Shown here in pieces: positions 1-64,000 of a DNA stretch of 64,000 bases. The translations under genes and the position numbers were made by a program. The DNA is from Alphaproteobacteria bacterium (GTDB lineage: Bacteria > Pseudomonadota > Alphaproteobacteria > SMXS01): assembly GCA_016124315.1 (NCBI GenBank), contig WGNW01000088.1:1-64000 (forward strand), read 5' to 3'. Below the pieces are notes generated by a model that ran no database searches, was not told the origin of the DNA, and was given only the letters and a program-made list of their open reading frames with translations. Every line of letters starts with the position of its first letter. Position 1 is the first letter of the stretch.

Positions 1-63
1 ATGCTGTTCCAGGCTGAAGGCGTAAAACAGCGCCTCCTGCATCACGGTCCGCTCACCCATCAT
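1..63 (-). CDS. IS transposase, N-terminal 21 residues only (runs off window)
   Basis: Reading leftward from an ATG at 63, the frame is open to the window edge and encodes MMGERTVMQEALFYAFSLEQ and one more residue. This resembles the N-terminus of IS5/IS1182-like DDE transposases (from memory: QEALFYEFSLERHVP near the start). The catalytic DDE residues would lie outside the window, so integrity is unknown. A second ATG directly follows the first. The call rests on a short stretch. Confidence 0.55.
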   Translation of the reverse strand, partial: MMGERTVMQEALFYAFSLEQH

Positions 64-140
64 CAGCCAATCTCCCACATCGCCGGGAAATTGAATCAGC
101 GCGCCGCTACCGCCGCAAGTCGGAGTTTTTCAACACAATC
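1..140 (-). mobile_element. Right-hand end of an IS element (partial)
   Basis: The window begins inside an insertion sequence. The minus strand reads the start of a transposase (63 down to 1). Near 121-140 there is an AT-richer block whose minus strand reads GATTGTGTTGAAAAACTCCG, which resembles the terminal repeat of many IS5/IS1182-type elements. Immediately to the right an open frame for a molybdopterin enzyme begins without its N-terminal part, as expected at an insertion point. The other end lies outside the window, so family, length and target duplication cannot be established. Confidence 0.55.
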
Positions 141-583
141 CCGACGTGGCCGACGCGCTCAAGGCACTTCGGCGCGAGCAGCCTGATTCCCGCTTCGGCT
201 ATCGCCTGTCCACACGGCGGGTGACGGAAACCATGAACACCGCTTACAGCCAAGCATCGCGCACACGCAAACGGTATCTGACCAACCCGGCCTTCATGAA
301 TCCCGAGGATATGGATGCCGAGGGACTGAAGGACGGCGCCAAGATTCGGATCAGTTCCGACGCCGGCAGTGTTATCGCGTATGTCAAAACGGATCAGCAC
401 ACACGGCAAGGAGTGATTTCGATGATGGGTCAATGGGGCGCACTCAACCCGAACGACGACCCAGAAGGCAAAACAGGCGCCTTTACAGGACGACTGGTTT
501 CGATCGAACGCGATCTGGAAGAGATCAACTTCATGCCGCGCCAATCGGGCATTCCCGTCAACATCGAGCGAATGGCGGAGTGA
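141..583 (+). pseudogene. Molybdopterin oxidoreductase, C-terminal fragment
   Basis: The frame ending at 583 encodes about 147 residues matching the C-terminal molybdopterin-dinucleotide-binding domain of the DMSO reductase/formate dehydrogenase superfamily. Landmarks are LTNPAFMNPEDMDAEGLKDG, followed by a strand-loop-strand core and GVISMMGQWG. Full enzymes are about 700-1000 residues with an N-terminal Fe-S/Mo-cofactor region; nothing of that is present here. The frame starts directly at the presumed IS end (about 140), so the gene was probably cut by the insertion. A GTG at 146 could start a short product, but no ribosome site is evident. Substrate cannot be inferred. Confidence 0.7.
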
Positions 584-652
584 CGGGAAGGCCTGGATGC
601 TCGCGACCGGAACAGGACTTTGCCGATGGCGGTATAACCTTGGGCTTGAGCC

Positions 653-791
653 CTAGCAGAGGACGTACCCGCCGTCCACTTTCACTGACTGTCCGACAAT
701 GAAGCTCGAGCGGTCAGACGCCAGAAAAAAGAACCGCATCGACAATCTCGTCCTCGCTTGCCACGCGGCTAATTGGATGCGCTGCCTGCTG
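653..791 (-). pseudogene. Short-chain dehydrogenase/reductase remnant (frameshifted C-terminus)
   Basis: On the minus strand the last 18 residues before the TAG at 653-655, SSFIVGQSVKVDGGYVLC, are the typical SDR C-terminus (Rossmann enzymes using NAD(P)H). Just upstream the adjoining part, ISRVASEDEIVDAVLF, lies in another frame. The two join if one base is removed from the six-base homopolymer at 725-730. No catalytic Tyr-x3-Lys or N-terminal Gly-rich motif is visible further upstream. This is a decayed remnant. The rest of 584-1030 holds nothing I recognise. Confidence 0.6.
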
Positions 792-1030
792 GCAGAATTC
801 GTATCGGGGAGGCAGTTGGGTGCATGCCACATCATCGAGACCCTGGCCACCGGCGCAGCCCGCGAGCGTTTGCTGGCCATCGAGGCCGACGGCTATCAGT
901 ACAATCGGTACCGGCCTCGATTTCTAAAGCCCCCACATCCCCGCCCGGAAACCGCAAACCTGTTCACGGTCCGAGCCGGGCGACCACCTCCAATAACTGA
1001 CGCTGCGTCCTTGTGCCGATCCCGAGGCGA

Positions 1031-2011
1031 TCAGCGACACCGGACGACGCACCGGAAACCCACATGGGATGTCGACGTGTCTATGGGCTGCGGATAGCGT
1101 GCGGCGGGCCGGTAGCGTTGGCAGTAGTTGGCCGCGCATAGATGTGAGCCGCCCTTGAGGACCTTCCTGCCGATCCTGACTTCCGGCATGCAGGGGTCGT
1201 AGCTCCTGCCTTCGGCACCCCCGCGAGGATTGCGCGGTGCGCAACAGGGACTCTCCTGAGGATCATGGCCACTCTCGTACCAATCGGCCGTCCACTCCCA
1301 GACGTTGCCGATCATGTCGTGCAGGCCGTAGCCATTGACCGGAAACCGGCCAACCGGCGACGTGCCTTCCCATCCGTCCAGCGCAAGGTTCTGCCAGGGG
1401 AAGGCGCCCTGCCAGTAGTTCGCCATCATCTCGCCCCGCGGCGCCAGTTCGTCGCCCCAGGCATAGGCTGCGCCTTCCAGGCCACCACGCGCGGCGCTTT
1501 CCCATTCCGCCTCGGTCGGGAGGTCCTTGCCCGCCCACGCGGCATAGGCGGCGGCGTCCTCATAGGCGATGTGCACCACCGGATGCTCGGCGCACCCGCT
1601 CAGCGAACTCCCCGGGCCACTTGGTCGTCGCCAGCAGGCTCCAAAGCGAAAGCTCCACCATTGCGTGAAATCCGTTGGCGGCACGGGGCGGTCGGGCTTC
1701 ACGAACACCAGTGAACCCGCCCGTATCATCCCGGGTTGGATGCCCGGATATTGAGCCGGATCCGGCTTCCGCTCGGCCAAGGTCACATGGCCGGTGGCGC
1801 GCACGAACCGCGCGAACATCCGGTTCGTCACCGGGAACCGGTCGATCCAGAAGCCATCCACCTGCACCGGGTGCGCCGGCGCTTCCTCGGGATAGTGCGC
1901 ATCCGATCCCATGGTGAAGCGCCCGCCTGGAATCCGGACCATCTCCCGAAACCGATCATCCGGAACTCCCTTGGTGGCGTGGTGTGCCCCGCCCATGCCG
2001 CCGGCCGTCAT
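1031..2011 (-). CDS. Formylglycine-generating enzyme (sulfatase-modifying factor)
   Basis: A 326-residue FGE-sulfatase domain protein. FGE oxidises the cysteine of CxPxR sulfatase motifs to C-alpha-formylglycine, the catalytic residue of type I sulfatases. Family landmarks in order: MVRIPGGRFTMGSDAHYPEE (residues 24-43), LPTEAEWESAARGG (164-177), GNVWEWTADWYE (235-246) and KGGSHLCAANYCQRYRPAAR (286-305). The last contains the paired cysteines Cys292 and Cys297, equivalent to the active-site pair of aerobic FGEs. I chose the ATG at 2011 because it forms an ATGA overlap with the stop of the upstream dehydrogenase gene. No signal peptide is evident, so it probably acts in the cytoplasm before sulfatase export. 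It is the last gene of the directon that encodes two CSPTR sulfatases, its likely clients. Confidence 0.9.
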   Translation of the reverse strand: MTAGGMGGAHHATKGVPDDRFREMVRIPGGRFTMGSDAHYPEEAPAHPVQVDGFWIDRFPVTNRMFARFVRATGHVTLAERKPDPAQYPGIQPGMIRAGSLVFVKPDRPVPPTDFTQWWSFRFGACWRRPSGPGSSLSGCAEHPVVHIAYEDAAAYAAWAGKDLPTEAEWESAARGGLEGAAYAWGDELAPRGEMMANYWQGAFPWQNLALDGWEGTSPVGRFPVNGYGLHDMIGNVWEWTADWYESGHDPQESPCCAPRNPRGGAEGRSYDPCMPEVRIGRKVLKGGSHLCAANYCQRYRPAARYPQPIDTSTSHVGFRCVVRCR

Positions 2012-3942
2012 CTCTTGGGCAAGGCGAAGGCGACAATGTAGTCGCCCAGCGGACTCTTCAATGCGAGATGGCCGCCTGCAGCGATCACTACGAACTGACG
2101 TCCGCTGACGGGAGAGCGGTAGGTCATGGGCGTGGCATGACCGCCCACCGGCAGCTTCGCCTGCCAGAGCACCTTTCCCGTGCGCAGGTCGAAGGCTCGC
2201 ACCGTCTGGTCCATGCTGGCGCCGATGAAGATCAGGCCGCCCGCCGTGGTGACCGAGCCGCCAATTGCGGGAACGGCGAGCGGAAGCGGCAAGCCGGACG
2301 GCATTCCGAACGGACCGTTCTGCCCAGCACTGCCGAAGGGGCGAGACCACAGCTCCTTGCCGGTCGCCAGGTCCACCGCCGTCAGGATGGCGTAAGGCGG
2401 CGCGACGCAGGGCACGCCGAGCGGCGACAGAAAGGCGCTGGTCTTTGCCGCATAAGGCGTCCCCGCCTGGGCGCTGGGCTGGCCCGGCACGATACCCTCC
2501 GGTCCGGGCCTGATCCCCATCCTGTCCGCTTCGGCGCGGGGGATCAGCCTGGTGTAGTTCGGCATCCGGCTCCAGTTGACGACCATGATCTGGTGCCTCG
2601 GGTCGACGGATACGCCGCCCCAGTCCACCCCGCCCAGGTAACCAGGGTCGGTAATGGAAGGGCCCGTGCCCGGCGGCGTCAGGGCGCCGTCGTACCTGGC
2701 CTGCCTGAACTTGATCCGGCACCAGAGCTGGTCGAACGGCGTCAGGCCCCACATGTCGCTCTCATGGAGACCGCCGCCGCCAAAATCCGGCATTCCGGTG
2801 GAGAATGGCTGGGTCGGCGCCAGCCATTCTCCAGGGGCCGCTCCCTGCGGCGCGGCGCGTCCCTCGACCGGCATGAGCGGCTTACCCGTACGGCGGTCGA
2901 GAACGAAGATCTGCCCGCGTTTGGTCGGCTGCACGAGCGCCGGCACCTTCTCGCCGCTGATCATGAGGTCGACCAAGGTCGGCTGCGATGCCACGTCATA
3001 GTCCCAGACGTCGTGATGCGTCGTCTGGAACGACCAGCGTGCCTCGCCGGTCTCGGCGTCTAGGGCCAGGACGGAACTGGTGTACGTCTCGGATTCACGC
3101 GACCGATGCGCCCCCCAATAGTCCGGCGTCGCGTTGCCGGTTGGCGCATAGACCAAGCCCAAGGTCTCGTCCACGCTCATCGGCGCCCACGAATTGGGTG
3201 TGCCCAGCGTATAGGTCTCGCCGGACGGCGGCTCGCCGTGGGCATGTGGCCGCCCCGGATCAAATGCCCAGGAAAATTCACCGGTGACCGCGTCGTAGGC
3301 GCGGATGACCCCTGGTGGCTCGCCGACATATTGATTGTCGGCGACCCATCCGCCGAGGACTATGCGGCCGCGGGCGATGACCGGCGCCGAGGTCACGTAA
3401 TAGTAGTTGGGCAGCACCTTGCCCATTCCCGCCTTGAGGTCGACCAATCCGTCGTGGCCGAAGTCCGAGCAGGGCCTGCCCGTCCTGGCGTCGAGCGCCA
3501 CGAGGCTCGCTGTCGCGGTGGTGCTGTAAATGCGCTCCGAGCACGGCCCACTGGCGTCCGGAACCCGGTAGTATGTCACGCCCCTGCACGTATGCACCCG
3601 ATCGTTGGGCGGCGGCGGAGTCCAGCGCCAGCGCTCCTTTCCCGTCTCGGCGTCGAGCGAAATCACCTCGTTGGTGGGCGTGCACAGGTAGAGGCCGTCG
3701 CCGACCATCAGGGGCGTCGCCTGCAGATGGCTCTTGGGCTCTGACCCATTGCCGGTCCGATACACCCAGACCTTCTGGAGGCTGGCGACGTTGTCCGGCG
3801 TAATCTGGGCGAGAGGAGAATAGCGTGTTCCGGCCGCATCGTTGCCGTAGTGACTCCATTCACCGTCCTGAGCAGCCGCGCCTAAAGCGGGCGCCAGCAG
3901 AAGCAGGGTGGCCGCGACGACCGTCTTCCAAAGGTACTCCAT
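2008..3942 (-). CDS. PQQ-dependent membrane dehydrogenase, catalytic subunit (glucose/quinate dehydrogenase-like)
   Basis: A 644-residue quinoprotein. A hydrophobic N-terminus (residues 5-24) is followed by a beta-propeller with glucose-dehydrogenase landmarks: WSHYGNDAAGTRYSPL (29-44), ERIYSTTATASLVALDA (136-152), HDVWDYD (310-316) and CVAPPY further on. Such enzymes oxidise sugars or polyols in the periplasm and pass electrons to ubiquinone. Canonical Gcd is one chain of about 800 residues with five N-terminal membrane helices. Here four helices are encoded by the separate upstream gene, and the N-terminal hydrophobic stretch could be the fifth helix or a signal peptide. The ATG at 3942 has a good ribosome site (GGGGC); an in-frame ATG at 3966 would overlap the upstream gene. 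It lies in the sulfatase directon, so it may oxidise the desulfated sugar. Substrate is not determinable from sequence. Confidence 0.85.
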   Translation of the reverse strand: MEYLWKTVVAATLLLLAPALGAAAQDGEWSHYGNDAAGTRYSPLAQITPDNVASLQKVWVYRTGNGSEPKSHLQATPLMVGDGLYLCTPTNEVISLDAETGKERWRWTPPPPNDRVHTCRGVTYYRVPDASGPCSERIYSTTATASLVALDARTGRPCSDFGHDGLVDLKAGMGKVLPNYYYVTSAPVIARGRIVLGGWVADNQYVGEPPGVIRAYDAVTGEFSWAFDPGRPHAHGEPPSGETYTLGTPNSWAPMSVDETLGLVYAPTGNATPDYWGAHRSRESETYTSSVLALDAETGEARWSFQTTHHDVWDYDVASQPTLVDLMISGEKVPALVQPTKRGQIFVLDRRTGKPLMPVEGRAAPQGAAPGEWLAPTQPFSTGMPDFGGGGLHESDMWGLTPFDQLWCRIKFRQARYDGALTPPGTGPSITDPGYLGGVDWGGVSVDPRHQIMVVNWSRMPNYTRLIPRAEADRMGIRPGPEGIVPGQPSAQAGTPYAAKTSAFLSPLGVPCVAPPYAILTAVDLATGKELWSRPFGSAGQNGPFGMPSGLPLPLAVPAIGGSVTTAGGLIFIGASMDQTVRAFDLRTGKVLWQAKLPVGGHATPMTYRSPVSGRQFVVIAAGGHLALKSPLGDYIVAFALPKR

Positions 3943-3952
3943 CGTTTCGCCC

Positions 3953-4297
3953 CTATTGCAGGCCACGCCGGGCCCAGGGCGTCAGCAGCCACAGACCCAA
4001 GATGAGAAAGAAGCCGAGGCGCGGTAGAAGTTGCCACGGATCCAGACCAACCTCCCAGATTGCCCATACGGCCGTGGTGACAACCGTCAGTAGGTACATC
4101 CAGGCTCCGGCTTTCCGGCCGCGCCATAGTGCGACCGCAGAAGCGACGATGGCCGAACCGGCGACCACGTAGTAGGGCGAGCCTCCGAGAACCGCCAGCC
4201 AGAGGCCCCCGATTGCCAGGATGGCGCCGACCAGAAATACGAGGCCGGCGTAGACCCTTGGCGGCCGTCGTCCGACTCCCGCAGAAGAAGCATTCAT
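3953..4297 (-). CDS. Membrane-anchor domain of PQQ glucose dehydrogenase, separate small gene
   Basis: A 114-residue integral membrane protein with four predicted helices: around 15-38 (AGLVFLVGAILAIGGLWLAV), 42-60, 65-87 and 91-107 (LPRLGFFLILGLWLLTPW). The pattern and wording (GGSPYYVVAG, WEVGLDPWQLLPRLG) match the N-terminal membrane domain of membrane-bound glucose dehydrogenases. It ends with TAG ten bases before the ATG of the catalytic gene, in a different frame. It probably anchors the catalytic chain and may contribute to the quinone site. A single-base indel splitting a normal fused gene is the main alternative. A 48-bp gap separates it from the upstream sulfatase. Confidence 0.8.
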   Translation of the reverse strand: MNASSAGVGRRPPRVYAGLVFLVGAILAIGGLWLAVLGGSPYYVVAGSAIVASAVALWRGRKAGAWMYLLTVVTTAVWAIWEVGLDPWQLLPRLGFFLILGLWLLTPWARRGLQ

Positions 4298-4345
4298 GGG
4301 GCGACCCTTCGAGAGAATGGCAGATTCATCGATATTCCATTTCCA

Positions 4346-6703
4346 TCATTCCAGGGTAATGACGACCTTGTCGATATCCCCGCTAAAGCGGCTGCCCGCG
4401 ATCGTGTAATCGTCGTCGACCGGTGAAACGGAATCACCGCCTATATCGAGACCTTCCGTAGGGTTGATGGCGCCGCCACGGATCGTCTGCTCAATTCGGC
4501 CCTCGGCGACCTGGTCCCCGTCAATACGCAACCTCAGCATCCCGCCCGAACCTGCTTTTGCACTGTCGGACTCGAATTCGGCCGTGAACTTGTGCTTGCC
4601 GGCGGGAACCGGCTTCTGACCCGATACCGTATACTGGTGCGGATCGAGAGCATTGTAGTGGAAGAAGAGCCTGCCGCCCTTCAGGTAGAGGGCGTAGCCA
4701 CCGAACCGACCTCCCTGGGTGACGATCACGCCCGAACCGCCGTCCTCGGGGATCGTGACCGATGCCTCGATGCGGTAGGACCGTCCAATGGTGGATGGGG
4801 CGCCGCTCGCGGGAATCCGCTTCGCCGGCCCGGCGTACACGAAGGTCCGGCGGTCGCCCTTCAATGTGGGCATGCCCTCGCGGCCTTCGGTGTAGCGGTG
4901 GATCGGCAGAATGTGCTGCCTCGCCGCCTCCAACCAGAAGGTCGCCTGCATGCTGGACAGCTTCTCGGGATGGGTCGCGGCCAGATCGTGAGCCTGGGTG
5001 AAGTCGCTTCTCAGGTCATAGAGTTCCCACTGGCGCTCATCCACCGGCGGCTTCGGGCTGTGATCGGGCGCCCAAGGGATGGTGGTCGGCGTCGAAACGG
5101 CCATCCAGCCGTCAAGATAGAGCCCGAAATTCTCCATCATCTCGAAAATCTGTTCGTGCCGCCTGGAAGGGAGGGCCGGCGCATCAAACGTGTAGATCAT
5201 GCTGATCCCGTCGAGGGACTTCTGCTCGACGCCGTCGAGCACCTTCGGCGCCTCGACGTGGGCGGCCTCAAGGATTGTCGGCATGATGTCGCTGACGTAG
5301 TGAAATTGCGATCGGACGCTGCCCCTGCCCTGCTTGATGTGCGACGGCCAGAACATCACCATGCCGTCCCGGATCCCGCCAAGGTGGCTCGCGATCCGCT
5401 TGTAGTATCGGAACGGCGTGTTCATCGCCCAGGCCCAACCGACAGGGTAGGTGTTGTAAAGCTTGTAGCTGCCGATATCGTCGATGCGCGTCATCTGATA
5501 GGCGGCATCCTCCTTCATGCTGTTGATCATAGACTGCTCGAACAGCAACCCGCCTATTCCTCCCTCGGCACTGGCGCCATTGTCGCCCTGTATGTAGATG
5601 ATCAGGGTATTGTCCAGCTCGCCGGTCTCGCGAATGGCATCAATGACCCTGCCGATCTGGTAGTCCGCATGGGCCACAGCGGCCGCATGGGCCTCCATCA
5701 GGCGCGCCGCGAACGCCTGCTGGTCTTTCGAAAGGCTGGACCAGGCAGGGATCGCAGCCGGCCTGGGCGGCAGGACCGCATCGGCCGGGATCACACCTGC
5801 CGCCTTCTGTCGCTCGAAGGTCTGACGGCGGACCACGTCCCATCCGCTGTCGAACTTTCCCCTGAATTCGGCCAGCCACTGCTTGGGCGCCTGATGCGGC
5901 GCATGGCCCGTGCCGGTGGCGTAGTAAATGAAGAAGGGTCGGTGGGGTGCGGCGGCCTGCTGCTCCCTGATCCAGGCTCGGGCCTTGTCGGCAAGATCCC
6001 TGTCCAGATGGTAGTCCGGATCGTCGGCCGGCCGCTCGATCGGCGTTCTGTTCTCCACGAGCGCAGGTTCAAATTGGCTCGTATCATGCTCGATGAAGCC
6101 GTAGAAATAGTCGAATCCAAGACCCGTAGGCCAGTGGTCGAAAGGTCCCGCGTAGCTCTGTTCCCATTCCGGCGTCAGATGCCATTTGCCGAACGCGCTG
6201 GTGCTGTAGCCATTCTGGCTGAGCACCGCCGCGACACTCCCCGCAGACTTCGGAATCACGGTCGTGTAACCTTCGAAACCAGTCGGGAGGTTAGTCGCGT
6301 TACCCATCTCCGCGTTATGCGGATTTCGACCGGTGAGCAAGGCCGCTCTGGTGGGCGAGCAAAGCGCCGAGACGTGGAACTCGTTGTAGCGCAGGCCCTC
6401 GGCCGCCAGCGCGTCAAACGTGGGGGTCGGTATCGGTCCGCCAAAGGTGCCGCTGGCGCCGAACCCGATGTCGTCGGTAAGGATCAGCAGCACATTTGGA
6501 GCGTCTTCGGCCGCTTTGACGGGCATCGGCCAAACCGGGGGCGGGGCGCCTTCGATTCCGTGGCTTGGAACGCCCGATGCCGCGCTGCCGTATCCGGCGC
6601 CATAGCCCGAGAGCACCGTAGCTCCCAATAACATACAGGCGAACCTGAGCGAACGGGCGGCCCGCCCCCTCATCGGCTCGACTGGTGTGGGATCAGTGGT
6701 CAT
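4346..6703 (-). CDS. Secreted type I sulfatase (arylsulfatase-like), copy 1
   Basis: A 785-residue sulfatase hydrolysing a sulfate ester. The active-site signature CSPTRAALLTG starts at Cys115, the residue converted to formylglycine, and the metal-binding Asp pair is at 77-78 (LTDDIGFG). Also visible are GKWHLTPEWE and a late D-N metal pair in QGDNGASAEGG. Past about residue 640 a beta-rich domain (QGGRFGGYALYLKGGRLFF) resembles a concanavalin/LamG-like module, making it longer than the ~550-residue classical enzymes. The N-terminus has a basic segment and a hydrophobic stretch (residues 20-43) suited to export. ATG 6703 is preferred over an upstream start because GAGGAGAGG precedes it. It is closely similar throughout to the sulfatase at 11411-13807. 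Substrate unknown. Confidence 0.92.
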   Translation of the reverse strand: MTTDPTPVEPMRGRAARSLRFACMLLGATVLSGYGAGYGSAASGVPSHGIEGAPPPVWPMPVKAAEDAPNVLLILTDDIGFGASGTFGGPIPTPTFDALAAEGLRYNEFHVSALCSPTRAALLTGRNPHNAEMGNATNLPTGFEGYTTVIPKSAGSVAAVLSQNGYSTSAFGKWHLTPEWEQSYAGPFDHWPTGLGFDYFYGFIEHDTSQFEPALVENRTPIERPADDPDYHLDRDLADKARAWIREQQAAAPHRPFFIYYATGTGHAPHQAPKQWLAEFRGKFDSGWDVVRRQTFERQKAAGVIPADAVLPPRPAAIPAWSSLSKDQQAFAARLMEAHAAAVAHADYQIGRVIDAIRETGELDNTLIIYIQGDNGASAEGGIGGLLFEQSMINSMKEDAAYQMTRIDDIGSYKLYNTYPVGWAWAMNTPFRYYKRIASHLGGIRDGMVMFWPSHIKQGRGSVRSQFHYVSDIMPTILEAAHVEAPKVLDGVEQKSLDGISMIYTFDAPALPSRRHEQIFEMMENFGLYLDGWMAVSTPTTIPWAPDHSPKPPVDERQWELYDLRSDFTQAHDLAATHPEKLSSMQATFWLEAARQHILPIHRYTEGREGMPTLKGDRRTFVYAGPAKRIPASGAPSTIGRSYRIEASVTIPEDGGSGVIVTQGGRFGGYALYLKGGRLFFHYNALDPHQYTVSGQKPVPAGKHKFTAEFESDSAKAGSGGMLRLRIDGDQVAEGRIEQTIRGGAINPTEGLDIGGDSVSPVDDDYTIAGSRFSGDIDKVVITLE

Positions 6704-6771
6704 AGCCTCTCCTCGAAGGTACATTTTTCGTGCCCTTCTGGACCGCCGCCCGGCGACCTCCTCCTTCGGTA

Positions 6772-6785
6772 CCCAAAAAATTGGG
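6772..6785. repeat. Small perfect inverted repeat between receptor and sulfatase 1
   Basis: CCCAA-AAAA-TTGGG is a five-base-pair perfect stem with a four-base loop in the 137-bp gap between the TonB receptor and the downstream sulfatase. It has no following T-run on either strand, so it is not a convincing Rho-independent terminator. It could be an operator half-pair, an mRNA processing point or chance. Confidence 0.3.
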
Positions 6786-6840
6786 GACGCCGCACCGGTT
6801 GCTTGCCGAGACGGCATCCCCCAGGGGAGGAAGTCGGGGA

Positions 6841-9450
6841 TCAGAGATCCCAGGAAATCTCGATGCCCCAGGTGCGAGGCTCGCTGACGGCATAACTCGT
6901 CAGCAGCGTCGCAACCCGTGTCAGGCTGTTGAGGTAGATCTCGTTGGTGAGGTTCTTGCCGTAGAAGGCGATGCTGTAGCGGCCGTCAACGTCCTTGAAC
7001 GTGATGCTCGCGTCCACAAGGTTGACGGAGCCCCGCTCACCCTCCGCCATTCCGTCGAGCGTCACGTTCAGGTTGCTCACATAGGTGTAGCGGCCGTTGA
7101 GCTGGAGGTAGCCCAGATTGCCCAGCGGAAATTCGTAGGTGACCCCCGCCGTCAGCTGCCAGGCCGGCGCCCGCTGCAGCGGGATGTTCGAGTGATCCTC
7201 GGACAGCAGATAGTTGCCTGGGCCGGTCGAGCCGGGGTTGGTGACGTTGACGCCCGGACCGCCGCAGGAAGACGTGGGCGCAGAGTCGTAGAATGTCGGC
7301 CCGTCGAGATCGGCGCAGAAATCTGAATACTTCGCATCGAGATAGCTCAAGCTCGCATTCAGCTGCAAACCCTCCACGGGCACTGCCGACAATTCCAGTT
7401 CGACACCCTTGATGCTCGCGCCCGCGGCATTCTCCGTCACCACTTCCTGCGGATTCACCGCGTTTGGCAGATAGCGAACGATTGTCCGCTGAAGGTTCTT
7501 GTAGTCGTCCAGGAACAGGGCGAGGTTCGCGCGCAGTCGCTTGTCGAACCAGTCGCTCTTCAGACCGAACTCGTAGGCGTTGACGGACTCCGGATCGAAG
7601 GGGCCAATGGAAGTGGGTGTGGACGCCTGCCCATTCCATCCCCCGCTCCGGAAGCCGCGCGAATAGGTGAAGTAGGCCATCGCCTCGTCGGTGATCTTGT
7701 AGTTGATGCCGGCCTTGGGCCCGAAATCGGTCCAGGTCTTGGGATCGGGTTCGAGATGACCCGCCGTATTGGGATAGGCGCCGGGAGGCTCCTGGATGAA
7801 GCTCTTCTTCTCCCACGTGTACCGGCCGCCGGCCGTCAGCGTGAGCCGATCCGTCACGTGATAGTTCCCCTCGCCGAACACCGAGACGACCTTGTGCGTC
7901 TGTTCCGTATAGGCCAGCAGATGAGACTGGGCTGCGGCGGGCGTGGCCTGCAGGAAAATCTCCCGCGTCAGGGAAAATTTCTGGCGGAGGGCGTAGACGC
8001 CGGCGACAAAGTCAAAACTGTCCCACGCCGTCGACGCAAACCGCAACTCGGTCGATTGCTGGTTGTGCGGCTCGTCGCGGGTGGTGGACCACATGGGCGC
8101 GGACGTTGGATCCACTTCCAGCAGGAAGAAGGACTTTGTCTTGCGATAGTTGGAAATCCAGGTGATCTCGCCCGGGCCGACGTTCCACACCAGTTCGCTG
8201 GTGATGCCCCAGATCTTGTTGTGCATGACGTCGTCCTGCCCAAGATCGGAGGAGACGTTAAAGGCGTCCTTCGAGAACTTGCTCCTCGGCACCCTGGTCT
8301 GACCACAGTAGCCCCATGCGGTGCAAAGCAGCTGCGGCGGCGTCGAGGCGTTGATGGCGGGCGACTGGCCGACGTCGTTGTCGATATATTCGCCGATCAG
8401 CGTCCATGTCAGGTGATCGTTGGGCCGGAACCGGATCATGGGGCGGAAATTCAGCGTGTTCTCGCCCCCGAGTTTTTCGCCGGGATGAAACGTGTTCTTG
8501 TAATAGCCGTCGAATTGCGATGCCAGGACGGCCACCTTGGCGTCGACCTTTCCCTGAACGATGGGGACATCGACGGCGGCGCGGAGTTCCAGGAGACCGT
8601 AGTCGCCGACCGTCACCTTGCCCCGCACACCGAATTCACCGCTGGGCCGGCGGGTCCGAATCTGGATGGCGCCTGCAGATGTATTGCGGCCGAACAACGT
8701 TCCCTGCGGACCACGAAGGATTTCGACCGATTCGACATCGAACATGTCGAGCGCGGTGTTGTTGGGACGGGGCAGGTAGACACCGTCCACGAAGAGCGCC
8801 ACGGGAGGAGCGACGGTCGAATCCGGACGATCATCGCCGATGCCGCGGATAAAGAAGGTCGCGTAACCGGAGAAGCCACCGAGCCGCGCGATATTCACGT
8901 TAGGCGCGGCAAAACTCATGTCCTTCAAGTCGTTGGCGAACTGCACCTCCAGTGCCTGACCGGAAAGCACGGTCGAGGCGGCGGGCGTTTCCTGCAAGGG
9001 TTCCTCACGCTTCCTCGCTGTCGAGATAACCGTCTCCACCGCCGAGATGGGAACGACCTGGCGAGACTGCGGGCCCGGCGCCGGATTGTGTGCCGGCTCG
9101 GGAGGCGGATCCGCGACCGGCTTGACCATGAGCACGTTGGATGACGTCACTTCATACGTAAGACCACTCCCCGAAAGCAGGAGCGTCAAAGCCTGAGTGG
9201 GCGTGTACCTGCCCGAGACCGCCTTTGCCTGGTGGCCCTTTACGAGGTCCGCCGAGAACAGCACCTGCTGATCCGCCTCGACGGCGAATTGGGTGAGTGC
9301 GGAATCCATAGGCTGCACGGGGATCTCGAACACCCGCGCATCCGATTGAGCGTGGGCGACCAGCGACATCATCAAGCTGGCGATGAAAAGCAAGGCAGAG
9401 AAACCAGCGACTCTTGAGGCCCGATGATGAACGAGATTGCCTTTGAACAT
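6841..9450 (-). CDS. TonB-dependent outer-membrane receptor with N-terminal STN signalling domain
   Basis: An 869-residue receptor. A signal peptide ends near VAHAQ (residues 31-35). It is followed by a secretin/TonB short N-terminal domain (about 40-110; FEIPVQPMDSALTQFAVEAD), a TonB-box-like region (about 138-150), the plug (to about 270; ESVEILRGPQGTLFGRNTSA) and a 22-strand-type barrel ending RTWGIEISWDL with a terminal aromatic/hydrophobic pattern. It imports a substrate using TonB energy and, through STN contact with FecR, signals its presence. The ATG at 9450 has GAGGGGAG upstream. It lies directly after fecR and before sulfatase 1, suggesting the imported ligand is a sulfated compound or its product. 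Confidence 0.93.
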   Translation of the reverse strand: MFKGNLVHHRASRVAGFSALLFIASLMMSLVAHAQSDARVFEIPVQPMDSALTQFAVEADQQVLFSADLVKGHQAKAVSGRYTPTQALTLLLSGSGLTYEVTSSNVLMVKPVADPPPEPAHNPAPGPQSRQVVPISAVETVISTARKREEPLQETPAASTVLSGQALEVQFANDLKDMSFAAPNVNIARLGGFSGYATFFIRGIGDDRPDSTVAPPVALFVDGVYLPRPNNTALDMFDVESVEILRGPQGTLFGRNTSAGAIQIRTRRPSGEFGVRGKVTVGDYGLLELRAAVDVPIVQGKVDAKVAVLASQFDGYYKNTFHPGEKLGGENTLNFRPMIRFRPNDHLTWTLIGEYIDNDVGQSPAINASTPPQLLCTAWGYCGQTRVPRSKFSKDAFNVSSDLGQDDVMHNKIWGITSELVWNVGPGEITWISNYRKTKSFFLLEVDPTSAPMWSTTRDEPHNQQSTELRFASTAWDSFDFVAGVYALRQKFSLTREIFLQATPAAAQSHLLAYTEQTHKVVSVFGEGNYHVTDRLTLTAGGRYTWEKKSFIQEPPGAYPNTAGHLEPDPKTWTDFGPKAGINYKITDEAMAYFTYSRGFRSGGWNGQASTPTSIGPFDPESVNAYEFGLKSDWFDKRLRANLALFLDDYKNLQRTIVRYLPNAVNPQEVVTENAAGASIKGVELELSAVPVEGLQLNASLSYLDAKYSDFCADLDGPTFYDSAPTSSCGGPGVNVTNPGSTGPGNYLLSEDHSNIPLQRAPAWQLTAGVTYEFPLGNLGYLQLNGRYTYVSNLNVTLDGMAEGERGSVNLVDASITFKDVDGRYSIAFYGKNLTNEIYLNSLTRVATLLTSYAVSEPRTWGIEISWDL

Positions 9451-9524
9451 AGGATGTCTCCCCTCTTATTGGGCGGCCCAGCTTCCCCTTGCTCCGCCTT
9501 CATTGGGAAAACGCGATCCCCACA

Positions 9525-9538
9525 AAAATCCTCAGCAG
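9525..9538 (-). promoter_or_regulatory. Candidate ECF-sigma promoter element upstream of TonB receptor
   Basis: In the 246-bp gap between fecR and the receptor, the minus strand reads CTGCTGAGGATTTT, 75 bases before the receptor start. The identical 14-mer occurs 91 bases before the other sulfatase gene of this locus (13898-13911), in the same orientation. Two identical sites ahead of the functional genes, and none ahead of the sigma gene, suggest recognition by the local ECF sigma factor. No -35/-10 boundary can be assigned from two sites. Confidence 0.45.
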
Positions 9539-9696
9539 AAAATTACAAAAATGTCAGCGTTTTCTATTTGAATCGACTTTCTCTTGCACCACGGCCATCA
9601 CATCCGTCCACTATGCGGCGGGGACATGGGCCACGACGCCCGTGCCAGATACAGGGTGTCTCGGGTCCAAATGGGGACGACTCATCTACGGACCTG

Positions 9697-10749
9697 CTAC
9701 TCGAGCCTGGCGAGATGCAGGTGGATTTCGTTGTCCGCAGTAACATCACGTTCGATGTTGAAATATTTCTGAATGGCCTCAATGAAGGCGTCCGTATCGC
9801 CGGCGTTGAAGACGCCGCTGACCTTCAGATCCTGAGCGTTCCGGTCAATGACCACGCGTTTGTTGGAATACCGGTTCATCAACCGAGCGGCGGCCAACAG
9901 CGATTCATCCTGAAAGACGACCTTGCCCTGCCGCCAGGCCGTGATGACGGACATATCCTGCACCCGCCGCTTCACCTCCGAACCGTCCGGCGCGAGGCTG
10001 AGTTCCTCGCCCGGCGAAAGCACGACGGAACTGGAGGCCGCCGCCGTGTCATCGGACCGATCGCGGCGCACCACCACCCGCCCTTCGACAAGCGCTACCG
10101 TCAGCCGTCCGTCGGAGGCGTTCACGTTGAATTCGGTGCCGAGAGCAGTGATCGTGTGCCCGCCTGCCGTCACCTCGAAGGGACGATCAGGATCTTTCGA
10201 CACCTCGAAGAAGGCCTGCCCTTGATCGAGGCGGACCGACCGCAACTGCGGCGTCATCCTCACCACCGCTCTCGACTGTGTGTCGAGCGTCATACGCGAA
10301 TTGTCGGCGAGCGTAAGCGAGCGGCTTTCCCCCTTTTCCGTGACATAGGCAATGCGGTCGCTCGCCGACGGCTCCATAAGGGGACGAAAGAACAGCGAGA
10401 GCGGAGCAAGGCTGATCAGCACAAGCGCCGCTACAGCGGCCACGTAACGGAATGCCGTTCGGCCCCGTTGCCGCTCAACGGTCTTGGGCCTCGCTACACC
10501 GACATGCGCCCGATCCAGTGCGTCGCGGCGGAGCCTGGCCATCTCCGGATCTTGGGCGGCCGCGTCGAGCGTATCCAGCATCGCTTCCACTTCGGCAAAC
10601 GCAAGCCGATGTTCTGAATCTGCCTCGAGCCACCGTTCGAAGGCCTCGAGGACGTCGGCCTCCCGCCCTGCGAGCCGGACGTGCCATTCGGCGGCCTGAT
10701 CGAGAACCTCGTCGCTCGGTTCAGCCTTTCCATTTTCCTGGCTGGTCAT
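9697..10749 (-). CDS. FecR-family anti-sigma / transmembrane sensor
   Basis: A 350-residue protein of the FecR family. The N-terminal cytoplasmic part (DUF4880-like; AAEWHVRLAGREADVLEAFE, residues 19-38) should bind the sigma factor. A membrane helix lies at about 101-120 (YVAAVAALVLISLAPLSLFF). The periplasmic FecR domain (LDTQSRAVVRMTPQLRSVRL through GTEFNVN) is followed by a C-terminal STN-like region (FNAGDTDAFIEAIQKYFNIE) that contacts the receptor. The gene overlaps the upstream sigma gene by ATGA (10746-10749), the usual coupled FecI-FecR layout. It should relay occupancy of the neighbouring TonB receptor. Confidence 0.92.
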   Translation of the reverse strand: MTSQENGKAEPSDEVLDQAAEWHVRLAGREADVLEAFERWLEADSEHRLAFAEVEAMLDTLDAAAQDPEMARLRRDALDRAHVGVARPKTVERQRGRTAFRYVAAVAALVLISLAPLSLFFRPLMEPSASDRIAYVTEKGESRSLTLADNSRMTLDTQSRAVVRMTPQLRSVRLDQGQAFFEVSKDPDRPFEVTAGGHTITALGTEFNVNASDGRLTVALVEGRVVVRRDRSDDTAAASSSVVLSPGEELSLAPDGSEVKRRVQDMSVITAWRQGKVVFQDESLLAAARLMNRYSNKRVVIDRNAQDLKVSGVFNAGDTDAFIEAIQKYFNIERDVTADNEIHLHLARLE

Positions 10750-11300
10750 CTTGATCTCATGCGCTTGGTCAAATGCGCCAGCGCCTTAATGATGTGCTTC
10801 TCGACCGCACTCACGGAGATACCATAGAGTTCGGCAATTTCCTGATGCTTCATCTTCTCCAGGCGGTGCAGGAGGAAGATGTCGCGAGTCTGTTCGCGGA
10901 GTTGACCCAACGCCTCCATGGCAACCTTCAGGTTCTCCTTTGCTATAAGAACGCGCTCCGGCGAGACTTCCTCAACGGCAAGCTGCTGATGCGCCAGCTG
11001 CTCGAGGCCGCCGGCTCTCACCCGGCGGCGACGATGGCGATCGCGCAGCAGGTTGACGGCCGTTCTGAACAGGAACGGCTCCGCGAATTCCACCGCAGGC
11101 ACAGTGCCGCGACGCGCAACCCGGAGGAAAACCTCCTGAACCAGGTCCTCCGCCTCCGCAGCGTTGGCCACGTGCTTCATGAAGTATCGCGTAAACGGCA
11201 AGCGATACCGCTCCGCCAAGTATTCGAGCAGAGCCTGGCGCTCCATACCGCGATGCGCCGTATCCATCTCCCCTTGCGGCACTGGGCTCTCGCCACCCAT
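10746..11300 (-). CDS. ECF RNA polymerase sigma factor, FecI-like
   Basis: A 184-residue sigma-70 family ECF factor. Region 2 is ALLEYLAERYRLPFTRYFMK through AEDLVQEVFLRVAR (about residues 24-63) and region 4 is LGQLREQTRDIFLLHRLEKM with the helix-turn-helix HQEIAELYGISVSAVEKHI (about 132-170). It is expected to direct RNA polymerase to the receptor and sulfatase genes when released by the adjacent FecR. The ATG at 11300 has GGAAGG nearby; ATGs at 11267 and 11246 are alternatives. A sigma-70-like promoter lies just upstream (11329-11357), so basal expression is probably independent of its own activity. Confidence 0.92.
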   Translation of the reverse strand: MGGESPVPQGEMDTAHRGMERQALLEYLAERYRLPFTRYFMKHVANAAEAEDLVQEVFLRVARRGTVPAVEFAEPFLFRTAVNLLRDRHRRRRVRAGGLEQLAHQQLAVEEVSPERVLIAKENLKVAMEALGQLREQTRDIFLLHRLEKMKHQEIAELYGISVSAVEKHIIKALAHLTKRMRSR

Positions 11301-11328
11301 TTCACCGCACCTTCCCAGTTACGCGTCC

Positions 11329-11357
11329 ATATTAAGCTACGAACCGCCAATTGCTAA
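11329..11357 (-). promoter_or_regulatory. Candidate housekeeping promoter for the FecI-like sigma gene
   Basis: Minus strand: TTAGCA (11352-11357), a 17-bp spacer, then TAATAT (11329-11334). The -10 matches five of six consensus bases and the spacing is ideal. Transcription would begin near 11322, about 20 bases before the ATG at 11300. The region lies between sulfatase 2 and the sigma gene, so the sigma operon can be started independently of read-through. Confidence 0.5.
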
Positions 11358-11410
11358 TCGTGCAGCTCGCGGCCTCTTGGCGGTGATCCAGCGAACGGAT
11401 ACCGCCTCCG

Positions 11411-13807
11411 TCAGCGGATGGTGAATTTCACCTCCTCGATCGTCCCGGAGAAGACGCTCGTCGCGCTCGAGTAATCCGGCGCGACAGCCGTGATCGCATC
11501 CTCTCCGATGTCCAGCCCTTCAGTATGGGAGAGCCACTTGCCCAGCGTCTGTCCGACCTTGCCTTGCCCGGCGACCTCCCCGTCGATCTTCAGGGTTGCC
11601 GTTCCGCCGCGGCCGGCGCCCGGCCCGTCATAGTCGAAATCGACGCCCACTTCGTGTTGACCCGGGGCCAGCACCTGCGTCGACTGGACCGAGTAGTGAT
11701 GGGGATCCACGGCGTTGTAGTAAAAGACGAGATGACCGCCCTTCACGAAAAGCGAATACCCGCCGAAGCGCCCCCCCTGAGCGACGATGACCCCGTCGCC
11801 CCCGTGCTCCGGTATTTCGACCTTTGCCTGAATGGAGAAGGACCGGTTGACCACCGGCGGGGCCGCGTCTTCGCTCACGTGATTGACGCCGGCTGGGTAA
11901 ACGAATGTGGTGCGCTTTATGCCGAGGGACGGATGATCTCTCGTCGAGGTCGCCAAGCTTACGATCGGCAGGATCTGGTTCTCTCGAGCCTCTTGCCAGA
12001 ACAACGTTTCCATCGTCTGCAGCCGTTCCGGATGCTGGACCGCCACGTTGTCGGCCTGGCTGAAGTCCTTCGACAGGTCGTAAAGCTCCCACTTGGAATT
12101 GTTCACCGCCGGGGGAGCAAACGCGTCTGTCTCGAATGGCGCGGCCGCAAGCCAGCCATCGCGGTAGATGCCCCAGCTCGCCAGCATTTCCATCACCTGG
12201 TTGTGCCGGCGGGTTGAGGCGGCTGCATCGTCGAACGTATAGGTCATGCTGATACCGTCCACGGACATCTGCGGCACCCCGTTCAGCACCTTGGGCTCCT
12301 CAACGCCAACCATGTCGAGGATCGTCGGCGCGATGTCCGTAATGTAGTGGAACTGGCTGCGGATGCCGCCGCGGTCCTTGATCCGGTCGGGCCAGCAGAT
12401 GACCATGCCGTTCCTGATACCGCCGAAATGCGCCGACGCCCGCTTGAACCAGCGGAACGGCGTATTCATCGCCCAGCCCCAGCCCGTGGGAACCATGCCG
12501 TATACCGAAGGCCCGCCCAGATCCTCCTTCCGGGTCAGCATGTAATCGAAATCTTCCTTCTGACCCGCAATGGCCGATTGCTCGAACAGGCGCCCGTTGG
12601 GGCCACCTTCCCCGCTGCTGCCGTTGTCGCCCTCTATGAAGATGACGACGGTATTCCGCCATTCCCCGCTCTTGCGGAGCTCGGCGATGAGACGGCCGAC
12701 CTGCGAGTCCATGTAGGCAATCGCGCCTGCATAGACCTCCATCATGTGTGCATAGAGGTGCTTCTGATCCTCCGACAGAGACGACCACGGGGGGATGATA
12801 TCGGGCCGCGGCGTCAGCTTCGCATCAGCAGGTATCACCCCGAGCACCTTCTGGCGCCGGAAGCTTTCCTCCCGGAGCTTGTCCCATCCCTGGTCGAACT
12901 TGCCACGATACTTGTCAATCCATGCCTTGGGCGCATGGTTCGGCGCGTGAGCGGTCCCAGTGGCGTAATAGAGGAAGAATGGCCGGTTGGGAGCCAGTGC
13001 GTTCTGCTGATGGAGCCACTGGATGGCGTGATCAGCGAGGTCACGGTCAAGAATGTAGTCGGGGTCGTTGGCGGGTTTGCTGACTGGACGCGTGTTTTCG
13101 ATAAGACTGGGGTCCCACTGGCTCGTGTCGGCGCCGATGAAGCCGTAGTAGTATTCGAAGCCCTCGCCCGTCGGCCAGCGATCAAAAGGCCCAATCAGGC
13201 TCTGCTCCCACTCAGGCGTGAGGTGCCATTTTCCAAAGGCCGCCGTGCTGTAGCCGTGCTGCCTGAGGATTTCACTGATCATGCCCGCGGACTTCGGAAT
13301 GACAGTGTCGTAGCCGGGAAATCCCAACGGATGATTTTCGGTCCGCGCCATGCCAACGCGGTGAGGGTTCCGCCCCGTCAGAAGGGCTGCCCGGGTTGGG
13401 GAGCACAGCGCGGTGGTATTGAATTCATTGTATCTCAGCCCGTCTCGCGCGAGAGCATCGAGAGTAGGCGTCGCAATCGGTCCGCCGAATGTGCTGCTCG
13501 CCGCAAAACCGATGTCATCGGTCATGATCAGCACGATGTTGGGTGCACCGTCTGGGGCATGTCGCTGGTCGGGCCATCGCGGACCCGGCGCACCCTCAAT
13601 GCTTCGAGCGTCGACCAGGGCCGCCTTGTTCGGCACCGTCGGCAGCACTTCCTGGGCCGATGCTCCCGACCAAAGCAAGCCAATCGCCACCGCAATCATC
13701 CCCCTCGTCAGCGCCAGCCTCGATGCGCCGCTGAGGTGCAGCGGCGGTCGCCTACGATGCGGCCCGGGCCGATGCTCGCCAGAGACTTCCGCGCTACCCT
13801 CTGTCAT
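11411..13807 (-). CDS. Secreted type I sulfatase (arylsulfatase-like), copy 2
   Basis: A 798-residue paralogue of the sulfatase at 4346-6703, with the same domain order: catalytic alkaline-phosphatase-fold domain with CSPTRAALLTG (Cys135), Asp pair at 97-98 (MTDDIGFA), GKWHLTPEWE, EGDNGSSGEGG, and a C-terminal beta-rich domain (QGGRFGGYSLFVKGGHLVFY). A Tat/Sec-like N-terminus has basic residues followed by a hydrophobic stretch (about 36-51) ending SGASAQ. ATG 13807 is preferred because GGGGAGG lies nine bases upstream; a TTG at 13828 is an alternative. It is the first gene of the directon and carries the candidate ECF element upstream. Substrate unknown; the pair may act on different positions of one substrate. 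Confidence 0.92.
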   Translation of the reverse strand: MTEGSAEVSGEHRPGPHRRRPPLHLSGASRLALTRGMIAVAIGLLWSGASAQEVLPTVPNKAALVDARSIEGAPGPRWPDQRHAPDGAPNIVLIMTDDIGFAASSTFGGPIATPTLDALARDGLRYNEFNTTALCSPTRAALLTGRNPHRVGMARTENHPLGFPGYDTVIPKSAGMISEILRQHGYSTAAFGKWHLTPEWEQSLIGPFDRWPTGEGFEYYYGFIGADTSQWDPSLIENTRPVSKPANDPDYILDRDLADHAIQWLHQQNALAPNRPFFLYYATGTAHAPNHAPKAWIDKYRGKFDQGWDKLREESFRRQKVLGVIPADAKLTPRPDIIPPWSSLSEDQKHLYAHMMEVYAGAIAYMDSQVGRLIAELRKSGEWRNTVVIFIEGDNGSSGEGGPNGRLFEQSAIAGQKEDFDYMLTRKEDLGGPSVYGMVPTGWGWAMNTPFRWFKRASAHFGGIRNGMVICWPDRIKDRGGIRSQFHYITDIAPTILDMVGVEEPKVLNGVPQMSVDGISMTYTFDDAAASTRRHNQVMEMLASWGIYRDGWLAAAPFETDAFAPPAVNNSKWELYDLSKDFSQADNVAVQHPERLQTMETLFWQEARENQILPIVSLATSTRDHPSLGIKRTTFVYPAGVNHVSEDAAPPVVNRSFSIQAKVEIPEHGGDGVIVAQGGRFGGYSLFVKGGHLVFYYNAVDPHHYSVQSTQVLAPGQHEVGVDFDYDGPGAGRGGTATLKIDGEVAGQGKVGQTLGKWLSHTEGLDIGEDAITAVAPDYSSATSVFSGTIEEVKFTIR

Positions 13808-13897
13808 GCCAATCTGCCTCCCCAGCAATCGGCTATGCGATCCATTCCTGGCGGGACCACCTCCCCTGCCGACATGTTCTTCAACGCCGGCAAACCC

Positions 13898-13911
13898 AAA
13901 ATCCTCAGCAG
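13898..13911 (-). promoter_or_regulatory. Candidate ECF-sigma promoter element upstream of sulfatase 2
   Basis: The minus strand reads CTGCTGAGGATTTT, identical to the site before the TonB receptor, 91 bases from the sulfatase start. Flanks differ beyond a few bases, so the match is not part of a long duplication. It is consistent with co-regulation by the local FecI-like factor. Confidence 0.45.
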
Positions 13912-14445
13912 GAATATCGACTTTCTGGGCAGATCGATGGCAGGGGACGCGGGGTCAATTCGGCTGGTAGTCCAGCCTGCAGCGACTGATGGGCCCCAGC
14001 GTGTGGCGGTACATGTCAGACAAATGCCGATTCAAGTCTTCATCCTGCGGCCATCACCCCAGCGACGGCCCGGCTGCGCGGGAACTGCTCTCTCAGCCTG
14101 AATCAAAAGCCACGACGAGAAATATGGGCCAGTCCCTGATTGTGCGGACCAGATTCCCTGCAAATCCGATAAAATTTCGCTGATAGCGAGGGGCCGAAAC
14201 TTACGTCGAAGGGGTGAGAACCGAGCTATTTCCGGATAGATAGCTTTCATTGAACGACTTCGGACCGATGTGATGTAGCTAAAAGTCCCGGTATTTTCGC
14301 AGATGACAGGGAAATCGAATGCGAGAAGGGTTCGCTCCAGGCTAGGCGCACCGCCATCCAGTTTCCGGACATTTCCCGCACCACGGCCCTTCCGAGGTAA
14401 CCCTTTGAGGCCGCAGACCGGGCGATCCGCGGAGAGTGCCGCTCT
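13912..14445. other. Intergenic region, nothing recognised
   Basis: About 530 bases between the putative sulfatase 2 promoter and the end of the chloride channel gene. It is AT-richer around 14100-14300 than the flanks. Short open frames on both strands have no ribosome site, no recognisable motif and no family resemblance. No clear terminator for the converging reading from the channel gene was found. Confidence 0.4.
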
Positions 14446-16305
14446 TCACCCGGGCCCGAACAGGCCGCTTTCCTTGAGGTCGCTGGCGCGGGCGAGTTCC
14501 AGTTCCTGGTTGTAGCGGCGCAGCGCGTAGGCCTCGGTCACGTAGCCGACAACCCTGCGGTCGGTCTCCGAGGCGACGACGGCGAGGGTCTCGCGCTGGC
14601 TGGTCCTGAACAGTTCCAGCGCCTGGCGCACCGGCTGGAGGGGCATCAGCCACGACTCCGGGGCGGCCGCCAGATCCTGCGCCGTCAGCTCCGACAGGCG
14701 GCTGTCGAGATCCGGGCTATGCACGTCGGCGGTCTGCACCATGCCGGCATAGCCGCCGCCCGGATCGGTGAGGAACACGGTCTTGGGACCGCCCAGCGGG
14801 AAGACGCGGCGCAGCTCCTCCAGCGGCAGGTCCAGCGGCGCCAGCGCCGGATCGCGGCGCATCAGCCGGCCGACGGTGAGATCGAGCGCCCAGCCGATGT
14901 CGGACGCGCCGGTGATCGGCACGCCGCGCAGGTGGAAGCGCCAGGTGGCGAACGAATAGCCGAAGCTGGTACGCACCACGGTGGCCGCGATGATCACCGC
15001 CGCGACGACGCCGGCGGCGATGGCGAAGTTGGCGGTCAGTTCGATGACCAGCAGGATCATGGTGACGGGCGCGCCGACGATGGCGGCGGCGACCGCCGCC
15101 ATGCCGACAAGGGTGTAGGCCAGCGGATCGGCGTGGACGACGGGCGCGACGGTGACGATCAGCCGGCCGACGGCGCAGCCGAACAGGCTGCCCAGGAACA
15201 GCGACGAGCTGAACAGGCCGCCGCGGAACCCCGCGCCGATGGACAGCGCCGAGGCCAGCGCCTTGGCCGGCACCAGGCAGATCAGCAGCAGCAGCGAGAT
15301 GTTCATACCGGCCACCGCCTGGATCGCGCCGTGTCCGCCGCCCAGCACCTGCGGGAACGCCAGCGCGACCAGGCCCAGGGCCGCGCCGCCCAGGGTTGGC
15401 CGTATCCATGCGGGAATGTCGAAGGCGCGAAAGGCGCGCTCGATCCTGGTGACCGAAAGCATGGTCACGATGCCGAGGACGCCCGCGCCGAAGCCGACCA
15501 GGGCGAACACGGGATAGTCCCAGCCGGTGACCCGGATGAGGCCGGCCGGCGGAAGCAAGGGCTGGGGCCCGAACGTCCAGTGGGAGACGAACATGCCGGC
15601 GAGGGCGGCGACGCTGACCGGCGCGAGGGCGACCGGCGCGTAGGAGCCGATGACGAGCTCGAAGGCATAGAACGCGCCGGCGAGCGGGGCGTTGAACGCC
15701 GCGGCGATGGCCGCGGCCGTGCCGCAGCCGACCAGCATGCGCAGGTCGCTGCGGCGGACCCGCAGCGTCTGGCCGACGCGCGAGGCGATTCCCGCGCCGA
15801 ACTGGGTGTAGGCCGCCTCCAGCCCGACCGAGGCCCCGAAGCCGCCGGACAGGATGGTCATCAGCGTCAGGTTCAGGCTGTCGGTCAGCGACAGCTTGCC
15901 GCCATGCAGCGCATTGGCCTCGATGGCGTCGACGATCTCGCGCGGCCGCCAGCGGCGGATCAGGGCATGGGCGATGCCCAGCAGCAGGCCGCCCAGGATC
16001 GGAATCAGCAAGGCGCGCCACGAGGCGATGCCGACGCCCTCGCTGAGCAGCCGGCCGGGCGGCAGCTTGAACAGGAACTCGTGCAGCGCCTGCAGCAGCT
16101 GGTGGACGACCACCACGCCCGCGCCGACGCCGATGCCGATCAGCGCCGAGATGACCAGCAGGGCGACGCCGTTGTCGCGGACCTCGCGCGTGCCGATCGC
16201 CCGCAGCAGCGAGCGCCAGCGCACGCGCAGCAGCAGGGACCTTCGCTCCCAGTACCCCCGCCGTGCGGACTGTTCGGGTGGGACGTCGAGCTGGGGATCC
16301 GCCAT
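14446..16305 (-). CDS. ClC-family chloride channel/transporter with CBS-like C-terminus
   Basis: A 619-residue membrane protein with about ten or more hydrophobic segments between residues 45 and 440 and a soluble C-terminal region (about 455-619) laid out as a CBS-domain pair (VGRLMRRDPALAPLDLPLEE; ETLAVVASETDRRVVGYVTE). ClC proteins move chloride or exchange it for protons. The signature motifs are altered. No GSGIP is present at the first anion-site position, GREGP is replaced by ASVGLEAAYTQ (the gating-type Glu is kept), and the third motif reads GAGFRGGLFSSS. The ATG at 16305 was chosen over an upstream frame extension that shows no family resemblance. Transcribed divergently from the T6SS plus operon. 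Ion selectivity is uncertain. Confidence 0.85.
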   Translation of the reverse strand: MADPQLDVPPEQSARRGYWERRSLLLRVRWRSLLRAIGTREVRDNGVALLVISALIGIGVGAGVVVVHQLLQALHEFLFKLPPGRLLSEGVGIASWRALLIPILGGLLLGIAHALIRRWRPREIVDAIEANALHGGKLSLTDSLNLTLMTILSGGFGASVGLEAAYTQFGAGIASRVGQTLRVRRSDLRMLVGCGTAAAIAAAFNAPLAGAFYAFELVIGSYAPVALAPVSVAALAGMFVSHWTFGPQPLLPPAGLIRVTGWDYPVFALVGFGAGVLGIVTMLSVTRIERAFRAFDIPAWIRPTLGGAALGLVALAFPQVLGGGHGAIQAVAGMNISLLLLICLVPAKALASALSIGAGFRGGLFSSSLFLGSLFGCAVGRLIVTVAPVVHADPLAYTLVGMAAVAAAIVGAPVTMILLVIELTANFAIAAGVVAAVIIAATVVRTSFGYSFATWRFHLRGVPITGASDIGWALDLTVGRLMRRDPALAPLDLPLEELRRVFPLGGPKTVFLTDPGGGYAGMVQTADVHSPDLDSRLSELTAQDLAAAPESWLMPLQPVRQALELFRTSQRETLAVVASETDRRVVGYVTEAYALRRYNQELELARASDLKESGLFGPG

Positions 16306-16715
16306 GGCTTGGATACTTCGTAGGACTGTGGGCGGCGCTCGTCGCCTTGGGGGCACGCATTCCGCCGGCCGGACAAGGGATCGGGAACCAGAACGAGAGG
16401 GCGGCATCGCCCGACGACGGCGCGCGGCACGCCGACACGGGCGATCCTCTCCGATGGCGGCGCCATCGTCAAATGCGGGGCGAGTCCGCCCGGGACGGGA
16501 CGCACCGACCCGACGGCGGCCGCGGCGGCGACGACGGGCACCTCATCACCCTGAGACAGCGCACCCCGTGGATTTCCAGCTTCATCTGGATATAGTGTCC
16601 CTGTGCGATCGCTTCCCGGGAGGCGGGCGCGGGCAGACGCCTGTCTCGGCCCAGGGCGACTTCCCAAGGTCCCGCTCCGACGGATCCCGGCGGCGCCTTT
16701 CGTCCGGATGGAAAC
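16306..16715. other. Divergent intergenic region between ClC gene and T6SS operon
   Basis: 410 bases between divergent starts, expected to contain promoters for both the ClC gene and the fha-tssK-tssL-tssM-tagF operon. The sequence is very GC-rich. I could not pick convincing -35/-10 pairs, a sigma-54 element (no GG-N10-GC with suitable flanks) or a stable inverted repeat. Confidence 0.4.
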
Positions 16716-18071
16716 ATGCACCTGAAGCTAGTCTGTGGCAGCGAAACCAGGACCCTCGACGAGGGGCAAATGGTTCTCGGTGCGTCCGGCGACTGCGACT
16801 GGATCCTCCACGACGACTATATTTCCGGACGGCACTGCCGGATCGAGCGCGCCGGCGACGGCTACGTGCTGACGGACATCAGCCGGAACGGCGTCTTTCT
16901 CAACGGCGCGGACTCGCGGATCCGGGGCGGCACGGTGCCTCTCGCCAACGGCGACAGCTTCCGGCTCGGCACGCTGGTCGTCCAGGTCACGTTCCAGGAT
17001 GCGGCGCCCGAACCGATCGCCGCCACGTCGCCCCCGCCCGCCGACATCCCCCGGCCGTCCCATTCCGAGCTGCCGCCTATCCTTGCGGGCCGCGCCGAGG
17101 CGCCGCCACCCCCGGCAACGGACGCCGGACGATCCTTCAGCCCCTCCGGGACCGGCAATCCGGCGGCGGCCGACACGGCGCGCAGGACGAGCACGCAGGA
17201 CCCCGGCGCGCAGCTGCGCAGGACCAACATCCGGCTGTCGAGCGTGCTCGGCAACGACAGCGCGCTCGACGCGCCGGTGCCACTGACGTTCAACGAGTCC
17301 CGCAAGCACAGTCGCGACGTGAGCACCAGCCTGAAGAAGCTGGCCGATTTGCTGGACGACTACGGTATCGACCTGCCCGGCACGGCCGCCCAGCCGGCAC
17401 CGGAGTCGGCCCCGGAACCGGCGACGTCCCCTCCTCCCCGGCCAGCATCGGCGGCCCCTCCAGCACCCCGGCAGGACAACGGTTTCCAACCCACGGCGCC
17501 GAGCGAAGGCGACCTGCTGCGCGCCTATCTGGAAGGGGCAGGCCTCCCGCCGGACGCCGCCACCGTCTCCGACCCCGCCGCCCTGCTGCGCCAGCAGGGC
17601 GAACTGATGCGCCAGCTGCTGCAGGGACTGCTGTCGCTGCTGGCGCTGCGCAACCAGGTCAAGCGGGAGTTCCGGGTGCCCGCCACCCAGCTGGGCCCGA
17701 CGGAGAACAACCCGCTCAAGTTCGCCGGGTCGGCCGGCCGTGCCCTGGAGTCCATGGTGGCGCCGGCGCAGCCCGGCTTCCTGACGCCGACCCGCGCCGT
17801 CGCCGACATCTTCGAGGACCTCATCCGGCACGAAGCCGCGATGACCGGCGCGGCCCGCGACGCCCTGTTCGCGGTGGTCGAGACGCTGGCGCCCGAGGCG
17901 ATCAACGACAGCATGAAGGGTCGGGGCTGGTCGCTCTCCAAGGACGCCGCGCTGTGGAAGCGGTACAAGGAGGCCTTCGCCGCCGCCACGGAACGCGGCG
18001 AGGAAAGCACCCTCATCAAACAGTTCCGCCAGGCCTTCGCACATGCCTACATCAAGCATTTCCGGGACTGA
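16716..18071 (+). CDS. tagH: T6SS FHA-domain protein (TagH/ImpI type)
   Basis: A 451-residue cytoplasmic scaffold. The N-terminal FHA domain (about residues 20-90) has the signature ISGRHCRIERAGDGY then SRNGVFLNG, which binds phosphothreonine. A long Pro/Ala-rich linker (about 95-240) leads to a C-terminal domain (about 250-451) typical of T6SS FHA proteins (LRNQVKREFRVPATQLGPTE, ENNPLKF). In the threonine-phosphorylation pathway, FHA proteins bind PpkA-phosphorylated partners (themselves or TssL) to trigger assembly. ATG at 16716 is preceded by GGATGGAAAC. It is the first gene of the plus operon. Confidence 0.9.
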   Translation: MHLKLVCGSETRTLDEGQMVLGASGDCDWILHDDYISGRHCRIERAGDGYVLTDISRNGVFLNGADSRIRGGTVPLANGDSFRLGTLVVQVTFQDAAPEPIAATSPPPADIPRPSHSELPPILAGRAEAPPPPATDAGRSFSPSGTGNPAAADTARRTSTQDPGAQLRRTNIRLSSVLGNDSALDAPVPLTFNESRKHSRDVSTSLKKLADLLDDYGIDLPGTAAQPAPESAPEPATSPPPRPASAAPPAPRQDNGFQPTAPSEGDLLRAYLEGAGLPPDAATVSDPAALLRQQGELMRQLLQGLLSLLALRNQVKREFRVPATQLGPTENNPLKFAGSAGRALESMVAPAQPGFLTPTRAVADIFEDLIRHEAAMTGAARDALFAVVETLAPEAINDSMKGRGWSLSKDAALWKRYKEAFAAATERGEESTLIKQFRQAFAHAYIKHFRD

Positions 18072-18093
18072 GGGCGCCGCCCAAGATTGCCCT

Positions 18094-18121
18094 TTGGAAA
18101 GGTTTCGCCTTTAGCGATAAT
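18094..18121 (+). promoter_or_regulatory. Candidate internal promoter before tssK
   Basis: TTGGAA (18094-18099), 16-bp spacer, GATAAT (18116-18121), in the 76-bp gap between fha and tssK. This is the only notable gap in the plus operon before tagF. The stretch is AT-richer than its surroundings. It would allow tssK-tssL-tssM expression separate from fha. Confidence 0.4.
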
Positions 18122-18147
18122 GACCTGACGGCGGACAGGGGGGTAAC

Positions 18148-19482
18148 GTGTCCTATTCCAACAAAGTGGTCTGGTCCGAGGGCCTGTTCCTGCTGCCGCA
18201 GCACTTCCAGCAGCAGGAGCGCTACCTCGAGAACTATGCCCGGCAGTCCGCCCAGCCGCTGCATCCCGCCGGCTGGGGATTTCAGAAGCTGACGCTCGAC
18301 ACCGGTCTGCTGGAATCGGGCAAGGTGGCGCTCGCGGCATGCAAGGGCATTTTCCGCGACGGCACGCCGTTCTCCGCGCCCGACCTGGCGGCGCTGCCGC
18401 CGGCGCGCGACGTGCCGTCCGATCTGCGCGACCAGATGGTCTATCTGGCGATCCCCGCCCAGCGGGACGGCACCCCGTCCCTGGTCAGCAGGGACCGCGG
18501 CCTGGCTGGCGCCCGCCATGTGGAGCAGGACACCGAGGTCAAGGACTACAATGCCGAAGGCAGCGGCACGGTCCGGAGCATTGGCACCGGTTCGCTGAAG
18601 CTGAGCCTGCTGTTCGGCGGCGAAGACCTGGAGGACTACCAGGTCATCGGCGCCGCCCACATCCAGGAGGTGGGGACCGACAAGCGGGTCAGGCTGTCGG
18701 CCGACTACATCCCACCCTGCCTCGCCGTCGACGCGCCAACCCCGCTCGTCCGGCATCTGGCGGAACTGGACGGGCTGTTCAAGCAGCGGGCGCAGCAGCT
18801 TTCCTTCCGGGCGGCGCAGGGCACCGGCGGCGTGTCCGAGATCGCCAACTTCCTGATGCTGATGGCCATCAACCGGTTCGGGCCGGTCGTACAGCACATG
18901 CTGAACCTGCCGGGCCTCCACCCGGAAACGCTGTACCGCTTCCTGGTTTCCGTCGCCGGGGAACTGTCCACCTTCACCACCATGGACCGCCGGCCGCCGG
19001 ACTTTCCGGTCTACCGGCACGACGACCTGCGGGCCACGTTCGCGCCGGTGATCGCGCTCATCCACAGTGCGCAGACCATGGTCATCGAGGAGGCGGCCAT
19101 CCAGATTCCGCTGGTCCGCTCCCGCTCCGGCATCTATGTCGGCGAGATCACCGACCGCAGCCTGTTCGGCGACTGCGCCTTCGTGCTGGCGGTCGCCTCG
19201 CAGGTCCCGCCCAAGGACCTGGAGGCCGCCTTCCCGGCCCACACGATCATCGGTTCGGTGGAGCAGATCCGCAACCTGGTGGCGGCGCCGGTCCGCGGCG
19301 TGCCGCTGCGGCCGCTCTCGTTCCCGCCCCAGCAGCTGCCGTTCCACAACAACACGGCCTATTTCGGCCTGTCCAAGGACAACGACTACTGGACGGCGCT
19401 GACGCAGTCCGCCGGCATCGCCATCCATGTGGGCAGCAGCTTTCCCGGGATGAACCTTTCGCTCTGGGCGATCAGGGCCTGA
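18148..19482 (+). CDS. tssK: T6SS baseplate protein TssK
   Basis: A 444-residue TssK (ImpJ/VasE) protein. The opening NKVVWSEGLFLLPQHFQQQE is the family hallmark, followed by the shoulder and receptor-binding-like domains (PPARDVPSDLRDQMVYLAIP; YIPPCLAV; EIANFLMLMAINRFGPVVQH) and a C-terminal domain ending with IHVGSSFPGMNLSLWAIRA. TssK trimers join the TssE/F/G wedges to the TssL/TssM membrane complex. The start is GTG at 18148 with a strong AGGGGGG ribosome site. tssL follows after 3 bp. Confidence 0.95.
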   Translation: MSYSNKVVWSEGLFLLPQHFQQQERYLENYARQSAQPLHPAGWGFQKLTLDTGLLESGKVALAACKGIFRDGTPFSAPDLAALPPARDVPSDLRDQMVYLAIPAQRDGTPSLVSRDRGLAGARHVEQDTEVKDYNAEGSGTVRSIGTGSLKLSLLFGGEDLEDYQVIGAAHIQEVGTDKRVRLSADYIPPCLAVDAPTPLVRHLAELDGLFKQRAQQLSFRAAQGTGGVSEIANFLMLMAINRFGPVVQHMLNLPGLHPETLYRFLVSVAGELSTFTTMDRRPPDFPVYRHDDLRATFAPVIALIHSAQTMVIEEAAIQIPLVRSRSGIYVGEITDRSLFGDCAFVLAVASQVPPKDLEAAFPAHTIIGSVEQIRNLVAAPVRGVPLRPLSFPPQQLPFHNNTAYFGLSKDNDYWTALTQSAGIAIHVGSSFPGMNLSLWAIRA

Positions 19483-19485
19483 TCG

Positions 19486-20817
19486 ATGGCGGATTCCGGC
19501 GACGAAAACGAAGAGCGTCGGACCCGGTTGATGCCGATGCCGGGCGGCCGGTTGCCGGAAGGCGCGACGATGGCTGCGCGCGCCGCCGCCTTGCCGCCGG
19601 TCGACCTGAACCTGGCGGAGCAGGGCTTCAGCCGCAATCCGCTGATCCGGGCCAGCGCCACGATCTGCGCCATCACCCGCCACCTGCGGCAGTTGCCGCA
19701 GCACGGCGCCATCGACGAACTGCGCCGCAACCTGATCGAGCAGGTCGGCAAGTTCCCGGTCATCGCGCAGCGCTTCGGCGCCTCCGAGACGGACGCGCGG
19801 CGCGCCCAGTACATCCTCGCGACCATGGTGGACGAAGCCGTGCTCTCGACCCCCTGGGGACACGCCAGCAACTGGAGCCAGAGCTCCGTTTCGGCCGCCG
19901 TCGCCCACGACACCCATGGCGGCGACGTCTTCTTCCAGATCCTCGACGAAGCGAAGCAGCGGCCGTTCGAGGCCATCGATCTCCTGGAACTGCAATTCAT
20001 CTGCCTGAAGCTGGGCTTCGCCGGCAAGTACATCCCGTCACTGGTGCGCGACGGGCGCGCGCGCCTGCTGGAGATTGAGGAGGACCTGTACCGCGTCATC
20101 AGGGCGCAGCGCGGCGAAGCCAGCCGCGTTCTGTCGCCGGCCTGGGAAGGGCTGAAGGACAAGCGCTACAGGATCACCCGATTCCTGCCGCTCTGGCTGT
20201 TCCCGGCCCTCGCCATCGCCGTCCTCGTGCCCTTCTACATCGCCCTCTCGTCCCTGCTGGGGCAGAAGGCGGACGTGGTGAGCGAGAGGCTGGCCGCCAT
20301 CCCGCCGCTGCTGCACGTGCCGCAGAGGCACGTTCCCGTCGCCGCGCCGGAACCGGCGCCCCTGCACGCGACCCTGGCGCAGAGGATCCGCGACCGCTTT
20401 CCCAGGGAGGTCGCCTCAGGGCTGATCGAGGTCTCCGAGCAGGACGGCGAGACCTCGGTGCTGGTGCACAACGACCAGGGCCTGTTCGCCTCCGGCACCG
20501 CGGACGTCAGCTCGGCCTACGTGCCGATCTTCCAGGGCCTGGCGGACGAGCTGCACCAGGAACGGGGACCGATCCAGGTGATCGGCCACTCGGATTCCCA
20601 GAAGATCTCCAACTGGCGGTTCAGCTCGAACATGGAGCTGTCGCGCGCCCGCGCCCAGAGCGTGATGGACATGCTGATCAAGTTCGGCGTCGATCCGGGC
20701 AAGCTCAGCGCGCGCGGCCGCGGCGCCCTCGAACCGCTGGCAAGCAACGACACCGAGGCAGGCCGTTCCCGCAACCGGCGGGTGGAACTGGTCGTGTTCG
20801 GCGGCGAGGGAGGATAG
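19486..20817 (+). CDS. tssL: T6SS inner-membrane protein TssL with OmpA-like C-terminus
   Basis: A 443-residue TssL (DotU/IcmH). A short N-terminal tail carries RRTRLMPMPGGR (11-22) with Thr13, the context of the regulatory phosphothreonine described for Agrobacterium TssL. The DotU domain follows (about 40-215; LIRASATICAITRHLRQLPQ, YILATMVDEAVLSTPWG), then one membrane helix (about 232-255; FLPLWLFPALAIAVLVPFYI). A periplasmic OmpA-like peptidoglycan-binding domain (about 330-440; VIGHSD, NMELSRARAQSVMDML, SRNRRVELVVFG) completes it. It links the T6SS membrane complex to the cell wall. It starts 3 bp after tssK. Confidence 0.95.
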   Translation: MADSGDENEERRTRLMPMPGGRLPEGATMAARAAALPPVDLNLAEQGFSRNPLIRASATICAITRHLRQLPQHGAIDELRRNLIEQVGKFPVIAQRFGASETDARRAQYILATMVDEAVLSTPWGHASNWSQSSVSAAVAHDTHGGDVFFQILDEAKQRPFEAIDLLELQFICLKLGFAGKYIPSLVRDGRARLLEIEEDLYRVIRAQRGEASRVLSPAWEGLKDKRYRITRFLPLWLFPALAIAVLVPFYIALSSLLGQKADVVSERLAAIPPLLHVPQRHVPVAAPEPAPLHATLAQRIRDRFPREVASGLIEVSEQDGETSVLVHNDQGLFASGTADVSSAYVPIFQGLADELHQERGPIQVIGHSDSQKISNWRFSSNMELSRARAQSVMDMLIKFGVDPGKLSARGRGALEPLASNDTEAGRSRNRRVELVVFGGEGG

Positions 20818-20820
20818 CCG

Positions 20821-23800
20821 ATGTCCCACCGCGCCATCCGCCTCGCCGCGGTCTTCCTGCTCCTGGTTCTGTTCTGCCTGCTGTTCTTCTTCCTCTCCCC
20901 CTACGTCTCCATCGCCGGTGCGGCGATCTTCGCGCCGGTCTGGCTGCGGCTGCTCATCGTCGCCCTGATCCTGCTGACCTGGGCGGGACTCGAAGGCTAC
21001 AAGTGGATGCGGCGCGGCAAGCGCGACAAGGAGATGGCGGAAGGCCTGGAACACGCCGCCGGGGATTCCCGGGGCGGCGGCGCGCGCGACGACATCCAGG
21101 AAATCAACGAGAAGTTTCGCCGCGCCCTCAAGATGCTCCGCCAGCGCCGCTTCGGCGGCAGCCGGCAGCGCCTCTACGAGCTGCCCTGGTACCTGATGAT
21201 CGGTCCGCCCGGCTCGGGCAAGACCACCTGGATCCGCAATTCGGGCCTGCGCTTCCCGCTGGCGGAGGTGTTCGGCAGCGATCCGGTGCAGGGCATGGGG
21301 GGCACGAGAACCTGCGACTGGTGGTTCACCGAGGAAGCGGTGATCCTGGACACGGCGGGGCGCTTCTCCACCCAGGATTCCGACCCCAGCGTCGACAGCG
21401 CGACCTGGCTCGGTCTGCTCGGCGCGCTCCGGCGCAACCGGCGGCGGCGGCCGCTGGACGGCGTGATCGTCGCCATGAGCGTCGCCGACCTGGCCAGCCA
21501 GCCGCCGGAGAAGCTGATCGAGCGGGGCATCAAGATCAATCGCCGGCTGAGCGAGATCGCCGAGAAGGTCGGCACCACGGTGCCGGTCTATTTCGTGTTC
21601 ACCAAGACCGACCTGGTCGCCGGCTTCACCGAGTATTTCGAGGACCTCACGGCCGACGAGCGCGAACAGGTCTGGGGCGAGACGTGGCCGCTGGACCGGT
21701 CCGGCGACGTGCCGGACATGGTCGGGCACTCGATCGACAGGCTGCTTGGGCGGCTGGACGAACGGCTGGTCGCACGCCTGCACGCGGAGACCGACCCGCA
21801 AAGGGACGCGCTCATTCACGGCTTCCCGTTCCAGTTCGCCAGCCTGAAGCCGGCCATCCGCAGGTTCCTGGGGGAGGTGTGCCGCAAGGGCCCCTATGGC
21901 GACGCCGCCATCCTGGCACGGGGCGTGTATTTTTCCAGCGGCACGCAGGAAGGCGACCCGTTCGACCGCATCCTGCAGAGCGTGGCGCGCGACCTCGGCC
22001 TGCCGCAGCCGGTGCAGGCCCGCGCCCGGGGCAGCAGCCGGAGCTTCTTCATCGGGCGGGTGCTGAAGGACGTGATCTTCCGCGAGGCCGGCCTCGTCGG
22101 CAACACCGGCTTCCTCGACCGGTACCGGACCTGGATCCAGCGCCTCGTCATCTTCGGCTCCGCCGCGATCTTCCTGCTGACGGCGGTGCTGCTCTATGTC
22201 AGCTATGCCAACAACCGGCAACTGCTCGCCAGTCTGGACGCCAAGGCGGCGGGCATGACCGAGCAGGCCCGCGCGCCGCTGCCGCCCGACGCGCCGCTCT
22301 TCGGCCTGCTGCCGACGCTCAATGCGCTGCGCGACTTTCCAGCGGGCTTCGCCAGGGAAGACGAGCCGACGCCGGCGTGGCACGGGCTTGGCCTCTATCA
22401 GGGCGACGCCTACGGCGCGACCGCGCGCGATGCCTATGCCGACGCGCTGAGCGGCGCGTTCGTGCCCGCGCTGATGCACGATGTCGAGGCGGTCCTGCGC
22501 TCCGACGCCGAACCCGGCCGCCGCTATCAGGCGCTCAAACTCTACTTGATGCTGGCCGACCGCGACCGGTTCGATCCCGCCTACGTCACGGCAGCCAGCG
22601 TCGGCGTCCTCCGGCAGCGCTACGGCGCGCTGACGCCCGAGGCCGAAGCCGCCATCCAGGCCCACGCCGCGGCGCTGGGGGACAAGCGGCTGGCGGCCGC
22701 CCTGCGACCGGTGGCGCTGGACAAGCCGCTGGTCGAGCAGGTCCGGCGCGACCTGACCGACATGGACCCCGCCGTGCAGGTCTACGCGTCCCTCAGCCAG
22801 GCGCTGGCCGACACCGACATTCCGCCCTGGCGCCTGCGGGACCATGTGACCGCCGCCGAACGCTATTTCGACACCGAAGGCCGCCAGCTTTCCGTCCCGC
22901 CCCTGTTCACCCGGAAGGGCTATGCCGAGCTGTTCATGAAGCAGGCGCCGGCCGCCGTCCATGCCGCAGCCGGCGAAGGCTGGGTGCTGGGCGCGGGCGA
23001 GGGACGGCCGGGCGCGTTCGACGAACGGCGGCTGCTGCGGGACGTGACGCGGCTCTACTTCCAGGACTACCGGCAGTCCTGGAACGACCTGATCGGCTCG
23101 CTGCAGTTGCGGGTGCCGCCGACCCAGGACCTGCGTCCCTTCGTCCGCCGGCTGGCCGACCGGGACTCGCCGCTGCGGGAAGCCCTCAAGGCCATCGTGG
23201 CGGAGCTGGATTTCGCCGCGCCCGGTGCCGACAAGGCCGCCGCGGCGCTGAAATCCAAGCTGGGCGCCGCCGCATCGTTCATGCCCGCCGGTGTCGGATC
23301 CCATTCGGACGAGATGGATCCCCGGAAGGCCGTCAGCGCCGAGTTCCGCGACCTGATCCAGCTGGTCGGCGGCCCCAAGCCGCCGCTCGACGGCATCCTC
23401 GATCAGCTCGGACAGTTCTCCGACTCGCTGCGCGACATGGAACGCACCGGCGACTCCGGCAAGTTCCAGGACGCGGTCGACACGCTGCGCGACGACGCCC
23501 GCGGCCGGCCGGCGCCGCTCGATGCCTGGATGCTCCAGCTCGCCGACATCGGACACCAGGCGTTCGTACAGGATTCGGGCGAGCGGGTCGCCGGCGCCTG
23601 GGCCGCCGCGGCGGACTCGCGCTGCGCTTCCATCAACGGCCGGTTCCCGTTCCGGCCCGGTGCGCGCGAGGACGTCAACCTGGCCGACTTCGCCGACCTG
23701 TTCGGTTATGGCGGCGTGCTGGAGAGCTTCTTCAACGAGCACATGAAGCCCTATGTCGACCGCTCCGGCGGCACCTGGAAATGGCGGGACCCGTCCCAGG

Positions 23801-24273
23801 CGCCCGACCTGCCCTCGGGCGCGCTGGGCCTGTTCCAGCAGGCCGACGAAATCCGCAGCGCCTTCTTCCGGCAGGGCGCCCAGGAACCGAAGGTGGAATT
23901 CCAGATCAGCTCGCGGAGCATCGATTCCCGCGCCACCAACGCGACGCTGGTGCTGGGCGGCAAGACCATGGTGTTCCGCCCCAACATCCCGGCCACCTAC
24001 AAGCTGACCTGGCCGTTCGACCCCAACGACGAGGCCTCCTATCTCGTCTTCATCCGCGCCGGCGGCGGCACCACCACGCCGCAGGAGTTCCAGGGCCCCT
24101 GGAGCCTGTTCCGCCTGTTCGCCGGCAACCTGCGCTCCGGCGGCAGCCGCGACCGCTTCGTGCTGCGGCTGGAGCGCGACGGGCTGGTCGCCGAATTCGA
24201 GGTCAAGGCGCTGTCGGTCGACAATCCGTTCGGCCTTCGCCTGGACCGGTTCAGATGTCCGGCGAACCTCTAG
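20821..24273 (+). CDS. tssM: T6SS inner-membrane protein TssM (IcmF)
   Basis: A 1150-residue TssM. Two N-terminal helices (about 5-30 and 38-57), then a cytoplasmic NTPase domain with an intact Walker A GPPGSGKTTW (128-137) and DTAGR further on. A third helix (about 441-465; LVIFGSAAIFLLTAVLLYVS) precedes a long periplasmic region with the IcmF-related and C-terminal domains (ATLVLGGKTMVFRPNIPATY near 1042-1061). It forms the trans-envelope channel with TssL. Normally the C-terminal domain contacts the TssJ lipoprotein, for which no gene is visible here. It starts 3 bp after tssL and overlaps tagF by 19 bp. A very long antisense frame across it is a composition shadow. Confidence 0.95.
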   Translation: MSHRAIRLAAVFLLLVLFCLLFFFLSPYVSIAGAAIFAPVWLRLLIVALILLTWAGLEGYKWMRRGKRDKEMAEGLEHAAGDSRGGGARDDIQEINEKFRRALKMLRQRRFGGSRQRLYELPWYLMIGPPGSGKTTWIRNSGLRFPLAEVFGSDPVQGMGGTRTCDWWFTEEAVILDTAGRFSTQDSDPSVDSATWLGLLGALRRNRRRRPLDGVIVAMSVADLASQPPEKLIERGIKINRRLSEIAEKVGTTVPVYFVFTKTDLVAGFTEYFEDLTADEREQVWGETWPLDRSGDVPDMVGHSIDRLLGRLDERLVARLHAETDPQRDALIHGFPFQFASLKPAIRRFLGEVCRKGPYGDAAILARGVYFSSGTQEGDPFDRILQSVARDLGLPQPVQARARGSSRSFFIGRVLKDVIFREAGLVGNTGFLDRYRTWIQRLVIFGSAAIFLLTAVLLYVSYANNRQLLASLDAKAAGMTEQARAPLPPDAPLFGLLPTLNALRDFPAGFAREDEPTPAWHGLGLYQGDAYGATARDAYADALSGAFVPALMHDVEAVLRSDAEPGRRYQALKLYLMLADRDRFDPAYVTAASVGVLRQRYGALTPEAEAAIQAHAAALGDKRLAAALRPVALDKPLVEQVRRDLTDMDPAVQVYASLSQALADTDIPPWRLRDHVTAAERYFDTEGRQLSVPPLFTRKGYAELFMKQAPAAVHAAAGEGWVLGAGEGRPGAFDERRLLRDVTRLYFQDYRQSWNDLIGSLQLRVPPTQDLRPFVRRLADRDSPLREALKAIVAELDFAAPGADKAAAALKSKLGAAASFMPAGVGSHSDEMDPRKAVSAEFRDLIQLVGGPKPPLDGILDQLGQFSDSLRDMERTGDSGKFQDAVDTLRDDARGRPAPLDAWMLQLADIGHQAFVQDSGERVAGAWAAAADSRCASINGRFPFRPGAREDVNLADFADLFGYGGVLESFFNEHMKPYVDRSGGTWKWRDPSQAPDLPSGALGLFQQADEIRSAFFRQGAQEPKVEFQISSRSIDSRATNATLVLGGKTMVFRPNIPATYKLTWPFDPNDEASYLVFIRAGGGTTTPQEFQGPWSLFRLFAGNLRSGGSRDRFVLRLERDGLVAEFEVKALSVDNPFGLRLDRFRCPANL

Positions 24274-25034
24274 ACGCCGCCGGCCCGGGCTTCTTCGGCA
24301 AGGTGCCGGCGATCGGCGATTTCGTGCGCCGCGGCCTGCCGGGCAGCTTCGTCGAGCCCTGGGACGCCTGGATGCGGGCGCTGCTGCAGTCGGGGACGTC
24401 CCGGCTGGGCGACGACTGGCTGGAAATCTACCTGACCAGCCCGATCTGGCGGTTCGTGCTGCCGCCGGGGACGTGCGGCCCCGAAGCGGTGGCCGGCGTG
24501 ATGGTGCCCAGCATCGATGCCGTGGGACGCTGCTATCCCCTCACCCTCGCCGAACTGGTGCCCGCGGCTTCGGCCGGCGCGCCCGGGATCGTGCGGTCCC
24601 TGCCCTGGTTCGAGGCTCTGGAACAGGCCGCGCTGGGCGCCCTGGCGGAGACCTTCGACCTTGAGCAGTTCGCCGCTGGGGTGGCCGCCATCGGCCCCGT
24701 CGTCGCCGGCGCGCCACCGGCCGCCACGGAGTCCGCTCAGTCTGACCGCCCGGGCGGCGTGGTGGCGGAACTCACCGCCTCGCCGGCGGGCCAGGACGGC
24801 GACGTCTCGGCGCTTTCGGCGGGCCTGTCGCACCATCTGGCTGCGCCCCTCGGCCTTTGGTGGACGATCGCGGGCTCGCAACGCCTGCAGGCGACGAGCC
24901 TGCTGTTGTCCATGTCGCCGGCCGAGCCGGCCGGTCCGGCGCTGTTCGCAGGGCGCGGCCTGGTCGCGGCGAAGCTCCCGGCGCCGCCGGAAGAATCCCC
25001 GACTGCTACCGGTCCCGACGGCGCGCAGCCATGA
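24255..25034 (+). CDS. tagF: T6SS-associated protein TagF (ImpM)
   Basis: A 259-residue TagF-domain protein. Landmarks: GFFGKVPAIGDFVRRGLP (residues 12-29), FVEPWDAWMRALLQSG, SPIWRFVLPPGTCGPEAVAG and a block around SIDAVGRCYPLTL. A low-complexity acidic/Ala-rich section (about 150-180) precedes a C-terminal LGLWWTIAGSQRL segment. TagF is a post-translational repressor of T6SS that in several species acts on FHA, countering PpkA-dependent activation. The ATG at 24255 overlaps the end of tssM by 19 bp, implying coupled translation. The same frame is open far upstream across tssM, but only this part has family character. Confidence 0.9.
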   Translation: MSGEPLDAAGPGFFGKVPAIGDFVRRGLPGSFVEPWDAWMRALLQSGTSRLGDDWLEIYLTSPIWRFVLPPGTCGPEAVAGVMVPSIDAVGRCYPLTLAELVPAASAGAPGIVRSLPWFEALEQAALGALAETFDLEQFAAGVAAIGPVVAGAPPAATESAQSDRPGGVVAELTASPAGQDGDVSALSAGLSHHLAAPLGLWWTIAGSQRLQATSLLLSMSPAEPAGPALFAGRGLVAAKLPAPPEESPTATGPDGAQP

Positions 25035-25062
25035 GACGAAACCCCGAACAGCGGCAACCAGC

Positions 25063-25611
25063 ATGACAACCGATTCCCGCATCGACAGGCTCAAGGATCT
25101 CAACGTGCCCGCCCTCAAGGTGATGGTCATCAACGAGTGGCGCAAGGCCGGGCCCAACACCCTGGTGAAGGTCGTCCCCAAGGAACGGCCGCTCGCCGTC
25201 GACGCGGGCGCCAAGGCGCCGCTCGCCGCCGGCTACGTCACCCAGATCAAGTTCGTCACCGGCGCTTCGCCCGCGGAGATGGAGCGGCGGCTGGGGTTCG
25301 GCGTCAGCAAGTACACCGGCCGGACCATCCTGTTCGGCGGCGCCATCGTCTACCGCCTGCTGCGGCTGCCGACCGCCGAGGAGTTCGACTTCCGGGGCTA
25401 CAGCCAGCTTCCGGACGGCTATTCCACCAGCGACCAGGAATACGCCGACGTTGAGGAGGAGAACCGGAAGATGTATCCGCCGGGAAGCGGCGTTCCCCAG
25501 TGGGAACTCTGCAAGGGGGTCGGCATACCCTGCAAGGAGATCGCCAGCCTCGCCTATCACGAGGTGTTCAAATACCCCACGCCGACGCTGGAATACGGGG
25601 CCGACGGCTGA
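25063..25611 (+). CDS. Unknown T6SS-linked protein after tagF
   Basis: A 182-residue protein I do not recognise. It starts at ATG 25063, 28 bp after tagF, as the last gene of the plus operon. Codon use and GC match the neighbours. Mixed alpha/beta character, no signal peptide, no membrane helix, two cysteines close together (Cys150, Cys157). Notable stretches: TLVKVVPKERPLAVD (33-47), ILFGGAIVYRLLRLPTAEEF (89-108), RGYSQLPDGYSTS (111-123) and an acidic run ADVEEENRK. Its position at the operon end, opposite the VgrG/PAAR cargo genes, suggests an effector, adaptor or accessory factor. The only support for function is context. Confidence 0.75.
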   Translation: MTTDSRIDRLKDLNVPALKVMVINEWRKAGPNTLVKVVPKERPLAVDAGAKAPLAAGYVTQIKFVTGASPAEMERRLGFGVSKYTGRTILFGGAIVYRLLRLPTAEEFDFRGYSQLPDGYSTSDQEYADVEEENRKMYPPGSGVPQWELCKGVGIPCKEIASLAYHEVFKYPTPTLEYGADG

Positions 25612-25641
25612 GAACCCACGGAGCGGCGCGGGCCCCCGGAC

Positions 25642-26256
25642 TCACCGCCAAGTGGCTTGAAGGTCGTTCTCGATCAGACGCCATTCGTTTCCGTGCCGGG
25701 TCCACAGGGACGACGCTCCTGGCTCCAACTCCAGCACGGGGCCGCTGATCATGGTCGTCGCCGCCACCACCCTGAACCCGCACCGCGTGGTGTAGTACTC
25801 GAGCAGGTGGTCGTTTTCCGCGATGAGCCGCACACGGCCGGCATTGCCGTGCTTCTGGGACAAGGTCGCCGCCGCTTCCAGCAGCGTCAGGCCGACGCCC
25901 CATTCGGACGCGTCGCTCAACACATACCGGACGGTCGCGCTGCCCGGCTCCTCGGTCAGGCTGACCACCGCCACGCCGCGAAGGCGATGCAGGTGGAAGA
26001 TCAGATAGGTGCAGTCGTCGTTCATCCTCGCCGGAATGTCCTGGATGAGCCGTTCCGCTGTCTCCAATTTTTCGCCGCTCAAGTGGCTTCTGACCCGGCG
26101 ACACAGCGTTCTCCAGCCCTCCGTGTCATTCATGAACTGCTGGTAGGTCTGTTCATGGACCGGCGGCAGCGAAATCCACACCATCCGTTTTTCGGGCAGC
26201 GGGTACTCATCCGGTTTATCGGGCGGCGGCATACCATCGGGTGGGTTGCTTGACAT
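25642..26256 (-). CDS. GNAT-fold acetyltransferase-like protein at end of T6SS operon
   Basis: A 204-residue protein whose C-terminal half has the GNAT layout: TYLIFHLHRLRGVAVVSLTE (strands beta2-beta4), a stretch around EWGVGLTLLEAAATLSQKHG standing in for the acetyl-CoA loop and following helix, and ENDHLLEYYTTRCGFRVVAA. The canonical Q/R-x-x-G-x-G/A loop is degenerate (SEWGVG). The N-terminus is Pro-rich, followed by a helical region (about 35-75). It is the last gene of the minus T6SS operon, 125 bp after PAAR, and converges with the plus operon across 30 bp. It could be an immunity/modifying protein or an unrelated acyltransferase. Start ATG 26256; a downstream ATG at MPPPDKP is possible. 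Confidence 0.7.
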   Translation of the reverse strand: MSSNPPDGMPPPDKPDEYPLPEKRMVWISLPPVHEQTYQQFMNDTEGWRTLCRRVRSHLSGEKLETAERLIQDIPARMNDDCTYLIFHLHRLRGVAVVSLTEEPGSATVRYVLSDASEWGVGLTLLEAAATLSQKHGNAGRVRLIAENDHLLEYYTTRCGFRVVAATTMISGPVLELEPGASSLWTRHGNEWRLIENDLQATWR

Positions 26257-26381
26257 CTCTCACTCGCGCGAACACGACGAATGGCCCGACGTATGCCAGG
26301 CCGACAACCCCAAGAAGAAGCCTTCCCGATACTCAGTTCGGAACCGCCCACGCCCGGATGGCCCACCCGGTTGCGGAAGAT

Positions 26382-26672
26382 CTAACCCCCGATCAGTACA
26401 TTCGGCATCCCGGCGACGATCACGCCGCCGTGGACGGTCATGTCGCCGACACGGGCCGCGGGCAGGCCGCCGATATAGACGGTCGTCGATCCCTTGGCGA
26501 TGACGTCGGGCGGTCCCGTGCAGGTCGCCTGGTCGGAGACCCGCGCGGCCGGAAGGGACCCGATCAGCACCGTGGGCAAGCAAGGCGGGATGATCGGCCC
26601 GCCCACATGGGGCACCGTCCCGGTCACCATCGGGCAGGTGTGCATGTCGGTAACGCGGGCGGCAGGCGGCAT
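26382..26672 (-). CDS. PAAR-repeat T6SS spike tip protein
   Basis: A 96-residue PAAR protein with the repeats PPAARVTDMHTCP (2-14), LPAARVSDQATC and LPAARVGDMTVHGG, a central GGPIIPPC and the ending GMPNVLIGG. PAAR proteins form the sharp cone on VgrG, with Cys/His ligands binding one metal ion. Length equals the bare domain, so there is no fused effector. It lies downstream of vgrG, a DUF6931-like gene and a hydrophobic orphan in the same operon, implying non-covalent cargo loading. Confidence 0.95.
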   Translation of the reverse strand: MPPAARVTDMHTCPMVTGTVPHVGGPIIPPCLPTVLIGSLPAARVSDQATCTGPPDVIAKGSTTVYIGGLPAARVGDMTVHGGVIVAGMPNVLIGG

Positions 26673-26732
26673 GGTCTCAGCCGAGAATTGGAATCGTCGG
26701 AGTATAGGGCATGGCGGCGGCGGCGTTCACTT

Positions 26733-27278
26733 TCACACGACCGTTCGCCGGGTCGGCCAACCCGCGACGAGCGTCGGCGGCGCACCCCCGGAACCGATGT
26801 CGGCGACGAGCTGCGTGAACTTCCTGTCGGCGCTCTTCTGGAAGTCCATCCGGCTGACATAGGAGGATCTGACGTTGTAGCTGCTCGCCTGGGTTCGGAT
26901 GTTCTCGAGATCGTTTTCGGCGGTCAGCCAGTCGATCAACTTGTCGGACCAGCCGAGATAGGCCTCGTCCGTGGCATAGATCGCGGCCCCCAGCAGACGC
27001 CCGATATAGTAGGATGCGAGGACGCCGCCGGCCATGGACGCGAGTTCCCCCAGGGTGGCCGCCCCGATCGCCGTCCCCAGGGACATTGTCCGCGCAACCG
27101 CGATCAGTTGCGCGACAGTGATGGCGTCCTTCGCGGCAACGGTGATCTTCAGCGCGTTGTACAGCGCCCCGATGCTGCTTATGGCAACAGCCGCCGACGT
27201 ATAGAGGCTTGCCGGTACCGGCATCGCGGGTGGAGACGCCATGCTCTCTTCGAAATAGTCGGACCACGTCTTCGTCAT
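26733..27278 (-). CDS. Hydrophobic orphan, candidate T6SS cargo
   Basis: A 181-residue protein without recognised family. A strong ribosome site (GGAAGGG) precedes ATG 27278. Residues 25-47 and 53-104 form Ala/Gly-rich hydrophobic segments (GTAIGAATLGELASMAGGVL at 68-87), enough for two to three membrane-inserting helices with small-residue packing. The polar C-terminal third (SDKLIDWLTAENDLENIRTQ, 111-130) ends in Gly/Pro- and Arg-rich residues. There is no signal peptide. It sits between the DUF6931-like gene and PAAR, the usual slot for an effector. A membrane-active toxin is a reasonable inference, but no immunity gene is obvious unless one of the neighbours serves. Confidence 0.75.
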   Translation of the reverse strand: MTKTWSDYFEESMASPPAMPVPASLYTSAAVAISSIGALYNALKITVAAKDAITVAQLIAVARTMSLGTAIGAATLGELASMAGGVLASYYIGRLLGAAIYATDEAYLGWSDKLIDWLTAENDLENIRTQASSYNVRSSYVSRMDFQKSADRKFTQLVADIGSGGAPPTLVAGWPTRRTVV

Positions 27279-27334
27279 CGCATTCCCTTCCGATTGAGGG
27301 TTCCCTTCCTTCCGAATCCCGGCGAACCCGCGAC

Positions 27335-27835
27335 CTAGCCGGATCCGCTCAGCAGCACCGCCATCGCCACGGCGATCCCCGTGAGATGCTCGGGCGGCGG
27401 CACCGGAGTGTCGTCGCCCCGTACCATCGAACCGCCGCTCCAGGCGACCGCGTAGGCCAGCCAGACCGAAGGAGTCTGCGGATCGACGTCGTCGACGCAA
27501 TCCAGCGCGGCGCAGCGCGCCTGCTCTCCCGGCGCCACGACCCACGCATAGACGGCATGGAGCGCACCCATGTCGAGCGGCGAGACCGGCGTATCGGGCT
27601 TGAGTCCGCCTCGCACGAGTTCATAGCCCCAGCGGATCGCATCCTCCTTGGGAAGCGCCTGCGCCGAGAAGCGAATGGCCGCCTCTTCCTGCCCTGCCGA
27701 CCACAGGCGCGCCGCATAGCCCGAGGCGGACATGTCCGGCTCCAGCAGCGCGGTGTGCTCCGCTTCCATGCCGGCGCGCCGACATGCCTCACGGATCTGC
27801 TCGGCAGTGAGGTCGGGCAGGTTCGGCAGAGTCAT
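27335..27835 (-). CDS. Small T6SS-associated protein, DUF6931-like
   Basis: A 166-residue soluble protein. LTAEQIREACRRAGMEAEHT, followed by SGYAARLWSAGQEEAAIRFS and ALPKEDAIRWGYELV, resembles the DUF6931 proteins found beside vgrG in T6SS loci (recognition from memory, moderate certainty). A Trp/Ala-rich helical centre follows (HAVYAWV, SVWLAYAVAWSGG). It begins 7 bases after the vgrG stop. GTG-GTG-ATG triplets occur in a row, and ATG 27835 is chosen because GAGG lies five bases upstream. Translational coupling to vgrG suggests a cargo adaptor or chaperone. Function is undetermined. Confidence 0.75.
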   Translation of the reverse strand: MTLPNLPDLTAEQIREACRRAGMEAEHTALLEPDMSASGYAARLWSAGQEEAAIRFSAQALPKEDAIRWGYELVRGGLKPDTPVSPLDMGALHAVYAWVVAPGEQARCAALDCVDDVDPQTPSVWLAYAVAWSGGSMVRGDDTPVPPPEHLTGIAVAMAVLLSGSG

Positions 27836-27842
27836 CACCACC

Positions 27843-29678
27843 TCAGTTGATCTTGACGACGCCGCCGCGCGCGGTGAGCACCGCGTCGGCGGAGATGCTG
27901 ACCATGGGCGCCGACTGCTGGATCTTGCCGGTTCCCTGGATGGTGACGGTCGCCGCCTTGATGGTGATCGACATGGGATCGATCTTGATGCTGCTGGCGC
28001 CGACCTTCAGTTCGATGGACTGCTTGGCCTCCTCGCTGATCTTGCCCATGGAGACGCGGATCGTCCGGTTGCCATTGGTGATGGTGATGCTCTGGTCGTT
28101 CTTCACCTCGATCGTCTGCTCGTTCTCCACCTTCAGGCCGTCGTCGTGCTCGACCCGCCGGTTGAAGTCCTTCTGGGCGTGGAAATAGACTTCCTCGCTG
28201 CCGGGCTTGTCCTCGAAGCGCAGCTCGTTGAAGTCCTCCGTCCCGCCCTTCTCGCTGCGGGTCTTCACGCCGCTGCGGGTCTTGGCGCCGGCCAGGGCAT
28301 AGGGCGGCATCTGCTCGGCGTTGTAGACCGAGCCGATCACCAGCGGCCGGTCCGGGTCGCCGTCGAGGAAGCTGACCACCACCTCCTGGCCGACCCGGGG
28401 CCAGAAGAACGCGCCCCAGTTCTTGCCGGCCCAGCCCTGGGCGACCCGGATCCAGCAGGAGCTCTTCTCGTCGTTCTTGCCGTAGCGATCCCAGTGGAAC
28501 TGCACCTTTATCCGACCGTACTTGTCGACCAGGATGTCGTCGCCCGACGCACCGGTGACGATCGCCGTCTGGCTGCCCGGTATCCGCGGCTTCGGCGTCT
28601 GCCGCGGCGGCCGGAACAGCACCTTCGACGGCATGCACTGGAAACTGTTGGAATAGCCCGTCTCGCCGCCGGGACCGCCGGGCACGTAGCTGCCTTCCGC
28701 GACCTGGTGGCTGATCCGCGTCACCACGAATTCCTGGCGGTCGTCCACCGGGAAGTCGGTGCTGCGGAACTGGAAGGTGCGGGCCGGCGCCAGCGTGCGG
28801 CAGCCGCCCGCGCCTTCGGCGGTGTCGTAGCCCGCCTCCTCCTCTTCCATGCGGATCTTGGCCAAGTCGCGCCCTGGGCCCTTGGCGGCATAGCGGCCGG
28901 GATATTCGAACCGGGTGAAATTGTCGGCGTTGCGCAGCCGCACGATGCTGGTGACCGCGGCGTTGAGCTTCTCCGACGGGGTCTCGAAGTTGAAGTCGGT
29001 ATGCTCGAAGCGGCCGGTCCTGAAGGCGTGGCGGTGCTCCCAGGCCCACAGATGGTCGCCCGTCTGCGCCCCCGCCGAGCCGCCGGTGTATTCGATCTCG
29101 GCTTCGTCGGCCTTCTTGTATGCCGAGAGGCCGTCGGCGAGGACCATGACATGCTGGTCCTTCTCATGACGGAAGAAGTAGAAGATGCCTTCCTCCTCCA
29201 TCAGGCGCGACACGAAGTCGAAATCGGACTCCTGCCACTGGACGCAATATTCCCGGACCGTGGCGCCGCCCTTGATGCCGGACAGGTCGGCGTGGCTGCC
29301 GAAGCCCTTGTCGCGGAACACCTGCTGGATGATGTTCTTCGCGGTCATGTTCTGGAAGATGCGGGAGTTGCGCTCCAGGCCGAGAAACCACAGCCAGGGC
29401 ACGATGCGCAGGCGGAAGCTGCCCAGCCGGTCATGCATGGCCACCGCGTAGCCGTGGAAATGCCGCTCGCCGCCGTCCTTCAGCGTCAGGTCGCAGCCGA
29501 CGGGATGGCCGACGATGTCGGACGGCGCCACCTTGGGTACCTGCAGGAATCCCTCGAGTTCCATGTCGAAGGGCATGGAAAGCCCTTCCTCCACGGAAAG
29601 GTTGCGCGCCGCCAGGACATCCTCGCCCAGCGGCGTGCGAACCTTGAGAATTCTCGTGTCCTGGTCGAAATCGGCCAC
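27843..29678 (-). CDS. tssI: T6SS spike protein VgrG (TssI)
   Basis: A 611-residue VgrG. The N-terminal gp27-like part (about 1-380) includes SFRLRIVPWLWFLGLERNSR, IFQNMTAKNIIQQVF and WQESDFDFVSRLMEEEGIFY. It is followed by the gp5-like OB domain (VDKYGRIKVQFHWDRYGK, CWIRVAQGWAGKNWG) and a short beta-helix of repeated strands to the end. There is no C-terminal extension, so this VgrG is not itself an evolved effector and must carry cargo through PAAR or adaptors. Start GTG 29678. It lies 92 bp after hcp. Confidence 0.96.
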   Translation of the reverse strand: MADFDQDTRILKVRTPLGEDVLAARNLSVEEGLSMPFDMELEGFLQVPKVAPSDIVGHPVGCDLTLKDGGERHFHGYAVAMHDRLGSFRLRIVPWLWFLGLERNSRIFQNMTAKNIIQQVFRDKGFGSHADLSGIKGGATVREYCVQWQESDFDFVSRLMEEEGIFYFFRHEKDQHVMVLADGLSAYKKADEAEIEYTGGSAGAQTGDHLWAWEHRHAFRTGRFEHTDFNFETPSEKLNAAVTSIVRLRNADNFTRFEYPGRYAAKGPGRDLAKIRMEEEEAGYDTAEGAGGCRTLAPARTFQFRSTDFPVDDRQEFVVTRISHQVAEGSYVPGGPGGETGYSNSFQCMPSKVLFRPPRQTPKPRIPGSQTAIVTGASGDDILVDKYGRIKVQFHWDRYGKNDEKSSCWIRVAQGWAGKNWGAFFWPRVGQEVVVSFLDGDPDRPLVIGSVYNAEQMPPYALAGAKTRSGVKTRSEKGGTEDFNELRFEDKPGSEEVYFHAQKDFNRRVEHDDGLKVENEQTIEVKNDQSITITNGNRTIRVSMGKISEEAKQSIELKVGASSIKIDPMSITIKAATVTIQGTGKIQQSAPMVSISADAVLTARGGVVKIN

Positions 29679-29770
29679 CGGCAGCTCATCCCAGCGCGCG
29701 GCCGGCCGGCCGCGTCTTCACGACGGGGTCCGAGCCGGCGGAACGCTTTGCGGCCACGAACGCCTTCCGG

Positions 29771-30244
29771 CTACATCTTCACGCCCTTCTGGATGTCGTA
29801 GCCGGCCGGCACCGGATTGCCCGCCTTGTTGTTCTTATCGAACGGCGTGTACTTCATCATGATCTTGGCGAAGCTCATGCTGATGGTTTCGACCGGGTCG
29901 CCCGAGCCGCCGCCAGACACCGAGTAGCCGGTCAGCAGACAGTCCTCGAGTTCGTATTCCAGGTATGTGGCCAGCTGTTCGCTCGACCGCACGAAGTGAA
30001 CCTGCACCTTCTTGCCCGTGCCGACGCAGGTTTCCGCGAACAGCTTCGGCGAGGACAGATCGAGCTGCTTGGTGACGGTGACTTCGCTCAGGGACGGCTT
30101 CGAAACGGACCGCTCCTTGCCGCCACCCGTTTCGATCATCGCGCTGCGGCCGACGCCGAAGCTGAATGAATCCGCCTCGATCCATTTCTCATGGCCCTTG
30201 GCAGTCACGATCCCGTCTATGCCGTCTATCTTCAGGTAGATCAC
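29771..30244 (-). CDS. tssD: T6SS tube protein Hcp (TssD)
   Basis: A 157-residue Hcp. The family beta-barrel starts IYLKIDGIDGIVTAKGHEKW and continues through SFSFGVGR, TVTKQLDLSSPKLFAETC, YLEYELEDCLLTGYSVSGGG and ETISMSFAKIMMKYTPFD. Hexamers stack into the tube that is fired through the sheath. The start is GTG 30244 with GGAG eight bases upstream. The gap to tssH (97 bp) is one of the largest within the operon, compatible with separate or enhanced expression of this abundant protein, although no strong promoter is visible. Confidence 0.96.
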   Translation of the reverse strand: MIYLKIDGIDGIVTAKGHEKWIEADSFSFGVGRSAMIETGGGKERSVSKPSLSEVTVTKQLDLSSPKLFAETCVGTGKKVQVHFVRSSEQLATYLEYELEDCLLTGYSVSGGGSGDPVETISMSFAKIMMKYTPFDKNNKAGNPVPAGYDIQKGVKM

Positions 30245-30341
30245 GTTCGTTCTCCGTTACCCGTGTTACTTCATCTTTCGACATTCATGGGGAGTCAATT
30301 TCGTGAACAGCCTGTCGTCCCCTCGCCGACACTTTCCCCGC

Positions 30342-32975
30342 TCATGTCAACTCTATCGAGAAGTTGCTGACTTCGTCGACTCCTAGTTTCACACCCGAAA
30401 CGACACTTCCCTCGGCCATCAGGGCAAGGATGCGCCGCGACAATTCGGGCAGCAGATTGGCGTTGATGATGTGGTCGATGTTGCGGGCGCCGCTCTCCAC
30501 CTCCGTGCAGCGGGCGGCGATGGCCGCCGGCACCTCGTCGGCGCACTCGAACGTGGCGCCGTAGTTCTCGCCCAGCCGCTTGCCGATGCTGCGCAGCTTC
30601 AGGCCGGCGATCTTCCGGATCATCTCGTCGTCCAGCGGCACGTAGGGCGTGACCTTCACCCGTCCCAGGAATGCCGGCTTGAAGTATTTCGTCAGTTCCG
30701 GACGCAGCGCCTCTTCCAGGTCCGCGACGGTGATCTCGTCCGACGATGCGTAGAGGCGGGAGATCAGGTCGGTTCCCGCGTTCGACGTCATGATGATGAC
30801 GGTGTTGCGGAAATCCACGTCGCGACCCTCGCTGTCACGCAGCACGCCCTTGTCGAACAGCTGGTAGAACACGTCCTGCACGCCGGGATGGGCCTTTTCC
30901 ATCTCGTCGAAGAGCACCACGCCATAGGGCCGGCGGCGCACCGCCTCGGTCAGGATGCCGCCCTCGCCATAGCCGACATAGCCGGGCGGCGCGCCCATCA
31001 GGGTGGAGACCTTATGCTCCTCCTTGAACTCGGACATGTTGATGACCGTCAGCGCGTCCTTGCCGCCATAGAGCATGTCGGCGAGGCACAGCGCCGTTTC
31101 CGTCTTGCCGACGCCGCTGGTGCCGACCATGAGGAACACGCCGACCGGCTTGTTGGGATCGGTCAGCCGCGCCCGCGACGTGACGATGCTCTCGGCGATG
31201 GCCTGAAGCGCGTGGGACTGGCCGATGACGCGCTGTTCCATCTGCTCGCGCAGCGACAGCACGCTGGAGATCTCGTCGGCGACCATGCGACCGACGGGAA
31301 TGCCGGTCCAGTTCTCGACCACCGCGGCGACGGCCTGGGCGTCCACCACGGCAAACACCAGCGGATCCTCGTCCTGGATCTCCCGCAACTCGGCAGCCAG
31401 CTGGTCGTGTTCGGCGATCGCCGCAGGCAGGTCCTCCGGCTTGCCGTCGGCGCCCGCGTCCAGCCTCTTCTTCAGATCGAGGATCTTGCCGACCAGTTCC
31501 TGCTCGCGCTTCCAGCGGTCGTCGAGCGCGCTCGCCTCGGCATCGTTCTTCGCCTGCTCGTCGGTCAGCTGGGCGATCTCCGCGTCGAAGCGCCCGTCGA
31601 GGTTCTCGCGCTGGAGGCTCTGCAGCGAGGCGTCGAGGGACTGGCGGCGGCGCTTCACGTCGCTGATCTGGGACGGCGTCGACGTCTGGCTCAGCGCCAC
31701 GCGGGCGCACGCCGTGTCCAGCAGGCTCACCGCCTTGTCGGGCAGCTGGCGGCCCTGGATGTAGCGCTGCGACAGCTTGACCGAGGCAATGACGGCCTCG
31801 TCGAGGACGCGGACCCCGTGGTGCTTCGCCAGCACGCCGGCCACCCGGCGCATGATCTCGATGCCGACGCCCTCGTCCGGTTCGTCGACCTTGACCACCT
31901 GGAAGCGCCGCGTGAGCGCCGGGTCCTTCTCGAAGTACTTCTTGTATTCGGCCCATGTGGTGGCGGCGATGGTGCGCAGTTCGCCGCGCGCCAGCGCCGG
32001 CTTGAGCAGGTTCGCGGCGTCGCCCTGGCCGGCCTGGCCGCCGGCGCCGATCAGCGTGTGGGCCTCGTCGATGAACAGGATCACCGGCTTTTCGGACGCC
32101 TTGACCCCTTCGATCACGCCTTTCAGCCGGTTCTCGAACTCGCCCTTGATGCCGGCCCCGGCCTGGAGCAGGCCCAGGTCGAGCACGCGCACGGAAACGT
32201 CGCGCAACGCGCTGGGCACGTCGCCCTGCGAGACCGCGAGCGCGAAGCCCTCGGCCACCGCCGTCTTGCCGACACCGGCCTCGCCGGTCAGGATCGGATT
32301 GTTCTGGCGCCGCCGGGTCAGGATGTCGATCACCTGGCGGATTTCGGCATTGCGGCCGATCACCGGGTCGATCTTGCCGGATTTGGCCTGTGCTGTGAGA
32401 TCGATCGTGTACTGGGACAAGGCGTCGCTGGCGCCCGATGGCGCCCGGGGCGCGGCGGCAGCCTCGCCGTCCGCCGCCTTTTCCGGCTCGCCCTCGCTTT
32501 CGCCGGAACCGGCCAGGATGGACCCGAAGCCGGCGAGCAGGTCGTCGGGCTTCACCAGGGCGAACTGGCTGGAAATCTCCCGTGCCTGGCGTGCCAGCGC
32601 CTCGTCGCTCAGCAGCGCGAGGACGAGAAGCCCCGAGCGGACCCGGGACGATCCCAGATCGACCGAACCGATCAGCCAGGCCTCGCGGATCAGGGAAATG
32701 AGCGAGGGCGACAGCGCCGGCGGCCGGGCATTGCCGGTCTGCAGCCGGTCGAGCGACCTGTCGATGTCCTTGACCAGTCGCCCCATGTCGAGGCCGAAGT
32801 GGCGCCCGATGAGCTCGACGTCCGTTCCGCCGAGGTCGCAGAGCTTCCTGAGCCAGTGTTCGACCTCGACATTGTACTGCGTGCGCGACAGGGTGAGCCC
32901 CGCTGCGCCTTCGAGCGTCGAGCGGCACGGCTCGTTGAGCACGCCGATCAAGGCCTTGAGGTTGACTTTGCTCAC
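30342..32975 (-). CDS. tssH: T6SS sheath-recycling AAA+ ATPase TssH (ClpV)
   Basis: An 877-residue ClpV. The N-terminal helical domain (about 1-160) has features of the TssC-binding region. Two AAA+ modules follow, with Walker A at 231-238 (GEAGVGKT) and 618-625 (GTSGVGKT), Walker B FIDEAH (301-306), and a middle coiled-coil (about 430-510). ClpV disassembles contracted sheath with ATP. GTG 32975 overlaps the tssG stop by four bases (GTGA). Length is normal for the family and both ATPase sites look intact. Confidence 0.96.
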   Translation of the reverse strand: MSKVNLKALIGVLNEPCRSTLEGAAGLTLSRTQYNVEVEHWLRKLCDLGGTDVELIGRHFGLDMGRLVKDIDRSLDRLQTGNARPPALSPSLISLIREAWLIGSVDLGSSRVRSGLLVLALLSDEALARQAREISSQFALVKPDDLLAGFGSILAGSGESEGEPEKAADGEAAAAPRAPSGASDALSQYTIDLTAQAKSGKIDPVIGRNAEIRQVIDILTRRRQNNPILTGEAGVGKTAVAEGFALAVSQGDVPSALRDVSVRVLDLGLLQAGAGIKGEFENRLKGVIEGVKASEKPVILFIDEAHTLIGAGGQAGQGDAANLLKPALARGELRTIAATTWAEYKKYFEKDPALTRRFQVVKVDEPDEGVGIEIMRRVAGVLAKHHGVRVLDEAVIASVKLSQRYIQGRQLPDKAVSLLDTACARVALSQTSTPSQISDVKRRRQSLDASLQSLQRENLDGRFDAEIAQLTDEQAKNDAEASALDDRWKREQELVGKILDLKKRLDAGADGKPEDLPAAIAEHDQLAAELREIQDEDPLVFAVVDAQAVAAVVENWTGIPVGRMVADEISSVLSLREQMEQRVIGQSHALQAIAESIVTSRARLTDPNKPVGVFLMVGTSGVGKTETALCLADMLYGGKDALTVINMSEFKEEHKVSTLMGAPPGYVGYGEGGILTEAVRRRPYGVVLFDEMEKAHPGVQDVFYQLFDKGVLRDSEGRDVDFRNTVIIMTSNAGTDLISRLYASSDEITVADLEEALRPELTKYFKPAFLGRVKVTPYVPLDDEMIRKIAGLKLRSIGKRLGENYGATFECADEVPAAIAARCTEVESGARNIDHIINANLLPELSRRILALMAEGSVVSGVKLGVDEVSNFSIELT

Positions 32976-34063
32976 CCCTCACCCCCCGATGAGAATATCG
33001 CGTCAGCCAGTTCGACATCCATGGTGTCGCCCGCCAGCCAGGATGTCCACCCCAGCCGGCTTCCCCCTTCGGAACCGTCCCCCAACCGGCATCCAGGCGC
33101 CTCGGAGCCACGGAGAACGAGCTGAATATCGAAATCAGTTTCTGCCCGAGTGTAGCATTGCGCAAGCGCCCGTGCCTGTCTGATTGCCGGTCGGTCGGGT
33201 AACAGCGCCGTGAACTGCCGGAGGCTCATCGGTCCCAGCCGGATACGGAAGGACGCGTCGGGCCTGAAGACGCATTCACCCAGCATGGCGCGGCGCGACA
33301 GCCTTGCGTCGCCGGGGTTCCGGCCGTGGCTGCCGAGCGCGCGCCGTTCGTCGGCGTCGAGCGTCACCCGGGTGCCCCGGAACTCTTCGATGCGGGCGGA
33401 CACCCCGAGCAGGTCGGCGAGCATGATGCTCAGCCCGGCGGCCGGACGGGTCCGGTTGGCCCACAGGCCGACATATTTCAGGAAGATCCAGTCCGGCAGC
33501 CCGGTCCGGCGGCGCACGGTAGCGTCGCCATAGCCGGTGAACGCCAGCATGGCCTGCAGCAGCGGGCTGACGGTCCGCCGGCCGACAAGGTCGTCATAGA
33601 CCGACTGCAGCGGCGCGTGCTTGAGCCGGGCGCGATAGAACAGCGACACCAGGCGGTGGGACAGCAGGTCGAGAAAGTCGTGCAGCGCCGTGTTGCGGGC
33701 CCGGTTCTGGCGAATGACTTCCTTGGCGTAAGGCGGCGGCAGCGGGGTGTTCCGGCCCGCCAGCCCCATGAACGCGGCCCAGACCTCCGCCGTCTCGCCG
33801 CCGTCGCGGTTCCGGCCGGTTTCGATGCGCGCCACGGCGCGGGCGGCAAAGCGGAGGCTGGGTTCGGACCGGAACCGCACCGGTTCGTCCGAGGGATGGG
33901 TGTCCCGCCCGACCCGTCTCGCCTGCTCGTCGGCCGACCCCAGCAGGCGCTCCAGCAGGAAGACGGCCTGGAAGAAGTCCAGGCGCCCGACGGGCGGCAG
34001 GTCCGGTCGCGCCTGGCGCGGCTCCGTGTCGCTGCGGCTCTCCTCCGTCGTCCCGCGGCTCAT
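32972..34063 (-). CDS. tssG: T6SS baseplate protein TssG
   Basis: A 363-residue TssG (ImpH/VasB). Family features: RLDFFQAVFLLERLLG (27-42), VRFRSEPSLRFAARAVARIE, FMGLAGRNTPLPPPYAKEVI, NTALHDFLDLLSHRLVSLFY, and late DASFRIRLGPMSLRQFTALLP. With two TssF and one TssE it forms the baseplate wedge. It starts nine bases after the tssF stop and overlaps tssH by four. Slightly longer than many homologues because of a short polar N-terminal extension. Confidence 0.95.
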   Translation of the reverse strand: MSRGTTEESRSDTEPRQARPDLPPVGRLDFFQAVFLLERLLGSADEQARRVGRDTHPSDEPVRFRSEPSLRFAARAVARIETGRNRDGGETAEVWAAFMGLAGRNTPLPPPYAKEVIRQNRARNTALHDFLDLLSHRLVSLFYRARLKHAPLQSVYDDLVGRRTVSPLLQAMLAFTGYGDATVRRRTGLPDWIFLKYVGLWANRTRPAAGLSIMLADLLGVSARIEEFRGTRVTLDADERRALGSHGRNPGDARLSRRAMLGECVFRPDASFRIRLGPMSLRQFTALLPDRPAIRQARALAQCYTRAETDFDIQLVLRGSEAPGCRLGDGSEGGSRLGWTSWLAGDTMDVELADAIFSSGGEG

Positions 34064-34072
34064 CGCCGGCGC

Positions 34073-35890
34073 TCACAGCACATGGCCCGCCCCCAGGCGC
34101 GGCGCCCAGCGATGGAACTCGCCGTCGCTGCCGGCGATGCGCACGACGAGTTCGACGAAGGAATTGATCGACGCCGAGCGGGACAGGAAGCGTTCGATCA
34201 CGGCCATGAACAGGAACGTGCTGCTGCCCGCGTCCTGCGGCGGGTCGAAGACCAGCGTGACCTCCAGCCCCTGGCAGACGGCGACACCCTGCGGGAACGC
34301 AACCTTGCGGGCGACGCGCCGGGACGAGACGGAGAGAATGCCATCGATCAGCGCGCGATTGGCGGCGGATCCGCGAAAATCGTGCAGCGCCAGCACCTCC
34401 CGCAGCGACTGGCCGCCCGTATCGTCGCCCACGAGCGCCAGATGGCTGAGCGAGAGCTGGGAGATCAGATTCCAGGCGCGCGCGTCGCCCAGCTCCGGGC
34501 GGACGGGCTTTTCCAGCGCCGCCCGACACCCCACGGACCCGATCGGCGCGGCCACCTCGGTGAGGAAGAGCTGCGGCTGGCCGCCGCCGAAGGGAAGCCG
34601 CGAGGCCATGTCCCGGTTGAAGCAGCGTGTCTCGACGGTGAGTACCCACTTGTCGAGCGACACCGCCTTGCCCGCGAAGTCGACGATCGACATGTAGAGG
34701 TCGGATCCGCCCCTGGCGTGCGGCGCGGGACGCCGGACGGCGTGCCAGTAGAACGTCGCTCCCGACTCCTGGTCCGGCCTGCCCACCGCGTAGAACGGCG
34801 CCACCGGCACCGCGTCGCCGCCGTCCGGCGGCAGAAGCGACACCGCGGTGACGTCGTATATCTCCAGCGCGTCCAGATTGTAGCGGTCCGGCTCGACGCG
34901 GATTTCCGGCACCCCGCCCGACAGCGAGACCGGATCGCAGCGGTGATCGAAGACGTTCATGATCGGGACGCAGCCCAACGAGAAGTTGGCCGCGCCAACC
35001 GACTGTCCCACCCCGGCCGGCACATCGCTGAGATAGACGAACAGATCCCATTCGGAACCGGCCAGCGACCCTGCGGCCCCCAGGTCGATGTCGACGAACA
35101 GGAACTTGCGCGGCATCAGGAAATACTCGGTCAGCAGCCGGTAGCCGGGAAAGGTGCGCGGCTCCGGCGGCAACAGCGCCTCGTCGTCGTCGAAGCCCAC
35201 CTGGCGCACCGCCTCGCGGCCCAGCGCCACACTGCCGCCCGACCGCTCGCGGGACACCACGGCGACCCCCACCGCGCAGCGGCACAGCATCTCGTAGAGA
35301 CTGCCCGGCACCTGGCCGGAGCCTTCCAGGTGAAGCCGCAGGGAGCCGATGCCCAGCTCTGCAAGCTTCACACCGGCATCGAACGTCCGCAGCCGCAGCC
35401 GCAGCACGGCGCTGGCCTGACCGGCGTTGGGGTGCGCGGGCGCGTCGTGGCGTCCGGTACGCAGTTCGGCCGCCGCGAGCGTCACCGGATGAAGGGCGGT
35501 GTCGAAGCAGGTCGTGAACCGCACCGGCTGGCCGCCAACAGGCTGGCTCTCGATCTCCGTGCCACGCGGCACCACGGCTGAATCGGTCGCCTGCCGGTCC
35601 AGTTCCATGCGCACGACACTGGCCGGCGGCAGCGGATTGGCGTAGTGCGGATAGACCTCGCCGACGAAGGCGTCGCTGAGCTCCGGAAAGGTGTCGTCCA
35701 GCTTCAGGCGGACCCGCGCCGACAGCAGGGCGACCGCCTCGATCAGGCGCTCCACATGCGGGTCCGCACTCTGTCCCGGTCCCAGGCGCAGCCCTTCCGC
35801 CGCCTGGGGATGCGCGTCCGCGAACTCGCCCGCCAGGTTGCGGATGAAGTCGAGCTCCCGCTCGTAATAGGTCAGCAGCCGGTCAGCCAT
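34073..35890 (-). CDS. tssF: T6SS baseplate protein TssF
   Basis: A 605-residue TssF (ImpG/VasA). The start LLTYYERELDFIRNLAGEFA and PQAAEGLRLGPGQSADPHVE (about 29-48), followed by RLIEAVALLSARVRLKLDDTF, are diagnostic. RGTEIESQPVGGQPVRFTTC and a C-terminal QGVAVCQGLEVTLVFD region follow. TssF dimers pair with TssG in the wedge. It overlaps tssE by eight bases. Confidence 0.95.
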   Translation of the reverse strand: MADRLLTYYERELDFIRNLAGEFADAHPQAAEGLRLGPGQSADPHVERLIEAVALLSARVRLKLDDTFPELSDAFVGEVYPHYANPLPPASVVRMELDRQATDSAVVPRGTEIESQPVGGQPVRFTTCFDTALHPVTLAAAELRTGRHDAPAHPNAGQASAVLRLRLRTFDAGVKLAELGIGSLRLHLEGSGQVPGSLYEMLCRCAVGVAVVSRERSGGSVALGREAVRQVGFDDDEALLPPEPRTFPGYRLLTEYFLMPRKFLFVDIDLGAAGSLAGSEWDLFVYLSDVPAGVGQSVGAANFSLGCVPIMNVFDHRCDPVSLSGGVPEIRVEPDRYNLDALEIYDVTAVSLLPPDGGDAVPVAPFYAVGRPDQESGATFYWHAVRRPAPHARGGSDLYMSIVDFAGKAVSLDKWVLTVETRCFNRDMASRLPFGGGQPQLFLTEVAAPIGSVGCRAALEKPVRPELGDARAWNLISQLSLSHLALVGDDTGGQSLREVLALHDFRGSAANRALIDGILSVSSRRVARKVAFPQGVAVCQGLEVTLVFDPPQDAGSSTFLFMAVIERFLSRSASINSFVELVVRIAGSDGEFHRWAPRLGAGHVL

Positions 35891-36362
35891 CCGCTTCCAC
35901 CGTCAGTTCGATGCCCGTACCGGCGGGCCGGAGGATGGAATCGAACACGATCGGCTCGATGACCGGATCCGCCTTCAGCACGGCCTCGACCCGCAGCCGC
36001 AGCGCCCACTTGTCACCGGCCTCGTCGCGCCGCACGTCGACCCGCACCCGGGTCAGCCGCGGCTCGTGCACGTCGATCAGCCGCGCGATCTGCCGGCTGA
36101 TGGCGGTGCGGCGGAACTCCATCGACTCGCCGACGCCCGTGTAATCCGGCAGTCCATAGTTGAGCACCGAGGTCGCGGTCTCCGGGCACTCCTCGGGCAG
36201 GCGCCAGAGCGGAGCGTGGCTGTTGAGAAGGCTCTCCAGATCGCGGCGGACGCCCTGGCGCAGGCGGTCGACGCTGGCCTGCCGGTCCATGCCGGCGGTA
36301 GCGCCCGGCTCCAGCAGGCGGTCGAGCACCGAAAGGCGAACGGGACTCCGGCTGTCCGTCAT
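35883..36362 (-). CDS. tssE: T6SS baseplate protein TssE (gp25-like)
   Basis: A 159-residue gp25/lysozyme-like wedge protein. RLSVLDRLLEPG near the N-terminus, VRRDLESLLNSHAPLWRLPE (34-53), SVLNYGLPDYTGVG (66-79) and RQIARLIDVHEPRLTRVRVD are family features, including the conserved Glu-Pro-Arg-Leu segment that contacts the sheath. ATG 36362 overlaps the stop of the second tssC gene by ATGA. Confidence 0.95.
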   Translation of the reverse strand: MTDSRSPVRLSVLDRLLEPGATAGMDRQASVDRLRQGVRRDLESLLNSHAPLWRLPEECPETATSVLNYGLPDYTGVGESMEFRRTAISRQIARLIDVHEPRLTRVRVDVRRDEAGDKWALRLRVEAVLKADPVIEPIVFDSILRPAGTGIELTVEADG

Positions 36363-37873
36363 TGCGTGGTCCTGTTGAATTCGACCGTCAGCTCGAAGCT
36401 CGCGTCCAGTTCGTCGAACTGATAGTGGGGCTGCACCATGACGCTGGCCGACAGGACGCCGGGCATGCCCGGCACCGACATCACGCGGCAGTCGAAGTCG
36501 CGCAGCGGATCACGCGCCTTGGCTTCGCTGGTCGCGTCGTCCGTGCCGATGGTGTAGCCGCGCAGCCAGTTGCGGATTTCCTCTTCCACCTCGGCGGCGG
36601 TCCGGTGGGTGCCCACCTTCTGACGGCCCATCATCTTGAGGCAATGCCCGAAACGGGAAACGCACAGTACGTAGTTGATCATGGTGTTGAGCCGCTGCGT
36701 CTGGCGGCGTTCGGCGTTCGGCGCGGCGCTCCGCCGGTGCAGCGACGGGCATTCGAAGAACGCCGCCAGGCCCGTCCGGGAGCACGGAACCAGGGGCATC
36801 ACGCCGAGGTCGAAAAGGTCCTTCTCCAGGTCGGGGGTGATCAGCACGTCGGTGCTGCCCTTGGTGGCCACGCCGGGCGAATCCGTCTCGAAATCGTCCC
36901 GGGTGAGGTTGTCGACCAGCCCCGCCATCTCCTCGCCCGGCCGGGCGCCGCGCATGGAGGCGAACCAGCCCGAGGTCGAGAACTCCCGGCCGGCGACGGC
37001 CGCCAGGGGATAGACCGCGCTGCCCCAGACGATGTCGCCCCGCCCGTGATCCAGATATTCCTCGAACGGCAGGCCGCCGCTCGCCCGCTCCACGGCCCGG
37101 TACGGCCGGCGGAACATGACCCTGGGGACGACCAGTCCGACGAAGCGCGCGGACGGATGGTCCCTCAGCGCTTCCCAGCGGACATATTCCGGGCTCCGGA
37201 AGGCGGCCGGAAGGTCCCTCAGGGTTTCCAGGTCGGCGAAGTCGTCGAGCCCGAACAGCACCGGGTGCGCGCCCAGCACCACGGGACAGAAGACGCTCGC
37301 TCCCAGGTCGGCGAGGCCCCTGATGGTGGTGATGTCGTCCATGCCGCCCGCCACCGGCTGGTGCGCCACCTCGTAGTCCCCGATGAGCAGGCCGAACGGC
37401 TCGCCGCCCAGCAGATCGTATTCCTGGTTGTAGAGCCGGTCGAACAGCACGGTCTGCTCGGTGTCGGCGGCCCGGTCGAAGTCCCGGGACAGTTCCTGCC
37501 AGGAGGCGCTCATCATCCGGATCTTGACCCGGCGCGCCCGGTGCAGGCTTTCGGTCAGGTAGCGCAGGCCGCGCCACGACGCCTCGAGGCGCTGCAGCCG
37601 AGGCGCATGCAGAATCTCGGAAACCTGCTCGCCGACCAGGCGGTCGATTTCGGCGATGGCCCGGCACAGCTCGCCGGCGAGGCGCTGCTTCGTGGTCGGC
37701 AGCGACACGGCGGAGCGTCTCAGCCAGGGCACGAGGTCGTGCAGCAGGGCGCGAATATCGGCGCTGAGCGGGCCGAGCGGCTGCCCGCCGGCGGCGGCTT
37801 CCTCTACTGGGGCTTCCCTGCCCGATCGGCTGGCGCTGGACAGGTCCGGCACGGCACTCTCGACTTCTCCCAC
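36359..37873 (-). CDS. Second TssC-family protein (TssC40/ImpD-like)
   Basis: A 504-residue paralogue of TssC. It shares the TssC core: APRLQRLEASWRGLRYLTES (about 91-110), VKIRMMSASWQELSRDFDRA, FGLLIGDYEVAH, TDVLITPDLEKDLFDLGVMP, MINYVLCVSRFGHCLKMMGR and a C-terminal MVQPHYQFDELDASFELTVE. The N-terminal ~40 residues are divergent and Ala/Gly-rich. In Agrobacterium an equivalent second TssC (TssC40) is encoded next to the true sheath subunit and does not pair with TssB in the same way, so a baseplate or regulatory role is likely. The GTG start at 37873 lacks a clear ribosome site; a GTG seven codons later is an alternative. Confidence 0.88.
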   Translation of the reverse strand: MGEVESAVPDLSSASRSGREAPVEEAAAGGQPLGPLSADIRALLHDLVPWLRRSAVSLPTTKQRLAGELCRAIAEIDRLVGEQVSEILHAPRLQRLEASWRGLRYLTESLHRARRVKIRMMSASWQELSRDFDRAADTEQTVLFDRLYNQEYDLLGGEPFGLLIGDYEVAHQPVAGGMDDITTIRGLADLGASVFCPVVLGAHPVLFGLDDFADLETLRDLPAAFRSPEYVRWEALRDHPSARFVGLVVPRVMFRRPYRAVERASGGLPFEEYLDHGRGDIVWGSAVYPLAAVAGREFSTSGWFASMRGARPGEEMAGLVDNLTRDDFETDSPGVATKGSTDVLITPDLEKDLFDLGVMPLVPCSRTGLAAFFECPSLHRRSAAPNAERRQTQRLNTMINYVLCVSRFGHCLKMMGRQKVGTHRTAAEVEEEIRNWLRGYTIGTDDATSEAKARDPLRDFDCRVMSVPGMPGVLSASVMVQPHYQFDELDASFELTVEFNRTTQ

Positions 37874-37880
37874 GTGGCCG

Positions 37881-39374
37881 TCAGGACTTCTTCGGAATCT
37901 CCGCCACGAGTTGGAGCGATGCGTTCAGCTCTTCCATCTGCAGCCAGGGCTGCATCTGCAGCACGGCGTCATAGGCGCCGGGCTTGCCCGGGATAGGCTT
38001 CACCTGGACCTCGGCCGAGCGCAGCGGATAGCGGGCCTTGATCTCGGGCCCGGTGTCCTTGTTGCTGTTGACGTAGGTCTTGATCCAGTTGTTCAGCCAG
38101 CGCTCGCAGTCGTCGACCTCCATGAAGGAGCCGATCTTGTCGCGCGCCATCACCTTCACGTAGTGGCCGAAGCGGGAGGCCGCCATGATGTAGGGCAGCC
38201 GGGTCGAGATGGCGTAGTCCTCGGTCTTGGCCACGTCGGTGCGGAACACCTTGGGACGCTGCACCGACTGCCCGCCCATGAACACCGCGTAGTCGGAGTT
38301 CTTGTAGTGCAGCAGCGGCAGGAAGCCGAGGTCGCTGAGCTCCTTCTCGCGCCGGTCGGTGATGCCGATCTCGGTGGGGCACTTCATGTCGACATCGCCG
38401 TCGTCGCTGACGAAGGTGTGCACCGGCAGGTTCTCGACCTTGCCGCCGTTCTCCAGACCACGGATCGCCGTGCAGAACCCGGTCTCGGCGAAGGCGCGCG
38501 TCAGGTTGGCGCCCATCACGTAGGAGGCGTTCATCCAGCAATAGTCGTCATGCTCCATGGCCTTGGGATTGCCGGCCACGTCGAAGCCGGCTTCCTCGAA
38601 GTCGAACTCGTCGATCTTCAGGGTGTTGCGGCCGTAGGGCAGGCGCGCCAGCACCCGCGGCATCACCAGCGACACGTAGCGCGAATCCTCCATGTCGCGG
38701 AAGCTGCGCCACTTGGCGTAGGAGGCGGTCTGGAAACCCTTCGCCAGGTCGCGGACCTTGGTCATGTCGCTCCACTTCTCCAGGTCGAAGAGCTGGGGCG
38801 ATGCGGCGGTGATGAAGGGGCAGAGCGAGGCGGCGCCGATGCCCGCCATGTTCTGCAGGAACTCGATGTCCTCCGGGTTGTTGGTGACCTCGTAGTCGCC
38901 GATCAGCGCGCCGTACGGCTCGCCGCCGGCGGTGCCGAACTCGTCCTCGTAGAGCCGCTTGAACAGGTCGCTCTGGTCGAAATCGAGCGCCTTGGACAGA
39001 TCCCTCTGCACCTCGCGCTTGCTGGCGTGGAGCATGCGGATCTTCAGCGACGTGCTGGTCTCGCTGTTCATCACCAGGTGATTGAGGCCGCGCCACGAGC
39101 CTTCCAGCGCCTTGAATTCGGGGGCGTGCATCACTTCGGACAGCTGGTCCGACACCACCGAATCCAGCGCCTTGATGGCGTTCTGCAGGGTCACGACGAC
39201 GTTCTTGTCGAAGCTGACCGTCCCCTTCAGCGCCTCTTCCGTCAGCGCCTTGATGAGCCCCTTGGCCTCGTCCGGCGCGGTCATCGGCGTGACGCCGATC
39301 ACCTGGTCGAGCAGGCTCGCCTCGGTCGTGGTGACCTCGGCGGCCGCTTCCGCCGCCTTGCGTTCCTCGGCCAT
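37881..39374 (-). CDS. tssC: T6SS sheath large subunit TssC
   Basis: A 497-residue TssC (VipB/ImpC). Family landmarks: [75 protein letters not shown] and the end [20 protein letters not shown]. It co-assembles with TssB into the contractile sheath and supplies the ClpV-linked surface. TssB stop and ATG overlap as TGATG at 39374; a GTG one codon earlier is an alternative start. Confidence 0.96.
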
Positions 39375-39901
39375 CACTCGCCTCCCTCCGCCGGCGCATC
39401 CGATCCGATGCCCAGTTCATGGGACAGCTTGTTCAGGTCGTCGGAATTCTTGAGCACGGTCTCGAGCAGCGTCTCCAGCTCCTCCGACCGGTCGATCTTG
39501 GTCAGCAGCTGCACCAGCTTGGCCCGGGTTTCCAGCAGCTTGCGGATGGGCTCGACCTGTTGGGCGATCCGCGCCGGCTCGAAATCCGCCATGGACGAGA
39601 AGTTGAGCTGCACGGCGATCTGGCTGCCGTCCGGCGCCAGCTTGTTGTCGGCCCGGAGGCTGACGCCGGGTGTCATCCGCTGCATGACGCCGTCGAAGTT
39701 GTCGCGGTCGATCTGGACGAACTTCCTGTCCTTGTAGCGCTTTACGTCCCCGGCGGGGCTGTTGCCGGCGAAATCGCCCATGACGCCCACCACAAACGGC
39801 AGCTCCCGTTCTTCGGTCACGCCGTTGGTGTCGACTTCCATCTTGACGTGAACGCGCGGCTTACGATTACGCGCGATCTTATCAGGTGTGCTAGACGCCA
39901 T
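39374..39901 (-). CDS. tssB: T6SS sheath small subunit TssB
   Basis: A 175-residue TssB (VipA/ImpB). [20 protein letters not shown] (8-27), [16 protein letters not shown] (32-47), [20 protein letters not shown] (63-82) and the helical C-terminus [20 protein letters not shown] match the family. The ATG at 39901 follows a GGGGGA ribosome site. An 88-bp gap separates it from tssA, a possible location for extra expression signals. Confidence 0.96.
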
Positions 39902-39989
39902 CGTTTTCCCCCTGCATGAGGCCTAACTACTTCAAGGTATCCGCAAAGAGCCTTACAGCGCAATGCGTGTTTCCCAACGCTGAACCGCG

Positions 39990-41165
39990 TCAGCCGTTCT
40001 CGTCCTCGGCCTTCGGGATGCCCGTTACCCTGAAGTAATCATCCCGGGCCGTCGTATCGGAGGCCATCAGCTCGCTCATCAGGTCCGGCAGCGACATGCG
40101 CCCCCAGCGGACCGCCTGCCTGAGCAGGAAGGAAATCGGCGAATGAGGCTCACTCGTTTCGAAGTACCGGGCGATCCGGTCGATTTCGGCAAAGGCCTGC
40201 TCGCGCGACGCGAGGCCGCCGGCCCGGGTCGACGCGGCGGCAGGCGTTCCTGCCGGGCCCGCGGCCACAACCTCGCCGGCCGGCGCCGGCGCGGCGGCAT
40301 CGTCGGACACGACGGGAAGCATCCCGGCCGTCAGCAGATCGAACATCTGCAGGCAGTCGTCGAGCGTCGCCTCGGTGCGGGAGGAGGAGAGCCGGTAGGC
40401 CCGCACCCTGGTGCCCTGCGCCTCGGACGCCGCCTCGGCCGAGGCTTCGCAGGCCTGGTTGATCGCCTCGATCATGGCCAGATAGGCATCCCGGCACGCC
40501 GCGATCTCGCTACGGCGGGCGACGAGCACCTGCTGCGGCACGCCGGCCAGCAGCGACCGGATCGCCGCCAGTTCGGCGCTTTCCGCATGGGAGGTGTCGT
40601 CGTCGTCGGCCGCCGGCTTGCGCGCCATTTCCAGCTTGACCTGCCAGAACTCGGGTGCGTCCGACCCCAGGCCCTCGACCACCGGCTGGCGCAGCATGGG
40701 CGCCGACAGCGCCTCCTCGGCGTCGAGCTGGGAGACGGGTTCGGCCCGCGCGAGGACGCCCGGGCCGTGGTCCTCGTCGAGGTCCTCGTCGTCATCGGAC
40801 TGGGGATGGAGCGCCGGCCAGAAGTCCCGCACGAGGCCGGCGCACAGCTCGAACCCCGAACGCAGACCGCCGAATCCGCCGGTCCGCGCCAGCGCCTGGA
40901 TCAGCGTGGCCGCCACCTCCATGTCCTTGGAATGCTCCCGCAGGATGCTCTGCGCGCGCTCGGACACGGTGCCCCACAGGACATCCGGCGGCGGATCGGA
41001 AACCACGCCGCGCAGCGAGCTCCGCTCGGCCGAGGTCGCCATCTTCTGCGCGTCGCGCATCTCCCGATAGGCGGCCCCGCCGGCGCCTCCCTCGCGCACG
41101 TCCGCGCCCGTCGGCTCGGGCTCGCCGATGGGCGCCAGCAGGTTTGCAACGGTGTTGTCATCCAT
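39990..41165 (-). CDS. tssA: T6SS assembly/cap protein TssA
   Basis: A 391-residue TssA. The ImpA_N domain covers the N-terminal part: LLAPIGEPEPTGADVREG (9-26), MRDAQKMATSAERSSLRG, WGTVSERAQSILREHSKDME and GFELCAGLVRDFWPALHP. An acidic insert (SDDDEDLDEDHGP) follows. The C-terminal segment REQAFAEIDRIARYFETSEP then HSPISFLLRQAVRW is typical of the class ending near the membrane-complex-binding domain. TssA primes sheath polymerisation and may cap the distal end. It lies between ppkA and tssB. Confidence 0.9.
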   Translation of the reverse strand: MDDNTVANLLAPIGEPEPTGADVREGGAGGAAYREMRDAQKMATSAERSSLRGVVSDPPPDVLWGTVSERAQSILREHSKDMEVAATLIQALARTGGFGGLRSGFELCAGLVRDFWPALHPQSDDDEDLDEDHGPGVLARAEPVSQLDAEEALSAPMLRQPVVEGLGSDAPEFWQVKLEMARKPAADDDDTSHAESAELAAIRSLLAGVPQQVLVARRSEIAACRDAYLAMIEAINQACEASAEAASEAQGTRVRAYRLSSSRTEATLDDCLQMFDLLTAGMLPVVSDDAAAPAPAGEVVAAGPAGTPAAASTRAGGLASREQAFAEIDRIARYFETSEPHSPISFLLRQAVRWGRMSLPDLMSELMASDTTARDDYFRVTGIPKAEDENG

Positions 41166-41229
41166 GGCGGACCTTCCCCCCTCGTCTGGCCACGTTCAGC
41201 CGCTCAGGCACGTGACGCCCGCGCCGCAC

Positions 41230-43722
41230 CTAGCCGCCCCCCGCGACCTTGCGCACGGTTTCCAGGCCGCGCTTCGCATCGGCGAGCGACGGCGTGATAT
41301 CCAGTGCCTTGGTGAAATCCCGCTCGGCGGCATCGTATTGCCGCAGCGCGTAGTACCCCCACCCGCGCTGGCTGTACAGGCCGGCATTGTTCGGCGACAG
41401 GGAGATCGCCCGGTTGAGCACGTCGATCGCCTTTTGCGGCTGGTTGATGAACAGGTTGATCGCTGCGCTCGCCCACAATGCCTGAACGAAGTTGGGATCG
41501 ATGGCCAGTGCCTTGTCGTAGTCGGCGAGGGCTTCCTGGACCTTCTGCATCTTGTGATAGGCAGCGCCCCGACGATAGTAGATCGACGCATCGGCGCCGC
41601 CGGCGTCGATGACCTTGGAATAGCTGGCGACGGCGCTCGGCAGGTCTCCCGAGGCGCTGTAGATGTCGCCGAGGTCCGTCGGCAGCGTCTTGTCGTCCGG
41701 CTTCAGGCCGATCGCCGTATTGATGTCGGCTACCGCCGCATCGGTCTTGCCCATCTTCTGACGCACCCACGCCCGCCGGCGCCAGACATCCGCGTCCTTC
41801 GGCCGTTGCTGCAAGTAGGCGGAATAGAGATCGTCCGCCTTCGCGTAGTTCTTCCGCCCGTCATAGTACTTGCCGATGTAGTAGAGGTCGTAAGCCTCAT
41901 CGGGCGCGAGCTGGAGCGTCTTCTCGAACGCCTGGTCGGCATCGGCGAAGCGTCCCTGGCCTTCGAGCGCCTGCCCCAGGCCGAACTGCGCCGCGGCGGA
42001 GTCCGGCATCTGCTGCAGGGCATCTCCGAACAGCTTGGCGGACACAGCGTAGTTGTGGCTGGCCAGGGCCGTCTTGGCGGCGACCAGAAGGTCTCCGGCC
42101 TCCTCACCGGCCGGTGCCGCTTCCTTCGTCGGAGCAGGGTTGGCCGGCGCGGCGGGCTTCGCCGGCCGCGCGGAAGCGGTCTTGCCTGGGGCGGGCGCCT
42201 CCGGCGCCTGTGCGGCCGCCGCGGCGCGCTGCCGCGCCGCCTCCTCCGCCTTCGCGGCCTCCTCCCTGATCCGCTGCAGCGCCTCCCAGCGCTGCCGGGC
42301 CGCCCGCTGCTCGGCTGCCGCCTCGGTGTCGGGCGCGGCCGCCTCCGGCGCCGTCTCCGGGGCGCCGGCCTCCGGGAGCGGTTCGGCCGGCGTGGGTAGC
42401 GCGGATTCGGGTGGCGTGGATTCGGGTGGCGCGGTTTCGGGTGGCGCGGTTTCGGGCGGGACGGCTCCGGGCGGGGCGGCCTCCGGCGGCACCGTCGCGG
42501 GCGCCTCGGCCACGGTCGCGGGACCCGGCCCGGCCGCGTTGCGCGACTGGAGGAAATACCACCCCCCGGCAAGCAGGGACGCCAGCACGAGGACCGCGCC
42601 GACGGCGATCCCCGCGGTTACCCCCGGCTTCCGTTCGCGCTTCTCGGGCGGCTTCGAGTCCACCCAGGCCGGTCGCTGCGAAATTCTGGTCCGCCGCTCC
42701 CCGTCCTCTGCCGCGGCGTCATCGGGCGCCGGGGTGTCGGCTGCTGCGGCGCCGGTCGCCGCGGTGCTTGCCGCAGCGCTGTCGACCACGGCCGCTGGAG
42801 GGGCCGACGGCGCGGCGGCATCTTCCGCCAGGATCAGCGCCTTGAGCGCCTCGGCATCCGCCGGCCGGCCCTTGGGCTCGACCGACAGGCACTGGTCGAT
42901 GGCCTTCAGGAAGTTGGGCGGATAGGACCCCGCAGCCGCTTCGACGGCGGGCTTCAGGTTGTCGACCTCCCGCCTGATCAGGGGAATCGGAATGTCGTTC
43001 GATTCGACCCCGGTCACCGTGCGGTAGAGCACGACGCCGAACGCGTAGAGATCCGTGCGGGGGCCGACCTTTTCGATCGGCACGTACTGCTCGAACGCGC
43101 TGTAGGGCGGCGAGAAGAAGCCCATGCCGGACAGGGTCACGGCGCTGGCTTCCTGTCGGGCCGCGCCGAAGTCGATGAGGACCGGAGAGCCGTCCCTGCG
43201 GATCAGGATGTTGGCCGGCTTGATGTCCCGGTGGATCACCTGCTCGCGGTGCGCGATGGCCAGCCCGTCCAGCAGCGCCAGCGCCATGGGCCGCAGCCGG
43301 TCCCACGGAATGACCTTCTCGCGCTTGAGCACGTCGCTGAGCGACTCCGCGTCCTCGTAGTTCATCACCATGTAGGCGGTGCCGTTCGCCTCGAAGAAGT
43401 GACGCACCTGGATGAGGCTGCGATGGTGGTAGCGCTCGCTGAGGCGCAGCAGGATGTCGGCCTCGGAGATGAACTTCCTCAGCCCGAATTCGTAATCCTG
43501 CGTCCGGTCGGTCGTCGTCGGCACGACCCGGGTCAGCTGCGTCCGGTGGGCGAGCGAGGATGGCAGGTACTCCTTGATGGCGACCTGCATGGAAATGCCG
43601 GGATTGGAATGGCGCGCGCGGTAGACGATGCCGAAGCCGCCGGCGCCGAGCACTTCCTCGATGACGAACTGGTCCAGCTGATAGCCGATGGGGAGAGCGT
43701 GGCCGAAGAACCCCTCTGTCAT
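41230..43722 (-). CDS. ppkA: T6SS Ser/Thr protein kinase PpkA with membrane helix and periplasmic TPR domain
   Basis: An 830-residue kinase. The catalytic domain spans about 14-300: glycine loop GAGGFGIVY (26-34), Lys50 in VAIKEY, catalytic HRDIKPANI (164-172), DFG at 184-186 and an APE-like SPPYSAFEQY. One membrane helix lies at about 368-390. The outer part has a Pro/Glu-rich tract (about 411-460), an Ala/Glu coiled-coil-like stretch (470-505) and TPR repeats (about 545-820). In T6SS, PpkA phosphorylates FHA or TssL to switch the machine on. ATG 43722 was chosen because GAGGGTGG precedes it and the kinase fold begins right after. The large periplasmic TPR part suggests sensing or scaffolding. 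Confidence 0.92.
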   Translation of the reverse strand: MTEGFFGHALPIGYQLDQFVIEEVLGAGGFGIVYRARHSNPGISMQVAIKEYLPSSLAHRTQLTRVVPTTTDRTQDYEFGLRKFISEADILLRLSERYHHRSLIQVRHFFEANGTAYMVMNYEDAESLSDVLKREKVIPWDRLRPMALALLDGLAIAHREQVIHRDIKPANILIRRDGSPVLIDFGAARQEASAVTLSGMGFFSPPYSAFEQYVPIEKVGPRTDLYAFGVVLYRTVTGVESNDIPIPLIRREVDNLKPAVEAAAGSYPPNFLKAIDQCLSVEPKGRPADAEALKALILAEDAAAPSAPPAAVVDSAAASTAATGAAAADTPAPDDAAAEDGERRTRISQRPAWVDSKPPEKRERKPGVTAGIAVGAVLVLASLLAGGWYFLQSRNAAGPGPATVAEAPATVPPEAAPPGAVPPETAPPETAPPESTPPESALPTPAEPLPEAGAPETAPEAAAPDTEAAAEQRAARQRWEALQRIREEAAKAEEAARQRAAAAAQAPEAPAPGKTASARPAKPAAPANPAPTKEAAPAGEEAGDLLVAAKTALASHNYAVSAKLFGDALQQMPDSAAAQFGLGQALEGQGRFADADQAFEKTLQLAPDEAYDLYYIGKYYDGRKNYAKADDLYSAYLQQRPKDADVWRRRAWVRQKMGKTDAAVADINTAIGLKPDDKTLPTDLGDIYSASGDLPSAVASYSKVIDAGGADASIYYRRGAAYHKMQKVQEALADYDKALAIDPNFVQALWASAAINLFINQPQKAIDVLNRAISLSPNNAGLYSQRGWGYYALRQYDAAERDFTKALDITPSLADAKRGLETVRKVAGGG
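42401..42490. repeat. Six tandem 15-bp repeats inside ppkA
   Basis: Six consecutive 15-base units of the form GCGGNTTCGGGTGGC, degenerating to the right, lie in frame within ppkA. On the coding strand they encode repeats of Pro-Pro-Glu plus two small residues in the extracytoplasmic linker. Because the unit is a multiple of three, expansion or contraction would only change linker length. Confidence 0.8.
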
Positions 43723-43759
43723 CTGACCACCCTCATCCGCTCCGGCACCATCGCGACAC

Positions 43760-44419
43760 CTACTGACAATATTCGGGGATGAAGCAGTCGGGCTTCTGGG
43801 ATTTCGGCTGGTCGTCCCGCGCGGACTGCGGCTTCGCGGTTCGCCTGACCGCAGCGCCGCCGACGGCGCCAAGGTCGAATATCGGCTCCTCGAATTGCAG
43901 GTCGGCGAGCCTGATCCGGCCGGTAGCCAGCCTCTGCGCCGCCTGCGCGTCCAGGTGGCGTCCGCCCGAGGTCTGGAAGAGGGCGCCCCAAGGCGGACTT
44001 ACCGGAGCGAATTCGGCGTCGTCCGCCGGCCACGAAAGGGTCTTGGGGACGATGAATTCGATCCAGGCACAGCCATCGCAGTCCGGTGCATCGACCTTCG
44101 CGCGCAGCACGGCGCCGCGCGCCAGCTTCACCTGTCGGCGGTCCCGTTCAGACCGGATGCCCACCTTCCTGTCGTCGATGGTTCTGGCCTGAGCGCCCGG
44201 TTTCCACTTGATGCCGTACGTCAGATAGGGCTCGCCCGCCTTGGTGGTCAGCGACCAGGTCAGCTTCAGGTTGTCGACATCGACCGTGTCCGGCCGGTCG
44301 GACTTCCAGCCGGCGACCGAAATCTCTCCATTGTTCACCGGGTCCGAGGCATGGGCATTGCCCGCCGCGCCGAGCAGGACGGCCAGCAAGACGCCAAGAC
44401 CGGCCCGGGGGACGTTCAT
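43760..44419 (-). CDS. Secreted protein of unknown function in T6SS regulatory cluster
   Basis: A 219-residue protein with a clean signal peptide (MNVPRAGLGVLLAVLLGAAG, cleavage likely after NAHA). The mature part has a beta-rich character: NGEISVAGWKSDRPDTVDVD, LKLTWSLTTKAGEPYLTYGI, then a CDGC pair and a C-terminal region ending CFIPEYCQ. No lipobox cysteine is present, so it is not TssJ. It is placed between the SEL1 protein (7 bp gap) and ppkA (37 bp gap), so a periplasmic partner of the PpkA TPR domain is plausible. No family recognised. ATG 44419 was chosen for the signal peptide. Confidence 0.8.
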   Translation of the reverse strand: MNVPRAGLGVLLAVLLGAAGNAHASDPVNNGEISVAGWKSDRPDTVDVDNLKLTWSLTTKAGEPYLTYGIKWKPGAQARTIDDRKVGIRSERDRRQVKLARGAVLRAKVDAPDCDGCAWIEFIVPKTLSWPADDAEFAPVSPPWGALFQTSGGRHLDAQAAQRLATGRIRLADLQFEEPIFDLGAVGGAAVRRTAKPQSARDDQPKSQKPDCFIPEYCQ

Positions 44420-44426
44420 GGGCACC

Positions 44427-46724
44427 CTAGCGCAGGCGTTCAAGACGTTTGGCCGCTTGTGCCTGACCCTGGTCGGCGGCACGGGCATACCAGCGTTGGG
44501 CTTCCGCCTTGTCCTTCTTGACGCCGCGCCCCTTCTCATAAGCCATTCCCATGGCGAACTGCGCGTCTGCATTCCCTAACTCGCCAGCCTGACGGTAGTA
44601 TTCGGCAGCTTTGATCTCGTCGGATTTCACCCCCTTGCCCTCATCATACATGAATCCGACCCAGTACAAACCCAGAGCGTCTCCTCCGGCCGCCGCCTTC
44701 TGAAACAAGGGATAGGCCTGGTCGCGGTCTTCCTTCACCCCGGTTCCCTCGTAGTAGAGGACGCCCAGGTTGGCGAACGCGGGGGCGTAACCCTGCTCCG
44801 CCGCGCGCTTGAGCCATGTCACCGCCTCGGGAAGCTTTTCCGCGGCAAACTGGCCCGAGGCGTAGAGCCGCCCGAGGGCCTGTTGCGCCGGAGCGTAGCC
44901 CGCGTTCGCAGCCTTGGTGTACAAGGCGACCGCCTGGGAAAGATCGCGCTGCGTGCCCGCCCCGTTCTCGTAGGCCCAGGCAAGTCCGGTCAGGCCTGCC
45001 GGCACCCCCGCATCGGCGGCGCGGCCGTACCACTTGACAGCCATCGCCAGATCTTTCGGGACGCCTTCGCCCTGGCGGTAGAAGTCGCCAAGGCGCGCCT
45101 GCGCGGCGCCGTCGCCGTGATCCGCCGCCCGGCGGTACCACGTGGCCGCCTCGACGTCGTCCTTCGGAACCCCGCGCCCCTCGTCGTAAAGCTGCCCAAG
45201 GCGCGCTTCGGCCGAGGGCATGTCGGCCTTGGCCGCCTTGAGCAGGTCGTCCTTCGCCTTGGCGGCGTCCGCCGGGCTGGCATCCGGTCCGGACTCCAGC
45301 AGCGCAAGGCCGAGTTCGCCGTAGAGGGACTGCTGCGCGGCCGCCTTGGCATAATAGTCCCGCGCCTTCGCCGGATCCTTCGAGACCCCCTTGCCGTAGG
45401 CGTACATGTCTCCAAGCGCCGCCGCGGCCGGGGCGTAGCCGGCGGCATAGGACCGTTCGAACTTGTCGCGCGCGCCCAGGGGGTCCCGTGGACCGTCCCA
45501 GCCGTTCAGCGACATCAGACCGAGGCCGTAGAGTGCCCGCTCGTCGCCGTTCGCCTCGGCCGCCTCGAACAACGTCCGGGCCTCGTGGAGCAGCTTGCCG
45601 GCTTCATCGGGATCGCGGGCGTCGAAATTGCCGGCGGCGAGCAGCGTCCTCGCCAGTTGCAGCTTGAGCCGCTGCGACTGCGGATAGGCCTCGCTGGCCT
45701 GCCGGCACGCCGGCACGGCCTCGCTGGTGTCAATCCGGTGCAGGTAGACCCCTGCCGCCCAGGCCGGGCGTTCCGCGTCGTCGGGATCGGCGGCGAGGAA
45801 ATCGCACTGGTTGGCCTGCGGCACCTGCGCCTTGAGCGCGCTGACGTCGCCGCAGGTCAGATCGCCCGTCACCGTGATCGAGGCGGTCTCGGGCGCGCTC
45901 CTTCTGTCCATTTGCAGCTTGGCCACGGCCTGCTTGAAGGCCGGCGTGTCGGCCTGGGCGGTCCGCGACAGGTAGCCCATCTCCCTCAGCATCTTGAGTG
46001 CCTGTTCCTTTTCGTCCGGTCCCACCTGGCACGCCACCGCCGGCGCGAACCCTTCCGTCCCGTCGCCCTCCGGCGGAACGCCGGGCGGTCCTGCCAATTC
46101 CGGGGGCGCTGCGCCCAACTGAGGCGGCGCGACGGCTGGTTCCGTGGCCGCGACATCCGGTCGCGGCTGTCCGCCGCCGCCAGCCGACCCTGCACCCCCG
46201 CCTGGCTGTCCCGGCAGGGGGTTGGGCGGCGGGCCGGCACCGGCGCACCCGGCATTGGCCGCCATATTCTGCGTATGGGTGCGCATCTGCTCGGCTTCCC
46301 GGTAGCCTTCCTGACCCGGCACGGCGTGCGTGAAGTAACTCTCCACCAGGGCATAGGCCTTGCAGGTCTGCCCGAGACCCAGACGCGCCTCGGCCTCCGC
46401 AAGATCGAGGCTGGCGGGCAGGTTGCAGAGATTCGTCGAGCGGATGTCCTGGATGATGCGCAGCGCCCCCGCATAGTCGGTGGTCCTTCGCTTGGCGATC
46501 AGTTCCTGCTGATATTCCGTGATCAGCTTGGTGCGCCAGCCTCCCTGAGCCCCTTCCGGCTGTACGCAGGCCGCCCCTCCATCCGCCGGCTGCGCGCGCG
46601 CAGCCGCGGGAGCCAGCAAGGCCGCCGCAACGGCCCACATCATCGCGCTCGCCAACAGCAGGGGAATGTCGCGGCGAACTACCTTGGCGCCCCCCGCGCC
46701 AAGCCGACCCGTCTTTCGAACCAT
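44427..46724 (-). CDS. SEL1-repeat exported protein in T6SS regulatory cluster
   Basis: A 765-residue protein. An N-terminal hydrophobic export signal (about 20-45, ending AAARAQ) precedes a Cys-containing domain, a Pro/Gly-rich linker (about 160-215), a region of tetratricopeptide-like helices, and at least nine SEL1-like repeats from about residue 440 to the end (pattern A-x2-G-x-Y-x-G-x-GV-x-KD-x2-KA-x2-WY-x2-AA). SEL1 repeats bind proteins and often work in signalling or envelope stress. Encoded between pppA and the secreted protein/ppkA; its ATG overlaps the pppA stop (TGATG). It may be an input for PpkA. Confidence 0.85.
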   Translation of the reverse strand: MVRKTGRLGAGGAKVVRRDIPLLLASAMMWAVAAALLAPAAARAQPADGGAACVQPEGAQGGWRTKLITEYQQELIAKRRTTDYAGALRIIQDIRSTNLCNLPASLDLAEAEARLGLGQTCKAYALVESYFTHAVPGQEGYREAEQMRTHTQNMAANAGCAGAGPPPNPLPGQPGGGAGSAGGGGQPRPDVAATEPAVAPPQLGAAPPELAGPPGVPPEGDGTEGFAPAVACQVGPDEKEQALKMLREMGYLSRTAQADTPAFKQAVAKLQMDRRSAPETASITVTGDLTCGDVSALKAQVPQANQCDFLAADPDDAERPAWAAGVYLHRIDTSEAVPACRQASEAYPQSQRLKLQLARTLLAAGNFDARDPDEAGKLLHEARTLFEAAEANGDERALYGLGLMSLNGWDGPRDPLGARDKFERSYAAGYAPAAAALGDMYAYGKGVSKDPAKARDYYAKAAAQQSLYGELGLALLESGPDASPADAAKAKDDLLKAAKADMPSAEARLGQLYDEGRGVPKDDVEAATWYRRAADHGDGAAQARLGDFYRQGEGVPKDLAMAVKWYGRAADAGVPAGLTGLAWAYENGAGTQRDLSQAVALYTKAANAGYAPAQQALGRLYASGQFAAEKLPEAVTWLKRAAEQGYAPAFANLGVLYYEGTGVKEDRDQAYPLFQKAAAGGDALGLYWVGFMYDEGKGVKSDEIKAAEYYRQAGELGNADAQFAMGMAYEKGRGVKKDKAEAQRWYARAADQGQAQAAKRLERLR

Positions 46725-47515
46725 CAGGAATTCTTCATGTGGCTGTAGAGAAGGACCGAGACGTTGTCCTGGTATTCTCTGTTCTGCTGCTTCACCGCCG
46801 CAATCAGCGCCTCGACCGTCGTCTGCGCGTCGCCGAGCTCGTGGCGCAGCAGAGTCTCGACGATCTGCTCCGGCCGGAGGCTATCGATTCCATCGGTGGC
46901 GACGATCAGCTGGTCGCCGGGCATCAGCCGATACGGATCGCCGGGCAGATCCACCAGCGTCAGATCGGCACCCGACAGCGCCGACCTCAGCATGTGGGAT
47001 CCCTTGGGCGAGCTGGCGTCGTCCGCCGCAATCCGCCCCTCGGCCATCAGCTGGGCGTAGACCGGCTTCATGGAATGATCCTCATTGAGCCGGACGAGAT
47101 CGGATCCCCGGAACAGGAAGAGCGGGGAATCGCCGATGCTGATCCACCACAGCGAGTCTCCGGCGATCAGCGCGGCGACCAGGGTGGAGCCCATGCCGCG
47201 AAGCGCCTCGTTTTCCTCGACGGCCCGCCCGATCGCCCTGTTTGCCTCGATCGCCGCATCGTTCAGGCGCTTGGGGATGCTTTGCGCGTCCTCGACATGG
47301 CGTCCGGGGTCGAAGGCTTCGACGAACCGGTTGACCGCCGTGGTGCTCGCCACGTCGCCGCTGGTGTGGCCGCCCATGCCGTCCGCCACGATCATCAGCA
47401 GGTACTGCAGGACGCCCGTATCCGGATCCACCAGCCCGTGGACGTCGTAATTGTCTTCCTGCCGTGACCGGCTGCCGACATCCCGCGCGGCGCCCACGAA
47501 CTGGTTGTTGGCCAC
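46724..47515 (-). CDS. pppA: T6SS PP2C-type protein phosphatase PppA
   Basis: A 263-residue PP2C/PPM phosphatase. Metal-binding motifs: RDVGSRSRQEDNYDVHG (11-27), IVADGMGGHTSGDVAS (42-57), GDSPLFLFRGSDLVRLNEDH and LIVATDGIDSL, followed by DNVSVLL. PppA reverses PpkA phosphorylation and resets T6SS firing. GTG 47515 follows GGGAGGG. It is the first gene of the long minus-strand T6SS operon, so the promoter should lie in 47516-47734. Confidence 0.94.
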   Translation of the reverse strand: MANNQFVGAARDVGSRSRQEDNYDVHGLVDPDTGVLQYLLMIVADGMGGHTSGDVASTTAVNRFVEAFDPGRHVEDAQSIPKRLNDAAIEANRAIGRAVEENEALRGMGSTLVAALIAGDSLWWISIGDSPLFLFRGSDLVRLNEDHSMKPVYAQLMAEGRIAADDASSPKGSHMLRSALSGADLTLVDLPGDPYRLMPGDQLIVATDGIDSLRPEQIVETLLRHELGDAQTTVEALIAAVKQQNREYQDNVSVLLYSHMKNS

Positions 47516-47734
47516 ATGACCCTCCCTTGTGCCCTGAGGCGGAAGTCTATTACGCCGTTTTGCTCGGCGGAACGCATAACTCCGTACCGCCCCATCAATC
47601 TATCAGCGCACCATTGCGGCATCGCCGACCTTCTGGATGGGCAGGGTGCATTCCGCATTCGATTGCCGGCGCGACCTCATGCACTATCGAGGGGAGCATC
47701 CACACCAATCGGGTAGACTGACGGGGAGACAGCA

Positions 47735-48199
47735 ATGATCGACTACGACGTGGGAATGGCCGGGGCCGAGCTGACGCCCGCCCAGGTATCGGCGCAGCTG
47801 GCATGCCGCAACGTCCTCATGGTGTTCATCCACCTGATCGACGAAGGCCGCTCGCTCGAACTGGTGGAGCTGTTCGCCGAGGACGGCGTGATGGAGGCGG
47901 TGCCGCACACTTTCCGCGGACGCAGGGAGATCCGCGATTTCCTGACCTCACGCGCCGGCGGCGAGGGTACGCGGCGCACCGTCCACGCCCTGGCCAACAT
48001 GCAGTTCCGCCACGTGTCGGACACCGAGGTCCACTGCAGCTCGGTGTTCACCCTGTTCGCCTACGACGCCGCCCAGCCCAGGGCGAACCTGACGCCCGGG
48101 GCGCTCTATTCCCTGGAGGACAGTTTCCGCAAGGACGCCGACGGCGTCTGGCGCTTCGCCCATCACCGCCGCGCCCTGATCGTCGAGGGCGGCGCCTGA
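47735..48199 (+). CDS. SnoaL/NTF2-like protein
   Basis: A 154-residue protein with the NTF2-like cone fold pattern. An N-terminal helix pair is followed by LVELFAEDGVMEAVPHTFRG (47-66), IRDFLTS, VHALANMQFRHVSDTEVHCS and a C-terminal FRKDADGVWRFAHHRRALIV. Such proteins are small enzymes (isomerases, hydratases, ring-hydroxylating dioxygenase beta-like) or binding proteins. ATG 47735 has GGGGAGAC nearby. It is divergent from pppA and convergent with the esterase gene. Substrate unknown. Confidence 0.8.
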   Translation: MIDYDVGMAGAELTPAQVSAQLACRNVLMVFIHLIDEGRSLELVELFAEDGVMEAVPHTFRGRREIRDFLTSRAGGEGTRRTVHALANMQFRHVSDTEVHCSSVFTLFAYDAAQPRANLTPGALYSLEDSFRKDADGVWRFAHHRRALIVEGGA

Positions 48200-48249
48200 A
48201 CCGCCCCTGAAGAGCCGCCGACGAGCGGGACGGCGCGCGTCGCCGTCAC

Positions 48250-49194
48250 TCACGCCCGGCTGAGCACCTGCTTCAGCGCGTCGAGCTGATGAGCGATGGC
48301 GCGCCGGCTGACCGTCGCCTCCGGCACGACCAGATCGAAGCCGTGCGGGGCGCCCGGAAACACCGCGAGGTCGACGGGAATGCCCGCCTCCATCAGGCGG
48401 CTGGCGTAGCGGATGCACTCGTCGCGGAACAGGTCCAGGTCGCCGGTCATGACGTAGGTCGGCGGGAGCCCTCCGACGTCCTGGGCGCGGGCCGCCGCCG
48501 CGTAGCATGACGCTCCCGCCTCCTCGACGTAGAGCGACCACGCGGTCAGCGAGACGTCGCGGGTCCACACGCCGGGAGGCAGATCGAGATTGCCGGATGC
48601 CGTGTCGTGGGTGTCGTCGATCATCGGGTAGATCAGGAGCTGGTAGAGCAGCGCCGGCCCCTTCCGGTCGCGGTTGAGCAGCGCGGCTCCGGCGGCGACT
48701 CCGCCGCCGCCGCTCGGTCCCCCGAGCACGATCCTGGCCGGGTCCAGCCCCAGCGCGGCGGCGTTCGCGGCGATCCATTCGATCACGGCGCACGCGTCGC
48801 GGGGCGCGGCGGGCGCCCGGTGCTCGGGCGCCAGCCGGTACTCGACCGAGATGACGGTCATCAGGGGCGTGTAGCGAAATGCCCATGGATCGTCCGCGGC
48901 GCCGATCACGTAGCCGCCGCCATGCAGCCAGACCAGCACGCTTTCCGGCCACAGCGCCCGCGGATCCCGGTAGATGACGACCGGCACGTCGGGATCGCCG
49001 TCGAGGCCCGGAACGGTGCGGCGCTCCGTGGTCCCGTCGAACGGATACTGGCCGGCCTTCGTATCGTCCAGCCGCCCGTTGCCCGCCGCGCGGGCCGCCG
49101 CCATGTCGGGCCCGATAAGGGCGAATATCTCGCCGACGGCCTCCGGAAAGGCCGGAGCCACCTCCGGATCGATACGGTCCTTGACTGTCTTCAT
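48250..49194 (-). CDS. Alpha/beta hydrolase, HSL-type esterase
   Basis: A 314-residue esterase of the hormone-sensitive-lipase family. Oxyanion motif HGGGYVIG (91-98), EYRLAPEHRAPAAPRD (118-133), nucleophile Ser161 in GGPSGGG, acid Asp in TGDLDLFRDE and His in PGAPHGFD. The family usually has GDSAGG, so Asp-Ser-Ala is replaced by Pro-Ser-Gly; the triad itself looks complete. Cytoplasmic (no signal peptide). ATG 49194 is preceded by GGAGGGAGGA. Natural substrate unknown. Confidence 0.9.
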   Translation of the reverse strand: MKTVKDRIDPEVAPAFPEAVGEIFALIGPDMAAARAAGNGRLDDTKAGQYPFDGTTERRTVPGLDGDPDVPVVIYRDPRALWPESVLVWLHGGGYVIGAADDPWAFRYTPLMTVISVEYRLAPEHRAPAAPRDACAVIEWIAANAAALGLDPARIVLGGPSGGGGVAAGAALLNRDRKGPALLYQLLIYPMIDDTHDTASGNLDLPPGVWTRDVSLTAWSLYVEEAGASCYAAAARAQDVGGLPPTYVMTGDLDLFRDECIRYASRLMEAGIPVDLAVFPGAPHGFDLVVPEATVSRRAIAHQLDALKQVLSRA

Positions 49195-49293
49195 CGCGTC
49201 CTCCCTCCTCGCAGGCCCCATCCCGCCTCCTCAGATTGCCCCGGCCCGTTCCAGCATGCAAAGAGTTGACGGGCACGGCTTCGGCCGCGGCGA

Positions 49294-52200
49294 TCACCGG
49301 CGTATGCGCGAAAACTGCAGGACCAGCGCGGGCAGGAAGAGCAGGACGAGCGGGACGGCCGCCGTCAACCCGAAGATGATCGCCGTCGCGAGCGGCTGCT
49401 GCAGGCCCGCCCCGCGGCTGAACCCCAGCGCGAGCGGGCTGAGCGTGAGGATGGCGATCAGCGCCGACATCAGGATAGGACGCAGCCGCTTGGACCCAGC
49501 CTCCCGCAGCACGGCGACGTCGACCGGCCGGTCGGGGTCGATCTCGGCGAAAAAGAAGACGATCAGTTCGGTCACCATGCCGACCACCATGGTCAGACCC
49601 ATGAGCGCCGAGATGTCGAGTTCGATGCCGGTGATCCACAGGCCGCAGAGCACGGCCGCCGCGGCCATCAGGACGGTCGCGATCGCCGCCAGCGTCCAGC
49701 CGATGCGCTCGAACAGGAACGTCAGCAGCAGAGCCGACAGCAGCAGAGCCGCGGCGAAGACGAGAGTGAGGTCACGAAAGCTCTTCTGCTGCTGGGCGTA
49801 GAGCCCGCCATACTCCACGCGGATCGACGGCGGGAGCTTGAGCCCGGAGACCACCTTGCGGATCTGCTTCATGGCCGAGCCGAGGTCGCGTCCCTCCAGC
49901 CTGGCGGTGACGTCGACGAAGGGCGCGAGGTCCTCGCGCGTGAGCTGCTTCTGCCCGGCGGCGACGCTTACCGACGCGATCTGGCCCACGAAGACGGTAT
50001 GCCCGCCGGGCGTCGTCAGCGGCAGCCGGGCGATCTGGGCGGCCCGCTGGCGCATGTCGGCGGGACCGCGCACCCGCACGTTCACCAGCTGCTCGCCGAT
50101 GCGCACGTGGGTCGCGCCGGAGCCGCCGATCAAAGCCTCCACCTGGTTGGCGACGGCGTCCGCATCGAGGCCCTGCTGGGCGGCGGCGCCCGGGTCGACC
50201 TTCACACTGATGGCGTCGCCCGCCACGCGCAGGCCGTCGACGACCCCGACAACGCCGGAAACCTTGCCGATCGCGCCGCCCACCTTCTTTGCCGCCTTCG
50301 ACAGCGCCCCGGCATCATTGCCGAAGAGCTTGATCTCGACCGGCTGCGGCACGGCCGTCAGGTCGCCGATGAGATCCTCCATGAGCTGGGTCAGTTCAAT
50401 GTCCAGCCCGGGCACCCGGGTCTGGACCCGGTGACGGATGTCGGCCATCACGGCGTCGATCGGCCGGCGAGAGCCGCCCTTCAGCCGAATGAAATAGTCG
50501 CCCTCGTCGGCCTCGGTCAGGCCGCCGCCGAGCTGCATGCCGGTCCGCCGCGAATAGCTGGCGACCTCCGGGGTCGACTGGATGATCTGCTCCACCTGGC
50601 CCAGCAGACGGTTGGTGTCGGTGAGCGCGGCGCCGGGCTGCGCCTTGTAGTCGAGCACAAAGCCGCCTTCGTCCATCTTCGGCATGAAGCCCGAGGGGAC
50701 GTTGGACCAGGCGAAATAGCCGGCGACGCCGAACCCAAGCACGACGGCGGCGACCAGCAGGCCCGGGCGGCGGAAAGCGCGGTCGCCAACCTGCGTGTAG
50801 GCGCGCAGGATGCGTCCCATGAAGCCGTCGGCCCGCTCGGCCGCCGCGGCATCCTTGTCCCGCAGCCAGTGCGCGGACACCAGGGGAATGGCGAACCGGG
50901 CGTAGAGCACGGAAATCCCGAGGGCTGCCACCATGGTGATGGCAAGCGCGGTAAAGAACCCGCCGCTGACACCGGAGATGAAGGCCAGCGGCAGAAAGAC
51001 GACGATGGTGGCGCCCGTCGAGCCGAACAGCGGCTTGCCCATTTCCGCCGCCGCGCCGAGGATGCCGGGCGCATCCTTCGCCTCGCCTTCCTGCATCCGG
51101 CGCATCATGTGCTCGAGCATCACCACGGCATCGTCGACCACCAGCCCGACGGCCGCGGCCATGCCGCCCAGGGTCATCATGTCGAAATGCATACCCAGCC
51201 CGTAGAGGATGAGACAGGTCGCGGCGAGCACGGCGGGCAGCACGGCCGCAGTGATCGCCATCAGCCTGACCGAGCGCAGGAACAGGAACAGCACCAGTCC
51301 CGCCAGCAGCGCGCCGATGATAATCGCGTCGCGCACGGCGTTCGCGGCGCCCGAGACGAGCTCCGACTGGTCGTAGAACGGCGTCACGGAAACGCTGGGC
51401 GGGATGTGGAGCGCCTTGAGTTTCGCCGAGACGTCGCGGACCACCTGGACGGTATTGCCGTTGAGCGCCTGGCGCACGTTGACCAGCACGGCGTTCTGCC
51501 CGTTCGACGTAACCCTCGTATAGCTGGGCGCCGCGGCCGGACGGACGGTGGCCACGTCGCCAAGCGTCACCACCGCGCCCGACCCCGACTTGACCGGGGT
51601 CGCCGCGATATCCGCCGCGGACGCGAGCCGGTTTTCCACCAGCACGAGGTAGAGCCGGTGGCGGTCCTCGATGCGCCCCGCGCCCCGCACCGTGTTCGCC
51701 TTCCCCAGCGCGTCGGTCACGTCCGACGCGCTGAGACCGAGCGCCGTCAGCCGGGCGGGATCGAGGTCGACCGAGAACTCGCGCGGGCTGCCGCCCTGCA
51801 CGTCGACCGCCGCCACCCCCTGCACGGCCGCAAGAGCGGGGCGAATCTTGAGCAGCGCGAGCTGCCTGAGCGCTTCCTGGTCGAGGGACGGCGAGGTCAG
51901 CGCGACGCCGTAGACCGGGAAGATCGTCGGGTCCGACCGCCGCACGTCGAACCGGGTCCCCTTTGGCAGGTCCGGGAGGACGGCCGCAAGCGCGCTCTGC
52001 GTCGCCAGCGTCGCGGCGGTCATGTCGTGGCCCCAGTTGAAGTTCAGGGCCAGTTCCGCCGAGCCCCGGCTGGTGGTCGACCGCAGGCGCGTGACGCCCG
52101 GCACGGCCCGCAGGGCGAGTTCGATCGGGCGCGTGATCTCCGCCTCCATCTGCGCCGCGTCCCGCTCGCCGGCGTCGATCGACACGACCACGCGCGGATA

Positions 52201-52317
52201 GTCGATATGGGGGAACAGGCTGACCGGCAGGCCGATCGCGCCGACGACGCCGCCCAGGGTGAGCAGCAGAACCGCCAGCCAGATGGAGCGGGCGTGCCTG
52301 GCGATGCCGGATCTCAC
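49294..52317 (-). CDS. RND efflux pump inner-membrane transporter
   Basis: A 1007-residue RND transporter with twelve expected helices and two periplasmic porter regions. Visible features: first helix at about 12-32, PHIDYPRVVVSIDAGERDAA, GNTVQVVRDV, the second helix block VLFLFLRSVRLMAITAAVLP, TM4 motif AAAVGLVVDDAVVMLEHMMR with the paired Asp of proton relay, and a C-terminal half LMGLTMVVGMVTELIVFFFA in which the second acidic position is a lone Glu. It exports drugs, metals or solvents with the MFP and OMF encoded just upstream. GTG 52317 overlaps the MFP stop by GTGA. The substrate class is not clear. Confidence 0.93.
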   Translation of the reverse strand: MRSGIARHARSIWLAVLLLTLGGVVGAIGLPVSLFPHIDYPRVVVSIDAGERDAAQMEAEITRPIELALRAVPGVTRLRSTTSRGSAELALNFNWGHDMTAATLATQSALAAVLPDLPKGTRFDVRRSDPTIFPVYGVALTSPSLDQEALRQLALLKIRPALAAVQGVAAVDVQGGSPREFSVDLDPARLTALGLSASDVTDALGKANTVRGAGRIEDRHRLYLVLVENRLASAADIAATPVKSGSGAVVTLGDVATVRPAAAPSYTRVTSNGQNAVLVNVRQALNGNTVQVVRDVSAKLKALHIPPSVSVTPFYDQSELVSGAANAVRDAIIIGALLAGLVLFLFLRSVRLMAITAAVLPAVLAATCLILYGLGMHFDMMTLGGMAAAVGLVVDDAVVMLEHMMRRMQEGEAKDAPGILGAAAEMGKPLFGSTGATIVVFLPLAFISGVSGGFFTALAITMVAALGISVLYARFAIPLVSAHWLRDKDAAAAERADGFMGRILRAYTQVGDRAFRRPGLLVAAVVLGFGVAGYFAWSNVPSGFMPKMDEGGFVLDYKAQPGAALTDTNRLLGQVEQIIQSTPEVASYSRRTGMQLGGGLTEADEGDYFIRLKGGSRRPIDAVMADIRHRVQTRVPGLDIELTQLMEDLIGDLTAVPQPVEIKLFGNDAGALSKAAKKVGGAIGKVSGVVGVVDGLRVAGDAISVKVDPGAAAQQGLDADAVANQVEALIGGSGATHVRIGEQLVNVRVRGPADMRQRAAQIARLPLTTPGGHTVFVGQIASVSVAAGQKQLTREDLAPFVDVTARLEGRDLGSAMKQIRKVVSGLKLPPSIRVEYGGLYAQQQKSFRDLTLVFAAALLLSALLLTFLFERIGWTLAAIATVLMAAAAVLCGLWITGIELDISALMGLTMVVGMVTELIVFFFAEIDPDRPVDVAVLREAGSKRLRPILMSALIAILTLSPLALGFSRGAGLQQPLATAIIFGLTAAVPLVLLFLPALVLQFSRIRR

Positions 52318-53330
52318 TTGGTGCGGACCTTCATGCCGTCCTCGACGGCGGTGCCGCCCTGCACGACAACGGCATCCCCCGGCGAGACGCCCTTGAGGAC
52401 CGCGATCCGCTGGCCGTTCGACGCGCCGGTTACCACGTCGTGGCGATGCGCCACGCCGTTCCGGAGGACAAAGACGTAAGGCTGCCCGCCATCGTCGAGC
52501 AACGCCGCATAGGGGATGACGGTCGCCTCCCCCGATTGCCGGACGGGCACCTGGGCCGAGAGCGGCTGGCCGGCGGCCAGTCCCCGGTCGGCCGGGATGT
52601 CGATGAAAACGGAAGCAAGGTGGGTATTTGGATCGATCGCCGGATCGACGGACAAGACCGGCGCGGAGAACGGTTTGCCGGCCCCTTCGGGCCGGACGCT
52701 CAACGTCACGCCCGCCGAGAGCTTGCGCGCCGCCGCCGGATCGATGCCGAAGCGGGCGCGCTGGGCGCCGACCCGGGTGATGGTTGCCATGGTCGCGCCG
52801 GCCGACACCAGATCCCCGGGCTTCACGGGGATCGACTGTACGTGCCCCGCTCCGGGCGCACGGAGTTGCAGCCCCTTGGCCCGCGTTGCGAGACTGGCGT
52901 GCGTCGCCTTGGCGCTGTCGGCGGACTGGCGAGCATTCTCGACGTCGGCATCGCTCGCCAGCCCATCGGCCCGAAGCCGCTTTGCGCGGGCATAGGCCGC
53001 TTCTGCCGCCCGAAGGTCACTGGTCGCCTTGGACAACTCGGCGCCCGTCGCGGGGCTGGGCCGCAGGCTGACGACCAGTTGTCCCCGCGCCACCGGCGTT
53101 CCCGCCGGGGCCACGATCTTCGCCACGGTGGCTTCGACCGGCGCCGAGAGCGTGTAGGCGGCCTGCGCGCCCTGTTCGACTTCGCCGTAGAGGGTGACCG
53201 TTTCGTCGACGCTGCCTTGTTCGGCCTTGCCAAGGGTGACCAGGGCGACGGGCGCCGGGTCCTGCTGCTGATTGCCGCCGGAACAGGCGGCGAGCAGCAG
53301 AGCGAGCGCAAGCGCGGAATAACGGATCAT
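52314..53330 (-). CDS. RND efflux membrane-fusion lipoprotein
   Basis: A 338-residue HlyD/AcrA-type adaptor. The lipobox LAAC (about residues 13-16) follows a short signal peptide. Next come the barrel-sandwich half VTLYGEVEQGAQ, the lipoyl half IVAPAGTPVARGQLVVSLRP, a coiled hairpin (SKATSDLRAAEAAYARAKRL through ATRAKGL), the second lipoyl half LRAPGAGHVQSIPVKPGDLV and a beta-barrel plus C-terminal domain. ATG 53330 gives an ATGA overlap with the OMF stop, matching the other junctions; an ATG nine bases upstream is also in frame. It bridges the pump and the outer-membrane channel. Confidence 0.93.
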   Translation of the reverse strand: MIRYSALALALLLAACSGGNQQQDPAPVALVTLGKAEQGSVDETVTLYGEVEQGAQAAYTLSAPVEATVAKIVAPAGTPVARGQLVVSLRPSPATGAELSKATSDLRAAEAAYARAKRLRADGLASDADVENARQSADSAKATHASLATRAKGLQLRAPGAGHVQSIPVKPGDLVSAGATMATITRVGAQRARFGIDPAAARKLSAGVTLSVRPEGAGKPFSAPVLSVDPAIDPNTHLASVFIDIPADRGLAAGQPLSAQVPVRQSGEATVIPYAALLDDGGQPYVFVLRNGVAHRHDVVTGASNGQRIAVLKGVSPGDAVVVQGGTAVEDGMKVRTK

Positions 53331-54670
53331 TTGGGCCATGCCTCCCTGGGTGCGCCGGTGAGCAGTTCGAGCGCGATCGTCTGTTCGGACAGGTCTTGTT
53401 CGCTCTGGGCGATCTGGATCAACCGGTCCCGCAGCACCTGCTCGGCGTTCTGGGCAGCTTCAAGCGACAGGTCGCCGCGCTTGGCCGCGCGCTGCGCCGC
53501 GTCGGCGTGCCGGCGGACCTCGGGCAGGTCCTGCATCGCCTCCTCGCGCTGCCGGAAGGCGACCCTGATGCCCGCGACCGCCGCGCCGATGTCCGCGCGT
53601 GTCTGGAACAGCCGGGCGTCGTATTCGGCCTTGAGAGCCGCGCGGGTCGCCCGTTCGACGGCGATGCCGCCCCGGTTGCGGTTCCAGATCGGCAACGTGA
53701 AATCCACGGCCGGCCCCACCAGCAGGTTGCCGGCGGAGTCGCGGTTGGCATTCATGGTCAGGTTGAGCGTCGGAAACTGGTCGAGCACAGCCTTGTGAAC
53801 GGCTGCTTCCTGCGCCGCATAACCGGCCCTGAGCGCCGCCAGGTCCGTGCGGCTGTCGCGCGCCAGCGCAAAGAGCGCTTCAGCCGAAGGTATCTCCGCG
53901 GGCACGGCTGGCGACGCCACCGCGAGGTCGGTACCGGGCGGCAGGCCGAGCAGCTTATCGAGATCCTCCCGTGCGGCGGCGAGATCCTTCTCGGCGGTGC
54001 GCAGCCTGTTCGCGGCGTCGAAGGCGGCGGTCCGCGCCGCCTGCAGGCGGTCTCCGCTCACGTCGCCGCGGCCGGCGGCGCGCTGGATGCGCGCCAGCAG
54101 CGAGTGCTCGACGTCCCGCGATTGCCGGTCGAGGGCGACGATCCGCTCCAGTTGGGCGACGCGCACCGCCCGGATGCGCGCCTGCCCGGCCGTCTGCCAC
54201 TCCGCCCAGGCCAGGTCCAGCCGGACCTGACGGGCTTCGGCCTTCGCCTTCCGCCGCGCGACGCCCGCCGTGCGAAGGGCGTTCAAGTCGGCGGCCAGGG
54301 AACTGGCGAGATCGACGAGCGGATCAGGACCGGAGAGGACCTTGCTCGCACCGAGCGAAATCGTCGGGTCGGGCAACAGCCCGGCGGCGAACACCTGGGC
54401 GTCCGATACGCCCGCGCGTACCCGTTGCGCCTTGAGATCGGGATTGTTCACGACGGCGATGACGGCCACCGCCTCGCCGGTGAGAGGGGCGGCGAGATCG
54501 ACCGTGACGGGCTTCAGCCAGGGCCGATCGATCCGGTCGGCCCTGGCCTGGAGGACCTTGGCGACCGGCGGCGCCAGCACCTCCGGCGCGCTGTCCAGGG
54601 GCTGCGCGCGGTAGGTCGCGCAGGCCGACAGGAGGAGCAGCGCCGACGCGCCGGCCCAAAGCCGCCTCAT
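53327..54670 (-). CDS. TolC-like outer-membrane efflux protein
   Basis: A 447-residue outer-membrane factor with two OEP repeats. A signal peptide has a lipobox-like LLSACATYR (about 14-22), so it is probably a lipoprotein. Helical landmarks are AVVNNPDLKAQRVRAGVSDA (73-92), KAEARQVRLDLAWAEWQTAG, the loop LGLPPGTDLAVASP, LALARDSRTDLAALRAGY-type start of the second repeat, and VDFTLPIWNRNRGGI. It forms the outer-membrane channel of the efflux system. Its ATG overlaps the histidine-kinase stop by four bases. Confidence 0.92.
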   Translation of the reverse strand: MRRLWAGASALLLLSACATYRAQPLDSAPEVLAPPVAKVLQARADRIDRPWLKPVTVDLAAPLTGEAVAVIAVVNNPDLKAQRVRAGVSDAQVFAAGLLPDPTISLGASKVLSGPDPLVDLASSLAADLNALRTAGVARRKAKAEARQVRLDLAWAEWQTAGQARIRAVRVAQLERIVALDRQSRDVEHSLLARIQRAAGRGDVSGDRLQAARTAAFDAANRLRTAEKDLAAAREDLDKLLGLPPGTDLAVASPAVPAEIPSAEALFALARDSRTDLAALRAGYAAQEAAVHKAVLDQFPTLNLTMNANRDSAGNLLVGPAVDFTLPIWNRNRGGIAVERATRAALKAEYDARLFQTRADIGAAVAGIRVAFRQREEAMQDLPEVRRHADAAQRAAKRGDLSLEAAQNAEQVLRDRLIQIAQSEQDLSEQTIALELLTGAPREAWPK

Positions 54671-56013
54671 GGCGCGACCTCCGGAAACACGATGGCGACG
54701 TCGAGGCCCGGCTCGTTGTCGGCAAGGCGCAACGTCGCCCCGTGGGCATGGGCGACGGCCGCCACCAGGCTGAGGCCGAGGCCGTGGCCGGGGCTCGACC
54801 GGGACGATTCGAGGCGGACGAAGCGTTCCAGCACCCGCTGGCGCGCGTCCGCCGGGATGCCGGGGCCGCGATCGGCCACATACGCCATGACCCGGCCGTC
54901 GAGCCGCCGGACGCCGAGGAGGATCGGCGTGCCCTCCGGCGTATGGCGAAGGGCATTCTCGATGAGGTTGATCAGCGCCTGCGCGATCAGTTCCCGGTCA
55001 CCGACGACGAGATGGCCAGGGCCTACGGAAACCTCGAACGGCCGGCCCGCGTCCTCGGCCAGGGGGCGGTGGGATTCCCACAGGTCCTCGACCAGGGCAC
55101 CCAGGTCGACGGGCCCGAAATGCCCCCTGAGACTGCCTTCCTCCAGCTCGGAAATCCGGAGGATCGCGTCGAACAGGCGCAGGACCTCGTCGGCGCGTTC
55201 CACCGCGTCCTCGATCATGCCCGGCATCGCCTCGCCTTCCGCGCGCGCCTGCATCGCCTCGAGATGGTGGCGCAGCTTCATCAGCGGAGTGCGCAGATCG
55301 TGGGCGAGATCACTGGTGACCTGTCGAAGATTGCCGACAAGCCCGCTGATGCGGTCGAGCATCGCGTTCAGCGAGGCGGCCACCCGGTCAAACTCGTCGC
55401 CTCGCGGCCCGATCGCCACCCGCTCCGTCAGATTGCCGTCCGCAATCGCGCCGGCGGTTGCCTCGATCCGTCTCAACCGGCGGCGGAGATAGGCCCCCAG
55501 CACCACCGCCCCGGCCAGGGTGACCAGCAGCAGCGCGACGAACGCCACCCCGAAAATAGCCAGAATCGTCGCGTCGATCTGCTCGATCGGTTCCAGATCG
55601 GCGGCGACGACCATACGGTAGCCGTCCGGCAGCAACACCGTCTTCGCGCGGGCGGGGTCGGGCCCCTCCACCGGATCGACGAAGGAGATCTGGTGCCAGC
55701 CAAGCGGCGGCATCGGCGTATCCAGGGCACCTGCCACCTTGTTTCCCTGCGGATCGAACACGGCGTAGGCTACGGCATGCGGTCCGTGGGCCTCGCGCTC
55801 GCGGACCGCCCTCACGACTCCCGCGACACCCTCGTCGTGGAGTTCGGCCACGATGCCGACGCTCGCCTGCTCGATGCTGGCATCCAGCTGGCGGGCGAAG
55901 GCGACGTGCGCGGCGTAGTAGACGGCGGTCCCCGTCACCAGCGTCGCCAGCGCGAAGGCCAGGGACGACGCGAACGCAATCCGGTAGGCGGCGCTCTCCA
56001 GCACAACCTTCAT
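54667..56013 (-). CDS. Sensor histidine kinase controlling the RND operon
   Basis: A 448-residue membrane kinase. Helices at about 12-35 and 148-173 flank a periplasmic sensor loop. A HAMP linker (about 175-230) is followed by HisKA with phospho-acceptor His238 in SDLAHDLRTPLMKLRHH, and an HATPase domain with NLIENALRHTPEG (N box), DRGPGIP (G1) and GHGLGLSLV (G2). Orthodox EnvZ/CzcS-like architecture. It overlaps the regulator gene by ATGA and leads directly into the efflux genes, so it very probably controls them. Confidence 0.94.
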   Translation of the reverse strand: MKVVLESAAYRIAFASSLAFALATLVTGTAVYYAAHVAFARQLDASIEQASVGIVAELHDEGVAGVVRAVREREAHGPHAVAYAVFDPQGNKVAGALDTPMPPLGWHQISFVDPVEGPDPARAKTVLLPDGYRMVVAADLEPIEQIDATILAIFGVAFVALLLVTLAGAVVLGAYLRRRLRRIEATAGAIADGNLTERVAIGPRGDEFDRVAASLNAMLDRISGLVGNLRQVTSDLAHDLRTPLMKLRHHLEAMQARAEGEAMPGMIEDAVERADEVLRLFDAILRISELEEGSLRGHFGPVDLGALVEDLWESHRPLAEDAGRPFEVSVGPGHLVVGDRELIAQALINLIENALRHTPEGTPILLGVRRLDGRVMAYVADRGPGIPADARQRVLERFVRLESSRSSPGHGLGLSLVAAVAHAHGATLRLADNEPGLDVAIVFPEVAP

Positions 56014-56684
56014 GTCTTGCGAATACGGTAGCCGACGCCCCGCACGGTCTCGATGGGGTCCTCGAGCCCGCCTTCGTTAAGCTTGGAGCGCAGGCGGCTG
56101 ATGTGAGTCTCGACGATCTTGGTCTGCGGATCGAAGTGGAAATCCCAGACCCGCTCCAGAAGCATGGTGCGGGTGACGAATTCCCCGGCGTGGCGCATCA
56201 GTTCCTCGAGCAGCCTGAACTCCTTAGGCTGCAGGGTGATCGGCCGGCCGTCGCGGCGAACCTCGCGGGAGAGCAGATCCATCTCGATGGGGCCCGCGGC
56301 GAACCGGGTTTCCGCCTCCCGAGGCGCCGTCCGGCGGCTGACCGCCCGGACCCGGGCGGCGAGCTCGCTGAACGCAAACGGCTTGACGAGATAATCGTCG
56401 GCGCCCGTGTCCAGACCGGCCACCCGGTCCTCGATGCGCCCCAGCGCCGTGAGCATGAGCGCCGGCGTCGTCACGTCCGCGGCCCGCAGCCGCTTCAGAA
56501 CCGTGAGCCCGTCGAAGCCGGGCAGCATGCGGTCGAGAACGATGAGATCGAAGGTCTCGGTGAGGCCCAGGTGCAGGGCGTCCTCGCCCGTGGCGGCCAC
56601 CACGACGTTGTGGCCGATCTCGCCCAGCCCGCGCTGGACGAAACCGGCCGTCTCCTCATCGTCCTCGGCGACCAGAATGCGCAT
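56010..56684 (-). CDS. OmpR-family response regulator
   Basis: A 224-residue regulator. The receiver domain (1-115) has phospho-acceptor Asp51 in DLIVLDRMLPGFDG, the acidic pair in AEDDEE (6-11) and Lys in DDYLVKPFAFSE. The winged-helix DNA-binding domain (about 125-222) shows LQPKEFRLLEELMRHAGEFV and ETHISRLRSKL with VRGVGYRIR near the end. Pairs with the adjacent kinase. It lies 11 bp after the PepSY gene. Confidence 0.95.
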   Translation of the reverse strand: MRILVAEDDEETAGFVQRGLGEIGHNVVVAATGEDALHLGLTETFDLIVLDRMLPGFDGLTVLKRLRAADVTTPALMLTALGRIEDRVAGLDTGADDYLVKPFAFSELAARVRAVSRRTAPREAETRFAAGPIEMDLLSREVRRDGRPITLQPKEFRLLEELMRHAGEFVTRTMLLERVWDFHFDPQTKIVETHISRLRSKLNEGGLEDPIETVRGVGYRIRKT

Positions 56685-56695
56685 GCGGGTTCCGA

Positions 56696-57004
56696 TCAGT
56701 CCTTGTCGTTGGTCCCTTCGTCGCTGTTCTCGACGACCTTGCCGGTGAGCGCATCGACGCCGACTTCATGGATACGGTCGCCCTGGCGGATGTCGAAGGA
56801 ATACCGCCAGCCGCCGTCCTCCTTCTCGAAATCGGATTCGACCACGGTGCCCGGCGCGACCTGAAGGGCGATCGCCCTGGCGTTCGCCTCGCCGATCCGC
56901 TTGGCGGCGGGCGGCGCGGAATCAGGCGTGGCCTGAGCGGACAGGGGGATCGCCAGGGCGATCGCCGCGATGGTCAGAAGTCTGGATATGTCCTTCACTG
57001 TCAT
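56696..57004 (-). CDS. Small periplasmic PepSY-domain protein
   Basis: A 102-residue exported protein. The signal peptide (about 6-25, ending PLSAQA) is followed by one PepSY domain: AKRIGEANARAIALQVAPGT (34-53), VVESDFEKEDGGWRYSFDIR and HEVGVDALTGKVVENS. PepSY proteins next to two-component/RND loci are thought to modulate the sensor or chaperone periplasmic proteins. ATG 57004 gives the signal peptide; a longer upstream frame lacks resemblance. It is probably the first gene of the regulator-efflux operon. Confidence 0.9.
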   Translation of the reverse strand: MTVKDISRLLTIAAIALAIPLSAQATPDSAPPAAKRIGEANARAIALQVAPGTVVESDFEKEDGGWRYSFDIRQGDRIHEVGVDALTGKVVENSDEGTNDKD

Positions 57005-57152
57005 TCTCCAACTCTTAATCGACGTTGACCGTGACGAACCATAGCTCTCCCCAGATTGGTTGAGGCTCGCACCAGGTATACAATTTCGCAACTTTCGACC
57101 GCCTGCCGCGAGGGCTGGTCGTCGCGGCCTCAGGGCTCGTCGCCCGTCGGCC

Positions 57153-59612
57153 TCAGAACCGGTAGCCGACGTACAGGCCGATCTTGCGGGGCTCGACCGG
57201 CGTTCTCTGATCCTGGAACGGAAGGCTGAAGGGGTTGCCGAAGCTGAAGGTGTTGCCCTTGGCGTTCCACAAATTGTCGATCTGGATGCCGAAGTCGATC
57301 GGCCCGCGGGCGACACCGAGCCGCAGATTGCCGACATGGTAGCCACCCATCAGGAGCGCCTTGTTGGTCTCGCTGAAAACGAGGCTCGAGCGGCCGACAT
57401 AGGCGTAGTCGAAGCTCACGGTCGCCGTGAAGTCCCCCGGGAGGCTGAACGCGTAGTCCACCCCGAGGCCGGCGGTCAGGTCGGCCACCCCGGGCAAGCC
57501 TGCGCCCTTCTGGCTGCCGAGCACCGGGTTGGGAATGGTGATGTCGGGCGAGTTCACCAGCAGGTTCGCCCGGATCTGCAGGGCGTCGACGGGATGGAAC
57601 TCCAGTTCGACCTCGACGCCCCAGTTGCGGCCGTCGCCGGCGTTGACGATGTAGCCCAGTCCGTTGGGCAGGAGCTGATCCGACTGGATGTCCCGCCACA
57701 CGACGTAGAAGACGGCGGCGTTGAGGCGAAGCCGCTGGTCCAGCCACTGGCTCTTGAGCCCGAACTCATAGTTCCACAGCTCGTCGCTCAGGAAGGTGTC
57801 GACCTTGGCCTGCCCCTCCTCCCGATCGACGAATAGCGCGCTCGTCGGCGTGTTGATATTGACGCCGCCGCTGCGAAAGCCCTCCTCAACCCGCGCATAG
57901 AGCAGCAGATCGTCGCTCGGGCTGTAGGAGACCGCCACCTTCGGGACGACCCCGTTATGCCGACTCTTGCCGCCGACGGCCTGGGTCTCCCCGACGGAGA
58001 CGCCGGAGGCATTGGACGACGCCGCCAATCGATTGTGGAAGGCCCGTCCCCCCAGCGTCAGCGACCAGGAATCCGCAAAGTACCACTCGATCTCGCCGAA
58101 GGCGGCGACTTCGACGGCCGTCTCACGCAGCAGTTCCTGGTAGACCACGTCGGAGGGGAAGCCCTGGCCGCCGAAGACCGCCCCGGCGCCGGGCACCGTG
58201 AGCTCGGTGGACCGATGCTCGCGGAAATGCTGGAAGAATCCTCCAAGCAACCAGCGAAGGCGGCCGTTCCCCGCGGAGACCAGCCGGCTCTCGTGGCTGA
58301 ATTGCTGCAGATTGCGGTTGGTGACGAAGGGGCTCGGTATACCTTCGAGTGGTACGAACTTGCCGATCCCGAGGGTCGCGTCGAGCGTGGCATTCACCCC
58401 GCGGTCGATCACCGACGTCGCCGACGTCAGCTTGGCCCAGTCGAGGTCCTTGCGGACTGTCACCGTGCCGATCCGGATATGGTCGGCATAGGGCTGTGGC
58501 AGGTAGTTGTCCTGCCGGAACGGCCCCAGGGCTGCCTCGTAATACTGGGTATCGTCCTGGTCGGTGTCCTGAATGGTGCCGGAAAGGTCGATCGTCAGGG
58601 TATCCGAGGGCTCCCACCGGAGCGCCGCGCGGGCGCCCCACACGCGCGCAGCGTTCACCCGCCGGAGATTGAGCCTGGCGTTGTCGACATATCCGCCGCT
58701 CTCATCCAGATACGCGACCAGACGAAGCCCCAGGCGCTGCTCGACCAGCGGGACGTTGAACACGGCCCGGCCGAAGCCGCCCGGCCCGTCGCCGTCCAAT
58801 ACGGAGCCCCCAAGGGCGACATTCCCCGAGAACCTGTCCAGGTCGGGCTTGTTGGTGACCATGCGGTAGACGCCCGCGATGGCGCCCGATCCGTAGAGCG
58901 CCCCCTGCGGTCCGCGCAGCACTTCGACCTGGGCCATGTCGATCAGGCGAAGGTCGGGATTCTGGCTGGTGAAGCTCACCGGCGTGTCGTCGAGATAAAT
59001 CCCGATCGTCGACTGGGTGCGGCCGGTGAACGACCCATCGGACAGGCCGCGGACGAACAGCTTGTTGCGCCCCGGCCCCATATTGGTCGACGACAGCCCG
59101 GCCACGTAGTCGGCGACGCGTCGGCTGGTGGTGATGTCCGCGTCCGCGAGCACCATCTGCGGAACCACGCCCGCGCTCGTGGCGAGGGTCTGGAGGTCTT
59201 CCGCGCGCTTGGTGGCGGTCACGGTGATCTGGGCGAGCTGCGGCTTCGGCGCCGGCTTCGACGGCGCTTCGGGAACCGGCGCCTCCCGCGGGCTGATCCG
59301 CACGGCGCTCGTGCCCGCGAACTCGAAGGCGAGGCCGGTTCCTCGCAGCAGGTCCCGAAGCGCGGCCTGCGGCGACATTCGTCCCGACACGGCAGTGCTT
59401 TCCAGACCCTGCAGGCGCACGCCCGTGTAGTCCACCGAGAGGTTCGCCTGAATCGCGAACCGGATCAGCGCATGATCGAGGCTTTCCCTGGGAATGGAGA
59501 AGTCGCGCTCCTGCTGCTCCGCCATGGCGGGACGAAACGAGGTCGCGGCAAGCAGCACTGCCAGAAGGGCGCAGACGTAGCGGATCACGGAGGCGCCGTC
59601 CGATCGGCGCAC
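57153..59612 (-). CDS. TonB-dependent receptor with STN domain, second module
   Basis: An 819-residue receptor. A signal peptide (about 10-31) is followed by the STN domain (about 35-105; RDFSIPRESLDHALIRFAIQ), a TonB-box-like ITVTATKRAEDL (about 129-140), the plug with MAQVEVLRGPQGALYGSGAI, and a barrel whose last residues are IGLYVGYRF with a terminal Phe. It transports an unidentified ligand and signals through the FecR encoded immediately upstream. The GTG at 59612 abuts the fecR stop but has no clear ribosome site; GTG 59588 is an alternative. The receptor is only distantly similar to the one at 6841-9450. Confidence 0.92.
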   Translation of the reverse strand: MRRSDGASVIRYVCALLAVLLAATSFRPAMAEQQERDFSIPRESLDHALIRFAIQANLSVDYTGVRLQGLESTAVSGRMSPQAALRDLLRGTGLAFEFAGTSAVRISPREAPVPEAPSKPAPKPQLAQITVTATKRAEDLQTLATSAGVVPQMVLADADITTSRRVADYVAGLSSTNMGPGRNKLFVRGLSDGSFTGRTQSTIGIYLDDTPVSFTSQNPDLRLIDMAQVEVLRGPQGALYGSGAIAGVYRMVTNKPDLDRFSGNVALGGSVLDGDGPGGFGRAVFNVPLVEQRLGLRLVAYLDESGGYVDNARLNLRRVNAARVWGARAALRWEPSDTLTIDLSGTIQDTDQDDTQYYEAALGPFRQDNYLPQPYADHIRIGTVTVRKDLDWAKLTSATSVIDRGVNATLDATLGIGKFVPLEGIPSPFVTNRNLQQFSHESRLVSAGNGRLRWLLGGFFQHFREHRSTELTVPGAGAVFGGQGFPSDVVYQELLRETAVEVAAFGEIEWYFADSWSLTLGGRAFHNRLAASSNASGVSVGETQAVGGKSRHNGVVPKVAVSYSPSDDLLLYARVEEGFRSGGVNINTPTSALFVDREEGQAKVDTFLSDELWNYEFGLKSQWLDQRLRLNAAVFYVVWRDIQSDQLLPNGLGYIVNAGDGRNWGVEVELEFHPVDALQIRANLLVNSPDITIPNPVLGSQKGAGLPGVADLTAGLGVDYAFSLPGDFTATVSFDYAYVGRSSLVFSETNKALLMGGYHVGNLRLGVARGPIDFGIQIDNLWNAKGNTFSFGNPFSLPFQDQRTPVEPRKIGLYVGYRF

Positions 59613-60659
59613 TTAGCGGGGAGCTCGCGCGCCCTTGTCGGCGAAGAGGAGGATGGCCGTACCCCTATCGTCATATTTGAGCCGGAGGAGTGCGGCCAGG
59701 TCACTAACGGTCGCATGCACGTCGCCCACCTTCAGCACGCCCGTGAACGGCAACGCCGCCGTCCTCTTGTCGGCAATGCTGATCTTTACCCCCGCATAAT
59801 AGCGGTTGAGGCGGTCGACGACACGTCCGAGGGACGCGTGATCGAATACCAACTGGCCGTGCCTCCAGCTGCCGACCATTTCGGGATCCACCGTATCCCT
59901 GACTGGACCGCCCTCATCGGCGCCATAGGTCGCCTCTTCCCCCTTGGCCAAAATCAGATTGGCCTCGCCGGCTCGGGTCGACCGGACGGCAACCTTGCCT
60001 CGGGCGACCGCTACGCTGAACTCGGATCCGATGCGCGACACCTCGAACTTCGTGCCGAGAACCGTCACCTGCCGCCCGCCGCCGGCGACCGCGAAGGGGC
60101 GGGCCGGATCGTGCTGCACGTCGAACAGCGCCGAGCCATGCTTGAGGTGGACCTGCCGGCGGTCGTCGGAATACCGGACCGTCAGGTCCGTCGCGGCGTC
60201 CAGGGTGACGGTGGAGCCATCGGCCAGCTGAACCTCGCGGAACTGGCCCCGGGCCGTCTCGTATTCGACGGAGGGCGTCGCGATCAGGCCACGCAGTTGG
60301 GGAACGACCGCCAACGCGACCGCCACGGCCACGACGCCCGCGGCGGCCGGCACCAACCATCCGGGCCGTCCCGTCCCGCGGGCAGCACGCACCACCCGTG
60401 CCAGCCAGGAGGCGGACGGCGCCTCCCGGCGGAAATCGCTCGCGAAGCGCTGCCGGACCAGGTCGGACGCATCGTCGAGCTCCGCATCGAGACGCTCGAA
60501 CCGATCGTAGGCAAGCAGGTGGGACACATCCTCGGCAAGCCATTCCGCGTGGGCGGCGAAGTCTTCGTCCGTGGCATGGCCGGAGGTGAGCCGGCGAAAC
60601 CACGAAGCGGCCTCGTCCAGCGTCCTGTCTTCCCTCACCATGTCCGGAGTCTTGGTCAT
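59613..60659 (-). CDS. FecR-family anti-sigma / sensor, second module
   Basis: A 348-residue FecR. The N-terminal DUF4880-like region (EAASWFRRLTSGHATDEDFA, 16-35) should bind sigma. A membrane helix lies at about 102-124 (VPAAAGVVAVAVALAVVPQL). The FecR domain (VTLDAATDLTVRYSDDRRQV through VLGTKFEVSRIG) and the C-terminal segment VVDRLNRYYAGVKISIADKR and FTGVLKVGDVHATVSDLAAL contact the receptor STN domain. It lies between the sigma gene (76 bp) and the receptor (no gap). Confidence 0.92.
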   Translation of the reverse strand: MTKTPDMVREDRTLDEAASWFRRLTSGHATDEDFAAHAEWLAEDVSHLLAYDRFERLDAELDDASDLVRQRFASDFRREAPSASWLARVVRAARGTGRPGWLVPAAAGVVAVAVALAVVPQLRGLIATPSVEYETARGQFREVQLADGSTVTLDAATDLTVRYSDDRRQVHLKHGSALFDVQHDPARPFAVAGGGRQVTVLGTKFEVSRIGSEFSVAVARGKVAVRSTRAGEANLILAKGEEATYGADEGGPVRDTVDPEMVGSWRHGQLVFDHASLGRVVDRLNRYYAGVKISIADKRTAALPFTGVLKVGDVHATVSDLAALLRLKYDDRGTAILLFADKGARAPR

Positions 60660-60735
60660 TGCCAGTTCAATCGTCCTTCATGTCCCTAGACGGACACACC
60701 GCCCTCTTCCCTCCGTATCAATCGACACGCTCGCG

Positions 60736-61269
60736 TCATTCCTTGTCCATTCCCGCGAGCAGGTGTTTCAGAGCCTTCATAATATGCTTCTCGACGGTGC
60801 TCTGGGCCAATCCCATCCGGTCCGCGACCTCGCGGTGGGTCAGGTTGTCGAATTTGTGCAGAATGAACGCCTGCCGGACCTTGGGCGACAGACTCTCCAG
60901 GAGCTTGAGCAGGCGCTGCAGGCGTTGCCGGTGATGCAGCGACTGCAGCTGGCTCGGCGCCACCTCGCCCATCGCTCCACCTGCGGATTCCGACCGGTAC
61001 CGGTGGTCGCTCCAGTGCCGCTCCCGGTTGGCGCGGCTGCGGTTCTGGCGCAGGCGGTCGATGGCGAGATTGGTCGCGATCCTGACCAGCAGAGCGTGGG
61101 CATGCTCGACCCGCTCGGACCGTTCAACCTTGCGGAACTGGATGAACGTGTCCTGCAGCACCTCCTCCGCGTCCGAAGCAGAGTGGAGGCGCCGCGTCAG
61201 ATACCGAAGCAACGGACCGCTTTCCGCCCTGTAGAGCACCTCGAATTCAGCTTCGTCGGCCGATGTCAT
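60736..61269 (-). CDS. ECF sigma factor, FecI-like, second module
   Basis: A 177-residue ECF sigma factor if started at ATG 61269. Region 2 is EFEVLYRAESGPLLRYLTRR through DAEEVLQDTFIQFRK. Region 4 is LLESLSPKVRQAFILHKFDN, with the helix-turn-helix HREVADRMGLAQSTVEKHIM. ATG 61311 (14 residues longer) and GTG 61359 (30 longer) are in frame. I prefer 61269 because family members begin shortly before the LYR motif, but the ribosome site is weak for all. It probably controls the adjacent receptor gene. Confidence 0.88.
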   Translation of the reverse strand: MTSADEAEFEVLYRAESGPLLRYLTRRLHSASDAEEVLQDTFIQFRKVERSERVEHAHALLVRIATNLAIDRLRQNRSRANRERHWSDHRYRSESAGGAMGEVAPSQLQSLHHRQRLQRLLKLLESLSPKVRQAFILHKFDNLTHREVADRMGLAQSTVEKHIMKALKHLLAGMDKE

Positions 61270-61388
61270 GCCTTCAGCGGTCTGTTCCGGACGTGTCCGC
61301 GGCCAATCCATACGGCGATCTCGGGCCTGTGGACCAAAAGCGATTGGACGCCGAAACACCAGGGTTTCAGCGGCTGGTAGCGACGGGT

Positions 61389-61417
61389 GTCATAGCCCTG
61401 GGTCACAGGCGGGTCAA
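61389..61417 (-). promoter_or_regulatory. Candidate housekeeping promoter for the second FecI-like gene
   Basis: Minus strand: TTGACC (61412-61417), 17-bp spacer, TATGAC (61389-61394). Five of six -35 bases match consensus, with ideal spacing. Transcription would start near 61382, leaving a 70-115 base leader depending on which ATG is used. Confidence 0.5.
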
Positions 61418-61536
61418 TTAGTTTGCCCCGCATATGGAGGGAACCGCGGCAAGTCTCCGTCTTGGGGCATGTCAGACAGCGCTGCCCGCCCGCCGGAGCC
61501 GCTCATCGTAGTTCACTGCACACAGCCCGAGGATCA

Positions 61537-62832
61537 ATGCTTCTCAACGATGCGGACACCTGTACCGGGTCGCTCGGCTCCTGCCCGACCCAAGACGTTT
61601 CCCCGCCGGCGGCGCTGCCCCATCTTCGGGATCTGCGGCTCGCTCTGTTTTCCGGCAACTACAACTGCGTTACCGACGGCGCCAACCAGGCGCTGAATCG
61701 CCTCGTCGCATTCCTGGAGGCCCACGGCGCCGCCGTCCGCGTGTACTCGCCGACCGTCGAAAATCCCGCCTTCGACCCTGCCGGCACATTGGTCTCGCTG
61801 CCATCCGTGCCGGTGCCGAAGCGTCCCGAGTACCGCATCGCCCTGTCGCTGCCCAAGAGCGTGCAGCGGGACCTGGACGGGTTCCGACCCAACGTCGTGC
61901 ACATCTCCGCGCCGGACGTCGCCGGCTATCTGGCGGTGCGGTACGCCCGAGCGCGCGGCATCACCGCCGTTGCTTCGGTGCACACCCGGTTCGATACCTA
62001 TCTGGGGTATTACAGACTGGGCGCGCTGGAAGGCCTCGCCAGGGCGTACCTGCGGCACCTCTATTCGCGGTGCAGCCAGGTCTACGCGCCGTCCCCCTGC
62101 ATGATCGACACGCTGCGAGCCGATCGCATCGAGTCGGACATCCGCCTCTGGAGCCGCGGCGTCGACCGCGAACGGTTCTCGCCCCGCCACCGCGACCCGG
62201 CGTGGCGGCAGGCCAACGGTTGGCGCCCGGAGGACGTCGTCATTCTCTTCGTCGGCCGGCTGGTGCTTGAAAAGGGCCTCGACACCTTCGCGCGCGCCGT
62301 CGAGCAGGTACGCCATGAAGGCTCGCGACCGAAGGTCCTCGTCGTCGGCGACGGACCGGCCGCCGGCTGGTTTCACAACCGGTTGCCCGAGGCGGTGTTC
62401 ACCGGGCACCTGTCCGGCGCGTCCCTGTCCCGCGCCTACGCGTCCTCCGACATCTTCTTCAATCCCAGCCGGACCGAGACCTTTGGCAACGTCACACTGG
62501 AAGCCATGGCGAGCGGTCTGCCCACCGTCTGCGCCCAGTCCACGGGCAGCACCTTCCTGGTCCGCCAGGGGGTGACGGGCTTCCTCGTCGATCCTCGGGC
62601 GAGCGAAGACTACGCCCACTGGCTCGCCCGGCTCGTCAGCGATCCCGAGTTGCGACGCCGGACCGGTCGCGGAGGACTTCGCGCCAGCGGCGCCTTCGAG
62701 TGGAACGAGGTCATGCTGCCCCTCGCCCGGGGATACCGCGCCGCCCTGGACGCGCAGCACCGCCACAGGGCCCCGGCGGCGGAGATATCCACCCACCGAA
62801 TGCAGCCTTCCGGCGTGGGGTCGGCGCGATAG
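61537..62832 (+). CDS. GT4-family glycosyltransferase
   Basis: A 431-residue GT-B glycosyltransferase. The N-terminal acceptor domain starts LRLALFSGNYNCVTDGANQA (about 29-48) and has VVHISAPDVAGYLAVRYARA and SVHTRFDTYL. The donor domain has ILFVGRLVLEKGLDTFARAV, VVGDGPAAGWFHN and the nucleotide-sugar E-x7-E motif TETFGNVTLEAMASGLPTV. Similar to alpha-mannosyl/glucosyl transferases that act on glycolipids. ATG 61537 has GAGG upstream; longer starts lie in non-family sequence. The next glycosyltransferase follows after 79 bp, suggesting one glycan pathway. Confidence 0.92.
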   Translation: MLLNDADTCTGSLGSCPTQDVSPPAALPHLRDLRLALFSGNYNCVTDGANQALNRLVAFLEAHGAAVRVYSPTVENPAFDPAGTLVSLPSVPVPKRPEYRIALSLPKSVQRDLDGFRPNVVHISAPDVAGYLAVRYARARGITAVASVHTRFDTYLGYYRLGALEGLARAYLRHLYSRCSQVYAPSPCMIDTLRADRIESDIRLWSRGVDRERFSPRHRDPAWRQANGWRPEDVVILFVGRLVLEKGLDTFARAVEQVRHEGSRPKVLVVGDGPAAGWFHNRLPEAVFTGHLSGASLSRAYASSDIFFNPSRTETFGNVTLEAMASGLPTVCAQSTGSTFLVRQGVTGFLVDPRASEDYAHWLARLVSDPELRRRTGRGGLRASGAFEWNEVMLPLARGYRAALDAQHRHRAPAAEISTHRMQPSGVGSAR

Positions 62833-62911
62833 CCACACCCTCTCCTCCCGAGCACGGGCCGCTCGCCATCGAGCCGGCCATCCAACCCCTTTGGCCAACG
62901 GATTTCGCGAG

Positions 62912-64000
62912 ATGAAGATCATCGACGTTGCAGAGTTTTACAGTGTCAACGGTGGCGGCGTACGCACCTACATCGGCCACAAGCTCGCCGCCGGCGCGCA
63001 ATTGGGCTGCCAGACCGTCATCATCGCCCCCGGCCCGGAGGACCGGCGCGAGGAAGCGAACGGCGGCGTGATCTACTGGGTCAAGTCGCCGAGGATTCCG
63101 CTGGATCACCGCTACCACCTGTTCACCAGGTCCGCCCCGATCCACCAGATCCTCGACGAGGAGCGTCCGCAGGTGGTGGAGGGGTCGTCGCCATGGCTGG
63201 GGGGCTGGGCCGCCGCGAAATGGCGGGGCAAGGCGGCAAGGGCGTTGTTCATCCACCAGGATCCCACGTCGTCCTATCCCCGGACCCTGCTCGGCCCGAA
63301 GCTCGGGTTCGACCGGGTCGACAGGCTGCTGGGGTGGTTCTGGAGCTACCTGCGCGCCCTCAGCGACCGCTTCGACACCACAGTCGTGGCGAGCCAGTGG
63401 CTGGCCCGGCGCCTCGAGCATTACGGCCTTCGCTCGCCCAGCGTCATTCCACTCGGCATCAGCAAGCTGGACTTTCACGGGGTGGAGCCGTGCGCGGAGA
63501 CGAGGGCCGCCATGGCGAAGGCCTGCGGCCTGGAGGACCCCTCGACGCCCATCCTCATCGCGATCAGCCGCCACCATCCGGAGAAGTTCGTCGGCACCAT
63601 GCTGTCCGGCTTCGAGGCGGCGTCGCGCCACCGCCCCATCGGGCTGTTCCTGCTGGGCGACGGACCGCTGCGCGCCAGGGTCGAGCGCCGGGCCGCCGGC
63701 ATCCCCGGCGTGCACGTGGCCGGCCAGGTCGACGATCGTGCACTTCTGGCGCGCTACATGGCGAGCGCGGACGCCATGATCCATGGCGGCGGCTTCGAGA
63801 CCTATGGATTGGTCGTCGCCGAAGCGCTGTGCAGCGGCCTGCCGCTGATCGTGCCCGAATCCGGAGGCGCCGGGGAACTGGCCGACACTGCCTATTCGGA
63901 AACCTACCGTGTCGGCGACGCCGACGGCTGCTCGCAGGCGATCCTGCGGCTGCTCGACAGGGATCCGGCCCTGCTGCGGGCCGCCGCGAGGGCCGCGGGC
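62912..64000 (+). CDS. GT4-family glycosyltransferase, partial (runs off window)
   Basis: An open frame from ATG 62912 to the window end, 363 residues so far. The start MKIIDVAEFYSVNGGGVRTY has the Gly-rich N-terminal loop of GT-B enzymes. Then come RALFIHQDPTSSYPR, a TVVASQWLARRLEHYG segment, VIPLGISKLDF, LIAISRHHPEKFVGTMLSGF, FLLGDGPLRARVERR and the donor motif GFETYGLVVAEALCSGLPLI with its E-x7-E. Only the last helices should be missing. It probably acts with the preceding glycosyltransferase on the same glycolipid or polysaccharide. Confidence 0.9.
   Translation, partial: MKIIDVAEFYSVNGGGVRTYIGHKLAAGAQLGCQTVIIAPGPEDRREEANGGVIYWVKSPRIPLDHRYHLFTRSAPIHQILDEERPQVVEGSSPWLGGWAAAKWRGKAARALFIHQDPTSSYPRTLLGPKLGFDRVDRLLGWFWSYLRALSDRFDTTVVASQWLARRLEHYGLRSPSVIPLGISKLDFHGVEPCAETRAAMAKACGLEDPSTPILIAISRHHPEKFVGTMLSGFEAASRHRPIGLFLLGDGPLRARVERRAAGIPGVHVAGQVDDRALLARYMASADAMIHGGGFETYGLVVAEALCSGLPLIVPESGGAGELADTAYSETYRVGDADGCSQAILRLLDRDPALLRAAARAAG

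Follow-up and report, generated by a model that had tools for sequence, protein, structure and literature searches.

How an effector is matched to a VgrG-PAAR spike is an open question of the T6SS field, and several accessory families have been explained only recently. Among the known systems closest to the locus described here, the DUF2169 (TvpA) chaperones accompany VgrG and tips of the DUF4150/PIPY type; their co-occurrence with the spike is described as strict, and a working spike is reported to require them (PMC11883445; PMC13373197), and canonical PAAR proteins are reported to bind VgrG unaided (PMC11883445). On the cargo side, Ssp6 and Ssp4 of Serratia are helical, membrane-directed proteins belonging to no recognisable family, which are encoded away from vgrG and PAAR genes and have adjacent membrane immunity proteins, Sip6 and Sip4 (PMC6889166; PMC12669606). 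Adjacency to vgrG does not by itself make an effector, since the Serratia protein SMDB11_2246, whose gene adjoins vgrG1, is reported to have been tested and excluded as such (PMC13373197). The SsdAI-type all-helical immunity proteins and DUF416 are also listed among the closest known systems, an Imm-5/SsdAI-like immunity fold being considered for DUF6931.

The locus reported here lies in the window, i.e. the whole stretch of alphaproteobacterial DNA that was analysed (64,000 nucleotides), within a T6SS cluster extending from about 16.7 to 47 kb. In this cluster, FHA, TagF, a VipB sheath protein, ImpA_N, a protein kinase and a PP2C phosphatase were confirmed by profile, the remaining T6SS labels being assigned by eye. 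On the minus strand, the tip operon reads vgrG, DUF6931, an orphan gene here called HYDRO, PAAR and a GNAT-like gene (Table 1). The order of the first four genes and the coordinates from DUF6931 to PAAR had already been given by a first-pass annotation of the DNA and hold when checked against the sequence, the open reading frames and the profile matches; its description of an unfused VgrG and PAAR in a genuine T6SS spike operon is likewise confirmed, the domain profiles showing spike or tip domains only and neither protein carrying a fused effector domain (VgrG has no C-terminal extension), and the gene that it called DUF6931-like scores well over the cut-off of PF22011. The TGA of vgrG and the ATG of DUF6931 are separated by 7 nt and a GAGGTG spans the stop, so that the translational coupling claimed for the two genes is plausible on the basis of the sequence. 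The window PAAR is 73% identical to the PAAR of locus L034, which directly follows DUF6931 there. Searching with the window VgrG recovered a single VgrG in the source genome, a draft of 112 contigs that is 84.1% complete, and therefore any cargo loaded on a VgrG spike would depend on that protein.

Table 1. Genes of the T6SS tip operon and its 3' neighbourhood in the window.
Feature	Coordinates	Strand	Description
vgrG	27843-29678	-	611 aa, spike domains only; TIGR03361 (E 3.5e-182), PF05954, PF04717, PF22178
DUF6931 gene	27335-27835	-	166 aa; PF22011 (E 2.3e-33, 115.8 bits vs cut-off 27)
HYDRO (orphan)	26733-27278	-	181 aa, Ala-rich; hydrophobic at about residues 22-103, hydrophilic C-terminus
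PAAR	26382-26672	-	96 aa, canonical tip protein; PF05488 (E 2.6e-24, 85.7 bits vs cut-off 27)
GNAT-like gene	25642-26256	-	204 aa, 3' of PAAR on the same strand; PF13673 (E 0.057, below cut-off); assigned by eye
182-aa protein gene, no family	25063-25611	+	follows tagF and converges on the GNAT-like gene

Elsewhere in the cluster, the VipB-type sheath gene (PF05943, 36359-37873) adjoins a gene labelled TssC (37881-39374), and two consecutive genes for the sheath large subunit are also annotated in this way in Azospirillum and Aureimonas plasmids. The interval between FHA and tssK (18071-18148) is too short for a tssJ gene. None of nine genomes from its genus or family gave a VgrG match, so that the T6SS cluster probably arrived by transfer, or else the draft genome holds foreign DNA. 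The same genome encodes a second contractile system (L066, 2741-12405), composed of a sheath, a gp19-type tube, a short VgrG-like hub, a PAAR protein 65% identical to that of the window, gp25 and baseplate J-like proteins, which resembles an extracellular injection system or a phage tail.

The arrangement vgrG-DUF6931-PAAR is a conserved trio into which HYDRO is inserted only in the window genome. An alignment scan of genome contigs for DUF6931 yielded 302 relatives, the best 80 of which were kept as named loci; some of them (e.g. L036 and L076) duplicate genomes of the G set, and the trio counts use profile hits, because the simple gene caller missed DUF6931 in some of these loci. In these best 80 of 302 loci, which span several phyla, DUF6931 is immediately preceded by vgrG in 71, and PAAR starts at most 80 nt from the DUF6931 stop in 59. 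The other 21 comprise 2 loci with PAAR further away, 15 with no same-strand PAAR and 4 that cannot be judged, the locus ending within 600 nt of DUF6931. Twelve further loci have vgrG upstream in 11 cases; PAAR follows at most 80 nt away in three of the twelve and at a long distance in one. Wherever PAAR follows on the same strand (61 of the 80 and 4 of the 12, i.e. 65 loci), the gap after DUF6931 is of -4 to 233 nt in 64, the only exception being L037, whose 3036-nt gap holds an Amidase_2 gene and FHA. The corresponding gap of the window is 659 nt and is occupied by HYDRO.

DUF6931 genes labelled "hypothetical protein" were also found in T6SS clusters of plasmid records from Sphingomonas, Azospirillum, Aureimonas and Leisingera, and in that of a Vibrio crassostreae plasmid, with PAAR directly after. 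A DUF6931 match occurs in 15 of 385 genomes from the class and exceeds the cut-off in 14; a VgrG match is present in all 14 DUF6931-bearing genomes examined as against 11 of 46 others, a comparison set that includes six genomes chosen for their PAAR. The trio is not universal, as 9 of the 80 loci have no vgrG directly upstream and 15 have no same-strand PAAR in the stretch examined. Seven loci from Methylomonas and others (L081-L086, L088) have DUF6931 and PAAR without vgrG directly upstream and, in three of them (L082, L085, L086), a kinase-like gene precedes DUF6931 and vgrG was called downstream. In two genomes of one family (L046, 1876-16389; L047, 6570-14685), repeated cassettes associate an OB-domain VgrG-like protein, a protein of 130-150 aa that has a single hydrophobic segment and a conserved tail, and a DUF6931 protein of 380-410 aa; a hydrophobic protein beside DUF6931 parallels HYDRO by arrangement, kinship between the two not being implied.

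DUF6931 is thus a widespread VgrG-PAAR-linked family and a firmer lead than HYDRO. Like DUF2169, it is an accessory gene tied to a vgrG/tip pair; unlike DUF2169 systems, it is paired with canonical PAAR (PF05488) and has no DUF2169 match, either in the window protein (E ≤ 10) or in 66 members (E ≤ 1, among the 25 of 27 matching families listed). DUF6931 is the sole Pfam match of the window protein at E ≤ 10, with no known adaptor family, and the gene after vgrG is a member of none of DUF4123, DUF2169 and DUF1795; among the matches listed for the 66 aligned members (same families and threshold), no known adaptor family appears, and the literature searched contains no paper that mentions DUF6931. 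The first-pass annotation had seen in DUF6931 a possible adaptor for HYDRO. A role dedicated to HYDRO is not supported, since in the majority of the 80 loci DUF6931 separates vgrG from PAAR, and none of these loci has a HYDRO match; the pair does not co-occur beyond the source genome.

The DUF6931 protein of the window is itself an aberrant member of the family. A full-length relative is confidently predicted as an all-helical structure and, according to the alignment and to this model, the window protein ends 19 residues after the VPPP motif, before the last helix of the family. It also has IRW where other members have VWW, a motif present in 91 of 92 other members, a count that is biased, as the pattern used to find 80 of these 92 requires VWW; the 12 members found by profile have VWW in 11 cases and IWW in one (L043).

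HYDRO is probably a real gene. Its frame has the highest codon score of the six (0.16 per codon, the next frame reaching 0.02), the DUF6931, PAAR and GNAT-like genes scoring 0.07-0.15 per codon; its GC content by codon position is 0.56/0.53/0.83 and an SD-like GGAAGGG precedes its ATG. The length of the frame is no proof of a gene, because an antisense ORF of 365 aa crosses it, and long antisense ORFs are common in the DNA of the window. The simple gene caller picked an antisense ORF of 56 aa (27034-27204) in place of HYDRO; this ORF has a hydrophobic segment (mean 1.92) and is probably a shadow ORF.

The HYDRO protein is hydrophobic and probably helical, with no obvious signal peptide by eye; its single-sequence structure model has a mean pLDDT of 36.2 and is unusable. 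The usual transmembrane threshold of the 19-residue Kyte-Doolittle mean is 1.6. The best value for HYDRO is 1.44, which is exceeded by 19 of the 49 called genes of the window. Membrane-inserting segments had been ascribed to this protein: the hydrophobic stretch does exist, but its hydropathy is that of an only moderately hydrophobic protein and the membrane-inserting label is weak. Screening for an immunity candidate (ORFs of at least 35 aa with a segment of at least 1.8, positions 24200-30300) returned only five ORFs, all antisense to called genes and one of them (27034-27204) to HYDRO itself; no strongly hydrophobic gene was found on the sense strand with this filter, which would miss weaker membrane proteins.

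The claim that HYDRO matches no family stands, as neither a curated family nor a convincing relative emerged from the profile, PDB and genome searches. Briefly, HYDRO has no row in Pfam at E ≤ 10 and none in PADLOC, sub-threshold matches only in NCBIfam (mevalonate kinase, 16.4 bits vs a cut-off of 403) and in PHROG (PHROG 12278, E 0.023), and a best E of 0.31 against PDB sequences. Genome searches returned one other match in its own genome (E 0.105), one in 96 relatives (E 0.0049, with internal stops) and, with E ≤ 0.05 as the limit, 31 beside itself in 385 genomes from the class, against some 19 expected by chance. The best of the 31 has an E of 9.4e-4; four of the loci were inspected by eye and no T6SS gene was recognised. 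Pattern scans of genome and viral contigs, which are sensitive to close relatives only, and searches of plasmids and phages gave no convincing relative, and tblastn at E ≤ 1 against the loci collected, among them the 80 with DUF6931, matched HYDRO only in the window itself. The searches for distant relatives covered few genomes, at most 385 at a time.

Putative cargo genes adjoin the trio in other genomes. After PAAR, 106 genes were called in the 80 loci, of which 39 were not T6SS core by BLAST and 36 of these complete; 28 of the complete ones, the L037 amidase and three window proteins made up the 32 proteins scanned. The families found were Lipase_3 (6), DUF6795 (6), DUF6861 with Endonuclea_NS_2 (2) and Amidase_2 (1); five of the 32 are TssJ lipoproteins, i.e. 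core genes missed by the BLAST references, and others (GH127, a transporter, NIPSNAP, a methyltransferase) are apparently unrelated to secretion. The Lipase_3, DUF6795 and DUF6861-nuclease genes lie downstream of PAAR, and the Amidase_2 gene of L037 lies between DUF6931 and FHA/PAAR. In L091, L124 and L139, the trio is followed by a DUF6795 gene and then by a Lipase_3 gene, which is likely a lipase effector with a small partner.

The DUF6861-nuclease proteins (Singulisphaera, L106 and L108) share with HYDRO the trio operon and a hydrophobic helical region (by eye) and differ from it by their nuclease domain and by a gene placed after PAAR. Membership of HYDRO in DUF6861 was considered and rejected, as it has no Pfam match at E ≤ 10 and its best BLASTP E to a DUF6861-nuclease protein is 3.0; DUF6861 exceeds its cut-off in none of 299 genomes of the phylum. 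Since effector-type genes adjoin the trio elsewhere, a cargo role is plausible for HYDRO or for the GNAT-like protein, by position only.

The explanation that we favour, with a probability of roughly 45%, is that of a trio tip operon with an inserted, lineage-specific HYDRO, in which DUF6931 would serve as a general spike helper and HYDRO as a putative cargo of this spike. DUF6931 would act in the cytosol on VgrG-PAAR spikes in general, as an assembly chaperone or common adaptor rather than as an adaptor of HYDRO, a role suggested by its position and by its positional analogy with DUF2169; HYDRO would travel with the spike, its Ala/Gly-rich helices packed against the tip, and would act in the recipient cell, a membrane action being a guess. 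Of the adaptor-effector-tip module proposed by the first-pass annotation, the orphan in an effector-type position is thus retained; the dedicated adaptor and the co-occurrence of the pair are not, and no membrane immunity gene was seen. That reading as a whole is partly supported, and its adaptor half is replaced by the broader one of a general DUF6931 helper. Among the points against the favoured explanation, the co-occurrence of HYDRO with the spike rests on one genome, adjacency to vgrG is no proof of an effector, the trio is not universal, and none of the neighbouring genes can be singled out as encoding an immunity protein.

A more far-reaching version, possible but in our view rather unlikely, is that DUF6931 is an unrecognised factor which assembles canonical VgrG-PAAR spikes or serves them as a common adaptor, and which is conserved widely, in phyla ranging from Pseudomonadota to Planctomycetota, Acidobacteriota and Nitrospirota; it would here be deprived of its last helix, HYDRO having been inserted before PAAR as cargo in the vacated site or as a replacement part.

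The replacement part can be conceived more narrowly, HYDRO being a spike accessory and not cargo, which would supply in trans the last helix and tail missing from the truncated DUF6931 and which may derive from a copy of DUF6931, namely from its C-terminal half enlarged by a helical insertion. The local DUF6931 indeed stops before the last helix, HYDRO starts 56 nt later and its ends resemble the C-terminal half of DUF6931: the N-terminal block is equalled by 1 of 348 other proteins, the tail block, when placed near the C-terminus, by 2 of 348, and both by 1 of 5000 shuffles, these blocks having been picked after the likeness was noticed. However, their scores are far under those of members (-8.7 vs a median of 81, and 1.0 vs 40), the tail block at any position is equalled by 6.3% of the 348 proteins, and HMMER gives 2.0 bits with the full DUF6931 profile and 5.0 bits with the C-terminal one, values equalled by 23 and 4 of 1759 unrelated pieces, respectively; we therefore regard this accessory role as unlikely.

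To the same extent we doubt that HYDRO is an antibacterial pore former of the Ssp6/Ssp4 type, which would be carried by the spike to the periplasm and would depolarise the inner membrane on insertion of its helices. Small helical family-less T6SS effectors that form pores have been described (PMC6889166; PMC12669606), and HYDRO, which likewise has no family and is hydrophobic and probably helical, combines a hydrophobic stretch of about 80 residues without obvious signal peptide and a place in the spike operon. The likeness is by description only: HYDRO is less hydrophobic than Ssp6 and Ssp4, under the usual transmembrane threshold, its structure model is of no help, and no partner comparable to Sip6 or Sip4 is in view, the strongly hydrophobic ORFs nearby being all antisense; unlike HYDRO, these effectors are not encoded in a spike operon.

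That HYDRO is no gene at all, or an ORF that has degenerated or lost its function while the tip operon decays, would account for the lack of relatives in any search, for the truncation and motif loss of the adjoining DUF6931 and, given the frequency of long antisense ORFs in the window, for the frame itself; this appears improbable in view of its codon score, third-position GC and SD-like site, and of a vgrG and a PAAR that appear intact. Finally, we consider it least probable that the cargo is the GNAT-like protein or the convergent 182-aa protein, with HYDRO loading it or unrelated to it: the position after PAAR does hold lipase and nuclease genes in other trio loci, but the GNAT match is below the Pfam cut-off, neither protein matched a toxin family or had informative relatives (the 182-aa protein none in 116 genomes), and no relative was found beside a T6SS.

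The role of DUF6931 is directly testable, given its link to vgrG and PAAR over several phyla, a confident model and its absence from the literature searched. Should neither a helper role for DUF6931 nor a cargo role for HYDRO hold, the window would contain an ordinary T6SS cluster in which a single gene has no assigned role. If DUF6931 is indeed a general helper of VgrG-PAAR spikes, HYDRO would be either a new spike effector or an example of an altered helper.
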